From Limnothrix sp. CACIAM 69d (GTDB lineage Bacteria > Cyanobacteriota > Cyanobacteriia > CACIAM-69d): a stretch of 52,638 nt of DNA. The number at the start of each line of letters is the position of its first letter. Position 1 is the stretch's first letter. The stretch lies in NCBI GenBank assembly GCA_001913845.2, contig MKGP02000086.1, positions 1-52,638 on the forward strand, read 5' to 3'. Both the position numbers and the translations under genes were made by a program. This document shows positions 1-52,638 of the stretch, in pieces. The notes under the pieces are model-generated. The model worked only from the letters and a program-made list of their open reading frames with translations. It ran no database searches and was not told the DNA's origin.

Positions 1-314
1 TTGATTGATGCAAGAGGTCTAGTCATGGCCATGCCTGGCTGACCAATTTCAATCTCGCTTCCCAATTCATCAATCCTAATCAGCATGAACCCTGGAACCT
101 CAAAGCGACTGGCTTTGATGGCGACTATTTGATGGCGATTATTTAATACTAATCGATGGTATAAACCATGACTTCATAGCCCAAATTGAGCTAATTTCAA
201 AGCGGCCTGTTGTTAGCAATTTTTTTGAAATTGGCTGAAGTGTCTGCAAAAGATGCTGTTAAGTTCTGGTTTATACAATTAGTCGCCTGTTTTTAAAAGT
301 CAGGTTATGGTGAT
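1..314. other. Left-edge region without a recognised gene
   Basis: No convincing gene lies here. On the plus strand an open stretch from about position 9 runs to a TAA at 144-146 without an internal stop. It could be the C-terminal end of a gene that begins outside the window and is frameshifted at its 5' side, or it could be chance. The stretch after it is AT-rich and leads into a hairpin at 315-341. Confidence 0.3.
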
Positions 315-341
315 GAAGAATCCCTTCGCAGGGGGTTCTTC
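315..341 (+). terminator. Hairpin, possible terminator
   Basis: The inverted repeat GAAGAAtCCC / GGGgGTTCTTC has a 6-base loop (TTCGCA). No run of T follows, so this may be an mRNA-end structure rather than an intrinsic terminator. It lies 30 bases before a better terminator at 371-390. Confidence 0.35.
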
Positions 342-370
342 TCGGCTAATCTCGATCAAACTCAAGTAAT

Positions 371-390
371 CGCCGTTTGCGGCGGTTTTT
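371..390 (+). terminator. Rho-independent terminator
   Basis: A CGCCG stem, a TTTG loop and a CGGCG stem are followed by G and TTTTT. This is a compact intrinsic terminator for transcription entering from the left. A TTG at 377 that could formally open the next reading frame lies inside this hairpin, which argues for a start further downstream, at 425 or 431. Confidence 0.55.
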
Positions 391-424
391 CATCCCTTTT
401 CAACAGCAGCGTGATTTGGAACGA

Positions 425-763
425 ATGTTAATGGATACCGTGACTGTGCAAGATTTGGCAGCCTATTTGCGCGAACCGACCGGTCTGGTGCAACTGGTGG
501 ATGTGCGGGAACCCCAAGAATTGGCCCTGTCGCAACTTCCTGGATTTATTAATTTGCCCCTGAGTGAATATGAGCAATGGAGCACCATGATCGAATCAAT
601 CCTGAACTTTGATCAGGAAACCTGGGTGATCTGTCACCACGGGTTGCGATCGGCTCAAATGTGTCAGTGGCTGGAGGGGAAGGGTTGTCAAATTGTGAAA
701 AACATCACAGGCGGCATTCATGCCTATGCCATAGAGATCGATCGCTCAGTGCCCCTTTACTAG
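425..763 (+). CDS. Rhodanese-like domain protein
   Basis: Single-domain rhodanese-like protein of 112 residues. The family transfers or carries sulfane sulfur on a catalytic cysteine and is usually cytoplasmic. The sequence shows the N-terminal LVDVREPQEL motif (about residues 24-34) and an active-site loop VICHHGLRS with the cysteine near residue 70. The C-terminal GGIHAYAIEIDRSVPLY is typical of small cyanobacterial members. The frame opens earlier with a TTG at 377, but that codon is inside a terminator hairpin; ATG 425 or ATG 431 is more likely. The gene stands alone and converges on the diguanylate cyclase gene. The physiological sulfur donor and acceptor cannot be told from sequence. 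Confidence 0.85.
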   Translation: MLMDTVTVQDLAAYLREPTGLVQLVDVREPQELALSQLPGFINLPLSEYEQWSTMIESILNFDQETWVICHHGLRSAQMCQWLEGKGCQIVKNITGGIHAYAIEIDRSVPLY

Positions 764-811
764 GTTTTCTCTGGAGTTACTGAGATCTCTCAACTAAACA
801 GAACGCGATTT

Positions 812-970
812 GATTGGCTGAAATTGGCTGAATGATCTGAATCTGAAGTTAATTGACGTGATCTGAAGTTTCTGAAATTGGCTGAATGATCTGAATCTGA
901 AGCTGAAGTTAATTGACGTGATCTAAAGTTGCTGAAATTGGCTGAATGATCTGAAGTTGCTGAAGTGAAT
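812..970. repeat. Degenerate CTGAA-based tandem repeat, 54/60-bp period
   Basis: Three consecutive units start CTGAAATTGGCTGAATGATC at 818, 872 and 932. The first spacing is 54 bases and the second is 60; the difference is one extra 6-base CTGAAG step. Each unit is itself built from CTGAA-type hexamers plus the segment TTAATTGACGTGATCT. It fills the gap between the convergent rhodanese and diguanylate cyclase genes and has no credible coding role. Confidence 0.85.
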
Positions 971-1004
971 TGAGTTGCCCTGAGTTGATCCCACACCACA
1001 GAAC

Positions 1005-3002
1005 TCAGTGGGACAACTCGCCACTTGGGCAAGCTCGGTTGCGACCACGGGTTTTGGCTTCAAACAGGGCCAAGTCAGCCGCAGCCACCAGCGCCGAGGG
1101 ATCCAAATTGGCACGCGGAATCAGACTGGCGGCCCCCAAGCTGAGGGTCACAATTGAAGCTACGGGCGAATAGGCGTGGGGAATTTGCAAGTCGCGAATC
1201 GTTTCGAGAATGCCATGCGCCACCGTCATGGCTCCGTCGATGTGGGTTTCCGGCAAAATCACCGCAAATTCTTCCCCCCCATAACGAAATGTGAGATCCG
1301 TTGATCGCTTCACAGCCTGGGCGATCGAGCGGGCTACCTGGCGCAGGCAATCATCCCCCGCTAAATGGCCATAACGATCGTTATAGGTTTTGAACGAGTC
1401 AATATCACCCACCAAGATTGCCAGGGGCGATTGTTGACGCAAGGCCCTTTGCCACTCTCGGGCCAGGGCCTCATCGAAACTGCGGCGGTTGGAAATGCCC
1501 GTCAGGCCATCCAACGTAGCCAGCCGTTCCAACTTTCGGTTGGCCAACTCCAACCGTCGATATAGCTCCGCCTGTTGAATCGCGATCGCCAGTTGGCCGG
1601 CCAATTGCTTCAAAAACTCAATTTCCCAGGCTTGCCAACTGTGCGGTTCGTGCCACTGATACACCACCAACAGTCCCCACTGATCATCTCCAAGCGGATT
1701 AGGTGCATGTCCCGTGGTGGCCCCGCCTTCTGGGCGATCGTCCATTTTCAGCGGCAATACCGGCACCGCTTCCCCTCGCAAAATGGGTACGGCTAAGATG
1801 GCACGCACCCCCGCCTGGGAAATGGCATCCCGGTAAGCAGCCGGCCAGCGATCGTCCGCCAACACATCTTCCACCTCCCAGATCTCATGCTTCACGAGGT
1901 AGAGCAACCGCTCCAGGCCCACCCCGTCGGTCACCGCCTCGCTGCCACAGACTGGACGAGCGGCATCACGGCAATTCATCGCCGATAGCTCCAGCGCATG
2001 GGTGCTAGATGGGTCAGCGTCCGATCGACTCGCCATCCCCGCCGGAGTCAAGTGACGATAGATGGCCGTTTGATCCACCCCCAACACTTCGCGCACCGTT
2101 TGCACCGTCGTTTGCAGAATTTCCCCCAAATCTAGCGATCGGCGAATTTGCTGGGTCACTTGGCTTAGGAGTTGTTCCCGTTCCGCCTGTTGCCACAGCA
2201 GGGCCTCCGCCTGTTGCCGTTCTGTAATATCCGTAATCACACCCAGCAGTTGCCGTTGGGTTGAGTTGGGCAACATCAAAGGCTTTTTAATGGTTTGAAA
2301 CCAGCGCACTTCGCCCGTTGAGCTGCGGCGCGGCTCCTGGGCAATATATTTTTCTTGCATGGTTTCAATAATCGATTCTTCCTCCCGCTGGCTATGTTGC
2401 ACCTGGGCCGAGTTTCCGCCCAGTTCTGCCTCTGTTTTGCCCAGCATTCGCCCGGGCGTTGTGTTGTAAAACGTTGCCAAAGCTTCATTAACTAGGGTGA
2501 ATCGCCCCCGTTCATCCTTCACAAAAATAAAGTTTGGGTTCGCGTCAACAATTGCCCGCAAAAACGACTCCTGCCGTTGCAATTCTTCGCGGTTGTGGCG
2601 CAGGTCATCCAAAATTTGTTGCCGCTCGATCGCATAGCGCATGGCCCGCGACAGCAAATTTGGCCGCAATTCATCTTTTAAAAGGTAGTCTTGGGCCCCT
2701 TCGCGCAAGGAAGCCAACCCGATCGCCTCGTCATCCAACCCCGTCAGCACCACGATCGGCACATCAGCCACCGCCGATCGCACCCGCCGAATCGTATCCA
2801 GCCCGTAGCTATCCGGCAGGGCCAAGTCCAACAGCACAATATCGTACCGCCGTTGATTCAACAGCGTCAGGGCATCGCTCAGACGATCGACCCTTCGCCA
2901 ACGAAACCCTTGGGTCGTCACCTTCGCCAAAATCATTTCCAATAATCGCGCATCCGTGGGATTGTCTTCCACGACCAGCACTTCAATCGCTGAGTCCCCC
3001 AC
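1005..3002 (-). CDS. REC-PAS-GAF-GGDEF response regulator (diguanylate cyclase)
   Basis: 665-residue cytoplasmic regulator predicted to make cyclic di-GMP from two GTP. Domains in order: a receiver at residues 5-125 with the phospho-acceptor aspartate in IVLLDLALP (about D59), a PAS domain at about 145-265, a GAF domain at about 275-485, and a C-terminal GGDEF domain. The catalytic motif is GGEEF near 575-579. It is preceded by RSTD five residues upstream, the usual product-inhibition I-site. The GAF has cyanobacteriochrome-like flanks but lacks the Cys-His pair that binds bilin. The start is GTG at 3002 with a strong AGGAGG 11 bases upstream. It lies last in a row of three signalling genes on this strand, so it may be an output of the same pathway; that link is inferred from position. 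Confidence 0.93.
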   Translation of the reverse strand: MGDSAIEVLVVEDNPTDARLLEMILAKVTTQGFRWRRVDRLSDALTLLNQRRYDIVLLDLALPDSYGLDTIRRVRSAVADVPIVVLTGLDDEAIGLASLREGAQDYLLKDELRPNLLSRAMRYAIERQQILDDLRHNREELQRQESFLRAIVDANPNFIFVKDERGRFTLVNEALATFYNTTPGRMLGKTEAELGGNSAQVQHSQREEESIIETMQEKYIAQEPRRSSTGEVRWFQTIKKPLMLPNSTQRQLLGVITDITERQQAEALLWQQAEREQLLSQVTQQIRRSLDLGEILQTTVQTVREVLGVDQTAIYRHLTPAGMASRSDADPSSTHALELSAMNCRDAARPVCGSEAVTDGVGLERLLYLVKHEIWEVEDVLADDRWPAAYRDAISQAGVRAILAVPILRGEAVPVLPLKMDDRPEGGATTGHAPNPLGDDQWGLLVVYQWHEPHSWQAWEIEFLKQLAGQLAIAIQQAELYRRLELANRKLERLATLDGLTGISNRRSFDEALAREWQRALRQQSPLAILVGDIDSFKTYNDRYGHLAGDDCLRQVARSIAQAVKRSTDLTFRYGGEEFAVILPETHIDGAMTVAHGILETIRDLQIPHAYSPVASIVTLSLGAASLIPRANLDPSALVAAADLALFEAKTRGRNRACPSGELSH

Positions 3003-3960
3003 CGCTGAATTAACCTCCTAGATCCTGTGGCCGCGCGATCGTGAGTGGCATAGCATGACTGACCTCAAATGACCTCGATCGTTGCCAACTTCAGCCTAAC
3101 CACCCAAACCTCAACCCCCAAGGGGATTGATTGGCAAAATTGCCGCCACCGGTTTGCCTAATCATTTCCGCCCATTCAACTCCAGCAGTCCTCCCACCCA
3201 GAAAGCAACCAGACCTTGGGGGCGGTTGTCTAGCAGAATCCCAGTGATCCTACTCATTTAACCAACCCCATGACCAGAACTTTCCCAAAGGTAAAGGCAA
3301 AGTAAAGGCATAGCCGAATATCCTTGGAAGTTCGGCTCGTTAGGTCTATCTCATGCAAATTCCTGCCCTATACATCATGACCCATCTTTTTAAGACCAAC
3401 CTTAAACTGGGAAGTCTTAGCAAGTGAGCTAATCAAACTCATGATTTTCGTCTAAGTATTAACGAGAGAAGCCTACCAATCAATATTCTTGGATTGTTTT
3501 TACGCTGTGATAGAAACATCACTGTCCTTAAATATTTTCAGGATCAATCATGCGCTCTCGATAGGTCAATTGTTCAGTATTAACCCAAATTAACCCAAGC
3601 ATGGTCAAGGGATGTCTGGACAATGTGCGAAATGCTACCAGAGTGATTACAGAGTGAAATATATCAACTTTAGCTAATGATTCGATTGCCAGTGGTCAAG
3701 TTTAGTTATGCAGACCGCTCGTCCAATCTGTTTGATTTCTTTCTAGGCAACAACCATATTAAACTCAACTGATTCGTCAAACAGACAACCAAACAAATAA
3801 CAATATAAATTGATTTTTGTATCAAGAATTGGTATGATTTTACATCACCATTTCAAGTTTTATATTGTCAGCAATGAAAAATTATCTATTTCATTTTCAG
3901 GGTTTATTTTTAGGCTTCATTTCCAGGATTTATTTCCAAGCAGTCAACTAATGATGACTT
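3003..3960. other. Long intergenic region, AT-rich in its right half
   Basis: About 950 bases between two signalling genes on the minus strand. The leftmost 25 bases hold the ribosome binding site of the diguanylate cyclase. No tRNA, hairpin with T-run, or conserved open frame was recognised. Only short A-rich runs and a small direct repeat of AAAGGYA (around 3289-3312) were noted. A promoter for the cyclase gene must lie here, but no clear -35/-10 pair was seen. Confidence 0.4.
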
Positions 3961-4401
3961 TTAGAACTTTGGAGAGGGTAATTTCACAGAACGTAACCAA
4001 AACGCCTCGATCGCCAATAGCGTTTCTAACAGACTATGTAAACTATCTGGCTTGGTAATGTAGGCATTGGCTTGCAATTCATAGCATCTGCGAATATCTT
4101 CCTCTTGATCAGAAGTGGTCATAACAATGACAGGAATAATTTTGAGTGATGGATGTTTTTTAATTGCTTCTAAGACCTCATAGCCACTACGGCGGGGTAG
4201 GTTCAAATCTAAAAGAATTAAGTCGGGCCAGTATTTTTCAGGAACTAATGCTGTTTTTTCTAAAAACTTGATTGCTTCTTCGCCATCTCGCACCAAGTGT
4301 AATCGATGGGGAATGTTCAGCCGTCCAAATAGCCTTTCTGTTAGCCTGGCATCAACCGCTGAATCTTCAATGAGTAAAACTTCAATATTTTTTGCTGGCA
4401 T
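3961..4401 (-). CDS. Rcp1-like single-domain response regulator
   Basis: 146-residue stand-alone receiver protein. Residues 7-130 carry the receiver fold: acidic pair in IEDS (about 12-13), phospho-acceptor D65 in LILLDLNLPR, the conserved Thr in VMTTSD and Lys near 117 in YITKPD. The C-terminal extension EAFWLRSVKLP matches the tail of Rcp1, the response regulator partner of the cyanobacterial phytochrome Cph1, which serves in dimerisation (family knowledge). The gene follows the histidine kinase gene by about 400 bases on the same strand, and that kinase has a Cph1-type transmitter. The two are therefore likely cognate, although the long gap may mean separate promoters. Confidence 0.92.
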   Translation of the reverse strand: MPAKNIEVLLIEDSAVDARLTERLFGRLNIPHRLHLVRDGEEAIKFLEKTALVPEKYWPDLILLDLNLPRRSGYEVLEAIKKHPSLKIIPVIVMTTSDQEEDIRRCYELQANAYITKPDSLHSLLETLLAIEAFWLRSVKLPSPKF

Positions 4402-4802
4402 TATAACGACATCCTAACAATCTGGTCACTGCCTGCTCATTTGCTGAAAGGGGTAATGATTCTGAAATTGGGGGTCATTATTAATGGGATTATATTCCTA
4501 TTGACTCATTATTCCTATTCACTCACAAACTCACTCATTCACCAATCTTTCGATCGATCAACAAACCCTGCACAGCTCGATCGAGACCCCCTCGATTGAG
4601 AAATTCTGCTGTTGTTTGGCAATTACTCCATTAAACCCACTCAACCAGTTCAGCCCCTTGCGCTCATGGCACTCATTGGGCTGGCCCAACTCAAATGATT
4701 GGACAATTCAATAACAATCATTGGCTTTAATGACATGGCCAAGAACCTATGGCACGGGCCGATCGAGCGGAATTAAACATCAATCCTACAGGGTTGCGAT
4801 CG
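4402..4802. other. Intergenic region between histidine kinase and response regulator
   Basis: About 400 bases with direct runs of TCACTCA-like sequence (4500-4540) and no open frame of note. No clear terminator for the kinase gene and no clear promoter for the regulator gene were identified. Confidence 0.35.
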
Positions 4803-7800
4803 CTAGCTGGGGCTAAAACTTAGCTCAGTGACGGGAATGGTTTCAGGCTGGTCGGGAATCGTAAACCAGAATGATGATCCTTGGCCGAGTTGAGATTGCA
4901 CCCCGATCGAGCCACCGTGACGCTCAATAATTTTCCGACAGATGGCTAACCCAATGCCAGTCCCTTCATATTCTTCACGGTTATGGAGTCTTTGGAAAAT
5001 ATTAAAAATTCGCTCGCTATATTGTGGGTCAATTCCAATGCCATTATCAATGACTTGAAAACGCCAATGATGTTCTTCATGATCGGCAGTAATGGTAATG
5101 ACAGGATTGGATTTGCCCCGAAATTTTAGGGCATTGCCAATTAGGTTTTGAAAAAGCTGTGCTAATTGCATGGCATCGGCCAAAACAATGGGCAAATTTT
5201 TAGCCTGAATAGTGGCCTGATTATCTTGAATTGCCAATCGCAAATTATTAAGTACGACATCAATAATCTGGCTGCAATCCACCGGTTCTAGGGTTCGGCC
5301 GCGAGTTTCTACTCTGGAATAGGCCAAAAGATCTCGAATCAGTTGGCGCATTCGTTGGCCACTATCGATGATGAATTGCAAATATTCTTGGGCATTTTGA
5401 TCAAGCTGGGGGGCGCATTCTTCCGTGAGCATTTCTGAGAAAGCAATGATGCCACGGAGGGGTTCTTGCAAGTCATGGGAAGCGACGTAGGCAAATTGCT
5501 GGAGCTGTTCGTTGGAGCGCCGCAATCCTTCAATGGCTCTGGTGCGTTCTTCAAGGAGGTGGGCTTGGTAAAGGGCAATGCTCAGTTGTCCGGCCAGTTG
5601 TTGCAACAGGTCAATTTCAAAGGAAGTCCAATGCCTTGGCCCTTGACATTGCTGAAGGCAAAGCAGTCCCAACAGAATGGTGGCCGGCTGTAGGCGATCG
5701 GTCAGCACTTCCGGGGGCACAAATCCAAGGGCACTGGGATTGAAGTGAACGGCGGCGATGGTGACGGGGACGATCACTTGGCTACGAATGCTGAGGCTGT
5801 CGATGCAACTGCGCTGCTCGGGGGACAGTTGCAGTTGGGTGAGGTCGTCTTCGCAGGAAATTTGCCCCTGCCAGTAGCGATCGAGGTTGGGGTGGGTGTT
5901 GTCTAGGTTGAGGGTGCAACACCAGGTGTGGCTGGGGTCGATCGCCCCAAAGGGCTGGGCGAGGGCTTCGGCGGCGATCGATCCGTTGCCGTCCGCTTGG
6001 CAACGGTAAAACATCACGCGATCGGCTTTGAGGGTTTTTTGCAGTTCGCTGACCGTGCGCCCCAAGATCACCTGAATATCCAAGGATTGGCGAATTTTGA
6101 AGGCGATCGAGGCGAGCAGTTGCCGATAGCGGTTTTGGTTGTTGCGCTGGAGGGCGGCTTCTCGCTCTTGGGTAATGTCACGGGCACTGCCCAGGAGCTT
6201 AATCACACGGTTCCAGGCATCGCGGATGGGCACTAAGCTGGTGTGCCAAATTCGCTGTTTGCCCCGAATCATCAGTTCTTCTTCGCACCGGATGGTGTCC
6301 CGGCCGGCCACGCAGGCTCGAAATCGGGCGATGATCGGCGTGGCACAACTGGGGGGAAACAGGTCTTGGGGCGATCGACCGATGATGTGGGTGGCGCGGT
6401 GTTCCAAGGCCCGTTCAAAGGCGGGGTTCACGGTTTCGTAGGTGAAGCGTCCATCTGGGTGGACATTAACCAGAAAAATTCGTTCGTCCGATCGCTCAAA
6501 AATGCTGGAGTAGAGCGCTTCGGAGGCTCGCAGTCGATCTTGGGTGGCTTGGCGATCGTACCAGGCGTAGATGGTGTCCCCAATGGTTTGCAAAATTTGC
6601 AGGTCTTGGGCTAACCAGGAACGCGCTTGATGAACACAAAGCACCAAGGCTCCCCAGAGAGCATCCCGGCGATCGTGAATGGCGGCAATGAGTACGGAGT
6701 TGGCCCCCAAGCAGTTGAGCCACTCGGTCACGGCGGAATCTTCCGATTGCAGGGCCTGCCGGGACTCAATCACCACGGCGCGATCGCGCCCCAATTGCTC
6801 AGTCCAAAGGGACGGCAAATGGCCCCCAAGGCGGTTAAAGTCTCGTACCACCGGCATTTGATTCTCTTCATGCCACTCGCAGGCCAAATTCAACAGGGGA
6901 CGTTCCATGGGCCCATGGAGCAGCAAAACCCGATCGGCTAGCATGGCTCGTCCCACCGCTTCCAAAACAGACCCAAACCGCACATCATCATCGGCAGTCA
7001 CCAACAGACGCGCCACATAGGCCACCACGCTTTCCAGACTGAGGCGATAGCGCAAGTCTGCTTCAACCCGCTTGCGATCGCTCACATCCCGAATAGCGAC
7101 GGCATAGGCCGGCTCCCCCAACCACTCGATCGGGGACACATTCAAATCGCCCACGCCCACGGAACCATCGGGGTGCAGAATATCAATTTCTGTGGTTTTC
7201 TCGGAGCCGATCGGAATTCCCAGGTGTTCGCCCACCAACTGTTCCGGCGATCGCCCAAAAAGCTGACAGGCCGCCGGGTTGGCATAGTCAATTCGCCCCT
7301 CGCGGTTCACAATCACGATCCCATCGATCGTGTGATCCAACACCTGATCCAAGACCGCTAACCAAGATTGGGATGCGGCTTGAGACCAATCGGCTGCTCC
7401 CAAGGTTGGCAGGCGATCGCCTTGAATGGCGGTAATTTCGCCCTCGGTGGGCACGATTTTCGGCCCGTTGCCCTCGGCACTTGGGGTAGGCGGCATAGCA
7501 ACCGCCTCGATCGAGTTTTCGGGGGAAACTTCAGGGTTAACTCCGGGGCTGGTGTCAACGTTAATTTCGGGATGAATTCCAGGATCAGAGCTGGTTTTCG
7601 GTCTAATTTCAGGCCTAATCTCAGGTCTAATCTCAGGGTCGGTGAACAAACTCTCAGCGGCCATCCCAGCCCGATCGCTGCTAGGGCCCGAAAAACTGCC
7701 CCCCAAGGCAATTCTCAAGCCGGGCAGCACAGTGGTTGACGGCACTCCGGGCCACTGGCCGGCGGGGGTGGTCGGCGGGGCTTGCGGTTGCCGGCCCACG

Positions 7801-8525
7801 GGTGCAACGGATGGCAACCCGATCGTCAATTCTGAATCGTCACTGGGTTGCAAGCCCGATCCCGAACGCGCTGGCAAGGCCGGTTCCCATGGGGAGATCG
7901 GTTGGGTAGAGTCATCATCTTCCCGATCGCAACTGGCCGTGGCGAGCAGGGGTTGCTCGATCGAAGGCAACCCCAGGGCGCAATTGATAACTGCATCGGG
8001 GATGATGCCCGGAGTTGCCCCCGTCCTTGAGTGGGGAGTTGGGTTGATCGTCGAGTTTTCGATCGGGCTGGCGATCGGGCTGCTGGCCAATTGGGTTCCT
8101 GAATTCGGTTTCTCTGCATTGGCACGCACAATCACCACAGCGGAATCCGCGATTTCACCCACTTCTTCCGCAAAAGGAGCCGCCAACGCCAACTGCCGTT
8201 CCCAATTAGCCAACACTCCTTGCACCAACCGCAACGATCGCCCCAACCGGATCAGGCCTCCCGTTGCCGCCAACGCCGACCACACCAAAGCATCCAGCGC
8301 ACCCGCCTCAATGACCGCCACCTCCGCAGCGGGCGAGTCCACCAACACCACCAACAAGCGGGCGATCGAGACCTGATATTGTTCATCAGCCATCCCGGGC
8401 AAGGGCATCGCAACCGGTGACCCAGAGGGGAGCAAACACCGCCACAACGGCTCTCCCTGCTCATTCACCACCGCCCCATCCACCACCAACAACCCCGTTG
8501 GCCACAGGGAACTGTCATTCGCCAA
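4803..8525 (-). CDS. Multi-PAS/GAF sensor histidine kinase, main open frame
   Basis: 1240 codons of a large soluble histidine kinase. In order: a degenerate receiver-like region (residues 1-115), a Pro/Glu/Ser-rich linker (about 120-370) with a 12-base tandem repeat encoding EIRP units, PAS (380-490), GAF (505-650), PAS (665-795), a second GAF (800-995), HisKA with VASHDLQEPLR (H1017), and HATPase_c with NLIGNALKF, VIDNGIGID and EGTGIGLA motifs. The transmitter is of the Cph1 type. The second GAF resembles cyanobacteriochrome GAFs but has SPEQ where the chromophore Cys-His usually sits, so bilin binding is doubtful. The frame opens only with TTG 8525, directly behind an in-frame TGA. The true 5' end seems to lie in another frame upstream (see 8549-8668). 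Confidence 0.9.
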   Translation of the reverse strand: MANDSSLWPTGLLVVDGAVVNEQGEPLWRCLLPSGSPVAMPLPGMADEQYQVSIARLLVVLVDSPAAEVAVIEAGALDALVWSALAATGGLIRLGRSLRLVQGVLANWERQLALAAPFAEEVGEIADSAVVIVRANAEKPNSGTQLASSPIASPIENSTINPTPHSRTGATPGIIPDAVINCALGLPSIEQPLLATASCDREDDDSTQPISPWEPALPARSGSGLQPSDDSELTIGLPSVAPVGRQPQAPPTTPAGQWPGVPSTTVLPGLRIALGGSFSGPSSDRAGMAAESLFTDPEIRPEIRPEIRPKTSSDPGIHPEINVDTSPGVNPEVSPENSIEAVAMPPTPSAEGNGPKIVPTEGEITAIQGDRLPTLGAADWSQAASQSWLAVLDQVLDHTIDGIVIVNREGRIDYANPAACQLFGRSPEQLVGEHLGIPIGSEKTTEIDILHPDGSVGVGDLNVSPIEWLGEPAYAVAIRDVSDRKRVEADLRYRLSLESVVAYVARLLVTADDDVRFGSVLEAVGRAMLADRVLLLHGPMERPLLNLACEWHEENQMPVVRDFNRLGGHLPSLWTEQLGRDRAVVIESRQALQSEDSAVTEWLNCLGANSVLIAAIHDRRDALWGALVLCVHQARSWLAQDLQILQTIGDTIYAWYDRQATQDRLRASEALYSSIFERSDERIFLVNVHPDGRFTYETVNPAFERALEHRATHIIGRSPQDLFPPSCATPIIARFRACVAGRDTIRCEEELMIRGKQRIWHTSLVPIRDAWNRVIKLLGSARDITQEREAALQRNNQNRYRQLLASIAFKIRQSLDIQVILGRTVSELQKTLKADRVMFYRCQADGNGSIAAEALAQPFGAIDPSHTWCCTLNLDNTHPNLDRYWQGQISCEDDLTQLQLSPEQRSCIDSLSIRSQVIVPVTIAAVHFNPSALGFVPPEVLTDRLQPATILLGLLCLQQCQGPRHWTSFEIDLLQQLAGQLSIALYQAHLLEERTRAIEGLRRSNEQLQQFAYVASHDLQEPLRGIIAFSEMLTEECAPQLDQNAQEYLQFIIDSGQRMRQLIRDLLAYSRVETRGRTLEPVDCSQIIDVVLNNLRLAIQDNQATIQAKNLPIVLADAMQLAQLFQNLIGNALKFRGKSNPVITITADHEEHHWRFQVIDNGIGIDPQYSERIFNIFQRLHNREEYEGTGIGLAICRKIIERHGGSIGVQSQLGQGSSFWFTIPDQPETIPVTELSFSPS
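7596..7640 (-). repeat. 12-base tandem repeat encoding EIRP units
   Basis: Inside the kinase linker the coding strand repeats a 12-base unit of the type CCTGAGATTAGA about three times, giving repeated Glu-Ile-Arg-Pro. It lies in a low-complexity linker and could vary in copy number without harming the flanking domains. Confidence 0.7.
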
Positions 8526-8548
8526 CCATTGCTGCTGGGCGATCGCCC

Positions 8549-8668
8549 GTCAACGATCGAAGCAGCCTGGGCCCAGTGCGTATCCACCTGCGCCAGCCAC
8601 TGCACCACCTGCTCTGCCCGATCGCGATCGGCACAGACCACCGTTGTTGGCAAAACCCGATATTCCAT
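8549..8668 (-). pseudogene. 5' end of the histidine kinase gene, displaced by an apparent frameshift
   Basis: From ATG 8668 a frame encodes about 40 residues beginning MEYRVLPTTVVCADRDRAEQ, which look like the first strand and helix of a receiver-like domain. At 8546-8551 the coding strand reads GTTGACGGGCGATCG. Adding one C there (GACCGG) would join this frame to RAIAQQQW and then directly to the main kinase frame. As it stands, the main frame meets TGA at 8550-8552. The simplest reading is one gene, 4803-8668, with a one-base deletion that is either real or an assembly error. A G-rich segment (GGGAG) lies just before this ATG. Confidence 0.7.
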
Positions 8669-9129
8669 CTCCCAATGGTACGCAGAACCGCCAATCGCGT
8701 GCTGCAACCTCAAACACCCAAATTAAACCTCAACCAAACCACAAATTCTGTCAGCTACCAATCTTGGCAGCTATTGTCAACCGCCATACCTTCAACAGTG
8801 ATCCAGTATTTTCTCTAGCGACCTTTTGCAGGGTTTCCTAAATTGGGCGATTGAAAAACACCGACCCATATCTAAATCAACATTCAAACAAATCAACGTC
8901 CAAATTAATATACAGACTGAACAGAAATCAAATTTCAGTCCTTGAATCATCATCCCAGTGCCATTAAATCACCCTTAAAGCACCATCGATCCGAATTGAG
9001 CATGGTTAAATAAACCATGAACGCTGGTCAAGGACTGGCGAAAGTTACCAATTCCTCAGTTCTTGACTCGTGATTCTTCCGCTCTTGTTAACTTCCATTC
9101 TTCTCTAGACTTTATTTTTCCTCAGAGCC
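8669..9129. other. Divergent intergenic region with inverted repeats
   Basis: Region between the kinase (leftward) and the small gene at 9130 (rightward). Two inverted repeats are visible: GACTGAA/TTCAGTC at 8915-8940, and a tight CATGGTT-AAATA-AACCATG at 9001-9019. The latter is a possible operator upstream of the small gene. No clear promoter boxes were identified. Confidence 0.4.
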
Positions 9130-9336
9130 ATGGCCGAATCTCTCGCGCTGATTGACGATGACAACTGGGCTGCCAACTTAGAGCAAGTGATTCGTAATGC
9201 TCAAGATGGCGACACCATTATTGTTCCCAATTTTTCAGTTCAAGCCCTTGCTGAACGCGCCAAAGACGAGCTGTATCCTGACAAACTACTGCTCTTTGTG
9301 GTTCCGGAAAACACTAGCTCCGAAGTTGGCAATTAG
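9130..9336 (+). CDS. Small uncharacterised protein
   Basis: A 68-residue acidic protein beginning MAESLALIDDDNWAANLEQV. It has no membrane segment, no cysteine and no recognised domain. The middle (AQDGDTIIVPNFSVQALAERA) looks like a strand-helix element. It resembles small hypothetical proteins of cyanobacteria, but no function is known to me. The ATG is preceded by TTCCTCAGAGCC without a strong ribosome binding site. It stands alone, with an inverted repeat at 9001-9019 about 110 bases upstream that might be regulatory. Confidence 0.6.
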   Translation: MAESLALIDDDNWAANLEQVIRNAQDGDTIIVPNFSVQALAERAKDELYPDKLLLFVVPENTSSEVGN

Positions 9337-9389
9337 GTGCAATTAAACCAGCATCATCAAACATCAATCAGCAGACTGCACCAAACCAA

Positions 9390-9429
9390 TTCAGGGACTG
9401 AAAATTCAAGAACTGAAAATTCAGGGGCT
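9390..9429. repeat. 15-base tandem repeat, nearly three copies
   Basis: TTCAGGGACTGAAAA, TTCAAGAACTGAAAA and TTCAGGGGCTT follow each other directly in a spacer downstream of the small gene at 9130. Period 15 with few mismatches. Confidence 0.7.
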
Positions 9430-9518
9430 TAATTGACCTAGAACATTCATTAGAGCCACCCTTTTGGTTGAATTGTTGAAGCACTCGTTTAGTTAATCTG
9501 CTTGATTGTGTTTGATGA

Positions 9519-9788
9519 TTAGTTGTGCTTGGGCCAAAACCAGAGCAATTGCGGCCAAATCGTTTGCAAAACCAAGGCGGTTCCCGATCGCCAGTGGTCG
9601 GGAGCCGCCTGTTGTTGTTTGAGGATTTGTAACCGGTGACTCAGTGATCGCCAGTAGGCGATCGAGAACCCCACCAAATAGGTGGCCAAAATCAAGCCCA
9701 AACCATGCTGAATGAAAAGCTGAATGAGAAAATTTCCCCAGTGATGCCCAAGAATCATCGGAATGGCGACACGATTGCTAATGGTCAC
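9519..9788 (-). CDS. Small membrane protein, uncharacterised
   Basis: Up to 89 residues from GTG 9788; ATG 9758 gives a 79-residue alternative. The N-terminal half is hydrophobic (FLIQLFIQHGLGLILATYLVG), giving one membrane segment at about residues 20-45, followed by a basic and glutamine-rich stretch (SHRLQILKQQQ). A second weaker hydrophobic patch (VLQTIWPQLLWFW) ends the protein. No family is recognised. It is probably an inner- or thylakoid-membrane protein. A short opposing frame at 9763-9963 with GADVAGAD repeats overlaps its start and is judged less likely to be coding. Confidence 0.45.
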   Translation of the reverse strand: MTISNRVAIPMILGHHWGNFLIQLFIQHGLGLILATYLVGFSIAYWRSLSHRLQILKQQQAAPDHWRSGTALVLQTIWPQLLWFWPKHN

Positions 9789-9991
9789 TCAATCAGTTCA
9801 AAACTTTGAAGAAATTGAGCCAATCCATTATATCGGAAGGCTAGATACCGTGAGTCCAGACATCACAAGCCCAAAGGTCACAGAGCCAGATGTTGCAGGG
9901 GCAGATGTTGCAGGAGCAGATATCACAGGGCGCGAGCTAGCTAGATACCCAAAAGCTCAGTAGCAAACTAACTGCTCAACCCATTACCGAA

Positions 9992-10192
9992 CTAATTTGC
10001 GCAACTGAGCCAGCCACGACGCACGGCATGAACAATTCGATCGATCGCAGCCAAATCTTCAAGATCCAATGAGCAGCTCAACAGAGCACGGGACAGACCC
10101 CAGCGATCGCTCATGGTCAAGCAGCGGGATTCCCAAACACGCGAAAACAGTTCTGCCAACATATCTTTGTAGAACCAGGTTGTTTGCGACAT
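9992..10192 (-). CDS. Small conserved-looking cyanobacterial protein
   Basis: 66 residues from ATG 10192, beginning MSQTTWFYKDMLAELFSRVW. It contains LTMSDRWGLSRALLSCSLDLEDLAAIDRIVHAVRRGWL, a pattern that recurs in small uncharacterised cyanobacterial proteins. It is probably a short helical cytoplasmic protein. The start was chosen because GGGAGG lies nine bases upstream of this ATG. The frame continues upstream to another ATG at 10279, which would add 29 unrelated-looking residues. Function unknown. Confidence 0.6.
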   Translation of the reverse strand: MSQTTWFYKDMLAELFSRVWESRCLTMSDRWGLSRALLSCSLDLEDLAAIDRIVHAVRRGWLSCAN

Positions 10193-10938
10193 GTCTATGA
10201 ACCTCCCAGGGCATTTCAGAATTGGATTGCTAACAAAAAATTCGATGTTGATGTATCGGGTTTCAGTGCTCAGTGCCATGATCTTTGGGTTTGGTTAGGG
10301 ATAATCGAAACAGGACAAAAGCCAGCGATTGGAGACAACTAATTTTTAAGAGTGATGAAGGCACTGGGCACTTGCGAATTAGTTATCTCGATGACATTAA
10401 ATATGCCGTGATTTTGGCTTGAATGTTGTGATTCATCTGTAATTCAAGCCGTGATTATTTCCCTGTAATCGCGTGACGAAAGCCCATGATTATGGGTGGT
10501 AATTTCACAGGCCAAGCGTGATCCACCAACAGAGGTGTTGTGATCCCGATCGCCCGGTGATCCCCCGCTGGGGCCCAACCCCTTGGGGCCGCCACCTCTT
10601 GCCCGCTGCCAACCATAATGGCCATAGCCCATCTGGGATGATTGAGCAGGCTCGTTTGAACCCCGAGATCGCCAACACCTTTCACCGATTCCTTGAGCCT
10701 GAACCCAGGCTTCACCACGCGATCGCCCCGGAACAGTCACACCTGGGCCCAGCTTCCATGCATTTCTGGGCACCCGCGATCGCGTCAAAACTTACAGAAT
10801 CACGGCCAGCCCCTGCGTTATCACGGGCCAAGGGGCGATCGACCCCAACCCCCGAGCCTCGGCCAGCGATCGCCCAACCAAATTCACCCTTTATTGACCC
10901 AACCCCAAAAGCCCATGACTCGGCCCACGCATCTGCCT
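10193..10938. other. Intergenic region upstream of the ATP-grasp gene
   Basis: About 740 bases. The first part, up to 10450, is AT-rich and probably holds the promoter of the small minus-strand gene. From 10520 to 10900 it is GC-rich with many GATCG/GCGATCGC motifs, and several overlapping frames stay open by composition alone. None has a recognisable protein. No RNA gene was seen. Confidence 0.4.
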
Positions 10939-12372
10939 ATGAATGTGGATTCCTACGATCCAGGGGACTTTTATGATGAGATGTTTGCCGGCCCCGGTCA
11001 GCCCCGCCCCGAAGCCCAATTTTTGGTCGATCGCCTCCGCTCGCTATCGGCCGCCGAGGTAAGCCAACGCCAAGAAGCAGCCCAAATTGCCCTGTTTCGG
11101 CAGGGGGTCACCTTCAATGTGTATGGAGCCAGCGAAGGCATTGAGCGAGCCTTTCCCTTCGATATCATTCCGCGCATTATTAATGCCCAAGAATGGCAAA
11201 CCCTCGAACAGGGTCTGAAACAGCGAATTCATGCCCTGAATTGCTTTTTACAGGATATCTATAGCGACCAAAAAATTATTGCAGATGGTATTTTGCCCCG
11301 CGATTTAATCGAATCAGCCAAGGGTTTTTTGCAGCCTTGCATCGGATTACAGCCCCCCAAGGGCATTTGGTGCCATGTGACCGGAACCGACTTGGTGCGC
11401 GATCGCCAGGGGCAGTTTTATGTGCTCGAAGATAACCTGCGTTGCCCGTCGGGCATTTCCTACGTTTTGGAAAATCGGCGCGTGATGAAAAGCACCTTCC
11501 CCAAGGTCTTTGAAAACGCCAACATTCAGGCGGTGGATGAATATCCGTCGCGATTATTGGAAACGCTGCTGAACCTTACGCCCGATCGCCTGGCCAATCC
11601 CACCGTCGTTGTGCTCACACCGGGGATCTACAATTCCGCCTACTTTGAGCATTCTTTCCTGGCTCAACAAATGGGCGTGGAGTTGGTGGAGGGGCGAGAC
11701 CTGGTGGTGGCCGATGGCTATTTGCAAATGCAAACTACTAAAGGCCTGCAACGGGTAGATGCCATTTATCGGCGGATTGATGACGATTTCATCGATCCCC
11801 AGGTGTTTCGCTCCGATTCTATGTTGGGTGTGCCGGGGCTAACGGATGTGTATCGATCGGGACGAGTGGCGATCGCCAATGCGCTGGGAACCGGCGTGGC
11901 CGACGACAAGGCGGTTTATGCCTACGTGCCCAAAATGATTCGCTACTACCTGGATGAAGAGGCCATGATCCCCAACGTGCCCACCTATCTTTGTTGGGAA
12001 CCGGCGGACTTGACCTATGTGCTGGAGCATTTGGATTCATTGGTGGTCAAGGCGGCCAACGAATCCGGGGGCTATGGCATGTTGATTGGCCCCCAATCCA
12101 CCGCCGAACAACAGGCCGATTTTGCCGATCGAATCCGGGCTAACCCCCGCAACTACATCGCCCAACCCACCCTCTGCCTGTCGCGGGTTCCCACCCTGCT
12201 CGATGGGGAGTTTGAGGGTTGCCATGTGGATTTACGCCCCTATGTTCTCTACGGGGAGGATATCTATGTGCATCCCGGCGGTCTGACACGGGTGGCCCTG
12301 CGCCGGGGATCGCTGGTGGTCAACTCTTCCCAAGGGGGCGGTTCCAAGGACACTTGGGTGTTGATGGATTAG
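10939..12372 (+). CDS. Circularly permuted ATP-grasp type 2 family protein
   Basis: 477 residues. It matches the cyanobacterial/proteobacterial family of circularly permuted ATP-grasp proteins (DUF404/DUF407), presumed ATP-dependent carboxylate-amine ligases of unknown substrate. Recognisable stretches are SYDPGDFYDEMF at the start, FNVYGASEGIERAFPFDIIP, YVLEDNLRCPSGISYVLENR, VVKAANESGGYGMLIGP and the C-terminal TRVALRRGSLVVNSSQGGGSKDTW. The frame extends upstream to 10693, but that part is low-complexity. ATG 10939 (or ATG 10915, eight residues earlier) fits the family. Elsewhere this gene is often followed by an alpha-E (DUF403) gene and a transglutaminase-like gene; here it is not, as the convergent rpsD follows. 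Confidence 0.9.
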   Translation: MNVDSYDPGDFYDEMFAGPGQPRPEAQFLVDRLRSLSAAEVSQRQEAAQIALFRQGVTFNVYGASEGIERAFPFDIIPRIINAQEWQTLEQGLKQRIHALNCFLQDIYSDQKIIADGILPRDLIESAKGFLQPCIGLQPPKGIWCHVTGTDLVRDRQGQFYVLEDNLRCPSGISYVLENRRVMKSTFPKVFENANIQAVDEYPSRLLETLLNLTPDRLANPTVVVLTPGIYNSAYFEHSFLAQQMGVELVEGRDLVVADGYLQMQTTKGLQRVDAIYRRIDDDFIDPQVFRSDSMLGVPGLTDVYRSGRVAIANALGTGVADDKAVYAYVPKMIRYYLDEEAMIPNVPTYLCWEPADLTYVLEHLDSLVVKAANESGGYGMLIGPQSTAEQQADFADRIRANPRNYIAQPTLCLSRVPTLLDGEFEGCHVDLRPYVLYGEDIYVHPGGLTRVALRRGSLVVNSSQGGGSKDTWVLMD

Positions 12373-12380
12373 GGCATTGC

Positions 12381-12420
12381 AATCAAAAAAATCACCCAAC
12401 CGATCGGGCTGGGTGACTCT
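12381..12420 (-). terminator. Rho-independent terminator of rpsD
   Basis: On the minus strand TCACCCA and TGGGTGA form a stem around CCGATCGG and are followed by a run of seven T (A-run at 12385-12391 on the plus strand). It sits 80 bases past the rpsD stop codon and between two convergent genes. Confidence 0.8.
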
Positions 12421-12499
12421 TGAAATGCTTTTTTGGCACTGGATCCAGAAACCTGCATCCCAAATTTGCATAGAAGTGGGGAATCTGGCCCCAACGAAC

Positions 12500-13108
12500 C
12501 TAAGCTTGGCGAGAGTAGTACTCAACCACCAGCAGTTCGTTGATTTGCAGCGCCACCCACTCGCGATCGATCACACTGTTCACCTTGCCGGTCAACTTTT
12601 CCTTGTCAAATTCCAGGTGGCTGGGCATGTTGGCCAAGCCGGGGAATTGCAGGTTGTTTTCCACGATCTTGCGCGATTGATCTTTCGGGCGCACCGTAAC
12701 CACGTCCCCAGGACGGCACTGATAGCTAGCCACGTCCACGCGCCGGCCGTTGACCATGATGTGGCCATGGTTCACCAACTGACGAGCGGCGGGAATGGTG
12801 GGAGCCATGCCCAAACGGAACACGGTGTTATCTAGGCGCATTTCCAGCAGTTGCAACAGCACCGTTCCCGTGGAACCGGCTGCCCGACGAGCTTTCCGAA
12901 CGTAGCGCAACATTTGGCGCTCGCTGACACCATAGTTAAACCGCAGCTTTTGCTTTTCTTCCAAGCGCACGGCATATTCCGAACGCTTTTTGCGGTTTTG
13001 GCCATGTTGTCCGGGCGGGTAGGCACGCTTGGCACTCTTGCGGGTCAAACCCGGCAGCTCGCCCAAACGACGCACAATGCGGAGACGCGGACCTCTGTAT
13101 CGAGACAT
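12500..13108 (-). CDS. rpsD: 30S ribosomal protein S4
   Basis: 202-residue primary 16S rRNA-binding protein of the small subunit, which nucleates assembly of the body of the subunit. The N-terminal [20 protein letters not shown] and the S4 RNA-binding domain (about 90-155, [11 protein letters not shown] ... [15 protein letters not shown]) are unmistakable, and the length is usual. It lacks the N-terminal zinc cysteines found in some bacteria. In cyanobacteria rpsD is commonly a separate gene, as here. It ends in a strong terminator at 12381-12420. Confidence 0.98.
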
Positions 13109-13637
13109 AACTAAGACTTTAGATTCCTTTCCTTGTTGCGGTTTTTGCGCCTAATCGACAACGGGAAGGACGGTTGGAGATCAAGCAACGCAAGCTTCTG
13201 AGCCAGAAAGCTTATGACAAACGTGCCAGCCGCGGCATACGTTTCCAGATCGACCAGTATACAGGTATTGGCGCGATCGCCCTAATGTTTTGCACAAAAT
13301 TCCCGCGCATTTTTTGCGCGGCGACGGCGCAGTCATACGGGCTGGATTTTTGGGGTCATCGCTTGGCGGGCTTACATGATTCTGTTGGCTGGGCCGATCG
13401 ATCCAAAATCACCCGAGTTGATCGGTGGTTTGGCCCTGGATCGTGGCTCCCTGTGCGATCGACCGGTGAGGTGGCCGCCGGATTCCGGTGAGTCTCGGGC
13501 TAGGATAGGACAATTGCGCATGCCGGGCGATCGCCCCTTGGGGCCAGCCCCCCGCGCCGATTTTCCATCATCCGGTTGCAAACTGCCCGATTGGGTTGGT
13601 CAACCAGGTTCCTTCTCAATCCCTTCCCCGCTTGCCC
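13109..13637. other. Divergent intergenic region upstream of rpsD
   Basis: Contains the rpsD leader and an inverted repeat CCGCGCA-TTTTT-TGCGCGG at 13303-13321, a stable small hairpin without a trailing T-run. Frames that stay open on the plus strand here have no recognisable protein. Promoters for rpsD and the next gene must lie within it but were not resolved. Confidence 0.4.
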
Positions 13638-14009
13638 ATGCAACAAGATCCACCCTCATTGCCCACGGAGGTGATTGTCACCCACCCTCGTGAGTCCCTC
13701 GGTGATGTGCAACTTGATTGGCATCCTCAGCCCGGCAGCTACTTGGACTTGGCCGGCAAGACCTATGCAGTCTTGGAACGACACCATCGCTATCAACTGC
13801 GATCGGGCCGCTACCATCTCTACAAGATTGCGTTGCACGTGCAGGCGACCCAGCGCCCCTCGGAACAAAATTTCTTTGAAGGTCAATGGATCATTGGCGA
13901 TCCGCGCTGTCGATTCAATGCGCGATCGGAACTGCTCCGCTGTGCCGTGAACCCGTCAGGCCCCTGCTTGGGCTGTCGTTCCTTTGAACTGATTCCCAAA
14001 CGGGCCTAA
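13638..14009 (+). CDS. Conserved cyanobacterial protein, DUF6464-like
   Basis: 123 residues from ATG 13638; a TTG at 13596 would add 14 residues. The core TYAVLERHHRYQLRSGRYHLYKIALHVQ and the C-terminal RCRFNARSELLRCAVNPSGP...CLGC match a family seen in cyanobacteria that I recall as DUF6464; the family number is from memory. Four cysteines (in DPRCRF, LLRCAV, GPC and GC) could form a metal site, which is inference. The function is unknown. It is a single gene between rpsD and the DUF3318 gene. Confidence 0.8.
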   Translation: MQQDPPSLPTEVIVTHPRESLGDVQLDWHPQPGSYLDLAGKTYAVLERHHRYQLRSGRYHLYKIALHVQATQRPSEQNFFEGQWIIGDPRCRFNARSELLRCAVNPSGPCLGCRSFELIPKRA

Positions 14010-14082
14010 TTGATGATGATCAGGCCCTATTGAGCCTGGCTGGGCCAATCCGACTCGGCCGCGCTGACTGGGCCTAAATCAT

Positions 14083-14115
14083 GGGGGGATCCCGTCAATT
14101 GGCGAGACCCCCCCC
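14083..14115. terminator. Possible G/C-rich hairpin between convergent genes
   Basis: GGGGGG at 14083-14088 can pair with the C-run at 14108-14115 across a 19-base loop. There is no T-run, so termination activity is uncertain. Confidence 0.3.
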
Positions 14116-14151
14116 AAATGTTTAAGCGGCGGCCCAGACCAGGCCCCAGCC

Positions 14152-14826
14152 TTAAAACTCCAACTGCCGATCCCGATCGCGGTAAAAATTCGGCTCCGAC
14201 TCCGAGCCACCTTGCATTCGAGCTTTGGCCTTAGCGGCACTGCGCTTCAGGGATTGCAGTCGCGATTCATATCGGCTGCGCAACTTCTTTTTAGGGGTTT
14301 GTTCCACCAGGGTTTTCAGGGCACTGCCCAAACTTTTGTAGGCATTGGGCAAGGAATAGCCAAACCGAGCGGCTAGGGCGATCGCCTTTTCATCGGCCTC
14401 GATCGATTCTTTCAGTTGCCGATCGCTGTTGTTTTTCTGATAAAGCCGCCAGCCGGACACCCCACAAAGCCCCAAGGCCAACAGCAGCAACAGGCCGTCT
14501 TGCACCCACAGTTCACCCACCGCGCCGCCTAGCCCGATCGCCAGGGCCGCCATTTCCCAGCCGTCGCGCGGGATAGTGTCGTTTTGAATGCGGGCCACCT
14601 CGTGCCAAAACAGCAAATTACGCTGATCCTTCGCGAATTGCTCCCAGGCCACCAAATCCACTTGAATTTCCACCTGATCCTTGCCGATTTCTTCGCAACG
14701 AATCAGGGGCGGATTCACGTCCATGGCCTTTTCAACGGTTACCCAGCTCTGTAGCTCAGGGGGCAACAGGCTTTTGAGTCGTCGAAGTTCGCTGAGATCC
14801 GATCGAGCTGTGGAAAACGAGGTCAT
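14152..14826 (-). CDS. DUF3318 domain-containing membrane protein
   Basis: 224 residues from ATG 14826. The N-terminal SELRRLKSLLPPELQSWVTVE matches the DUF3318 family of cyanobacteria. A central pair of hydrophobic segments (MAALAIGLGGAVGELW and LLLLLALGLCGVSGWRLY, about 115-155) suggests a hairpin membrane anchor. The C-terminal part is basic and rich in Lys/Arg (KKKLRSRYESRLQSLKRSAAKAKARM). The sequence FWHEVARIQND recalls a zincin-like HExxx start but lacks a full HExxH. Function unknown. The frame extends upstream to 14901 with unlikely sequence. Confidence 0.8.
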   Translation of the reverse strand: MTSFSTARSDLSELRRLKSLLPPELQSWVTVEKAMDVNPPLIRCEEIGKDQVEIQVDLVAWEQFAKDQRNLLFWHEVARIQNDTIPRDGWEMAALAIGLGGAVGELWVQDGLLLLLALGLCGVSGWRLYQKNNSDRQLKESIEADEKAIALAARFGYSLPNAYKSLGSALKTLVEQTPKKKLRSRYESRLQSLKRSAAKAKARMQGGSESEPNFYRDRDRQLEF

Positions 14827-15290
14827 TGCAACTGGTATCCAAACCGAAAAAGCACCGGAAACAACCCGAATCTGACTGGGGGGAGCAATCCGCCCCGGCA
14901 TCCGTCGATCAACTGTTCTAAGGTTCTGGACAAGGCTCTAGACAATGGCGATCGCACCCTGGGCCTATGGCTCCGTTCAATGGGAACTAATGGAAACCAA
15001 GCCATCGATGCACTGGGGAACCTTGTCTGGCTCTGGCTGATCAGGGGCCGATGCCAGCTTGCGGAACAGTGCTCGTTGATTGGTGATCTTATCGGGTATT
15101 TGCAGTATATCGCGCCCCGTTTCCGGCTCCCGGTCACCGATCGCACATCTTCAGCGGTTGCCATGGGGTTCTGCCACGGTTCCACCACCATTTGTCAGGG
15201 TTCGATCGGGTGGAGCGCTGGGCTGAATTGTGCCGCTGGCAACCCTAATCGCTCATTCCCATGATTCCCATTGAGCAGACCCTAATCAGC
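14827..15290. other. Intergenic region between psbJ and the DUF3318 gene
   Basis: About 460 bases. Both flanking genes are on the minus strand, so the promoter of the DUF3318 gene should lie here. No clear promoter, RNA gene or repeat was identified apart from the psbJ terminator at its right edge. Confidence 0.35.
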
Positions 15291-15323
15291 AAAAACGCCC
15301 TTGTGCCAAGCGACAAGAGCGTT
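15291..15323 (-). terminator. Rho-independent terminator of the psbEFLJ operon
   Basis: On the minus strand AACGCtCTTGT pairs with ACAAGgGCGTT across an 8-base loop, and the stem runs into a T-rich tail (A5 at 15291-15295 on the plus strand). It lies 22 bases after the psbJ stop codon. Confidence 0.85.
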
Positions 15324-15345
15324 CCCAATCAACAGGCAGCCAAAA

Positions 15346-15465
15346 TTACATCGACGAACCAAGACCGACGTAAGCGCCATAGAAAAACAAACCGACAACA
15401 CCGATGACACCAATACCGGCGATCGTGCCGACAACCCACAGGGGAATTCGTCCGCCTCCAGACAC
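15346..15465 (-). CDS. psbJ: Photosystem II reaction centre protein J
   Basis: 39-residue, single-span thylakoid protein near cytochrome b559; it affects plastoquinone exchange and photosystem II assembly. The sequence [20 protein letters not shown]...GLFFYGAY is a full match to PsbJ. The start is GTG 15465 with AAGGAGG eight bases upstream. The frame stays open further upstream, but those residues are not part of the protein. It is the last gene of psbEFLJ. The 191-base gap to psbL is unusually long for this operon. Confidence 0.97.
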
Positions 15466-15656
15466 AGCCGTGACCTCCTTAGTAAGGAAATAGGGTTTGA
15501 TGAGGACGCGCCACTGAAGCGCATCGCACTGAGAGTCTCCCCAGCTCAGGACTGGAGGATGTTGATCATTCAACGAATGCTTCATCAATTCAGCAGCCAA
15601 TCAGCAGCCAAGGCTTAAGCCGGAGCTTAAGTTCTTGCGCGGCTCAGTTGACAAGC
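15466..15656 (-). other. Extended psbL-psbJ spacer with a hairpin
   Basis: The gap between psbL and psbJ is 191 bases, where a short spacer is expected. It contains a perfect inverted repeat CTTAAGC-CGGA-GCTTAAG at 15614-15631 and an 11-base direct repeat TCAGCAGCCAA just before it. It could hold a processing site, a partial terminator or a second promoter; none can be proven by sight. Confidence 0.5.
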
Positions 15657-15776
15657 CTAGTTGAAGAAGTAGCTGGACATCAAAATGCCAATCACGAAAA
15701 TAAACAGCAGACCCAGATAGAGTGAAGTCCGGTTCAGCTCTACGGGTTGCTTGTTGGGGTTAGGGCTACGTTCCAC
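15657..15776 (-). CDS. psbL: Photosystem II reaction centre protein L
   Basis: 39-residue single-span thylakoid protein at the photosystem II dimer interface, needed for normal QA function. It reads [20 protein letters not shown] then [19 protein letters not shown], essentially the consensus PsbL. The start is GTG 15776 with AGGAG nine bases upstream. It follows psbF by 12 bases and is certainly co-transcribed with it. Confidence 0.97.
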
Positions 15777-15788
15777 AGTGACAATCTC

Positions 15789-15923
15789 CTAGCGCTGAAT
15801 GAACTGCATGGCCGCGATCGCGCCCAGGAAGAACACCGTCGGTACTGCCAGTGCATGGACTGACAACCAACGAACGGTAAAAATCGGGTAAACAACGGGC
15901 TGGTTGGGATTCTGCGTCGCCAT
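15789..15923 (-). CDS. psbF: Cytochrome b559 subunit beta
   Basis: 44-residue thylakoid protein; with PsbE it binds the heme of cytochrome b559 in photosystem II. It reads [20 protein letters not shown] followed by [20 protein letters not shown] and FIQR. The heme-ligand histidine is in [10 protein letters not shown] (about residue 23). ATG start at 15923, 22 bases after the psbE stop. Confidence 0.98.
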
Positions 15924-15945
15924 GATTGTTAAAAACGCTCAATAA

Positions 15946-16197
15946 CTACTTCTGCAAAAACTGATCAATCTGAGTCTTAGCGCCTTGACGGATTTGCACG
16001 ATCGGCACTTCGGTGCGCGTCTCGGTGAAGTATGCGTTGGGGCGGGGCGTTCCGAATGCGTCGTAGGCCAAGCCCGTGCTGACAAACAACCAACCAGCGA
16101 TAAACAGAGCCGGGATGGTGATGCTGTGGATGACCCAATAGCGGATGCTCGTTACGATGTCCGAAAACGGACGCTCACCAGTTGATCCAGATGACAT
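15946..16197 (-). CDS. psbE: Cytochrome b559 subunit alpha
   Basis: 83-residue thylakoid protein and essential photosystem II core subunit; its histidine shares the b559 heme with PsbF. It contains [20 protein letters not shown] (heme-ligand His about residue 24) and the single membrane segment [18 protein letters not shown], followed by the conserved lumenal part [12 protein letters not shown]. It is the first gene of psbEFLJ. ycf48 and rubA lie upstream on the same strand, the standard cyanobacterial order. Confidence 0.99.
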
Positions 16198-16524
16198 AGT
16201 CTCTTTAGTCTTCTCTCAATGGAAAATTAAACAAGAGCTAGCGGCTTGCCCAATCATTCAACCCGGAAACCGCTGAGTTTTGGGAACTTCAGCGACGGCC
16301 GGAAAATGGGCAATTGCTGGTTTCCATGATACAGAACGGGGGAAAAACTCCACAAGCCAATCCTGGGCGATCGAGCTTTTTGCGAGGGTCAGCGGGGATC
16401 GGGCGATCGCTGGGGATGCGTCTCGCGATTGTCATGAACCGGCGACTGATCCACCAGCGATCGAGCACCCGCAACGCTCCCGGCCGAAACTCACCGAAAA
16501 TCGATGGGCAAAGCCGCGATCGCC
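16198..16524. other. Spacer between ycf48 and psbE
   Basis: About 330 bases on the coding side of psbE. It should hold the psbE promoter and leader; an A-rich stretch GGAAAATTAAACAAGAG lies 20 bases from the ATG. HIP1 octamers are frequent. No terminator after ycf48 was resolved. Confidence 0.35.
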
Positions 16525-17556
16525 TTAGCTGGCAGCCGGAGCTGCGGCATTGAGCTTGGCTGTGTCATAACGCAAGATTACGCCGTTTTGGCCCAGCACA
16601 AAGCCCTGATCCTGCCCAAAGAACAGAATTCGGTAGAAATTGGAAGGCACATCGCCGACGGCGCGATCCTTCTGCCAGGTCTTGCCGCCGTCATAGCTGG
16701 CGAGCAAGTCGCCGCTCCCTCCAGTAATCCACAGCTCCTGATCATTGCGATAGGCCAAGTCCAGCAGCCCCAGGCTGTTGCGCAGTTCGGGGCTGGTGGT
16801 GGCGGCCCAGGTTTCCACATCGGTGGGGCTGCTGAATTGCACCTGGCCACCGCGTGCGAGAGACCACAGGCGATCGTCAGGGCCAAAGCCCATGTTTTGC
16901 AGACGGCGCGAGCTGTTGCGGTTGTGTTGCTGCCAAGCTTCATCGCCGGGAGTCCAGGTGGAGTAGTAGCTCCCCCGCGAGGAAACGGACACATATTTAC
17001 CGCTGCTCGATCGGGAAACGTTGCGCACCACCCCGATCGACTCTTGCACCATGGCTTTCCAGTTGCGGCCGCCATCCGTGGTGCGATAAATAGCTCCCAA
17101 GTCGGTCATCATTTCGGCCTGCTGGGATCCCAGAGCCACAATCAAGCGTGGATCGCCGGGCAGTTGGTTGCTGAGGGGAATTTCCGACCAGGTTTTACCC
17201 TCATCGGTAGTGTGCAGCAGGATGGCGGGCTTACCGACAATCCAACCCTCCTTGCCCGAGAAACTCACGGACTCCAGGTTATAGGGCGAGTCGCCCAAAT
17301 CCAGGGACTTATCGGCCCAGGTTTTACCGCCGTCGGTGGTTTCCAGGATGGTGGCCCCTTTACCCACCATCCAGCCGTGGGGCCCCTTGCCCACCAGGGT
17401 CACATCCAACATGGTTTGTTCGGTGGGCAGGTTAATCACCTCCCAGGGGTTGGCCGCTACGGAGTCAATTTTGCGAGCGGTGCAGCCCACACAAAGCAGG
17501 GCCGCCAACAGGACAGGCAATAATTTGGGGAATAGATTACGAAGCCAGTGGGTCAT
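16525..17556 (-). CDS. ycf48: Photosystem II assembly factor Ycf48
   Basis: 343-residue lumenal beta-propeller protein (HCF136 homologue) that binds precursor D1 and helps form the reaction centre complex. The N-terminus carries a lipoprotein signal peptide: basic MTHWLRNLFPK, a hydrophobic core and lipobox LLCVGC with the cysteine near residue 25. The rest consists of repeated blades with the signature TTDGGKTW/TTDEGKTW/SYDGGKTW motifs spaced 40-60 residues apart. It lies between rubA and psbE on one strand, the conserved assembly cluster. Confidence 0.97.
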   Translation of the reverse strand: MTHWLRNLFPKLLPVLLAALLCVGCTARKIDSVAANPWEVINLPTEQTMLDVTLVGKGPHGWMVGKGATILETTDGGKTWADKSLDLGDSPYNLESVSFSGKEGWIVGKPAILLHTTDEGKTWSEIPLSNQLPGDPRLIVALGSQQAEMMTDLGAIYRTTDGGRNWKAMVQESIGVVRNVSRSSSGKYVSVSSRGSYYSTWTPGDEAWQQHNRNSSRRLQNMGFGPDDRLWSLARGGQVQFSSPTDVETWAATTSPELRNSLGLLDLAYRNDQELWITGGSGDLLASYDGGKTWQKDRAVGDVPSNFYRILFFGQDQGFVLGQNGVILRYDTAKLNAAAPAAS

Positions 17557-17651
17557 GGGATGAATGGGATGATGAGGTGACCGGAATCGAGAGTTTCGGT
17601 GCGGTCTGAAAGGGGTACTCAGCGGGAATCAGCCAAGGGAACTGCCTTGGG

Positions 17652-18056
17652 CTAATTCAGGCCATAAAAGCTCAGGAGCAACAGAATTCCCAGGCCCAAA
17701 ACGCTGAAAATGAGGACGTTTTTTGCACCGGGAGTGAGGGTGTTAACCCCAATGCCGTAGCCGAGGTTTTCGTCAAATCCGGAGGCTTTGCCGGCGGGGC
17801 CGATGCTTTTGAATTGATATTTTTTCACGCCACAAACGGGACAGCGCCAATTTTCGGGCAGGGTCTCGAAGGGGGTGTTGGGGGCCACGTTCCGACGCTC
17901 ATCCCCCTTGCCGGGTTCGTAGACATAGCCACAGGAGCGGCATTCATAGCGATCGGGCGGGGCGGGGGCGGCCGGTTCCGAGGAGGTGGCCTCGATCGCG
18001 CTGGAGTCGGCAGCCGCGATCGATTCGATCGGTGAGTCCTCTGGTGGATGAGTCAT
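17652..18056 (-). CDS. rubA: Membrane-anchored rubredoxin
   Basis: 134 residues. An acidic, Ala/Pro-rich N-terminal stretch (1-35) precedes a rubredoxin domain (about 37-85) with two Cys-X2-Cys iron sites, ECRSCGYVYEPGKGDE and WRCPVCGVKK. A C-terminal membrane segment NVLIFSVLGLGILLLLSFYG follows. The protein is required for photosystem II (and in some species photosystem I) assembly and acts on the cytoplasmic face of the thylakoid (family knowledge). Its place upstream of ycf48 and psbEFLJ supports this role. It is divergent from ndhC. Confidence 0.96.
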   Translation of the reverse strand: MTHPPEDSPIESIAAADSSAIEATSSEPAAPAPPDRYECRSCGYVYEPGKGDERRNVAPNTPFETLPENWRCPVCGVKKYQFKSIGPAGKASGFDENLGYGIGVNTLTPGAKNVLIFSVLGLGILLLLSFYGLN

Positions 18057-18482
18057 GGGTTGCGACAGGAAGCGTGAAGATCGAAACGACGGGAATTCAA
18101 CCGAGCCGATCGAATCAGGACTCGATCGGGTTTAGCCCCACAGAGCCGGGCACAGGCCCATGCTCCGCCACCGTTAACCTGGGCTAGTTAACGTGGGCTA
18201 ATTACTGGGATTAAAAGATTGTCTTAACGATTATCGCACAGGCGCGATCGCCCCTCTGGTCTAGGCTCTGGGGCGATCGGCCCTGCGCAAAATCCCCGAA
18301 AAAGCCATCAAATCCCCAGCATCCAAAGTTTTCATCGATTCGTTCATGTCAGAATAATGAGCGCCAGCTTCCAGCAAGTGATGGCCAGCCCTTCGGTTGG
18401 CAAACCCTGGGTGAATCCGACCCCAGGTTGGGAAAAAAGGCGCTGATCCCCGCTTTAGAGTTCTCCAGCAGTACCCCCAGAT
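18057..18482. other. Divergent rubA/ndhC intergenic region with GTTAAC tandem motif
   Basis: About 425 bases that should carry promoters in both directions. The notable element is a 14-base tandem repeat, GTTAACCTGGGCTA then GTTAACGTGGGCTA (18173-18200), that places two GTTAAC palindromes 14 bases apart. This might be a binding site. No obvious -10/-35 pair was assigned. Confidence 0.45.
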
Positions 18483-18845
18483 ATGTTTACGCTGAGTGGC
18501 TATGAATACTTTCTAGGCTTCCTGCTGCTTTGCGGCATTGTGCCTGTGCTTGCCCTAGGTGCTTCTGCCGTTGTGCGCCCCAAGCGTCCTGGCAAGGAAC
18601 GGCGCACGACCTACGAATCAGGGATGGAGCCGATCGGCGGAGCTTGGATTCAGTTCAATATCCGTTACTACATGTTTGCACTGGTTTTCGTGGTCTTTGA
18701 CGTGGAAACCGTGTTTCTATACCCCTGGGCGGTGGCCTTTAGCCGCTTGGGTCTGTTGGCTTTCATTGAAGCCCTGGTCTTCATTGCCATCCTGGTCATT
18801 GCCCTTGTTTATGCCTGGCGCAAAGGAGCGTTGGAATGGTCGTAA
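18483..18845 (+). CDS. ndhC: NAD(P)H-quinone oxidoreductase subunit 3
   Basis: 120-residue membrane subunit of the cyanobacterial NDH-1 complex, which feeds electrons from ferredoxin into plastoquinone for cyclic flow and respiration. Three hydrophobic spans and the conserved cytoplasmic loop [20 protein letters not shown] are present. It overlaps ndhK by 10 bases (18836-18845), the usual ndhC-ndhK arrangement, so translation is probably coupled. Confidence 0.98.
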
Positions 18846-19543
18846 CGCCGAACCCTAACCCGATCGAGTCCGTGGGTCGTCCGCAGGTCACGCAAGATCT
18901 GTCGGAAAACGTGATTTTGACCACGGTGGATGACCTCTACAACTGGGCGAAGTTGTCGAGTTTGTGGCCGATGCTCTATGGCACGGCCTGTTGCTTCATT
19001 GAATTTGCGGCCCTGATTGGCTCCCGTTTTGACTTTGACCGCTTTGGACTGGTGCCTCGTTCCAGCCCGCGCCAGGCAGATCTGTTGATCACCGCCGGGA
19101 CGATCACCATGAAAATGGCTCCGGCCCTGGTGCGCTTGTATGAGCAAATGCCAGAGCCGAAATATGTGATCGCCATGGGGGCTTGCACGATCACGGGTGG
19201 CATGTTCAGCGTGGACTCACCTTCGGCCGTGCGCGGTGTGGATAAGTTGATTCCGGTGGATGTGTATCTGCCCGGTTGCCCGCCCCGTCCAGAAGCGATC
19301 GTGGATGCAATTATCAAGCTGCGCAAAAAGGTGGCCAATGAGTCGCTGGCGGAGCGCGGAGCCACGGCCCAAACCAACCGCTACTACACGATCGACCACC
19401 AAATGAAGCCAACTTCGCCGATTTTGACCGGTCGCTATTTGCAAGAGCCGGGCCGACAAGCCCCGCCCAAGAGCCTGACCGACGCGATCGGGCTGCCCGT
19501 GCCGCCCGCGCTGTTGACCGATCGGGCCAAACAGGAAGCTTAG
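18836..19543 (+). CDS. ndhK: NAD(P)H-quinone oxidoreductase subunit K
   Basis: 235-residue peripheral subunit of NDH-1 that holds the N2 iron-sulfur cluster next to the plastoquinone site. The four cluster cysteines are visible: a Cys pair in [10 protein letters not shown] (52, 53), C117 in MGACTITGG and C148 in [13 protein letters not shown] 18836 lies inside the end of ndhC. The C-terminal 50 residues ([20 protein letters not shown] and on) are the typical cyanobacterial extension. Confidence 0.98.
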
Positions 19544-19555
19544 GAGACGCAACGC

Positions 19556-20089
19556 ATGGCCGACGAAACCCAACCCACCGATCTCGCCACCAACGAAGCC
19601 GGTGCGATCGCCCTCAAAGGGGACATTTCCCAATGGCTGACCAGCAACGGCTTCGGCAACGAGCTGCTGGAAATCGATGATTTGGGCGTGGAAGTGATCA
19701 AGGTCGATCGGGACAAATGGCTCCCGATCGCTACCGCCCTCTACGCCTACGGGTTTAATTACCTCCAGTGTCAGTGCGCCTACGACCTGGGCCCCGGTGA
19801 AGACCTCGTGAGTCTCTATCACCTGGTGCAGGTGGCCGACAACGTAACCAAGCCCAAGGAAGTACGTGTCAAGGTGTTCCTGCCGCGTGCCAACCCAACC
19901 GTAGCCTCGGTCTACTGGATTTGGAAAGGCGCTGACTGGCAAGAACGCGAAGCCTACGATATGTACGGCATTGTCTACGAAGGTCACCCGAGCCTGAAGC
20001 GGATTCTGATGCCAGAAGATTGGGTGGGCTGGCCCTTGCGCAAGGACTATATCTCGCCGGACTTCTACGAACTTCAGGATGCCTATTAG
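19556..20089 (+). CDS. ndhJ: NAD(P)H-quinone oxidoreductase subunit J
   Basis: 177-residue hydrophilic subunit of NDH-1, homologous to the 30-kDa subunit of complex I (NuoC). It contains the signature [20 protein letters not shown] and [20 protein letters not shown] followed by [17 protein letters not shown]. It starts with ATG 19556 after GGAGACGCAACGC, 12 bases past ndhK. It is the last gene of the cluster, and a terminator-like hairpin lies 190 bases downstream. Confidence 0.98.
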
Positions 20090-20222
20090 GCCTTCCCCAG
20101 TTCGGCATCATCAACAGGTGTAATAGACATGGGTTTCCGGCGAGGAAGTCAGCCTCAAAGCCTAGTGGCATGGCAAAAACCCTAGGTTGTATGTCGAGAC
20201 CAATCGCCGTAGACAAGATAGA

Positions 20223-20242
20223 CAAGGGGCTTAAGCCCCTTG
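20223..20242. repeat. 20-bp palindromic repeat, copy 1
   Basis: A perfect palindrome with half-site CAAGGGGCTT in the spacer after ndhJ. The same 20 bases recur at 27934, 31605, 40593 and 50942. Two 18-base direct copies of the motif TAACGATACTCAAAGCCC follow at once (20247-20282). Confidence 0.9.
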
Positions 20243-20276
20243 CCTCTAACGATACTCAAAGCCCCTAACGATACTC

Positions 20277-20315
20277 AAAGCCCTTGGATCGATCAAATCG
20301 CGATCCGAGGGCTTT
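20277..20315 (+). terminator. Hairpin downstream of ndhJ, probable terminator
   Basis: AAAGCCCTTGGATCG pairs with CGATCCGAGGGCTTT (14 of 15 positions) across a 9-base loop. Only three T follow. Because the stem is flanked by A3 and T3 it could serve both the ndhCKJ transcript and the opposing RodZ-like gene. Confidence 0.65.
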
Positions 20316-20391
20316 GCGACATGCGGGGAACAGCCAAAAGGTTTGAAACACTCGCTAACCGGCTACAAAAGAGCCACGCAAGTTGAACCGG

Positions 20392-21618
20392 CTAGTTGGG
20401 CAAGCTGTTGCGATTTGCGCCGTCCCGCGCTTGATTTTGGTTGTTTGCCGGAGTGCCACCACGCTGGTTGTTGGGGCGATTGTTCGATCGCCTGTTCGCT
20501 TGCCCCGGAGCCTGGCCCGCGCCGGGTGTGCCAAAGCGAGCCGACTGCACCGCTCCGGTGTTACCCAACTTGCGTTCCGTACCCTCGTTGTAGCTCAGGA
20601 ATGTTCCCCCCGCATTGCCCGTCACCACCACCACATTGCGCTGACCCGTAACCAAACGCTGGGTTCCTTCGGGCAAGACCCCTTCATAGGTCACCTTGCC
20701 ATCGGTCAAAATTCGCACCCAAGAGCGAGCCGTGAGCCGCACGTTCACTCGCACGGGGGCGATCGGGGCCAGGTTGAGCCGCTGCGGAAAGCGAATTTGG
20801 CTAGCAATTCCCTGAGCCAGCAACACTCCGTCACCGCCACTGGCTAGGGCTGGAACGGGCGATCGTGCAGGACTACTGGTCGCAGCAGGGCGGGGTGACT
20901 GGGCTGCCGTGCGTCTCGGCGAAGGCGTGGGAGTCGTGGCACGAGGACTCGTGGTGGGCTTCGGCGTGACAGAAGCCGTAGGAGTCGGGCTGGGTGAAGG
21001 ACTGGGGCTAGGAGTCGGTGAAGAACTGGGGCTAGGGCTAGGAGTTGGTGAAGGACTAGGCGAAGGCGTGGGGCTAGGTGAAGGGCTAGCGGCCGCCGTC
21101 GGGCGAGCTGGGGGACTGGGGCTGGCGGTCGATCGGGGAGTAGGCGTAACCGCAGGGCTGGGTGAAGCAACCGGCGGCTGCACAATCACCGTGCTGGGGG
21201 CCGGCTGGCTTTGGCGCAACAGGGCCGACAGACCCAACACCGACGCAATCAGGACACCGATATACAGCATCACCAAATGGGCCGGCTTGAGCTGGGGAGC
21301 AGGAATCACCGACAGCACCCGTTGAGAGCGCACGGGAACTATGCCATTTTGCAGCGGATATTCCTGGGCAATTTCGGAGCCATCCAACCCCAAAGCCGTG
21401 GCGTACTTGGCAATAAACCCGCGCACATAAACCGGCTCGGGCAGCGAGGACGAATCGGCCGCCTCAAGTGCTTGCAGGATACGACGTTGAATTTTGGTGG
21501 TTGCCGCGACGGACTCGATCGTTAAGCCTTGGCTTTCGCGACATTCCCGCAGTCGAGTGCCGATTTCAACAAGGCGCTCAACTTGGGGCGAGTCAGCAGG
21601 CATCGTGCTGTCGTTCAT
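20392..21618 (-). CDS. RodZ-like helix-turn-helix membrane protein
   Basis: 408 residues. An N-terminal HTH_25 domain (about 15-85, IGTRLRECRESQGLTIESVA) is followed by PVYVRGFIAKYATALGLD, a membrane segment (about 112-135, AHLVMLYIGVLIASVLGLSA), a long Pro/Ser/Thr-rich tract (about 145-260) made of SPTPSP units, and a C-terminal DUF4115-like domain (RLTARSWVRILTDGKVTYEG). This is the layout of RodZ, which links MreB to the cell wall machinery; that role is inferred here. The last 60 residues are Asn/Gly/Gln-rich and look disordered. No mreB gene is nearby. Confidence 0.85.
   Translation of the reverse strand: MNDSTMPADSPQVERLVEIGTRLRECRESQGLTIESVAATTKIQRRILQALEAADSSSLPEPVYVRGFIAKYATALGLDGSEIAQEYPLQNGIVPVRSQRVLSVIPAPQLKPAHLVMLYIGVLIASVLGLSALLRQSQPAPSTVIVQPPVASPSPAVTPTPRSTASPSPPARPTAAASPSPSPTPSPSPSPTPSPSPSSSPTPSPSPSPSPTPTASVTPKPTTSPRATTPTPSPRRTAAQSPRPAATSSPARSPVPALASGGDGVLLAQGIASQIRFPQRLNLAPIAPVRVNVRLTARSWVRILTDGKVTYEGVLPEGTQRLVTGQRNVVVVTGNAGGTFLSYNEGTERKLGNTGAVQSARFGTPGAGQAPGQANRRSNNRPNNQRGGTPANNQNQARDGANRNSLPN
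20985..21130 (-). repeat. Low-complexity tandem repeat encoding SPTP units
   Basis: Short 6-, 12- and 24-base repeats (AGTCCTTCACCTAGC-like on the coding strand) encode alternating Ser-Pro and Thr-Pro in the linker of the RodZ-like protein. Copy-number change here would keep the frame. Confidence 0.7.
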
Positions 21619-21942
21619 ATCCTTGTGGCTGCTGCGGTGCGTGATGCGGCGGAACGGGGAGGAGTTGGAAGATTGTACCGAGAGTTGGGGAGACGAAGAC
21701 TCGTGACTATCCTAGCGACCGAGAGGCCATCTTGCGAAGGTTTAGACAACTACCATCAGAATTTTGAGGTCAGATTTTTGAGGTCAGAATCTTGAGGATG
21801 GTGTTTGGGTCTGAGATTAGGATTGTCCCATGGACTGGGTCTTGACCGATACCGCTCGCGACGCTTTTGGGAATTCAAGGGGAATTCCGGTCAGCATGAT
21901 GATCAATCATGATCAATCGACGAGGCATGAGTCGAACTGGGA
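21619..21942. other. Intergenic region between the RodZ-like and pseudouridine synthase genes
   Basis: About 320 bases; both neighbours run leftward, so it should contain the promoter of the RodZ-like gene. A TGATCAATCATGATCAATC direct/inverted motif lies at about 21900-21918. No terminator with a T-run was seen. Confidence 0.35.
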
Positions 21943-22827
21943 TTAATGGGCTGATCCTAAGCCGGTCTGGCGGCGCAACTGCTGAATTTCAGCGGCTGTC
22001 AGATGCCGGTGAGTGCCGATGGGCAGCTCTTGACCCTGCTTTGATTTCAGGGTGAGCGAACCAATGGCAGTACGGTGCAACTTTATCACCGGATGACCGA
22101 ATAATTCGGCCATGCGTCGAATTTGCCGATTTCGGCCTTCCACCAAAGTGATTTCTAGTTCCGTGCGATCGCCCTGGGGGTGATTCCCGCGCCCTTGTAC
22201 CTCGCGGACTTGGGCCGGCAGCGTTGGGCGACCATCCAATAAAACGCCCTGTCGCCATTGCGCCAACACTTGGGCGCTGGGTTGCCCCTGCACCCACACG
22301 CGATAGGTTTTGGGTTGGTGAAACCGAGGATGGGTGAGGGCGTGGGTCAGTTCCCCATCGTTGGTTAACAGCAGGGCCCCGGTGGAATCCCAATCCAAGC
22401 GACCCACGGGGTGCAGTCCCGTTTGTTCAGAGAGCGATCGGGGCAATAAATCCAACACGGTTCGCCGCTGTCGATCGTCTGCACAAGCCGACAGCACCCG
22501 GGCGGGCTTATTCAGCAGTAAATAGATCAGTGCGGGGCGATCGGCTGGACGAACGGGCCGACCATCAACCTCAATTTGATCCACTGCGGGATTGACCACG
22601 CAGCCCAATTGCGCCACCTGACCGTTGACCCGCACTCGCCCTTCCGTAATCCAAACTTCCGCATGGCGACGGGAAGCCAAACCCCATTGGGACAACACCT
22701 TTTGCAACCGTTGCCCAGCTTGGGGCGCGATCGCGTGGGGGGCAGCCGTTGCCACCGGGGCGATCGGCTGGGTCAAGTCAGAGGCGGACGATCGGGCAGA
22801 GACAGGAGGACGGCGGCGGCGACTCAC
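21943..22827 (-). CDS. 16S/23S rRNA pseudouridine synthase, RsuA/RluB family
   Basis: 294 residues. An N-terminal S4 RNA-binding domain (QRLQKVLSQWGLASRRHAEV, then GRVRVNGQVAQLG) is followed by the catalytic domain with the active-site motif HPVGRLDWDSTGALLLTNDG (the aspartate of GRLD or the next WD). RNRQIRRMAELFGHPVIKLHR lies near the C-terminus. The family isomerises uridine in rRNA; which rRNA cannot be told. The frame opens at TTG 22908, but GTG 22827 overlaps the stop codon of the upstream gene as GTGA, which suggests coupled translation and is taken as the start. Confidence 0.92.
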   Translation of the reverse strand: MSRRRRPPVSARSSASDLTQPIAPVATAAPHAIAPQAGQRLQKVLSQWGLASRRHAEVWITEGRVRVNGQVAQLGCVVNPAVDQIEVDGRPVRPADRPALIYLLLNKPARVLSACADDRQRRTVLDLLPRSLSEQTGLHPVGRLDWDSTGALLLTNDGELTHALTHPRFHQPKTYRVWVQGQPSAQVLAQWRQGVLLDGRPTLPAQVREVQGRGNHPQGDRTELEITLVEGRNRQIRRMAELFGHPVIKLHRTAIGSLTLKSKQGQELPIGTHRHLTAAEIQQLRRQTGLGSAH

Positions 22828-23150
22828 GGGCGGGATGCTGGGGTTGGGGTAGGCGATGGGGTGGGCGATGGGGTCGGTTCGCAACCTATCGTATGACCCC
22901 GCAGCCAATTCAGCGCTCCTTGAGGACTCGGAATGGTATTGGTTTCAAGGGTGGCGATCGTCCAGGGATCGTCGAATTTCTGCTGTGATTGTCCCAAGGA
23001 GACCCCAAACCAGCGCCCGGAAACCGTCGCCTCGGTGCAAGCTGTTGTTTGGGGAATTTTGGCCGTGGTGCTCGATCGCGGTAGCAACAGAAGCTGCAAG
23101 CCAACCACGGTCATTAGAGTGGTGATCGCAAGGCTGAGATTGTTTCGCAT
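22824..23150 (-). CDS. Small secreted or membrane-anchored protein, unknown function
   Basis: 108 residues. The N-terminus is a signal peptide or membrane anchor (MRNNLSLAITTLMTVVGLQL followed by LLL). A roughly 55-residue body has two cysteines (TACTEATVSG and HTIGCEP) that could form a disulfide, and the C-terminus ends in PTPSPTPSPTPTPASRP. No family is recognised. Its TGA overlaps the GTG of the pseudouridine synthase gene by three bases, so the two probably share a transcript. Clean ATG start and signal-peptide layout support a real gene. Confidence 0.65.
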   Translation of the reverse strand: MRNNLSLAITTLMTVVGLQLLLLPRSSTTAKIPQTTACTEATVSGRWFGVSLGQSQQKFDDPWTIATLETNTIPSPQGALNWLRGHTIGCEPTPSPTPSPTPTPASRP

Positions 23151-23492
23151 GTCGATCGCACCTCAAAACGCAGGACTCCAACGCGGCCCAGCCGCTGGGT
23201 AACCGTCGGTCAGCCTAAGGCCGCCAGATGTCAGGGGGTTGTCACTGGCATGTCAGACGGCGTTTTAACCCGTTAGCTTTCAGCAACTTTTAGCTTTCAG
23301 CCAATTCTGACTACCATTGCAGATCGGATTCTGATCCTCAGAAGATACAGGGATTGATTCGGTTCCCGTGCGATCGATTTAACAGGATGGTTGCGATCGA
23401 GATTCGGTTACGTCGGTTGCGATCGATCGGAACCCAACCGTCCACACCGGCCCAAGCCCCTATAATCTGAAAGCCAATCCTTCCGTTGAACC
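23151..23492. other. Divergent region upstream of prfC
   Basis: About 340 bases. Two TTAGCTTTCAGC direct repeats lie at about 23273-23303. TATAAT at 23461-23466, some 27 bases before the prfC ATG, is a plausible -10 box, though no good -35 box stands 17 bases upstream. Confidence 0.4.
23461..23466 (+). promoter_or_regulatory. Candidate -10 element of prfC
   Basis: A perfect TATAAT lies 26 bases before the start codon, which would give a leader of roughly 20 bases. No TTGACA-like -35 box is visible at the usual distance, so this is only a candidate. Confidence 0.35.
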
Positions 23493-25103
23493 ATGGTCGT
23501 TGAATTCGCCGACTCCGCCAAACTGGCTGTGGAAGTTAACCGCCGCCGCAACTTTGCCATCATTTCCCACCCGGATGCAGGGAAAACCACCCTCACTGAA
23601 AAGTTGCTCCTGTATGGCGGTGCAATTCACGAAGCCGGTTCCGTGCGGGCCCGTCGCGACCAGCGCCAAGCCACCTCAGACTGGATGGAATTGGAAAAGC
23701 AACGGGGCATTTCCATCACCTCCACGGTGTTGCAGTTTGAATATCGTGACTGCCAAATTAATTTGTTGGATACGCCCGGTCACCAAGACTTCAGCGAAGA
23801 CACCTACCGCACCTTGGCCGCTGCGGATAATGCGGTGATGTTGATTGACGCGGCTAAAGGTTTGGAGCCACAAACGCGCAAACTGTTTGAAGTTTGCCGG
23901 TTACGGAAACTGCCGATTTTCACCTTTGCCAACAAGCTCGATCGCCCCTCCCAAGAACCGCTGAATCTATTAGATGAAATTGAAAAAGAACTCAAACTCG
24001 CCACCTATCCGGTGAATTGGCCGATCGGGACGGGCGATCGCTTCAAAGGAGTGTTCGATCGCCGCACCCGGAAAGTGCATCTGTTCCAGCGATCGCGCCA
24101 CGGCAGCAAAATGGCCAACGAAACCACCCTGGACTTGGACGCACCGGAACTGCTGGAACTGGTGGAACCGGACGTTTATCAAACCTTTAGGGATGAGTTG
24201 GAACTGATTGAAGAGGTGGGTTCTGAGTTAGATCTTGAAGCGGTTTTGGCCGGCGAACTCACCCCCGTTTTCTTCGGCAGCGCCATGACCAATTTCGGGG
24301 TGCAACTGTTTCTCGATGCCTTCTTGGACTATGCGGCCAAGCCAGGCCCCCGCACCGCCCGCACGGGAGCCGTTGAACCAACCCATGAACATTTTTCGGG
24401 CTTTGTCTTTAAGTTGCAGGCCAACATGGATCCAAAACACCGCGATCGGGTGGCCTTCGTGCGGGTTTGCTCCGGCAAATTCGAGAAAGACATGGTGGTG
24501 ACCCATGCACGATCGGGCAAGAGCTTACGATTGGCTCGGCCGCAAAAACTCTTTGCTCAGGATCGCGAATCCGTTGAGGAAGCCTACGCGGGCGATGTCA
24601 TTGGCTTAAACAATCCTGGAGCCTTCTCGATTGGGGACACCATTTACATCGGCCCCAAAATTGAATACGAAGGCATTCCCTGTTTTTCGCCGGAACTCTT
24701 TGCCTATTTGCGAAATCCTAACCCCTCTAAGTTCAAACAATTTCAAAAGGGAATTTCGGAACTTCGCGAAGAAGGGGCCGTCCAAATCATGTATTCCACC
24801 GACGAAGCCAAGCGCGATCCAATTCTGGCCGCCGTGGGGCAACTGCAATTTGAAGTGGTGCAATTCCGCTTGCAAAGTGAATACGGCGTGGAATCACGGG
24901 TTGAGCTGCTGCCCTATTCCGTGGCCCGTTGGGTCACCGCCGGTTGGGATGAGCTGACCAAGGTGGGCCGGCTGTTTAATGCCATGACCGTCAAAGATAT
25001 GTGGGATCGTCCCGTTTTGTTGTTTAAGAATGAGTGGAACTGTCAGCAGGTGGAGGGCGATCACCCCAGCTTGCAACTCCAGTCGATCGCACCCTTAACC
25101 TAA
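23493..25103 (+). CDS. prfC: Peptide chain release factor 3
   Basis: 536-residue translational GTPase that removes RF1/RF2 from the ribosome after peptide release. G1 [14 protein letters not shown] (about 27-40), switch region [14 protein letters not shown]3 [14 protein letters not shown] and G4 [10 protein letters not shown] are all present, followed by domain II and the RF3 C-terminal domain ([33 protein letters not shown]). Usual length. The stop codon overlaps the ATG of the following methyltransferase gene by one base (TAATG). Confidence 0.97.
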
Positions 25104-25729
25104 TGACTTCACGATCTGCGACATTTGGCTATTTTGGGGGCTGGTTTGACCAACGTTTTGGGTCAGCCCCCCAAGCCCGCTATCCAACATTTAAGTCAGC
25201 GATCGGGCTATTTTTGCAACACTTGGGCGATCGGCGGGATGGGGTGATTGTGGAAACCGGCACCCAGCGACTACCCGATGACTGGGGAGCTGGCTGTTCA
25301 ACCACCATCTTTGGTGAAACCTTGGCAACCTTTGATGGCGGTCGCCTTTGGACGGTGGATCTGTCGTCGGACAATCTGACCACCTCCCGGCACTGCACCC
25401 AGCATGTGGCTCAGCGCATTGAGTATGTTTGCAGTGATTCGGTGACCTTCCTCAAACAGTTTGATCGCTCGATCGACTTGCTGTATCTAGATAGTTTGGA
25501 TTGGTGGGATGATCCTCAAATTCAACAACAATCCCAGGCCCATCAGTTGTCAGAAATTGAAGCCGCTTGGGACAAATTACGGCAGGGCTGCATTATTTTG
25601 CTCGATGACAATGGGTTACCGGGTGGTGGCAAAGCAAAGCTAACCAAGGAATTTTTAAGTCAACAGGGCTGGAGCTGCATCCTCGACTATCAACAGAGCC
25701 TTTGGATTTCTGAGAAAGTCATGTTCTAG
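25103..25729 (+). CDS. Class I SAM-dependent methyltransferase-like protein
   Basis: 208 residues. VIVETGTQRL (about residue 48) resembles the SAM-binding glycine loop region, followed by LWTVDLSSDN (acidic end of strand 2), VTFLKQFDRSIDLLYLDSLD and GCIILLDDNGLPGGGKAKLT. This pattern fits the Methyltransf_24 type of small-molecule or sugar methyltransferases. The substrate is unknown. ATG 25103 shares one base with the prfC stop codon; a longer frame from 25034 would lie inside prfC and is less likely. The overlap suggests co-expression with prfC. Confidence 0.8.
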   Translation: MTSRSATFGYFGGWFDQRFGSAPQARYPTFKSAIGLFLQHLGDRRDGVIVETGTQRLPDDWGAGCSTTIFGETLATFDGGRLWTVDLSSDNLTTSRHCTQHVAQRIEYVCSDSVTFLKQFDRSIDLLYLDSLDWWDDPQIQQQSQAHQLSEIEAAWDKLRQGCIILLDDNGLPGGGKAKLTKEFLSQQGWSCILDYQQSLWISEKVMF

Positions 25730-25887
25730 AGGAATGTTGTAGATAACATTGCTGAAAAATCTTGATTCTTAACCTCTCAGACGAACATTTCACTGAAATT
25801 GAGGCATTTAGGGTTAATTTGTGATCAATGTCCATTGAATTAGAATAATCGGCAATTCCTCCACCACCATCACCTTGGTTCTGCCCT

Positions 25888-26184
25888 GTGCCATACCCAT
25901 CCACTCGATCGCGTGCGCTGTCTAAGCGGTCTCAGACCCCCGAAACGGACTATGCAGACTACCTGGAACTGCCGCCAGAGGGGCCAGAGCTGGATTTGTT
26001 GCGAGCAGCCCGGGCCATCTATGAGGCCTACTGTGTGATTATGGTCGATCGTGCTCGGCGGCCCTATGGAATTGTGGTGAATCGGAATACCTTTCGAGGA
26101 CGGCCTATTTTTCAAGATCGAGTGATTCTTTTACCGGACGAACGCTTTATTTCGATTCGGCAAATTGAATTGCAAATGTATTAG
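25888..26184 (+). CDS. Conserved-looking hypothetical protein
   Basis: 98 residues from GTG 25888. The N-terminal 30 residues are basic and polar. The core ELDLLRAARAIYEAYCVIMVDRARRPYGIVVNRNTF then RGRPIFQDRVILLPDERFIS looks like a small folded alpha/beta protein. No named family is recognised. It has no membrane segment. It lies alone between the methyltransferase gene and a miniature inverted-repeat element upstream of mutS2. Confidence 0.6.
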   Translation: MPYPSTRSRALSKRSQTPETDYADYLELPPEGPELDLLRAARAIYEAYCVIMVDRARRPYGIVVNRNTFRGRPIFQDRVILLPDERFISIRQIELQMY

Positions 26185-26303
26185 ATCAATCAAGTTAGAT
26201 CGATCAAGTTAAATCAATCAAGGATTGGAGCCGTCAGCGATCAGACGATCGACGCGGCCGGCCAATGCAATGGCAGAAAATGTAATCAGGATCAACACAG
26301 TCA

Positions 26304-26433
26304 GAGGATGTCTGAAAAGCCAAAATCGATACTCTGCACGCCCCATCGATCGACGAAGACAAGATGCTCAAGCCCCTTGCCCCAAGACTATTGGTGCATT
26401 GCCCGTGCCAAAATACACTTTTCAGACATCCTC
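26304..26433 (-). mobile_element. Miniature inverted-repeat element type 1, copy A
   Basis: 130 bp with terminal inverted repeats GAGGATGTCTGAAAAG at the left and the complement of GAGGATGTCTGAAAAGTG at the right. It is flanked by TCA (26301-26303) and TTA (26434-26436), a slightly decayed 3-bp duplication. Its interior is the reverse complement of copies B, D and E (CCAAAAT...ACTCTGCACGCCCC), so it is inserted in the opposite orientation. The central palindrome is the degenerate form CAAGATGCTCAAGCCCCTTG. It lies 180 bases upstream of mutS2 and does not touch a gene. Confidence 0.88.
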
Positions 26434-26436
26434 TTA

Positions 26437-26611
26437 GACCTAAGAATATAGTCAGATTAATCCTTGAATCAAAATCAGGTCTGAATTAGAAAATTTGATC
26501 AAGGAGAAAGCAGGACAAAATCAGCAATTTCTGGAATTTCTTGGATCTATCCTTTGAGCTTGACCTTTACAATAGAAGAACTACCCCGTTTTTCATCGCA
26601 ATAACGTTAGG
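26437..26611. other. mutS2 upstream region
   Basis: AT-rich leader between the repeat element and mutS2. TTGACC at 26559-26564 and TTTACAATAG nearby could form part of a promoter; this was not resolved further. Confidence 0.3.
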
Positions 26612-29221
26612 TTGCCTGTGTCTCCGTTGCCATCATCACTGATTGCTAATCAAGCTGAGTCGATCCAGATTGAAACCCTGGAATTGTTGGAATGGCCGCG
26701 CCTTTGCCAGCACCTGGCAACCTTTACGGCAACCAAGCTGGGGGCGATCGTGGCCCGACAGTTGCCGATTCCGAGCGATCGCGCCACCAGTGAAACCCTG
26801 CTGGCCCAAACCCGCGAGGCTTGGGAGCTGGAACGCAGCGCCACCGGGGGCCTGAATTTTGGCGGCGTTGCCGATATTGGCTCGGCCCTCGATCGGGCGA
26901 CCCGGGGCGGCGTGCTGGCCGGCGATGAATTGCTGGAAGTGGCCACTACCCTGTCCGGGGCGCGGAACCTGCGACGGGCGATCGATCAGCGGGAAGATTT
27001 GCCGGCCTTGGCGGCCCTGGTGGAAGAGCTGCGGACTTATCCCGAACTCGAACAGGAAATTCACTACTGCATCGACGATCGGGGTGATGTGACCGATCGG
27101 GCCAGCCCCAAGTTGGCGGAGATTCGCGAAAAGCTGCGGGCCGGGCGCGATTGGATCTATCAAAAGCTGCACAACATCATGCAGCAGCATTCCAACGCGA
27201 TTCAGGAACCCAACATTAGCCAACGGGGCGATCGGTTCGTGATTCCCGTGAAAGCCAGCCACAAGGACGTGATTCGCGGCATTGTCCACGACACCTCCTC
27301 CACGGGCGCGACTTTGTACGTGGAACCCCACACGATTACGGAGCAAAACAACCGCCTGCGCCAATGGCAACGGCAAGAGGCGATCGAGTCAGAAATCGTC
27401 CGGCGCAAGCTCAGTGAACAGATTGCCGAAGTGGCCCCGGATCTGGAGCGGCTGTTGGCGGTGGCCACAGAGCTGGACTTGGCCGCCGCCCGCGCCCGCT
27501 ATTCCTTTTGGATTGAGGGTAATGCGCCGCGTTTTATTGACTCGGGCGAAACCCTGACCCTGCGGCAGTTGCGCCACCCGCTGCTGATTTGGCAACAGAA
27601 GCACGAACAGGGCCGCGATGTGATCCCGATCGATGTGCGTGTGGATCCAACGATTCGGGTGGTGGCAATTACGGGGCCGAACACGGGGGGCAAAACCGTC
27701 ACCCTGAAAACCTTGGGTTTGGCGGCCCTGATGGCGAAGGCGGGGTTGTTTGTGCCCGCGCGGGAGCCGGTGGAGCTGCCGTGGTTCAGCCAGGTGTTGG
27801 CGGATATTGGCGATGAACAGTCGATCGAGCAGAACCTTTCGACCTTCTCGGGTCACATCCGCCGGATCGTCCGCATCCTCGATGCCCTTCAGCCCACCCC
27901 CGTCACCACCCCAACCCCAGACCCATCGCCAGACAAGGGGCTTAAGCCCCTTGCCCCCGACGATGCCGATGCTAACGAGGCTTTGGACGGTGATGAGGTA
28001 AATGGGTTGGGGGTGATCGAGACCGTAGCAGCCCCCGATTTTGCGCCCTTCGCCGATCGCCCCGTCGCAGCACAATCGATCGCCTCGTTGGTGTTGCTCG
28101 ATGAAGTGGGCGCGGGAACCGACCCGGCCGAGGGGAGCGCCCTGGCCGCCGCCCTGCTGGAAACCCTGGCCGATCGCGCCCGCTTGACCGTGGCCACGAC
28201 CCACTTTGGGGAACTGAAAACCCTGAAATATCGCGACAGCCGGTTTGAGAACGCCTCGGTGGAATTTGATGACCAAACCCTCAGCCCCACCTATCGGTTG
28301 CTGTGGGGAATTCCCGGGCGATCGAACGCCTTGAGCATTGCCCGCCGCTTGGGTTTGGATGAAGCGGTGGTCACGGCCGCGGGCGATCGGGTGGGTGGTC
28401 AATCGGAAGACATTAACCGGACGATCGCCGGGTTGGAAGCCGAACGCCGCCGCCAGGAAGCCAAGGCCAATGAGGTGGCGCACCTGTTGCAGCGGGCAGA
28501 GTTTTTGCATGAACAAATCGATCGCAAGGCCCAAACCCTAAAGGAGCGCGAAGAACAGCTCAAGCAAACCCAGGAAGCCGCCGTCCAGAAGGAAATCGAG
28601 CGGGCCCGGGGCGAAATTGCCCAGGTGATCCGGCAGCTTCAGCGGGGCACGCCCACGGGCCAGCAAGCCCAGCAGGCTACGGCCCAAGTAGGCGAAATTG
28701 CCCAAAAATTCCTGCCATCTCAGCAGCCCAAACCAAAACCCAAAGGCTACAAACCCCAGGTGGGCGAACGGGTGCGCGTGCCCAAGCTCGGCGGCGCGGC
28801 GGAGGTGCTGGCGATCGATGAGGCCGATGAGGAAATCACGATTCGGATGGGGTTGATCAAAGCCACCCTCAGCTTTGCCGATGTGGAATCCCTCGACGGC
28901 AAAAAAATCGAGGTGCAAAAACCGGAGCCGAAACCCGCACCCCCACCGAAAGCGAAGGAGCGATCGATCCTGCGCACCAGCAGCAACACCCTAGATATTC
29001 GCGGGGCCCGAGTGGCCGACGCGGAAATCGAAGTGGAACAGGCGATCGATCGGGCGATTTCCGCCGACTTTGGTTGCCTCTGGATCTTGCATGGCAAGGG
29101 AACCGGTAAACTGCGAGACGGCGTGCGCGCCCACCTCAAAACCCATCGACTGGTGGAACGGTTTGAGGATGCCCCCCGCGAAGACGGCGGCACGGGCGTG
29201 ACGATCGCCTATTTGCGTTAG
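26612..29221 (+). CDS. mutS2: Endonuclease MutS2
   Basis: 869-residue MutS family ATPase. MutS2 proteins lack mismatch-recognition domain I and act in suppression of recombination and in ribosome-collision rescue. Seen: core/clamp domain; Walker A GPNTGGKTVTLKTLG (about 355-369); Walker B SLVLLDEVGAGTDPAEGSAL (about 491-510); a long coiled coil rich in Glu/Gln/Lys; a KOW-like segment VGERVRVPKLGGAAEVLAID; and a C-terminal Smr nuclease domain (LDIRGARVADAEIEVEQAID, ILHGKGTGKLRDGVRAHLK). Between the Walker motifs lies an extra loop of about 50 residues (QPTPVTTPTPDPSPDKGLKP onward) that contains a translated copy of the 20-bp palindrome. The start is TTG 26612 or GTG 26618; both are uncertain. 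Confidence 0.96.
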   Translation: MPVSPLPSSLIANQAESIQIETLELLEWPRLCQHLATFTATKLGAIVARQLPIPSDRATSETLLAQTREAWELERSATGGLNFGGVADIGSALDRATRGGVLAGDELLEVATTLSGARNLRRAIDQREDLPALAALVEELRTYPELEQEIHYCIDDRGDVTDRASPKLAEIREKLRAGRDWIYQKLHNIMQQHSNAIQEPNISQRGDRFVIPVKASHKDVIRGIVHDTSSTGATLYVEPHTITEQNNRLRQWQRQEAIESEIVRRKLSEQIAEVAPDLERLLAVATELDLAAARARYSFWIEGNAPRFIDSGETLTLRQLRHPLLIWQQKHEQGRDVIPIDVRVDPTIRVVAITGPNTGGKTVTLKTLGLAALMAKAGLFVPAREPVELPWFSQVLADIGDEQSIEQNLSTFSGHIRRIVRILDALQPTPVTTPTPDPSPDKGLKPLAPDDADANEALDGDEVNGLGVIETVAAPDFAPFADRPVAAQSIASLVLLDEVGAGTDPAEGSALAAALLETLADRARLTVATTHFGELKTLKYRDSRFENASVEFDDQTLSPTYRLLWGIPGRSNALSIARRLGLDEAVVTAAGDRVGGQSEDINRTIAGLEAERRRQEAKANEVAHLLQRAEFLHEQIDRKAQTLKEREEQLKQTQEAAVQKEIERARGEIAQVIRQLQRGTPTGQQAQQATAQVGEIAQKFLPSQQPKPKPKGYKPQVGERVRVPKLGGAAEVLAIDEADEEITIRMGLIKATLSFADVESLDGKKIEVQKPEPKPAPPPKAKERSILRTSSNTLDIRGARVADAEIEVEQAIDRAISADFGCLWILHGKGTGKLRDGVRAHLKTHRLVERFEDAPREDGGTGVTIAYLR
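27934..27953. repeat. 20-bp palindromic repeat, copy 2, inside mutS2
   Basis: A perfect palindrome with half-site CAAGGGGCTT within the coding sequence. It is translated as DKGLKPLA (residues about 441-448) in the extra loop between the ATPase motifs. It is the only copy found inside a gene in this window. Confidence 0.9.
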
Positions 29222-29242
29222 GGTTCTGGCGAGGAGTGGTCT

Positions 29243-31111
29243 GTGTTGAATGCCGTTCGATCGAAGGGCTGGCCGTGGCTGGCGGTTTGGGTGCTGCCCG
29301 CGCTGCTGCTGGCGGCCTTGATGGTGCGGTATGGCGTAAACCTGCCCACCTACGACCAGTGGGACACGCCGGGGGTGTTATTCGTGAAGTTGGCGGAGCA
29401 TCAGCCATTAACCTTCGCGGATTTTATTTCCCAACACAATGAAAGCCGTAAGGTGTTTCCCCGGCTGATTTTTTTGGGATTGGCCTATCTGACGGGCTGG
29501 GATATTCGGGCAGAGTTAGCGGTGATTTTTGCCCTGGTTTGTGGGGCAGCAATGGCGATTTTTGCCCTGGGGCGATCAACGGTTTTGGATCGCAGATTTC
29601 AGGCGATCGCCTTTGCCCTCGCTAGTTGCTTACTCTTCAGTCCTTCGCAGTGGGAAAACTGGGTTTATAGCATTCAAATTGTGGTTTTTCTGCCGATTTT
29701 TTGCATCACTGCTAGTTTGTGGTTGGCACAATCATCGCTGAAGTTTTGGCAGAAAATCGCGATCAACATTGTTCTAGCGACGGTCAGTACCTATTCTAGC
29801 GCCAGTGGCATGTTTTGCTGGTTTCTCTCCTTCCCAGCGCTGTTTTTAAAAGATTGGCTGGTGGGCTTGGTTTGGGACGATCGCGGTTCTGAGAAATCTA
29901 GCCCCGTAGTCGAGTTGATTGGGAATTTGGGTCGATCGATTTCATCTCTGGGTACAACAGCTCGTCAATCCTGGATCGGGTTTGGGGTCTGGCTGACCGC
30001 AATGGCGGCGAATTTGCTGCTCTATTTCTGGGATTATTACAAACCACCTAGCCACCCGAGTTTTGCGGGGCCGCTGCAACACCCGATCGAGGGGTTGAAA
30101 TATTGGTTTGCCTTGATGGGGGCAATCCTGGGATTTGATGATTTGGGCTTGAGCCAACTGCTGGGGGGCTTGGGTCTGCTGGGCTTTTTGGGGTTAGTGA
30201 TCCTGGCTTGGCGGGGCGATCGAGTGCGATCGTTTGAATGGGTAATTTTTGGGTGCTATGCGATCGGGACGGATGCGATCGTCACCCTCGGGCGGTTTGG
30301 TTTTGGGCCCGATTCTGCGCTGACTTCCCGTTACCAAACCTTTTCGCTGTACCTGTGGATCGCGATCATTCATCTGTCGGCTATTTTATTGTCCTCATTC
30401 ACTCGAAATCGCTTACCCAAACCTTGGCGAAAAGGGCTGGTGATTTTTGGATTAACCCTGTTTTTGGTGCTGCATTACGCTAGCTTCGCGATCGGGGCGC
30501 GAAATTTGGCTAACTTCAGCCGCGATCGCCATCAGGGCAAGGCTTGCTTAACTTTTATTGGTAGTTTCCAAGATGAACGTTGCTTCACGGAGTGGATTTA
30601 TCCCGAACTGAATGACCATGTTTTAAAAACAATTGGGGATATCAATCGCCTCGGATTTATTCGGCCACCCTTAGCCCTGCCGATGCCAATTAAAAGTGAT
30701 TTGAAAATGATGGCGAAGGATCAGCCGATTGCCGGAAATTTCCAGACCCTGACGATCCAAAAAAATGACGATACCTGGGAATATGTGGCCGGCGGTGAAC
30801 TGACCTTGGGTGGGGGCTGCCAGCCCACGCGATCGGTTTTGCTGGCTTACGAAAAAGACGGCGCAACGATTCCTTTCACGGCGGCGAAAGTGGGTAAAAA
30901 TTATCGTGGCATGGGGCAGATTCTCGGTGATTTTATTTGCCCTAACAGTCGCTGGAGCAAAAGTTTTGAGCTAGAAAAATTGGTTTCTAATCCCCAGAAA
31001 CGACTGGAGATTATGCGATCGCCCAAAATTACTGCTTGGGCCTTCGATACCGATCGCGGCACGGTCTATCCCCTTGATGGTTCCTATGCTTTCCCGCAAA
31101 AATCTCCTTAA
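29243..31111 (+). CDS. Large polytopic membrane protein, possibly GT-C glycosyltransferase-like
   Basis: 622 residues with about ten hydrophobic segments in the first 430 residues (for example LAVWVLPALLLAALMV and GLVIFGLTLFLVLHYASFAI), then a soluble C-terminal domain of about 190 residues. The first lumenal loop has YDQWDTPGVLF and QHNESRKVFPRLIFLGLAYL, followed by WENWVYSIQ. Acidic loop motifs of this kind recall lipid-linked sugar transferases of the GT-C type, but the family is not firmly recognised. The start is GTG 29243 with GAGGAG six bases before it, 21 bases past mutS2. The NUDIX gene follows after nine bases. Confidence 0.75.
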   Translation: MLNAVRSKGWPWLAVWVLPALLLAALMVRYGVNLPTYDQWDTPGVLFVKLAEHQPLTFADFISQHNESRKVFPRLIFLGLAYLTGWDIRAELAVIFALVCGAAMAIFALGRSTVLDRRFQAIAFALASCLLFSPSQWENWVYSIQIVVFLPIFCITASLWLAQSSLKFWQKIAINIVLATVSTYSSASGMFCWFLSFPALFLKDWLVGLVWDDRGSEKSSPVVELIGNLGRSISSLGTTARQSWIGFGVWLTAMAANLLLYFWDYYKPPSHPSFAGPLQHPIEGLKYWFALMGAILGFDDLGLSQLLGGLGLLGFLGLVILAWRGDRVRSFEWVIFGCYAIGTDAIVTLGRFGFGPDSALTSRYQTFSLYLWIAIIHLSAILLSSFTRNRLPKPWRKGLVIFGLTLFLVLHYASFAIGARNLANFSRDRHQGKACLTFIGSFQDERCFTEWIYPELNDHVLKTIGDINRLGFIRPPLALPMPIKSDLKMMAKDQPIAGNFQTLTIQKNDDTWEYVAGGELTLGGGCQPTRSVLLAYEKDGATIPFTAAKVGKNYRGMGQILGDFICPNSRWSKSFELEKLVSNPQKRLEIMRSPKITAWAFDTDRGTVYPLDGSYAFPQKSP

Positions 31112-31120
31112 AAAAGCCCT

Positions 31121-31558
31121 ATGAGCGAGCCAACCTATCGCAATCCAGCCCCCACGGTGGATTTGATTATTGAATTAGTCGATCGCCCCCACCGCCCGAT
31201 CGTCCTGATTGAGCGCAAATACAAGCCGCTGGGTTGGGCAATTCCCGGCGGCTTTGTGGACTATGGCGAATCGGTGGAGGATGCGGCCCGGCGAGAAGCC
31301 CTCGAAGAAACCTGTTTGGCTGTGAAACTAGTCGAGCAATTTTATGTGTATTCTGACCCGCAGCGGGATGCGCGCAAACATACGATGAGCGTGGTGTTTA
31401 TTGCGTCGGCCACGGGCGAACCCCAAGCGGCGGATGATGCTCGAAATTTAGCGATTTTTAATCCTTGGGAACTGCCTAAAAATCTTTGCTTTGATCACGA
31501 TCGCATTCTCGAAGACTATCTCCGTTACCGCTATTATGGACAGCGACCACGACCCTAA
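31121..31558 (+). CDS. NUDIX hydrolase
   Basis: 145 residues. The Nudix box reads [20 protein letters not shown] then ET (about residues 47-68), matching GX5EX7REUXEEXGU with Cys in place of the last Gly. The upstream [19 protein letters not shown] segment is typical of ADP-ribose or NAD-related pyrophosphatases. It hydrolyses a nucleoside diphosphate linked to another moiety; the substrate cannot be assigned. It begins nine bases after the membrane-protein gene and probably shares its transcript. A palindromic repeat that could act as terminator follows. Confidence 0.92.
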
Positions 31559-31604
31559 ATCGTTGTCCATGCTGTCAGTTTTCGCCACCAATAGTCGTCC
31601 CAGA

Positions 31605-31624
31605 CAAGGGGCTTAAGCCCCTTG
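31605..31624. repeat. 20-bp palindromic repeat, copy 3
   Basis: Same palindrome (half-site CAAGGGGCTT). Here the symmetry extends to 26 bases (31602-31627, AGA outside on the left and TCT on the right). It lies 45 bases after the NUDIX stop and could act as a bidirectional hairpin between that gene and ridA. Confidence 0.9.
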
Positions 31625-31702
31625 TCTCTGGTGAATGATTGAGCCTTTTGCCTTTGACGATTTTGCTGACTTCTTATTACTTGTACCACTCTGAAACCGA
31701 TC

Positions 31703-32092
31703 ATGTCTAAACAAGTGATTCAAACCGACAAAGCGCCTAACCCCGTTGGCCCGTATAACCAAGCGATCGTCGCGAATGGAATGTTGTTCGCGTCGGGTCA
31801 AATCTCGATTGATCCGGCTACGAATCAGCTCGTCAATGAAGGTGATGTGGCAGCCCAAACGGAACGGGTGATGCAAAATCTGCAAGCGGTTTTGGAAGCT
31901 GGGGGAACCAGTTTTGCGAATGTGGTGAAAACTACAATTTTCTTGGCGAATATGGATGATTTCGCAACGGTGAATGGCGTTTATGCCAAGTACTTTGATG
32001 AGGCAACGGCTCCGGCTCGCGCCACCGTAGAAGTGGCTCGGTTGCCCAAGAATGTTTTGGTAGAAATTGATTGCACTGCCATTGTTGATTAA
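31703..32092 (+). CDS. ridA: RidA family enamine/imine deaminase
   Basis: 129 residues, full length for the YjgF/YER057c/UK114 family. These trimeric cytosolic enzymes hydrolyse reactive 2-aminoacrylate and other enamines made by PLP enzymes. Typical motifs: APNPVGPYNQAIVANGMLFA at the start, SGQISIDPATNQL, the central VKTTIFLANMDDFATVNGVY and the C-terminal APARATVEVARLPKNVLVEI with the catalytic Arg. It stands alone and converges on the PlsY-like fusion gene. Confidence 0.97.
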   Translation: MSKQVIQTDKAPNPVGPYNQAIVANGMLFASGQISIDPATNQLVNEGDVAAQTERVMQNLQAVLEAGGTSFANVVKTTIFLANMDDFATVNGVYAKYFDEATAPARATVEVARLPKNVLVEIDCTAIVD

Positions 32093-32221
32093 CCGAACTC
32101 ACCAGATCAAAACCCGATCGCGCTGTGATTGACGGGTCGTTCATAGTTCACAAATAGGCTGATTAACAGGGCGGTGTTTCCCAGCCGATAAACCGGACGA
32201 TCGAGCCGGCCCCAAGGTCAA

Positions 32222-35200
32222 TCAATCTAGGATCTCGATCGTGCCGGTTGTGCCATCCAGCCGCAACAGTTGCCCCGTGCGGAGTCGTTGGGTGGCGTTG
32301 GGAATGTCCATCACCGCTGGGATTCGATATTCCCGCGCCACGATCGCTCCGTGGGACAAGCGCCCCCCCGCCTCGCAAATGAGGCCACCCGCTCGCACCA
32401 GGAGGGGCCCCCAAGCCGCATCCGCATGGGGAATTACCAAAATGGATCGCTGATCGATCGCCGGAGCCAGGGTTAGTTCGCTCAGCGACCGAATCACAAT
32501 CACGCGCCCCTCCACCCGGCCGGGACTGCCCCCTAACCCACGGAGGGTCGATCGCGCCGCCGCCGCACTCCATTCCAGCGCACAAAGGGGCGGTTCTTGG
32601 CCATAAACCAACGGAGCGGCCGGCGCTTCGCACCAATCGGCAAAGGCCTGGCGGCGTTGGGCAATCCGAGCGGTCAGAATCCGTTGCAGATTTTGGTTTT
32701 GGGGGTGGGCCACCCATTGCCGAATTTCGGCTAATTCCAGATAAAAAATATCGCCTTCCTGCTGCAACAGGCCGATCGCCTGCCACTGCTGTTCCAGAGC
32801 CACAAAAGTCCATCGCAGTTGCGCCAGCAGTTTGTTGTAGAGTTCTGCCACCTGCCCTTTCAAATCCAAACGACGCTGGGCGATCGAAGTTTGACGACGG
32901 GGGCTACTGGGCTGGGTGATCGGGGTTTTGGCCAACTGCAACAGCAGGGTCTGCGGAATCTCCACCGCCTCGCGCCAAGTGGGTACGGCCACATCGGTTC
33001 CCACTTCGCTCAAATAGCCATAGGTGTCCAGAAACACTTGAAAGCTGGCGAGAATTTCCCGCCCTTCCGGTGACTCCGCCAAGGCTGCCCAAACGGCCGG
33101 GGCCTGATCCAAGGCGCGAATTCGCTCCAAGGACAAAACCGCTTGCATTCGTTGAGCCAAATTCTGAAGCCAGCGGGTGGCGGCCACTTCCGGGTGGCGG
33201 CTGGGATCCAGTTGCTCCGGTTTGCGACGGCCGATCGCCTGGCGCAGGGCCGCACTCAGGGGGGCCAAAATGCTGTACTCCGTGGCGCGATCGAGCAGCC
33301 CCATAATTTGCTCTGCCCGCACCAACAGGCGTTCCGGCTCCGAAAACTGTTCTGCTGGCAGGGTTTCCAGGTTTTGGAGTCCGGGTTCAAACCACTGTTC
33401 CCAGTCGCGCTGAAACGATCGATCCAAATTCCATTCCCGACCCAACAGCCGCCACAGTCCCGGGAGATTGCGCAGGGTGGCCGTGAGGGGTGGCCGGCTC
33501 ATTTTGCCCCCGTGGGTGAGGGCTTCCAAACTCTCGGGCGGCAAGCCCATCCGCCGAAACAGATCCGCCAGTAGGGTGACGTTGAAATAGGCGCGGCCGT
33601 GGAACAGGGTGGCCGTTTCCAAAAAATCTAACCCCGCTGCTCGATCGCCCAAAACCAGCGTGAACAGCCGCCCCCAAGCTCCGCAGGTCATTGGCCGATT
33701 AATAGACCAAGTGAGAGGCCGAATTACGCCGGGAATTGCCTCAGCGGCCATCCGCCTTGTCCAAATGGGTAGCAGGGTGGTGATGGGGCGAGCCTGCAAA
33801 ATCCACAGGTGCTGGCCGTCAAAAGTCCATTCCACATCCTGGGGAACGCCGTCAAAGTGAGATTCCAAGTCCCGCGCCAACAGGGCCACTTCTCGCACCA
33901 ACCAGCCGGGTACGTCACCGGTTCCGGTTTCGGCGGCTAGGGGGCGCGTGCTGGTGGCGAGGGCCCGCAATTCTGACTCGATCGACTGGGGTGGATTGGC
34001 CGGGCCCGGAAAGGCAACCGATCGGGACTCTCGCCAGGCCGTCACGTCTAATTCACTCAGATCAATCCGGTACGATTCGGGGGTGATGCGCCCGGAAACC
34101 ACCTGGGCAGCGGAACCGGGCAATGCTTCCACCAAAACCGCTTCGCCCTGTTGCGTCACGGGATCGCGGCTGAAGGCCACTCCCGAGAAGGCTCCGGCAA
34201 TTTGTGGCTGCACCAGCACGGCCATGCTGGCATCGGGCAGGCTGCGATCGCGCCGATACTCGATCGCCTCCGGTGCGTCATAGGACACCAAAACCACCGC
34301 CGCCGCTTCCACCAACTCCAAGGGAGTACGCACATCACTGACCGTGCAATACAAGCCAGCGGCAGCCGAGCGATCGCCGTCCTCCCCGATCGCGGACGAG
34401 CGCACGATCAAGGGCGGATCAAAAATGGCTTGGGCCACCCCTTCGGTTAACTCGCCCTGACCTGCTAGGCGATTGGCCAACAGCACGGGATCATCTCCCG
34501 GCAGCAAAATCCAACCGGGCAAAACCGGATAGCCCCAAGCCTTCAAGCGGGACAGGGTGGCGGCCTTTGTGCCGGCCCGTTGTGGATCCAGTGGTTGATC
34601 GAGAGAGAGCATTGAATCTGCCTTGCCTTGAAAAAAGCCCATGGCCCCTTGGGAGCCGGCGGCCGCTCCCGATCGCCCCAAGGCCAGATCCTCGGGCATG
34701 GTTTGGCAAATCCAGGCCAGCAAAGCCGCCACCAACATAGCCCCCACCACCCGATCGACCCCATTGGGGTTCAGCAACCCCAACATCAGGGGATAGAGTG
34801 CCAGGGCCAGCAGCCGACTGGTTTGGCGATCGCGCGTGAAAGCAAACCCGGACACCGACAACAACCCCGTCAACAGCGCTGCACTGGGTTCATGGGCGAT
34901 CGCCCCCCAAGTGGCGTTGGTCATGCCCGCGCCTCGGCCCACCCAATAGCGCCCCAACACAACACCCCCGATCGTCAGCCATTCCCAGCCCGACTCGATC
35001 GGGAAAAACTGCCGAGCCAACCACACCGCGCCCAATCCCTTCAGAGCCTCCCCCGACACGGCCAACAGGCCCCACCAAGGCCCCGCATGGTAAAAAGCCG
35101 CCGAGACGCTGACATTTCCCGTGCCCAACCGTCGCAACCGTTTGCCCGTGCCCCAACGCACAATCCAGTCCGTGAGGGGCAAAGCGCCCAAAGCCGGACA

Positions 35201-35245
35201 AAGGGTTAGCAACAGTAGAAGGCCCAAGGTCTGTTCGCTGGTCAT
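32222..35245 (-). CDS. Fusion of a PlsY-like membrane domain with PEP/pyruvate-binding and PEP-utiliser domains
   Basis: 1007 residues. Residues 1-195 form a multi-span membrane domain resembling PlsY (acyl-phosphate:glycerol-3-phosphate acyltransferase), with GTGNVSVSAAFYHAG where PlsY has its glycine-rich GSGN loop. Residues about 205-480 match the PEP/pyruvate-binding (ATP-grasp-like) domain (GTKAATLSRLKAWGYPVLPG, IVRSSAIGEDGDRSAAAGLY, VEWTFDGQHLWILQARPI). After a helical middle part comes the swivelling PEP-utiliser domain with the phospho-carrier histidine in GGRLSHGAIVARE (about H965). Cyanobacterial genomes carry such fusions, usually annotated only as glycerol-3-phosphate acyltransferase. 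The start is ATG 35245; TTG 35266 is also open. Whether PEP or pyruvate is really the substrate is unknown. Confidence 0.85.
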   Translation of the reverse strand: MTSEQTLGLLLLLTLCPALGALPLTDWIVRWGTGKRLRRLGTGNVSVSAAFYHAGPWWGLLAVSGEALKGLGAVWLARQFFPIESGWEWLTIGGVVLGRYWVGRGAGMTNATWGAIAHEPSAALLTGLLSVSGFAFTRDRQTSRLLALALYPLMLGLLNPNGVDRVVGAMLVAALLAWICQTMPEDLALGRSGAAAGSQGAMGFFQGKADSMLSLDQPLDPQRAGTKAATLSRLKAWGYPVLPGWILLPGDDPVLLANRLAGQGELTEGVAQAIFDPPLIVRSSAIGEDGDRSAAAGLYCTVSDVRTPLELVEAAAVVLVSYDAPEAIEYRRDRSLPDASMAVLVQPQIAGAFSGVAFSRDPVTQQGEAVLVEALPGSAAQVVSGRITPESYRIDLSELDVTAWRESRSVAFPGPANPPQSIESELRALATSTRPLAAETGTGDVPGWLVREVALLARDLESHFDGVPQDVEWTFDGQHLWILQARPITTLLPIWTRRMAAEAIPGVIRPLTWSINRPMTCGAWGRLFTLVLGDRAAGLDFLETATLFHGRAYFNVTLLADLFRRMGLPPESLEALTHGGKMSRPPLTATLRNLPGLWRLLGREWNLDRSFQRDWEQWFEPGLQNLETLPAEQFSEPERLLVRAEQIMGLLDRATEYSILAPLSAALRQAIGRRKPEQLDPSRHPEVAATRWLQNLAQRMQAVLSLERIRALDQAPAVWAALAESPEGREILASFQVFLDTYGYLSEVGTDVAVPTWREAVEIPQTLLLQLAKTPITQPSSPRRQTSIAQRRLDLKGQVAELYNKLLAQLRWTFVALEQQWQAIGLLQQEGDIFYLELAEIRQWVAHPQNQNLQRILTARIAQRRQAFADWCEAPAAPLVYGQEPPLCALEWSAAAARSTLRGLGGSPGRVEGRVIVIRSLSELTLAPAIDQRSILVIPHADAAWGPLLVRAGGLICEAGGRLSHGAIVAREYRIPAVMDIPNATQRLRTGQLLRLDGTTGTIEILD

Positions 35246-35269
35246 GGATGGCAACGGTCGAGGCAATGC

Positions 35270-35941
35270 TCAAACTAACTGTGGGAACTGACGAACCGCC
35301 ACCTGTCCCCGGGAACTGAAACAAATCAGCCCCTGGCTTTCCGTCGTTTGTTGCTGGCTGAATCCCGTGATCTGATAGCCCGTGGTGTCATAAAAGGTCA
35401 CCATTGCGCCCTGTCGCAGGGCCAGGCGATTGAACGACGCAAAATAAGCATAATCCAGATGGTTTTGGCGGCCTTGGATTGAGGGCTGGCCCCAGTCTCT
35501 TGGCCACCAGCCATCGCCCGCTCCGAAGTCCATGGGCGGCATGGGGTTCCAGGAAAGCGGCGACTGACCGGGGGATTCTTGACTGGGGGGCTGGTGAGAT
35601 GGCTGACTGGATGGGGCGATCGGGGCGCTTTGATATTGCACCTGGGTTGAGTGGGAAACACCCGACGGTGGGCTTGCGGGGAATTCTGTCGCCCAGGTCT
35701 GGCACAAGTCCTGGTACAAGTCTTGGCACAGGTTGCCCACCCGAGCTTTCAGGGACTGATTAAACAGATCCCCAATCATCAGCATCCCCCCCTGCATCCA
35801 TTGACCCGACCCGCCCAACTCCGGGTGATTAAACTGGGCCATGGTTCCGCGTCCCGATCGAATCCTGTCCGCCAAATGGCTGACCGCTGCCAACGAAAAC
35901 CCATGGCGATCGGCGATCGACTGTAGCCTTTGAATATCCAT
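35270..35941 (-). CDS. Uncharacterised protein upstream of the PlsY-like fusion
   Basis: 223 residues. The N-terminal part MDIQRLQSIADRHGFSLAAV and FNHPELGGSGQWMQGGMLMI then GDLFN looks like a small conserved domain (SHOCT-like in feel, unproven). The middle (about 95-140) is Pro/Ser/Gln-rich and probably disordered. The end is a short folded segment (GAMVTFYDTTGYQITGFSQQ). There is no signal peptide. It precedes the fusion gene by 24 bases on the same strand, so the two are probably co-transcribed. Family not recognised with certainty. Confidence 0.65.
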   Translation of the reverse strand: MDIQRLQSIADRHGFSLAAVSHLADRIRSGRGTMAQFNHPELGGSGQWMQGGMLMIGDLFNQSLKARVGNLCQDLYQDLCQTWATEFPASPPSGVSHSTQVQYQSAPIAPSSQPSHQPPSQESPGQSPLSWNPMPPMDFGAGDGWWPRDWGQPSIQGRQNHLDYAYFASFNRLALRQGAMVTFYDTTGYQITGFSQQQTTESQGLICFSSRGQVAVRQFPQLV

Positions 35942-36190
35942 GCCCCCCTGCCTCCGTCCTTTACGACTTGATTTACTGTTTTTGAGCTACCTTTTTTGAG
36001 CTACCTCCTTTGACCATGTTTTTTTGCTCGTTATTCTTGATTATTCTTTTTGATCGCTCTCTGATTACGATTTGATCACTGCTTGATCTACGTTTTAATT
36101 AATTAACTTTTAATTGATTAACAGTTAAATCATCGGAAACTCACCCATCGAGAACCTATTGATTAGGAATTTCTCAATTAGAAACTCATC

Positions 36191-37033
36191 GTGACTTTGC
36201 CCATGCAGCCCACTCCTCAACCTCCTCAGCCCTTGATTGCGCAAATTCGGCGATCGGGAGCCATTTTCCGCGCCCTGAGCACCACCTATTACGCCTATAT
36301 GTTGGAATATCGGGCGGAATTATTGCTATGGGCCCTTTCGGGAGCCGTACCATTCATTTTGATGGGTGCTTGGGTCAAAGCGGCGGAAACCGGGCAATTT
36401 GGGCTGTCTTCCATCCAATTTGCTCAATATTACCTGGCCGCATTTATTGCTCGGCAAATGAACGTGGTTTGGGTGGTTTGGGAGTTTGAAAAAGAAGTGA
36501 ACCAAGGACTCCTTTCGCCCAAGCTTCTACAGCCGATCGACCCGGTTTGGCATCACCTGGTTTCCCACCTCACGGAGCGATTTGTGCGACTGCCGATCAT
36601 TGGGTTACTCGTGATCTTATTTTTTGTGCTCTATCCCCAATCATTTTGGCTGCCCAGCGCCGCAAATCTCTTGGGGTTTATGATCATTACGCTTTTGGCC
36701 TTTGGCCTGCGTTTTTTAATTCAATACACCTTTGCCATGGGGGCATTTTGGATGGAAAAAGCCGCCGCCCTGGAACAGGCTTGGTTTTTTATCTATCTGC
36801 TGGGGTCAGGAATTTTGGCTCCGTTGGAAGTGTTTCCGCCCACGGTGCGATCGATTGTGGAATGGACTCCGTTTCCCTACCTGATCCACTTTCCCGCTGC
36901 CTTGTTGATGGGATTACCGGTGGATTGGGGGAAGGGACTCTTGGCGATCGGGCTGTGGAGTGGCTTTTTTTATGGCTTGAACCGTTGGCTCTGGCGGCGG
37001 GGACTGCGGCAATATTCCGGCATGGGAGCCTAA
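36191..37033 (+). CDS. ABC-2 type transporter permease (DUF990-like)
   Basis: 280 residues with six predicted membrane segments and a basic N-terminus (LIAQIRRSGAIFRALSTTYY). RQMNVVWVVWEFEKEVNQGL followed by LSPKLLQPIDPVWHHL is typical of the ABC-2 family permeases that pair in cyanobacteria with a second permease and an ATPase. The exported substrate is unknown. The start is GTG 36191 (ATG 36203 also possible). Neither the ATPase nor the partner permease is adjacent, so those subunits must be encoded elsewhere. Confidence 0.88.
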   Translation: MTLPMQPTPQPPQPLIAQIRRSGAIFRALSTTYYAYMLEYRAELLLWALSGAVPFILMGAWVKAAETGQFGLSSIQFAQYYLAAFIARQMNVVWVVWEFEKEVNQGLLSPKLLQPIDPVWHHLVSHLTERFVRLPIIGLLVILFFVLYPQSFWLPSAANLLGFMIITLLAFGLRFLIQYTFAMGAFWMEKAAALEQAWFFIYLLGSGILAPLEVFPPTVRSIVEWTPFPYLIHFPAALLMGLPVDWGKGLLAIGLWSGFFYGLNRWLWRRGLRQYSGMGA

Positions 37034-37117
37034 GCAGCAGGCCTCAGCAACAAAAGTGCCCAAGTAGGAGCGTACGGGTGTGCGGCCGTGCGCCCCCACA
37101 GGCATTTCCGTTGATCG

Positions 37118-39382
37118 CTATTCCGCGTTTTGGAAAACCCGCCGCAGATCAATCACGTCGCTCATCTTGCGAATGTGGGTAAAGACCCGATCGAGCTGAG
37201 TTCGATCGCAAATGTCAATGCCCAAGGTGATCATCGCCGTTTCGCCCGGCTTGGTCTTCACGGCGGCCCGGTTCACGTTCACATTCGAGTCCGCCAGTCG
37301 GGTCAGGATATCCTTGAGCACCCCCACCCGATCGATGGTTTCCACCCGAATTTCCACCGGATAGGTGGGCTGGCGACCCACATTGGTCACCTCGGGGTTC
37401 CAACTCACCGGCACCAGGCGATCGCCCGGCACATTGGCCAAATTGCTGCAATCTTGGCGGTGAATCGCCAAGCCCCGGCTGCTGCGGGTCACCACCCCCA
37501 CGATCGGCTCACCCGGCACTGCGTGACAACAGCCCGCCATGTGATGCAACAGCCCTTCCACCCCCAAAATGGGCGACAGGCGATGGCGATTTGACCCCGA
37601 ATCCCCATGGGGGCGCGGATTGGGCGATGGCATAATCACCGCCTCGGCCACCGGTTGCGCGGTTTTCACCACCTCACGAATCCGCCCCAGCAGCATGTTC
37701 AACGTAATTTCCCCATAGCCCAACGCGGCCAGGGTGTCATCCACGCTGTGGTAATTGCAGCGTTCCGCCACCGCCTGCATGGGCGCGGACTTCAGAAAAC
37801 TTTCAAACCCCTGCTTACCCAGTTCCTTTTCCAGCAGTTCGCGGCCGCGGCTGATGTTTTCTTCCCGGCGCGATCGCTTGTACCACAGCCGGATTCGGTT
37901 GCGGGCCGTGGCCGTCACCACAAAGTTCAGCCAGTCGAGGCTGGGGTGCGCATTTTTCTGGGTGATGATCTCAATGATGTCGCCATTTTGCAGGCCTGTG
38001 TCCAGAGTCACCATCCGGCGATTTACCAGGGCCCCCGCGCAATGGTTGCCCACCTCCGTATGAATTCGGTAAGCAAAATCCACCGGGGTTGCATGGTTGC
38101 TGAGGGCAATCACATCGCCCTTGGGTGTAAAGACATAAATCTCATCCTCAAAGAGATTTTTCTTAACATTTTCCAGATACTCATGCGCATCCTTCAGATC
38201 GCTTTGCCATTCCAGCAATTGCCGCAGCCAAATAAACTTTTCATCATCGGTGCTGGCGGCTAAGTGGCTACCGCCCGTTTCCTTATATTTCCAGTGGGCT
38301 GCAATCCCGTATTCCGCCACCCGATGCATTTCTTCGGTGCGAATTTGCACCTCCAAGGGCCGTCCCGTCAAGCCAATCACTGAGGTATGAAGCGATTGAT
38401 AGCGGTTGGGTTTGGGCAGACCAATGTAATCCTTGAACCGGCCAGGAATGGGACGAAATTCATCATGAACCACGGCTAAAGCGCGGTAACATTCATCAAC
38501 CGATTGGACAATGACGCGCACGGCAGCAATGTCATAAATTTCCCAGAAGCTTTTATTCTGGCGCTGCATCTTTTGGTAAATGCCATAGAGATGCTTGGGC
38601 CGGCCGCTGGTTTCGGCGCTTTGAATGCCCAGTTGATTGAGCCGATCGCGCAGAATTTGCAACACCCGATCGAGCCGGGCCTCACGATCGGTGCGTTTTT
38701 CCGCCACCAGTTCTTGAATTTCCCGATAGGCATCCGGTTGAAGATATTTAAACGACAGATCTTCCAGTTCCCACTTGAAGCGCCCAATGCCCAAGCGATT
38801 GGCCAAGGGCGCGAAAATATCCATGGTTTCTTGGGAAATCCGGCGTTGTTTTTCCGGAGCCAGATGCTCCAAAGTTCGCATATTGTGCAGGCGATCGGCC
38901 AATTTCACCACAATCACACGAATGTCCTTGGCCATCGCCAAAAACATGCGCCTGAAATTTTCCGCCTGCTGCTCTTTTTTACTCGAGAAATTAAACTTAG
39001 AAAGCTTCGTGACCCCTTCCACCAAAAATCGCACTTCTGCACCAAACTTGGCTTCCAAATCTTCCGGGGTTGTAGCCGTGTCTTCCACAATATCGTGTAG
39101 AAAACCCGCTGCAATCATCTCGGGGCTGCCCCCCAATTCTCGCAACAAACCAGCCACGGCCACCGGATGGGCAATGTAGGGTTCACCGGAAGCCCGGTAT
39201 TGATCTTGATGCAGATCATAGGCAAATTGAAAGGCTCGACAAATCAAGCTGTTGCCGAGGGGGCGTTCTGTACCTTGGGGATGATGAAAATCCTCCATTA
39301 AACATTGGCTGAGCCAGGTGGGCAACGACAGGCTGGGATATTCATCAATGGGCGAGTAATGGTGGGAAACGGCGACAACCAT
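37118..39382 (-). CDS. spoT: Bifunctional (p)ppGpp synthetase/hydrolase
   Basis: 754 residues from ATG 39382. Rel/SpoT homologue that makes and degrades the alarmone (p)ppGpp. HD hydrolase domain: AHPVAVAGLLRELGGSPEMI and GFLHDIVEDT with the HD pair. Synthetase domain: YGIYQKMQRQNKSFWEIYDI, then GRFKDYIGLPKPNRYQSLHT. TGS domain: VFTPKGDVIALSNHATPVDF. A zinc-finger/RIS region with HHMAGCCHAVPGEPIVG and a C-terminal ACT domain (YPVEIRVETIDRVGVLKDIL) complete it. Both catalytic domains look intact. The frame remains open upstream to a TTG at 39505, but those residues do not match the family. Confidence 0.96.
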   Translation of the reverse strand: MVVAVSHHYSPIDEYPSLSLPTWLSQCLMEDFHHPQGTERPLGNSLICRAFQFAYDLHQDQYRASGEPYIAHPVAVAGLLRELGGSPEMIAAGFLHDIVEDTATTPEDLEAKFGAEVRFLVEGVTKLSKFNFSSKKEQQAENFRRMFLAMAKDIRVIVVKLADRLHNMRTLEHLAPEKQRRISQETMDIFAPLANRLGIGRFKWELEDLSFKYLQPDAYREIQELVAEKRTDREARLDRVLQILRDRLNQLGIQSAETSGRPKHLYGIYQKMQRQNKSFWEIYDIAAVRVIVQSVDECYRALAVVHDEFRPIPGRFKDYIGLPKPNRYQSLHTSVIGLTGRPLEVQIRTEEMHRVAEYGIAAHWKYKETGGSHLAASTDDEKFIWLRQLLEWQSDLKDAHEYLENVKKNLFEDEIYVFTPKGDVIALSNHATPVDFAYRIHTEVGNHCAGALVNRRMVTLDTGLQNGDIIEIITQKNAHPSLDWLNFVVTATARNRIRLWYKRSRREENISRGRELLEKELGKQGFESFLKSAPMQAVAERCNYHSVDDTLAALGYGEITLNMLLGRIREVVKTAQPVAEAVIMPSPNPRPHGDSGSNRHRLSPILGVEGLLHHMAGCCHAVPGEPIVGVVTRSSRGLAIHRQDCSNLANVPGDRLVPVSWNPEVTNVGRQPTYPVEIRVETIDRVGVLKDILTRLADSNVNVNRAAVKTKPGETAMITLGIDICDRTQLDRVFTHIRKMSDVIDLRRVFQNAE

Positions 39383-40064
39383 AGGATTTTTGAGGGAAAA
39401 AATTAGGGTCTGGGATGGGGGGTGAGGAGCGATCAAACGAGTAATGGTCATTCCACTGGCCAATTCCCATTGATGAGAATGATCCCCAGCCTGAAGGGTG
39501 TGCAATCAAGCCCAATCCGCGCAAAGGGCGATCGGAAACGGCGATTCTTCAGGGCTGGAGCTGAACCAATGGCCAACCAATGACCAACCAAAGTGAATGC
39601 TTAGACGGGGAAAAAGCTGGCTGAAATGGGGCCGAGTGATGACCCCAGGCTGAGGGAACATCACACATCAACTCAGCAATTCAAAACAAAGAGCCTGAAA
39701 GCAAAATGACCTGCGAAGACGACAAGAAGAGCCTCAAACTGCTAGGGTACTGTTAGCCCCCTGGCCCTAGATGGGGACAACGTAGCGGCTGAGGCCGTTA
39801 TCGCTAAAAGGAGTTTTAAATTTAGAGAACGCTGTAATTAGGTCTAACTTAGAAAGCTGGTTTCTGTCATGCTTCAACCAAATTTTCTAAGCATCCCTGA
39901 CCTTTGGACTGTGGTTTGTGAACAGCCCGAAGGTTGGAGGAAATTTTTATGAAATGCAATAGATTCTACTAAATTCTCTTCGGTTTCACGCAATTGGGAA
40001 TGATGTTTTTTGGATTACACCCGATCGCCCTGATTTCCGTCCCTTCATTACGACCGATCGCCCT
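39383..40064. other. Divergent intergenic region upstream of the (p)ppGpp enzyme gene
   Basis: About 680 bases between a leftward and a rightward gene. An inverted CTAGGG/CCCTAG pair (39742-39770) and an A/T-rich part at 39810-40010 are seen. It must contain promoters in both directions. No RNA gene or conserved frame was recognised. Confidence 0.35.
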
Positions 40065-40538
40065 ATGCAATCTCCCGATTCGATGAGTGAAAATGCGTCA
40101 AATTCCGAAAAAGCAGCGCTTGACTCGCTTGAACCAGTCGATAATCGCAGTTTATCGGATCGAGGCTACGAAAAACTACGATCGGCACTCGAATGCTTTG
40201 AATTGCGCTTGCAAGCGGTAACCCAACCTCCGGCGGATCTGAATGAAGTGCTGGCCGATCTGCGGGTGGCGGTGACGGGGCTGGCGGAGGGCAGCGGCCT
40301 GGAGCAATCACTGCAAGTGGAAATTTACAAACAGTTACGTTTGCTGGAAACGGATTGGGCATTTTTGCGAATGGCTCGCCAACCGGCGACCTTTGCCCAG
40401 CGGCGATCGACCATGCAAGAGCGACTCAAGCTGTTGCAGAGCTATTGCGCCCATGGCCAGACCTTGGCGGCGGGTGAAGGGGCGATCGCGCCAGATCAGG
40501 GGCAACACACGGAGATGACTGCCTTAGGGATGCCTTAG
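40065..40538 (+). CDS. PatD-like protein (heterocyst frequency control family)
   Basis: 157 residues. The central part resembles PatD of heterocyst-forming cyanobacteria, a small protein that limits heterocyst frequency and interacts with FtsZ: EIYKQLRLLETDWAFLRMAR then QPATFAQRRSTMQERLKLLQ and SYC. The first 30 residues are acidic and polar, and the last 25 (from TLAAGEGAIAPDQGQ) are low-complexity. The stop codon TAG (40536-40538) is formed by the flanking TTA duplication and first G of repeat element B. Assignment is by motif memory; the family also occurs in species without heterocysts. Confidence 0.6.
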   Translation: MQSPDSMSENASNSEKAALDSLEPVDNRSLSDRGYEKLRSALECFELRLQAVTQPPADLNEVLADLRVAVTGLAEGSGLEQSLQVEIYKQLRLLETDWAFLRMARQPATFAQRRSTMQERLKLLQSYCAHGQTLAAGEGAIAPDQGQHTEMTALGMP

Positions 40539-40668
40539 AGGATGTCTGAGAAGTATCTTTCAGTACGGGCCGAGCATCAATTATCGTGGGGGCAAGGGGC
40601 TTAAGCCCCTTGTTTGCGTTGATTGCTGGAGCATACAGAGTAGCAAGTTTGGCTTTTCAGACATCCTC
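40538..40668 (+). mobile_element. Miniature inverted-repeat element type 1, copy B
   Basis: 131 bp. Left terminus GAGGATGTCTGAGAAG, right terminus complementary to GAGGATGTCTGAAAAGCC, flanked by perfect TTA duplications (40535-40537 and 40669-40671). The centre is the intact 20-bp palindrome (40593-40612). Both neighbouring genes, which converge here, end on its edges: the PatD-like gene with TAG at 40536-40538 and the SPOR-like gene with TAA at 40671-40669. There is no open frame of note and no transposase gene. Confidence 0.92.
40593..40612. repeat. 20-bp palindromic repeat, copy 4, in element B
   Basis: Perfect palindrome with half-site CAAGGGGCTT at the centre of repeat element B. Confidence 0.9.
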
Positions 40669-42087
40669 TTAGAGATTATTGCCGTCGATGATCCAGCCGT
40701 TTTGCATCAGCTCGGTGGTCAGGTTGGCAGCCCCAAGACGCGATCGCCACTGTTGGGCCATGGATTGGTCGGCAAAGGGGCCAATACGTAGACCGCCGGT
40801 TTCGTTGGGGAAAACGCTAGAAGCCGGAACCCCCAGTTCACTGAGCCGGTTAATCAATTGCGCGAGGGGCGATCGCCCGTTGGTCACCACCACAAAATAG
40901 GCCGGGTCATTGGTTGCCATGGAGTTGGCAGCGGCCAGGGTGGCGGGCTGACTGCTCGATCGAGGCAAAGGCGCAAGGCGGCTGGGGGCTGGCGCAAAGA
41001 TCGGTTCCGAGTCCGGCAGGCTGGCCATGGGTTCCGGTGGTGGCTCGGGCAAACTGCGCGATCGACTGGTGTTCCCCAAGGGGGGCAACCGGCGGCCCGT
41101 CATCGGGAGCGGAGCCGCATTGCTGGGAGGTTGCCATTGGGGATCGCTGCCAGCGGGTTCAAAATTGGCAAAAAGTGCGCTGGGATCCGGTTGATTCTGA
41201 TTGGGGCCCCGCGTTGGTGACCACCCGGCCGCGTCCGATCGAGCGGGCAGGGGCGATCGAACCGGTTGCACCCGATTGAAGGAATTGACGCTGGCATTAA
41301 CCGTGGCATCGGATCCAGAAGCTGCCGAGTCGCTCAATTCGCCAATTTCAGCGGTGATCCCCCGTTGAGCCAGTTCTCGCACCCGGGCAGTAGCATCGAT
41401 CGATCGCTCAAATAGCCCAGCCCGCACGGCCGTTTGCCCCCGATAGGTGACAAAAGCCGCCGTGGGAGACAGTTGTTTAACCTGCTCAAACAGCCCCAAG
41501 CTATCGCCGAGGGCATAGACCACATAACGGCCCTGGCTGGGAACCACCGGCTCAAAAAAGTTGCGATCGGTTGGGTTCGTCGGGGCGATCGCGCTGGACG
41601 GGGTTGGAGGTTCCTGCACCATGGTCACCCCCGAGCCTGCTCCCTCTTCAACCACCCAACCGGTTTCTTCCGTAGCCGTTGGGTTCGCGATCGGGCTGGG
41701 GCGCGGCGCTTCCAACACTTCCACATCAATGGGTGAGCGCGGTGGGGGCGCAGCAGCGGGCCTTTCAGCTTCGGGGATCGGCGCGGCGGGCGCACCGGGC
41801 AAGGGCGCACCAAAGGGAAGCGTGTCATTGGCCCAAGCTACGGGGGCGATCGCTCCCAGGCCGCAGCAGGTTAGCGCCATGGCCCCCAACCAACGCCCCC
41901 AGCTTGGGCCCATGGGGTTCTGGGGATTTTGGCTCGGCTGCTTCCGGGCCCGCTGGCGATGTTTCTGAGGATGGGTGGGATGGGGTGCGCTCTTAATATC
42001 ACCGTGGATATCCGTAGAAACTTGAGAAACTTTGACCGCTTCGGGTTCCATATCCATTTCCATATCCATCGCCATCTTGATCTGCAT
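40669..42087 (-). CDS. SPOR-like repeat protein, exported
   Basis: 472 residues from ATG 42087; the frame is open to GTG 42171, and ATGs nearer the membrane segment exist, so the start is uncertain. A basic stretch (HRQRARKQP) and hydrophobic segment (RWLGAMALTCCGLGAIAPVA) form a signal or anchor ending near AWA-ND. A Pro/Ser-rich body follows. Two SPOR-like segments stand out: YVVYALGDSLGLFEQVKQLS to GLFERSIDATARVRELAQRG, and the C-terminal YFVVVTNGRSPLAQLINRLS to LRIGPFADQSMAQQWRSRLG. SPOR domains bind denuded peptidoglycan, so a cell wall role is inferred. The stop codon TAA is the TTA duplication flanking repeat element B. Confidence 0.75.
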   Translation of the reverse strand: MQIKMAMDMEMDMEPEAVKVSQVSTDIHGDIKSAPHPTHPQKHRQRARKQPSQNPQNPMGPSWGRWLGAMALTCCGLGAIAPVAWANDTLPFGAPLPGAPAAPIPEAERPAAAPPPRSPIDVEVLEAPRPSPIANPTATEETGWVVEEGAGSGVTMVQEPPTPSSAIAPTNPTDRNFFEPVVPSQGRYVVYALGDSLGLFEQVKQLSPTAAFVTYRGQTAVRAGLFERSIDATARVRELAQRGITAEIGELSDSAASGSDATVNASVNSFNRVQPVRSPLPARSDAAGWSPTRGPNQNQPDPSALFANFEPAGSDPQWQPPSNAAPLPMTGRRLPPLGNTSRSRSLPEPPPEPMASLPDSEPIFAPAPSRLAPLPRSSSQPATLAAANSMATNDPAYFVVVTNGRSPLAQLINRLSELGVPASSVFPNETGGLRIGPFADQSMAQQWRSRLGAANLTTELMQNGWIIDGNNL

Positions 42088-42259
42088 GGAATTGACCGTT
42101 GATTCGCCCGCAACTAGCCCGCCGGTATCGGCTACGCACCCATCATCATCGCCGCCTATCATCATAGCCACGCGATCACCGCAGCATCACCCATCCAATC
42201 CGTGATCCCGAGTATTCATGGAATCCGAGTATTCATGGAAATGGTTGAGTTTTGCGCCC

Positions 42260-44152
42260 CTAGGTCAGGGAGTCAGGCTTAATCGGCAACTCCACCCGAA
42301 ATTCCGTTCCTTGCCCGATCGCCGTGCTGAATTCAATCAGTCCGCCATGGGACTTCACAATTCTTTCGCTCACGGACAAACCCAAACCCGTTCCCCGGCC
42401 CACCGGCTTGGTGGTGAAAAAGGGATTAAAAAGCTGATCCTGGGCCGATTCAGGAATTCCCATTCCGTTATCCCGCACCAAAACCCGCACCCGATCGCCC
42501 AAATTGACCAGGGACACGGCCAACATGGGTTGCCAGTTGGGGTCTTGGCATTGCCGGTCTTGGCGAATTGCCTCCTCCAGCGCATCCAGCGCATTGGTCA
42601 GTAAATGCAACAAAACCTGATTAATTTGGTCGGGATAGCACAACACTGGCGACACCGCCTCATAGCGCGTTTCGAGATTGACGCTCAATCCCGTTTTTTT
42701 GGCCATGGAATCGTTGCCCGTCAGCCGATGATTCAGAATCAACAAAGCGTGCTTAATGCTCGACTGCAAATTCAAGGGCTTCATTCCCTCTTCATCCAGA
42801 CCCGAAAAAGAGCGCAAAGCCAAGACGATCGAGTTAATTCGCAGCACCCCATTCTGCATGGAGTCCATCAGTTTCAGAAAATCATCCTGAATGAAGGGAA
42901 GATCTAATTCCGCCTCCAAGTCCTGTAGATGTTCCGGGCGATCGGGATAGGTTTCTTGATAGGCTCGCACCACATCAATTAAATCCTTGGTGTAGTTTTT
43001 GGCATACAGCAAATTGCCCCGAATAAAACTAACAGGATTGTTGATTTCATGGGCAATGCCAGCCACCAACTGGCCCAAACCGGACATTTTTTCCGCATGA
43101 ATCAGTTGGCTTTGGGTGTTGCGCAAATCCAACAACACCTGATTGAGGACTGCCGCTCGATCGCTCGACAAACGCTCCAATTCGGTGAGGGACTCATTGG
43201 CCCGTCGCAAATCCCCGATCGCCATGGTGCGTTCCCGATTCACCTGCACATAGCTTAAGCAAAGGCCACTGAAGGGAACCAAATAGGCCACAATTTTCAG
43301 AAAATGGGCAATATTAAACCCCGAATCAAACAGGGCCATTGACCCAAATACCATGTGAAGCTGAGTGGCAACCTGCGGAATCATGCTGACCCAAAGGGCC
43401 AAAGAAAAATAGCTGGGATATTTTTCATAAAACCGAGGCAATCCCCACAAACCCAAAAGGGCAAACAGCACTAACGGCCCCAAATCCCAAGGACGAGTCA
43501 CGATCGCATCGGGAAACAAGGTGGGTGGTAGCTTCTGACTGGTTAAGCACAGCCAAATGGTTAAATAGGCGAGCAAACCTAACCCCAAGGATGCGAAACC
43601 AATTAATGCTGAGCTACCCAGCCAAGATCGGCCTACCCACTGCCAGCGATCGGGCAAAAGATGACTGTTGGTATTCGTAATTGCAACCAGGCCCAGAGTC
43701 AAAATAGTGCCAGAAAATAACCGACAGAGCACCCAAGTAAAAGGAATTAAATCCACCGAGCTACCGGCAGAATCAATCAGGCGATCGGCAGCCAGGGTGT
43801 GAAACGCATCCATGCAACCGGCATAAAACAACACCAACCCAATCAGCGGGGTGACCAAATCTCGATGCAACGTAAAGTGCAAAAAGGCCAACACCGCCGT
43901 TAGGGTAGCGGCTGCAAAGGCGCTCCATTCCAAAATGGTGTGGATGAAACTACCTGCCAGCATGTGGTGCAACCCATCCACCAATTCCGGATCCTGCACA
44001 AAGCGAGGATCCGTCATGGCAGGGATAACCGTCGGATCCAAGGGCTGAATCACCGTGGAAAAAGACACCCCTGCCAACTCAAACAGCGACGGCAGAATGG
44101 TGATTACCAAAACAGCCCCAACCCAAACTTGAATGGTGCGTGGTTGAATCAT
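42260..44152 (-). CDS. Membrane sensor histidine kinase
   Basis: 630 residues from ATG 44152 (TTG 44191 would add 13). The N-terminal half has about eight membrane spans and resembles MASE-type integral sensor domains (LIGLVLFYAGCMDAFHTLAA, then FTWVLCRLFSGTILTLGLVA). The exact family is unsure. A short coiled coil (RRANESLTELERLSSDRAAV) leads to HisKA with GIAHEINNPVSF (phospho-His) and an HATPase_c domain with LLTNALDALEEA, VRDNGMGIPESA and GRGTGLGLSVSERIV. No response regulator gene is adjacent. The stop lies at 42260. Repeat element C stands about 120 bases upstream of the start. Confidence 0.9.
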   Translation of the reverse strand: MIQPRTIQVWVGAVLVITILPSLFELAGVSFSTVIQPLDPTVIPAMTDPRFVQDPELVDGLHHMLAGSFIHTILEWSAFAAATLTAVLAFLHFTLHRDLVTPLIGLVLFYAGCMDAFHTLAADRLIDSAGSSVDLIPFTWVLCRLFSGTILTLGLVAITNTNSHLLPDRWQWVGRSWLGSSALIGFASLGLGLLAYLTIWLCLTSQKLPPTLFPDAIVTRPWDLGPLVLFALLGLWGLPRFYEKYPSYFSLALWVSMIPQVATQLHMVFGSMALFDSGFNIAHFLKIVAYLVPFSGLCLSYVQVNRERTMAIGDLRRANESLTELERLSSDRAAVLNQVLLDLRNTQSQLIHAEKMSGLGQLVAGIAHEINNPVSFIRGNLLYAKNYTKDLIDVVRAYQETYPDRPEHLQDLEAELDLPFIQDDFLKLMDSMQNGVLRINSIVLALRSFSGLDEEGMKPLNLQSSIKHALLILNHRLTGNDSMAKKTGLSVNLETRYEAVSPVLCYPDQINQVLLHLLTNALDALEEAIRQDRQCQDPNWQPMLAVSLVNLGDRVRVLVRDNGMGIPESAQDQLFNPFFTTKPVGRGTGLGLSVSERIVKSHGGLIEFSTAIGQGTEFRVELPIKPDSLT

Positions 44153-44275
44153 GGGGTCGCGATCAAAACTCTCAGACAAACTTTCCAGCAAACTCTCAAG
44201 CTAATTCTCCAGCCAGTTCTCCAGTCAAATCCGAAGCTCATTCCTCGGTCAGTCCCTTGGTCAATTTCTTTCTAA
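44153..44275. repeat. Degenerate 15-base repeats upstream of the membrane kinase gene
   Basis: Loose tandem copies of TTCTCCAGYMARYTC-like sequence run from about 44165 to 44240. The unit is imperfect and may be a decayed microsatellite. It ends next to repeat element C. Confidence 0.4.
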
Positions 44276-44374
44276 GAGGATGTCTGAAAAGTGGTTCGGA
44301 TGGGCTGCCAAGCCCCTGGCTTGCGTCGATCGATCAGTCCGGCAAGTAGTAGCTGTGGCTTTTCAGACATTCTC
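44276..44374 (+). mobile_element. Miniature inverted-repeat element type 1, copy C (short)
   Basis: 99 bp with left terminus GAGGATGTCTGAAAAGTG and right terminus complementary to GAGAATGTCTGAAAAGCC, flanked by perfect TAA duplications (44273-44275 and 44375-44377). It is a shortened, diverged copy: the central palindrome is reduced to GCCAAGCCCCTGGCTTGC. It does not touch a gene end. Confidence 0.85.
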
Positions 44375-44474
44375 TAAACAAGTCTCTGAGGTCATTGCCA
44401 GGAACATCCCCAACTCAACCTCTAGGTGAATTTTTGGGCAAATTTCTGAAAAGAAACAGTCTCGATGGCCATTT

Positions 44475-44792
44475 TTAACCCCCAAGGGCGTTGGTGGTCC
44501 AACGGTTTCCAAGGGCCCTAACTGTCCATAAAGTACCCATCAGGCAAACCAGAAAAAATCCGGGAAGGACAATCGAAATCATCCAGAAAATTGAAGCATC
44601 AATGGTCGCCCTTGAATAGCGATCGCTCGGGATAGGCAACGATCGCGGGGTGACTCGTGACGGTTCAACAAGCCGAATTTTGAAAGGGTTTGATTGATTT
44701 TTCGCCCTAAGAGGATGTTTAAAAAGTATTCTTTGGCACGGGCAAGCACCAATAGTCGTGGAAGGGGCTGAGGGCCTGTCGTCGTTGAGCAC
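44475..44792 (-). CDS. Possible small membrane protein whose 5' end lies in repeat elements
   Basis: 105-codon frame from GTG 44792. The last 40 residues (DASIFWMISIVLPGFFLVCL then MGTLWTVRALGNRW) form one convincing membrane segment, but no family is recognised. About the first 27 codons lie inside repeat elements D and its nested insert, so the ancestral start has probably been replaced or the true start is internal (for example the ATG before ISIVLPGFF). It is either a small real gene truncated by the insertion or a chance frame. Confidence 0.3.
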   Translation of the reverse strand: MLNDDRPSAPSTTIGACPCQRILFKHPLRAKNQSNPFKIRLVEPSRVTPRSLPIPSDRYSRATIDASIFWMISIVLPGFFLVCLMGTLWTVRALGNRWTTNALGG

Positions 44793-44981
44793 GAAACCCT
44801 AGATCTGCCGTTAGCGGATCGTGGGGGACAAGGGGCTTGAGCATCTTGTTGCGACGACTAGGGCATGGAAGATCAACTGTTTCAGCATCACCTCGAAGTA
44901 ATGACGACAGGCCCTAAGCCCCTTGTCTAAGTCGATCACTGGGGCGTACAGAGTAGCAATTTTGGCTTTTCAGACATCCTC
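44711..44981 (+). mobile_element. Miniature inverted-repeat element type 1, copy D, interrupted by a type 2 element
   Basis: Left terminus GAGGATGTTTAAAAAG at 44711, right terminus complementary to GAGGATGTCTGAAAAGCC ending at 44981, flanked by perfect TAA duplications (44708-44710 and 44982-44984). Without the nested insert (44772-44914) it matches copies B and E. The insert splits the central palindrome into AAGGGGCTGA and TAAGCCCCTTG. The stop codon TAG of the CHAT gene (44983-44981) is made of the duplication and the first base of the terminal repeat. Confidence 0.9.
44772..44914. mobile_element. Miniature inverted-repeat element type 2, copy 1 (nested)
   Basis: 143 bp with perfect 12-bp terminal repeats GGGCCTGTCGTC and GACGACAGGCCC. 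It lies in the middle of element D at the TA of the palindrome (left flank GA, right flank TA; one base changed). The interior carries its own degenerate palindrome (CAAGGGGCTTGAGCATCTTG) and GATCGTGGGGGACAAG, shared with the copy at 48620. No open frame of note. Confidence 0.9.
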
Positions 44982-46927
44982 TAAGGGGCCCCAACGGTGA
45001 TAAAAGCAGACCAGTCCCGAGGATTTGGATGCTGTTTGATGGTTTCCAGCATGGCGCTGCGCAGGGCGACAGCGGTATCGGGATTGCGCTGAAGGGCTTG
45101 ATAAAAAGCAATCATCAGCGTTTTGGTGGGGTTGTCGGGCACTTTCCAAAGGGAAGCCACCACCGTGGGCACGCCGGCCACTAGGAACGATCGCGCCAGA
45201 CCCATCACCCCATCACCCGTAATGCGACCCCGACCAGTATTACAAGCACTCAACACCACAAACTGGGCTTGCAAGCGCATGGTGGCGATTTCTGCGGCTC
45301 GTAACAGACCATCATCCCCTCGGGAGGGAGCCAGGGCCAAGAGGCCAGGCACGGCCGGCTGCACCACCCCTTCCCCCGCTAAGGCAAGGTTGGCATTGTT
45401 GCCATTGACCGTTACGTTGCCACCAATAATCACAGAGCCAGGGCTGACAATTACGCCGCCCCGGCGAGCTTTGGGGGCGTTGGGATCGCGCGGGCGGCCA
45501 AACTCGTTCAAATTGGCATCCAGATCCAAGACCCCGTGGGTGGCGAAATGCAGGATCCGTTGATGGGGCATTTCAGCCACGATCGCGCTTTTGGTGGCCT
45601 GGTCGGTCAGCAGCGGTTGCACCCCCAACATTTGAGCCACCGCCTGGGCCTCGGTTTCAGCTCCGGGCAAAGGAGCCAGCCGCTCCCGTTGGCCATCCGG
45701 GCCGGCGGGTACTTCGGGCATTAAGACCGGGTTACCCACCACCAGACCGGGCTGGGCCGCAGGGGTTTGCGTTTTACGGCGTTGCTCAGCGATGGCTAAC
45801 ACCTGAAGGGATGGCGTTGTGGCGATCGTCTGGGTTTGAACCAGGTAATCGCCGTTGGGATTCTGGAGGGCCGCAAAGGGAACCAGGTTAGTGGCCCCTT
45901 GCACCACAAACACCAAGCGCTGTTTGGGATCGCGGGGCAATTGGGGGGCGATCGGGGCAATCAACAATTGGTAGAGCCGTTTTAGCTCGGTGGTGGCGCT
46001 GTCGGCGGTGGGCAGCACAGCGGTCATGGCTCCCCGGGCCGCCAATACCAATTCCGTGAGGGATTTGGCGGACACTTGGGCGAGATCCACTTCCTTGAAG
46101 GCGATCGACCCATTGGGTTGCACAGCCCAAATGGCGACGATCGAGTCATCTTCCAATTCATCACCAATAATCTTCGGGGTTTTGCCCAAGATCGCATAGG
46201 TGACGAGGGTCGCGTTGAGCTGTTTGGCCAGTTGGCGAATTTGCCCGATCGACAGGGATTCAGTTGTGGGCTGGCGGGCGGCCTGTTGCATCAACACTTC
46301 CACCAGCGCCCGGGCCCGACCCCGTTCGGCCCACTCCAGGGCCGCCTCGGTTTTGCCTTGGGCAATCAGCGTTCGCAACAGTTGGCGATAGGCGTAGCTT
46401 TGTTGTTCCAGCAGCGTCACCCGTTGAATATCGTTTAAGTCGCCGCTGGCTCGTTTGGTTTCCCAAGACTGAATCGCCATCAACAGATGCTTTTCGGCGG
46501 CCGCATAGTCGCGGGTGCGATATTCCGCAATGGCCAACCGACTCAGCCAAGTTTCGTTGCCCGGGTTCCCGTTGGCAAAACGCCGCAACAGGGGAATGGC
46601 CTCCGCATCCCGCCCCAACAGCATCAGACATTGGGCCAGGGGGCCAACGGCCTCGGGACGATTCTCGCCCCCTTGGTCGATCGCCTGTTGGTACAACCGG
46701 GCAGCTTCGGCGTATCGATCTTGGCGATAGAACAATTCATCGGCCCGTTGAATGAGGCGATCGACTTCGGGGCTTTGGGCCCGGTGGGGAAGCAGAGGAC
46801 GGGACTGGGGCAGTTGATCGTTGGGGATCAAGCGCCCGGCCGCCGTCACGGGCCCGCCGAGGCTGACCGATCCCCCCACGAGCGAGATCGTCGCCATTGC
46901 TAACCAGTGCCATCGCCAAGCCACCAT
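44981..46927 (-). CDS. CHAT domain (caspase-like) protein with TPR-like region
   Basis: 648 residues from ATG 46927, which has GGAGAG six bases upstream; ATG 46966 is an alternative. A signal peptide (WHWLAMATISLVGGSVSLGG ... TAAG) is followed by TPR-like helices (about 45-220), then a CHAT protease-like domain. The predicted catalytic pair is His in RILHFATHGVLD and Cys in VVLSACNTGRGRITGDGVMG. Between them is a Gly/Val/Asn-rich insert (GGVIVSPGSVIIGGNVTVNG and on) not usual for the family. Such proteins are common in cyanobacteria and their substrates are unknown. The stop codon TAG lies on the edge of repeat element D. It is divergent from the helicase gene. Confidence 0.9.
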   Translation of the reverse strand: MVAWRWHWLAMATISLVGGSVSLGGPVTAAGRLIPNDQLPQSRPLLPHRAQSPEVDRLIQRADELFYRQDRYAEAARLYQQAIDQGGENRPEAVGPLAQCLMLLGRDAEAIPLLRRFANGNPGNETWLSRLAIAEYRTRDYAAAEKHLLMAIQSWETKRASGDLNDIQRVTLLEQQSYAYRQLLRTLIAQGKTEAALEWAERGRARALVEVLMQQAARQPTTESLSIGQIRQLAKQLNATLVTYAILGKTPKIIGDELEDDSIVAIWAVQPNGSIAFKEVDLAQVSAKSLTELVLAARGAMTAVLPTADSATTELKRLYQLLIAPIAPQLPRDPKQRLVFVVQGATNLVPFAALQNPNGDYLVQTQTIATTPSLQVLAIAEQRRKTQTPAAQPGLVVGNPVLMPEVPAGPDGQRERLAPLPGAETEAQAVAQMLGVQPLLTDQATKSAIVAEMPHQRILHFATHGVLDLDANLNEFGRPRDPNAPKARRGGVIVSPGSVIIGGNVTVNGNNANLALAGEGVVQPAVPGLLALAPSRGDDGLLRAAEIATMRLQAQFVVLSACNTGRGRITGDGVMGLARSFLVAGVPTVVASLWKVPDNPTKTLMIAFYQALQRNPDTAVALRSAMLETIKQHPNPRDWSAFITVGAP

Positions 46928-47024
46928 AGGGCGCTCTCCGTTGATTAACCCAAACCGGGCTACCATGACTGCAATTCCACTTCTGTTCTATCAGATCCAT
47001 CAGCCCTGTCCGATTGCGCTGCCC

Positions 47025-48572
47025 ATGGCTCGGTTGCCCCGCTTAAGTTTCGATCGCGGCACTCTGATTTTGCATCCACCGCCCAAGGGCCGCAGTTGGA
47101 TTGAATGGGCCATTTGGGACGATCGAATCGAAAAGTTTCGGATTCCGGCGCATCAATACCGATCGTTGGTGGAGCGCTTGCGGGCCGAGGCGATCGAGTT
47201 TCAGGACGAGGCCAAGGAATTTGCCCCCCTGGAACTGCAACCCCGGTTGCAAATGGAACCCTATCCCCACCAGCAGGAGGCCCTGGCGGCCTGGAAACAG
47301 GCGGGTCGCCAAGGGGTGGTGGTGTTGCCAACGGCGGCGGGCAAAACCTACTTAGCCCAAATGGCCATGGTGGCTACACCGCGCAGCACGTTGGTGATTG
47401 TGCCCACGCTGGATTTGATGCATCAGTGGTATGCCCATTGGTCGGCGGCGTTTCCCGATGTGGCGGTGGGGTTGTTGGGGGGTGGCTCGCGCGATCGAAC
47501 GCCCCTGTTGGTGGCCACCTACGACAGCGCCGCTATCCATGCCGAAGCCTTGGGCAATCAGTATGGCCTGTTGATTTTTGATGAATGTCATCACTTGCCC
47601 AGCCAGTTTTATCGGGCGATCGCCGATTGTTCGATCGCCCCATACCGCTTGGGGCTAACGGCCACACCCGATCGGGCGGATGGTCGCCATGTGGATTTGG
47701 ATGAGCTGATTGGGCCCGAGGTCTACCGCAAAGCGCCGGAGGACTTGTCGGGCAAAGCCTTAGCCGATCACGAGGTGGTGCAAATTCGGGTGAACTTGGC
47801 CGATCGGGAGCGGGATCGCTACGAGACCTTGATTCAAACCCGGAATCAATTTTTACGATCGCAGAAAATTAGCTTTGGCTCCTTGGATGGCTGGCAGCGG
47901 TTTATTCAGGTTTCTGCCCGATCGGCCGAAGGCCGCCGGGCCTTGCTGGCGCACCACGAGGCCAAGGCGATCGCCCTCGGCACCGATGGCAAATTGCGCC
48001 TGTTGGCGGATTTATTGGCTCAACATCACCCCGATCGGGTGTTGATTTTCACCAACGACAACGCCACGGTCTATCGAATTTCCCAGGAATTCTTGATCCC
48101 CGCCATCACCCACCAAACGCCGGTCAAGGAGCGTCACGAAATTCTGCAAAAGTTCAAACAGGGGGACTATTGCACGATCGTTGTGGCCAATGTGTTGGAT
48201 GAAGGGGTGGATGTGCCCGATGCGAAGGTGGCGATTTTCTTGGCGGGCAGCGGTTCCACTCGGCAGTTCATTCAACGGTTGGGGCGAATTTTGCGGAAGG
48301 GCAGTGAACCGGGCAAACGGGCCATTCTCTACGAAGTGGTGGCGGCGGACACGGTGGAGGAACGCACGAGCGATCGCCGCCGCCCCACCACCCCATCGGC
48401 GGCCCCACCCGATCGCGCCAAGGGCCAACTCACCTTGCTGCCCAGTCCGTCTTCCGGGCGATCGCCTCTGAAGGCGGCGGAGGCCAAACCTCGCTATGGA
48501 TCTCGCCGGCCGCCGAAAACGCCTGCGCCCGATTCCAATCTCGATCCCGATCCTGAGGAAGCTGAGCAGTAA
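47025..48572 (+). CDS. XPB/Rad25-like DEAD/DEAH-box helicase
   Basis: 515 residues from ATG 47025; ATG 46965 would add 20 residues and overlap the divergent CHAT leader. Superfamily 2 motifs: Q-like YPHQQEALAAWKQAG, motif I VVLPTAAGKTYLAQM, motif II LIFDECHHLPSQF, motif III LGLTATPDRADG, then a helicase C domain with IFTNDNATVYRISQEF, VVANVLDEGVDVPDAKVAIF and the arginine-finger motif QRLGRILRKG. The C-terminal 90 residues are Pro/Arg-rich. The family is related to XPB. No nuclease partner gene (Bax1-like) is adjacent. Its substrate and role in repair are not known from sequence. Confidence 0.9.
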   Translation: MARLPRLSFDRGTLILHPPPKGRSWIEWAIWDDRIEKFRIPAHQYRSLVERLRAEAIEFQDEAKEFAPLELQPRLQMEPYPHQQEALAAWKQAGRQGVVVLPTAAGKTYLAQMAMVATPRSTLVIVPTLDLMHQWYAHWSAAFPDVAVGLLGGGSRDRTPLLVATYDSAAIHAEALGNQYGLLIFDECHHLPSQFYRAIADCSIAPYRLGLTATPDRADGRHVDLDELIGPEVYRKAPEDLSGKALADHEVVQIRVNLADRERDRYETLIQTRNQFLRSQKISFGSLDGWQRFIQVSARSAEGRRALLAHHEAKAIALGTDGKLRLLADLLAQHHPDRVLIFTNDNATVYRISQEFLIPAITHQTPVKERHEILQKFKQGDYCTIVVANVLDEGVDVPDAKVAIFLAGSGSTRQFIQRLGRILRKGSEPGKRAILYEVVAADTVEERTSDRRRPTTPSAAPPDRAKGQLTLLPSPSSGRSPLKAAEAKPRYGSRRPPKTPAPDSNLDPDPEEAEQ

Positions 48573-48796
48573 CGAAGGGGACTTGCAAAGCACCGATCGC
48601 CGTCGGGGCAAGGGGCTTAGGGCCTGTCGTCAAATCACCTGAAACCCTGATTCCACCGTTAACCGTTAGCAGATCGTGGGGGACAAGATGCTCAAGCCCC
48701 TTGTTACGACGATTGGGGCATGGAAAATCAACCGTTGTTGTCTGATCTCAGGAAATGACGACAGGGCTTCAGCCCCTTTCGAGCCTGGTGTGGAAT
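48573..48796. other. Convergent intergenic region holding a palindrome split by a type 2 element
   Basis: Between the helicase (rightward) and TPR (leftward) genes. The spacer is almost entirely the split palindrome CAAGGGGCTTA ... CAGCCCCTT and the type 2 element inserted at its centre. Confidence 0.6.
48620..48768. mobile_element. Miniature inverted-repeat element type 2, copy 2
   Basis: 149 bp with termini GGGCCTGTCGTC and GACGACAGGGCT (last three bases diverged). Flanks are TA on the left and TC on the right (one base off TA). It sits at the centre of a stand-alone palindromic repeat, exactly as copy 1 does. The interior shares GATCGTGGGGGACAAG and GGGGCATGGAAAATCAACC-like segments with copy 1. 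Confidence 0.88.
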
Positions 48797-50200
48797 TTAG
48801 AGCGAGTTCCGCAGTTCCCGCAATTGTTGCAAACCGGCTTGATCCTGTCGATCGCGGTAAATCACTTCCGCCGCCTGGAGATCTGCCCGCGCCGCCACTC
48901 GATCGCCCCGGGAGCGATGGGCCCTCGCTCGATTCAACAAGACGTTGGCATAGGTGGGCTGTAACCGCAGGGCCTCGGAATAATCCGCGATCGCCCCGAG
49001 CCAATCGCGCATTCCGGCCCGGGCTAACCCCCTGGCGTGGAAGGCTTCCGCATAGTCCACATTCACCCGCAGGGCCGCTGAATAGTCCGCGATCGCAGCT
49101 TCAAAGTTGCGTCGCTGATGATAAACCATCCCTCGGTTGACATAGGCATTGGCATAGAGCGGATCCAGTTCGATCGCCCGGTTCAAGTCCGCCAGGGCCT
49201 CCCGAATTTGTCCCATTTGGAAATAGCCTAACCCGCGTAGGTTATAGGCTTCGGCCACTTGGGGATCCACCGCGATCGCCTGGCCGTAGTCGGCCATGGC
49301 CCGGTTGCGATCGCCCGCAATGTGGCGCAACAGGCCGCGCTTCACCCAGCCGCTGGCCTGCTGGGGCCGCAGGGCCACCACCCGATCCAAATCCGCCGCC
49401 GCGCCCGGTCGATCGCCCCGGTCAAACCGCAACACGCCACGATTAAACAGGGCTTCCGCCGATTGGGGATTCCGGTCGATCGCCGCGTCAAAATCCGCCA
49501 AGGCCGCCGCCCCGTCGCCCCGTTGGCGGTGAACCGTTCCCCGGTTGATGTAGGCATTCACATAGTTGGGATCGAGGGCGATCGCCCGATCGTAATCCGC
49601 CAAAGCCGCGGCCCAATCTTGTTGATCGCGATAGGCATTGCCCCGGTTGTAGTAAATGGTTGGGTCATTTGAGTTTTGACTCAGGGCCGCTGAATAGTCC
49701 GCGATCGCCCCGGCCAGGTCGCCCCGGGCCCGACGCACCACCCCCCGATTCACCAGGGCATTGGTCAACTGCGGATCCAAGCGCAGGGCTTCGGTGTAGT
49801 CCGCGATCGCCGCTTCCGCCACCTGCAAGTTCCATTGGGCATTGCCCCGGTTGTAATAGAGCCGAGCCAGTTGGGCGGGGGGCAGTTGACCCGCCGGTTG
49901 CAGTTCGATCGCCTTGGAAAAGTCCGCCACCGCCCCGGCAAAGTCGCGATTACGGAGCCGTTCTTGGGCCCGGTTGGCAAAAAAGTCCGCAGATTCCTGA
50001 CCGATCGCCCCTTCGGAGTTAGGGGTTTGGGCCATCCAGTGATCGGCAGCCGGAGCCAAGTTGGGTTGTGGCAGCGACGGCGCGATCGCCCTAGCCGTTG
50101 TGGCTAAGCACAAACTCGCAACGGAACCACTGATTAGGATTAACCCTTTGCGCCATTGCCCTTTGCGCCATTGCCCTTTACGCCATTGTTCTTGTCTCAT
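48797..50200 (-). CDS. Exported TPR repeat protein
   Basis: 467 residues from ATG 50200. An N-terminal signal peptide with an unusual basic region made of three QWRKG repeats is followed by the hydrophobic core LILISGSVASLCLATTARAI. The rest (about 75-460) consists of eleven or so tetratricopeptide repeats of 34 residues, with the typical pattern YYNRGNA...DYTEALRLDP. TPR arrays serve as protein-binding scaffolds; the partner is unknown and the protein is probably periplasmic or lumenal. GAGAG lies a few bases before the ATG. It follows the YbjN-like gene by 17 bases on the same strand. Confidence 0.92.
   Translation of the reverse strand: MRQEQWRKGQWRKGQWRKGLILISGSVASLCLATTARAIAPSLPQPNLAPAADHWMAQTPNSEGAIGQESADFFANRAQERLRNRDFAGAVADFSKAIELQPAGQLPPAQLARLYYNRGNAQWNLQVAEAAIADYTEALRLDPQLTNALVNRGVVRRARGDLAGAIADYSAALSQNSNDPTIYYNRGNAYRDQQDWAAALADYDRAIALDPNYVNAYINRGTVHRQRGDGAAALADFDAAIDRNPQSAEALFNRGVLRFDRGDRPGAAADLDRVVALRPQQASGWVKRGLLRHIAGDRNRAMADYGQAIAVDPQVAEAYNLRGLGYFQMGQIREALADLNRAIELDPLYANAYVNRGMVYHQRRNFEAAIADYSAALRVNVDYAEAFHARGLARAGMRDWLGAIADYSEALRLQPTYANVLLNRARAHRSRGDRVAARADLQAAEVIYRDRQDQAGLQQLRELRNSL
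50144..50188 (-). repeat. 15-base tandem repeat in the signal peptide coding region
   Basis: Three copies of CAATGGCGCAAAGGG (one with a single change) in direct succession encode QWRKG three times in the basic part of the TPR protein's signal peptide. Change in copy number would alter its positive charge but keep the frame. Confidence 0.85.
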
Positions 50201-50217
50201 CAATTTCTCTCAAGCCG

Positions 50218-50676
50218 TTAGGTCAAACTGGGCACGCGATCGACCGCCCGTTGACCGCCCCAGCGCGAGACGATCGCATCGTCATATTCATCCGCCAAGG
50301 ACAAAACCGCCTGCACCGATGCTTCCAATTCCGGGCGATCGCACTCAGAACCCACGATCGCATGGTTTAGGAAAATATCACCATCGGCATCGATTCCAAA
50401 AGCCCCGAACAGCAACCGATCATTCTCACGTAATAGATAGTGCATCAGCTCCGGCGACAAATCCACATTGGTCACCACATAGGAGCGCGTGTTCACCACT
50501 GCATCATCGTCCCCCCAGGGCAACACCTCCACCAACACACAGGCAGAACCGGCGGTGATGTAAGCCGTGGGATGGGGTGCTTCCATGTCAATCACCACAT
50601 CGGACCAAATCCCTTGGAGCCAAGGAAAAATCTTCTCGTAACAGCTTTTTTGGGCTTCGGTTTTAAATGTCGCCAT
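50218..50676 (-). CDS. YbjN domain-containing protein
   Basis: 152 residues from ATG 50676 (an open frame to 50823 has unlikely sequence). It matches YbjN-type proteins, which have a fold related to type III secretion chaperones and an unclear function. Recognisable parts: FKTEAQKSCYEKIFPWLQGI, ITAGSACVLVEVLPWGDDDA, TNVDLSPELMHYLLRENDRL then LFGAFGIDADGDIFLNHAIV. Cytoplasmic, no signal. It precedes the TPR gene closely, so a shared transcript is likely. Confidence 0.85.
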   Translation of the reverse strand: MATFKTEAQKSCYEKIFPWLQGIWSDVVIDMEAPHPTAYITAGSACVLVEVLPWGDDDAVVNTRSYVVTNVDLSPELMHYLLRENDRLLFGAFGIDADGDIFLNHAIVGSECDRPELEASVQAVLSLADEYDDAIVSRWGGQRAVDRVPSLT

Positions 50677-50886
50677 GCGGATCACCCCAAATTTATGTTG
50701 AAAAACAATCTCCTCAGCGGCAGATGATCCGCCAGCGACTCCAGCAACGGCCCTGAATCGCCAGGGTGGGAGCTTGCTGAATTGGGCCGGCTCGATCGGG
50801 CTGCAATATTGCCGTTTTAACAAAAATCCAGAACTCCCGTCCTGATGTGGCCAATCATTACAGCTTTTACCGGCTTGCGACCCTAA

Positions 50887-51017
50887 GAGGATGTCTGAGA
50901 AGTATCTTTCAATATGGGCTGAAGATTAATTGTCGTAGGAACAAGGGGCTTAAGCCCCTTGTCTACATCGATCTCTGGGGCGTACAGAGTAGCAATTTTG
51001 GCTTTTCAGACATCCTC
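50887..51017 (+). mobile_element. Miniature inverted-repeat element type 1, copy E
   Basis: 131 bp with left terminus GAGGATGTCTGAGAAG and right terminus complementary to GAGGATGTCTGAAAAGCC, flanked by perfect TAA duplications (50884-50886 and 51018-51020). The intact 20-bp palindrome lies at 50942-50961. The stop codon TAG of the SelO gene (51019-51017) is formed by the duplication plus the first base of the terminal repeat. Copies B and E are the most alike. Confidence 0.92.
50942..50961. repeat. 20-bp palindromic repeat, copy 5, in element E
   Basis: Perfect palindrome with half-site CAAGGGGCTT; symmetry extends one more base on each side. Confidence 0.9.
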
Positions 51018-52462
51018 TAAGAACCGATCGCCCTCAGCAGTTCCGCGAAGGGTTGCCAATCGTCGGCCTGGTCGATCGCCTCCCAAACACGCTCAATTTC
51101 GGGCCGGACGATCGTGATCAACGGGTTAGCCCGCTGGAGTTGGTCAGCCACGGCCGCCAAGTCCTGATCCGATTGCTGTTGCAAAATTCGCCCATAAACT
51201 TCGCACCATTTTCCCCAATAGGCCAGGGTTTCCCCTTGGGGGTTGCTGTCAGCAGGGCCCACCCAAAAGGGGCGATCGCTGGCATAGTCTTCCGGGCGAT
51301 CGCGCCAACTGGGGGCAAAGTGGCTGCGCAGTTTGGCAAAGAACGCGTGATAGGGCGTTTGGGAAACGGCTAAAAATTGCACCGTTGCCTCCACCAAATC
51401 ATCCGCCTCTGCTTCTGCCAAATGCTCAAACCCCAGCCGGGCCGCCATTAACCGGCGATATTCTTGAGCATATTGTTCTGGGAATCGTTCCAGTCCGGCT
51501 TCTAAATCTGCCACCGGCATCACCATTTCCAGCGGCCGTTGCAACAGCTCCAAATTCAAGCGGCAAATGGTGGGTTGGTTGCCATAGGCGTAGCGGCCGT
51601 AATAGTCAAAATAGGCCGCCGTAAATTGCAAATCGTAAGTGGGAATGAAAGCATAGGGGCCATAGTCGAAACTCTGGCCCGTGATCAGCATATTGTCCGT
51701 GTTCAAAACCGCATGGCAGAACCCCGCCACCATCCATTGGGCACAAAGCCGCGCCACCCGCTCCACCAATTCGGCATAGAGCTTGGCTTTCCAATCCCGA
51801 TCGCCTGCCCAATGGCCATAGTAGGTTTCCAGCACATGGGCCAACAGGCGATCGATTAAATCAGGCCGCTTGAGATAGTGCAGGCGCTCAAACGTGCCAA
51901 ATCGAATGTGGCTTGCTCCCATCCGCACAATCACGGACGATCGCGTGGGCGAAGGTTCATCACCTCGCCACAGTTTTTCGCCCGTTTCAATCAGTGACAA
52001 GGTGCGTGATGTGTTGACCCCCAACCGATCGAGCATCTCCGTCGCCAACACTTCCCGCACGCCACCCTTAAGGGTCAAGCGCCCATCGCCGTTTCGGGAA
52101 TAGGGAGTTTGGCCGGATCCTTTCGTGGCCAAATCATAAAGAACGCCGTCTTGGCCCCGCACTTGGCCATATAAAAACCCCCGTCCATCGCCCAACCGTG
52201 GGTTATATTCCCCAAACTGATAGCCGTGGTAACGCATGGCCAGCAGCGGTTCCCGTCCGACAAATTGCCCAAAGGCCGCCACAAAGTCATCGTCACAAAC
52301 CGCCGCAGGATCTAGCCCCAGCTTCGGCAGCAGGTGATCATTCCGAAAGCGCAATTGATGCATTGGAAATTCGGCGGCCGCCACCGGGTCAAAATAATCG
52401 TCCCCCAGTGACTGAAAAGCGGGTTCGTAATCCAAACGCAGAAATGGATTGGCGGGGGTCAT
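51017..52462 (-). CDS. selO: SelO-family protein (UPF0061, protein adenylyltransferase)
   Basis: 481 residues from ATG 52462; the frame is open to 52573 with unrelated sequence. SelO is a pseudokinase-fold enzyme that transfers AMP to Ser/Thr/Tyr of target proteins. Matching segments: [40 protein letters not shown] then [34 protein letters not shown] and [20 protein letters not shown] followed by [10 protein letters not shown] with the metal-binding Asn/Asp. The C-terminus lacks the Cys/Sec-Ser-Ser tail of some SelO proteins. The stop codon TAG is created at the edge of repeat element E, but the length fits the cyanobacterial subgroup as I recall it, so little or nothing may have been lost. 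Confidence 0.93.
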
Positions 52463-52502
52463 GGTTATGAATGGGAATCGGTTGGGAATAATTGAGAAAA
52501 CT

Positions 52503-52544
52503 AATTTAAAAAAATGAACTACCCCGCCGCAAGCGGACGGGGTA
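52503..52544 (-). terminator. Strong hairpin and T-run after the partial transposase gene
   Basis: On the minus strand TACCCCG and CGGGGTA enclose GCGG/CCGC with a tiny loop (52520-52544) and are followed within a few bases by a run of seven T. It lies seven bases after the stop codon of the partial gene at the right edge. It can act as a terminator and may also be part of the end of an IS200/IS605-type element. Confidence 0.65.
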
Positions 52545-52550
52545 TCAGAA

Positions 52551-52637
52551 TCAAAAAAGAGTAAGCTGCTCATCTCTGTGCAATTTCAGATACTCATTAC
52601 CCTGGTTCTTAACGTATCTCGCTATCATCCCTTCATC
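52551..52637 (-). CDS. C-terminal end of an IS200/IS605-type transposase (partial)
   Basis: The last 28 codons of a gene that enters from the right edge: [20 protein letters not shown] then RDEQLTLF and TGA. The pattern of a final helix with YVKNQG and an -LF end is what IS200/IS605 TnpA (Y1 transposase) proteins often show, and the hairpin just downstream fits the structure of such elements. The assignment rests on a short fragment and could be wrong. The catalytic tyrosine and HUH motif would lie outside the window. Confidence 0.5.
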
Positions 52638-52638
52638 T

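Follow-up and report, generated by a model that had tools for sequence, protein, structure and literature searches.

T2, a short repeat in the genome of Limnothrix sp. CACIAM 69d, is a MITE that prefers the centres of palindromes, a kind of targeting known for pairs of insertion sequences (IS) and REPs. With a probability of about 0.88, we take T2 to be the MITE of an IS5-family element that inserts at TA and favours the palindrome centre, and whose nesting and half-loss yield arrays and chimeras. T2 duplicates TA and uses the palindrome centre, in large excess over other TA sites.

Structure of T2 and its copies in the window

The window, meaning the whole stretch of 52,638 nucleotides that was analysed, corresponds to contig C69 in a draft genome of 4.57 Mb, has 55% GC and is rich in GCGATCGC. 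Its relevant features are collected in Table 1. Copies of T2 collected from the genome define a canonical unit of 142 bp that is flanked by TA and bears the 12-bp inverted repeat GGGCCTGTCGTC at both ends. As a MITE should be, it is short and non-coding, being too small to encode a transposase, and has terminal inverted repeats; it duplicates its TA target site, has empty sites in relatives and shares its ends with an autonomous partner in relatives, though not in the host. The left half falls into two subfamilies, and a relative of 189 bp has a different filling.

The middle of T2 is itself a palindrome, which is perfectly or nearly symmetric in 40 of 70 centres. The remaining 30 are asymmetric and take two mutually reverse-complementary forms (21 and 9 centres) within otherwise similar surroundings. 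These asymmetric 20-bp centres, CAAGGGGCTTGAGCATCTTG and CAAGATGCTCAAGCCCCTTG, are exact reverse complements of each other, as if flipped in place. The window copies are both asymmetric, one of each form, with the centres CTTGAG and CTCAAG; the centre of the first copy lies at 44829-44848. Both have lost the central TA, so neither can host stacking. The earlier note, made from the letters of the window alone, had proposed that such units stack recursively; arrays and chimeras elsewhere in the genome bear out the process, but it is impossible in the two window copies.

Table 1 Features of the window, with positions counted from its first nucleotide
Feature	Position	Strand	Remarks
Uninterrupted palindrome AAGGGGCTTAAGCCCCTT	20224..20241	.	
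Uninterrupted palindrome	27935..27952	.	Within 869-aa ORF 26612-29221 (+)
Uninterrupted palindrome	31606..31623	.	
Uninterrupted palindrome, type 1 element centre	40594..40611	.	
Type 1 element with nested T2	44711..44981	+	Outer TAA duplication 44708-44710 and 44982-44984; entire composite missing in G002
Left half palindrome of type 1 centre, AAGGGGCTGA	44762..44771	+	
First T2 copy, 143 bp, at type 1 palindrome centre	44772..44914	+	
Right half palindrome of type 1 centre, TAAGCCCCTT	44915..44924	+	
Probable remnant, left half of the type 1 element in which the target palindrome lay	48577..48599 (about)	+	GGGGACTTGCAAAGCACCGATCG
Left half of split palindrome, CAAGGGGCTTA, TA-terminated	48609..48619	+	48610-48619 is AAGGGGCTTA; palindrome intact here in G002
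T2 MITE copy	48620..48768	+	149 bp, 7 bases more than the canonical 142 bp; missing at orthologous G002 locus
Left terminal inverted repeat GGGCCTGTCGTC of 48620 T2 copy	48620..48631	+	
Inner degenerate palindrome CAAGATGCTCAAGCCCCTTG of 48620 copy	48684..48703	+	Without central TA; flipped relative to 44772 copy
Right terminal inverted repeat of 48620 T2 copy, degenerate (GACGACAGGGCT)	48757..48768	-	
Right half of split palindrome, TCAGCCCCTT	48769..48778	+	TA mutated to TC
Uninterrupted palindrome, type 1 element centre	50943..50960	.	

Inspection of the sequence confirmed that the second T2 copy spans 48620-48768 between the halves of a split palindrome, as previously described, and that both window copies interrupt AAGGGGCT-TA-AGCCCCTT centrally. 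Each copy has one TA duplicate substituted (GA at 44770-44771 on the left of the first, TC at 48769-48770 on the right of the second), so that the shared TA is read from one clean side each; the empty sites of the relative G002 confirm it. According to the ORF listing, the 48620 copy is flanked by the convergent ORFs 46821-48572 (+) and 48797-50203 (-). The latter contains 102-bp periodic repeats at 48959-49937 and probably encodes a tandem-repeat protein.

The earlier note also held that no type 1 element surrounds the second copy, which is not quite right. The segment at 48577-48599, GGGGACTTGCAAAGCACCGATCG, aligns locally with a type 1 copy, in the inner part of its left half, at a score of 32, against a maximum of 24 in 300 shuffles. 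Given this match, the 48620 copy probably split the central palindrome of a decayed type 1 element.

Type 1 ends (GAGGATGTCTGAAAAG) together with the TNA duplication, as seen at 44711-44981 and in the copies round 40594-40611 and 50943-50960, resemble the ends of another group of IS5-type transposase loci (L179, L181 and L189). A third MITE family, T3 (L020, L119 and L140; ends near TAGTGGCGC...CGCTACTA), also has a central palindrome and hosts T2-type insertions.

Target preference in the genome

T2 ends were sampled by perfect terminal repeats only and hence blind to the flank, because a query including the palindrome would inflate the palindrome share. Across the genome, TA precedes 50 of 66 perfect ends, and a palindrome half adjoins 25 of them, in that the 8 bases preceding the dinucleotide differ from AAGGGGCT at no more than 2 positions. 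The match of the flanks to AAGGGGCT has a two-humped distribution. De-duplication by a hand-made list, which kept one end per copy, counted a thrice-copied composite once and dropped copies within arrays, left 15 of 53 copies (28%) at the palindrome. In the single 52-kb window from which the background was taken, palindrome-like sites make up 1.4% of all TA sites and likewise 1.4% of the intergenic ones (6/425); p is about 7e-16 against the intergenic share. The palindrome is thus preferred about twenty-fold, and most T2 copies nonetheless lie at ordinary TA sites.

Targeting of the palindrome centre is therefore a strong preference, not an exclusive one. That this centre is a repeated target had been proposed from the window alone, and the genomic counts and the empty palindromes in G002 agree. 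Both window copies do occupy the palindrome TA, but "two of two" overstates a preference of roughly 30-40%. A majority of genomic copies outside the palindrome, which the earlier note had named as grounds for giving the idea up, is formally what we found; exclusive targeting falls with it, and the idea itself is still right. Selection after insertion may add to the bias, with palindromes lying in tolerated intergenic repeats, an effect that the intergenic control lessens but does not remove.

A 4-bp YTAR duplication was rejected, as the left and right flanks at C14:32177 share TA only. Solitary TAGGGCCTGTCGTC ends without a partner occur near ORFs at L066:488, L067:544, L085:510 and L088:2497 and are possibly remnants or parts of other elements.

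Empty sites in congeners

The congener G002, about 95% identical, has an uninterrupted palindrome (GGGGCAAGGGGCTTAAGCCCCTTGTCTGCG) where T2 sits at 48620-48768, and window positions 44981-48619 and 48777-49800 align to its two sides. The composite of type 1 and T2 at 44711-44981 is entirely missing there, with one TAA left. We searched the flanks of 20 further T2 loci in the same genome. Uninterrupted palindromes, some slightly degenerate, were found at five more target loci (C36, C62, C63:132849, C24:221877 and C85), and empty sites with just one TA at the plain-TA loci C14, C72, C53:142983, C100:41976 and C63:168144. At C27, G002 has one half unit fewer.

The host (G000) carries a full T2 at C16:97185, and G002 carries a left half together with the palindrome, oppositely oriented (C19), both in the same type 1 palindrome; two separate insertions are the simplest reading. 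At C43, C64 and C24:5244 the entire outer element is missing in G002, which makes these loci mute on the order of events. C100:23300 was dropped as a before-and-after case of self-insertion, the old half being only 75% alike to the G002 copy. Taken side by side, the congeners display an empty palindrome, a single insert and nested or half-shuffled inserts, and with these three states one can directly test how targets are chosen, how elements nest and how chimeric repeats arise.

Candidate transposases

The host draft assembly yielded no autonomous element with T2 ends. A search of the host gave 0 matches to DUF4096 and 3 to DDE_Tnp_1, none of the latter with T2 ends; these 3 lie at contig edges, so that a collapsed copy may be absent from the draft. 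Across the genus, DDE_Tnp_1 was found at eight loci, none with T2 ends. An origin from IS630/Tc1-mariner (DDE_3) was rejected, as the 3 host DDE_3 loci all lack T2 ends.

A transposase with TA target choice and T2 ends, for which the earlier note had advised a search, is present in relatives. DUF4096 loci with both T2-type ends are L199 (823 bp) and L204 (834 bp), both in G018, and L196 in G004, a genome of the same family; the ends of L207 (G005) are degenerate. L196 measures 862 bp (GGGGGTGTCGTCATTT...GACGACAGCCCC) and has two frames, DUF4096 and DDE_Tnp_1, with both ORFs above the cut-off of NF033580 (NCBIfam IS5 family). With aacaaggggctta on its left and taagccccttgcccc (taagccccttg) on its right, L196 occupies the central TA of this same palindrome, inside T2 halves. 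TA duplication is also seen for the relatives' transposase elements with T2-type ends. In a tree of about 100 residues from 30 loci, transposases with T2-type ends cluster together and those with type 1-like ends cluster elsewhere.

T2 thus has its ends in common with IS5-family transposase genes and, judging by these ends, is likely to be moved by an IS5-type transposase (DUF4096 plus DDE_Tnp_1). TA duplication and GGG ends were observed, and T2 may belong to the IS427 group of the IS5 family, which is marked by TA duplication and GG ends.

Half-unit arrays and chimeras

T2 stacking is real, as seen in half-unit arrays and in chimeras of type 1 and T2. In the arrays, a left half ending in AAGGGGCTTA is followed by a complete unit. 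They occur at C100:84482, C17, C53:132695, C80:125146, C36, C6:40070, C27, C12, C80:28773 and C23, as well as in G001 (C88), and the one at C80:28773 comprises three halves. Neighbouring halves differ in subfamily or orientation at C80:125146, C23:17391, C36:16598, C6:40070 and C30:21538, which excludes plain tandem duplication at those five loci; insertion is the straightforward reading there. Halves are 96-99% identical in several arrays (C100:84482, C12, C17, C27 and C80), for which tandem duplication is simpler than a new insertion. A further array, L118:560-950 (G001:C88), has five successive T2 half units that are alike in pairs, which suggests alternating insertion and tandem duplication.

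The chimeras combine a T2 left half with a type 1 right half (L021 and L064) or a T3 left half with a T2 right half (L091), and at C51:2540 a type 1 half lies inside T2. All of these are joined at the palindrome.

Proposed mechanism and alternative explanations

We propose that T2 derives, as a non-autonomous miniature, from an insertion sequence of the IS5 family with ends close to GGGCSTGTCRTC, whose transposase would put its elements into TA and duplicate it. The TTAA centre of AAGGGGCTTAAGCCCCTT may be favoured either by the transposase or by the geometry of the local DNA, with its perfect two-fold symmetry and easy cruciform or hairpin formation. As the palindrome is central in T2 and in at least two other MITE families of the TA/TNA type, the elements would nest in one another and in their own kind. 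One half could then be lost, either through a deletion between the duplicated arms AAGCCCCTTG or when tandem halves slip, which would restore a perfect palindrome and leave arrays of half units as well as chimeras that again offer a target at their centre. The 48620 copy would exemplify such an insertion: its target palindrome was probably the remains of a decayed type 1 element, and, with no TA at its own centre, the copy is a dead end.

It is quite improbable that T2 enters any TA and that the copies at palindromes are simply those that survive in tolerated intergenic repeats. The T2 copies and palindromes of the window are mostly intergenic, several of them between convergent ORF ends, as such survival would have it; palindromes nevertheless account for 1.4% of intergenic TA against 28-38% of copies, and the same type 1 palindrome was apparently struck separately in two species. 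Transposition could also be dispensed with if palindromes recombined with or converted each other and carried T2 along, which we regard as highly improbable. Chimeras joined at the palindrome, central 20-mers inverted in otherwise similar copies and tandem half-arrays do point to recombination or slippage at palindromes. However, T2 also lies, with clean TA duplications, at plain TA sites where G002 has no insert, complete nests keep the flanking type 1 or T3 halves round T2, and the autonomous IS L196 uses the same target.

Compatible with T2 targeting, though rather unlikely, is the idea of the palindrome as a tiny mobile element in its own right, inserted into the centres of type 1, T2, T3 and other families. 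The same palindrome of 18-20 bp is indeed central in unrelated repeats elsewhere among cyanobacterial families (G004, G013 and G017), but it has no ends of its own, no T2 relative was identified that lacks the palindrome, is otherwise intact at its centre and could represent the empty site, and shared ancestry with half-swapping would also explain the sharing within the genus. To the transposition of T2 into palindrome centres we add, tentatively and at somewhat less than even odds, that the palindrome could be a portable docking site borne centrally by TA-inserting elements of several IS5-type families. If so, each copy would bring a fresh target, and insertion plus half loss would regenerate it, making for a self-propagating, half-shuffling target system common to unrelated MITE families and to several cyanobacterial families.

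Relation to known systems

Tobes and Pareja 2006 (PMC1525189) describe IS elements with REP palindromes as their specific insertion sites, namely ISPsy8, ISPa11, ISPpu9/10, ISRm19 and ISRm22. Like these, T2 prefers a repeated extragenic palindrome; unlike them, it is a 142-bp MITE with TA duplication and the palindrome at its own centre, REPs not being reported as part of the IS in the abstract (PMC1525189). REP-family repeats within small palindromes, such as GTAG-23 of T. roseum, whose target palindrome has hundreds of copies, CGTC-1 of H. neapolitanus and GTAG-15 of A. variabilis (PMC3733652), resemble T2 as small repeats that split a repeated palindrome midway. T2 differs from REPs in its inverted repeats, TA duplication and DDE-type relatives. 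REPs, hairpins tagged with GTAG/CGTC, are linked to tyrosine transposases (RAYTs), and the TA duplication argues against a REP/RAYT identity for T2.

Nezha and other cyanobacterial MITEs are short non-autonomous inverted-repeat elements (PMC3733652). T2 is likewise such an element in a cyanobacterium. We know of no palindrome-centre target for Nezha. With the IS5 family (NCBIfam transpos_IS5_3) and its MITEs, T2 shares a two-frame transposase with T2 ends in relatives, the TA duplication and the derivation of a MITE by internal deletion, but it strongly prefers one 18-bp palindrome. A literature search of incomplete coverage retrieved no description of an element whose preferred target is its own centre. 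Transposons that choose repeated palindromes are already known; what is new is an element that bears its preferred target centrally, and the system suggests a natural IS5-type transposase that is selective for a defined sequence of 18 bp.

Abundance and setting of the palindrome

The palindrome, AAGGGGCTTAAGCCCCTT, is 18 bp long with a TTAA centre. At up to 2 mismatches, the 4.57-Mb genome contains 364 sites, compared with 1 for the reversed pattern used as a control. Five uninterrupted palindromes lie in the window, where 19 half-palindromes were counted at up to 1 mismatch against 2.8 expected. Counts in relatives (up to 1 mismatch) are 373 and 140 for congeners, 48 for G004, and 46 and 13 for two further families within the class; most relatives have 0. 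In distant cyanobacterial families, the palindrome is central in differing repeats with unrelated flanks (L165, L169, L173 and L177 in G017; L166, L170 and L174 in G013).

Folded as RNA, the palindrome is predicted to form a hairpin of ten pairs at -18.4 kcal/mol, and the asymmetric centre of a window copy gives -5.8. An Rfam search over 43900-51300 and a DNA search of a plasmid collection gave no match, and the matches listed in a literature search with the letters of the palindrome and ends were unrelated by title. The palindrome at 27935-27952 lies within ORF 26612-29221, and the repeat may be translated there. Elsewhere in the window, a near-identical 60-bp tandem repeat is present at 781-954, its two copies being 95% alike.
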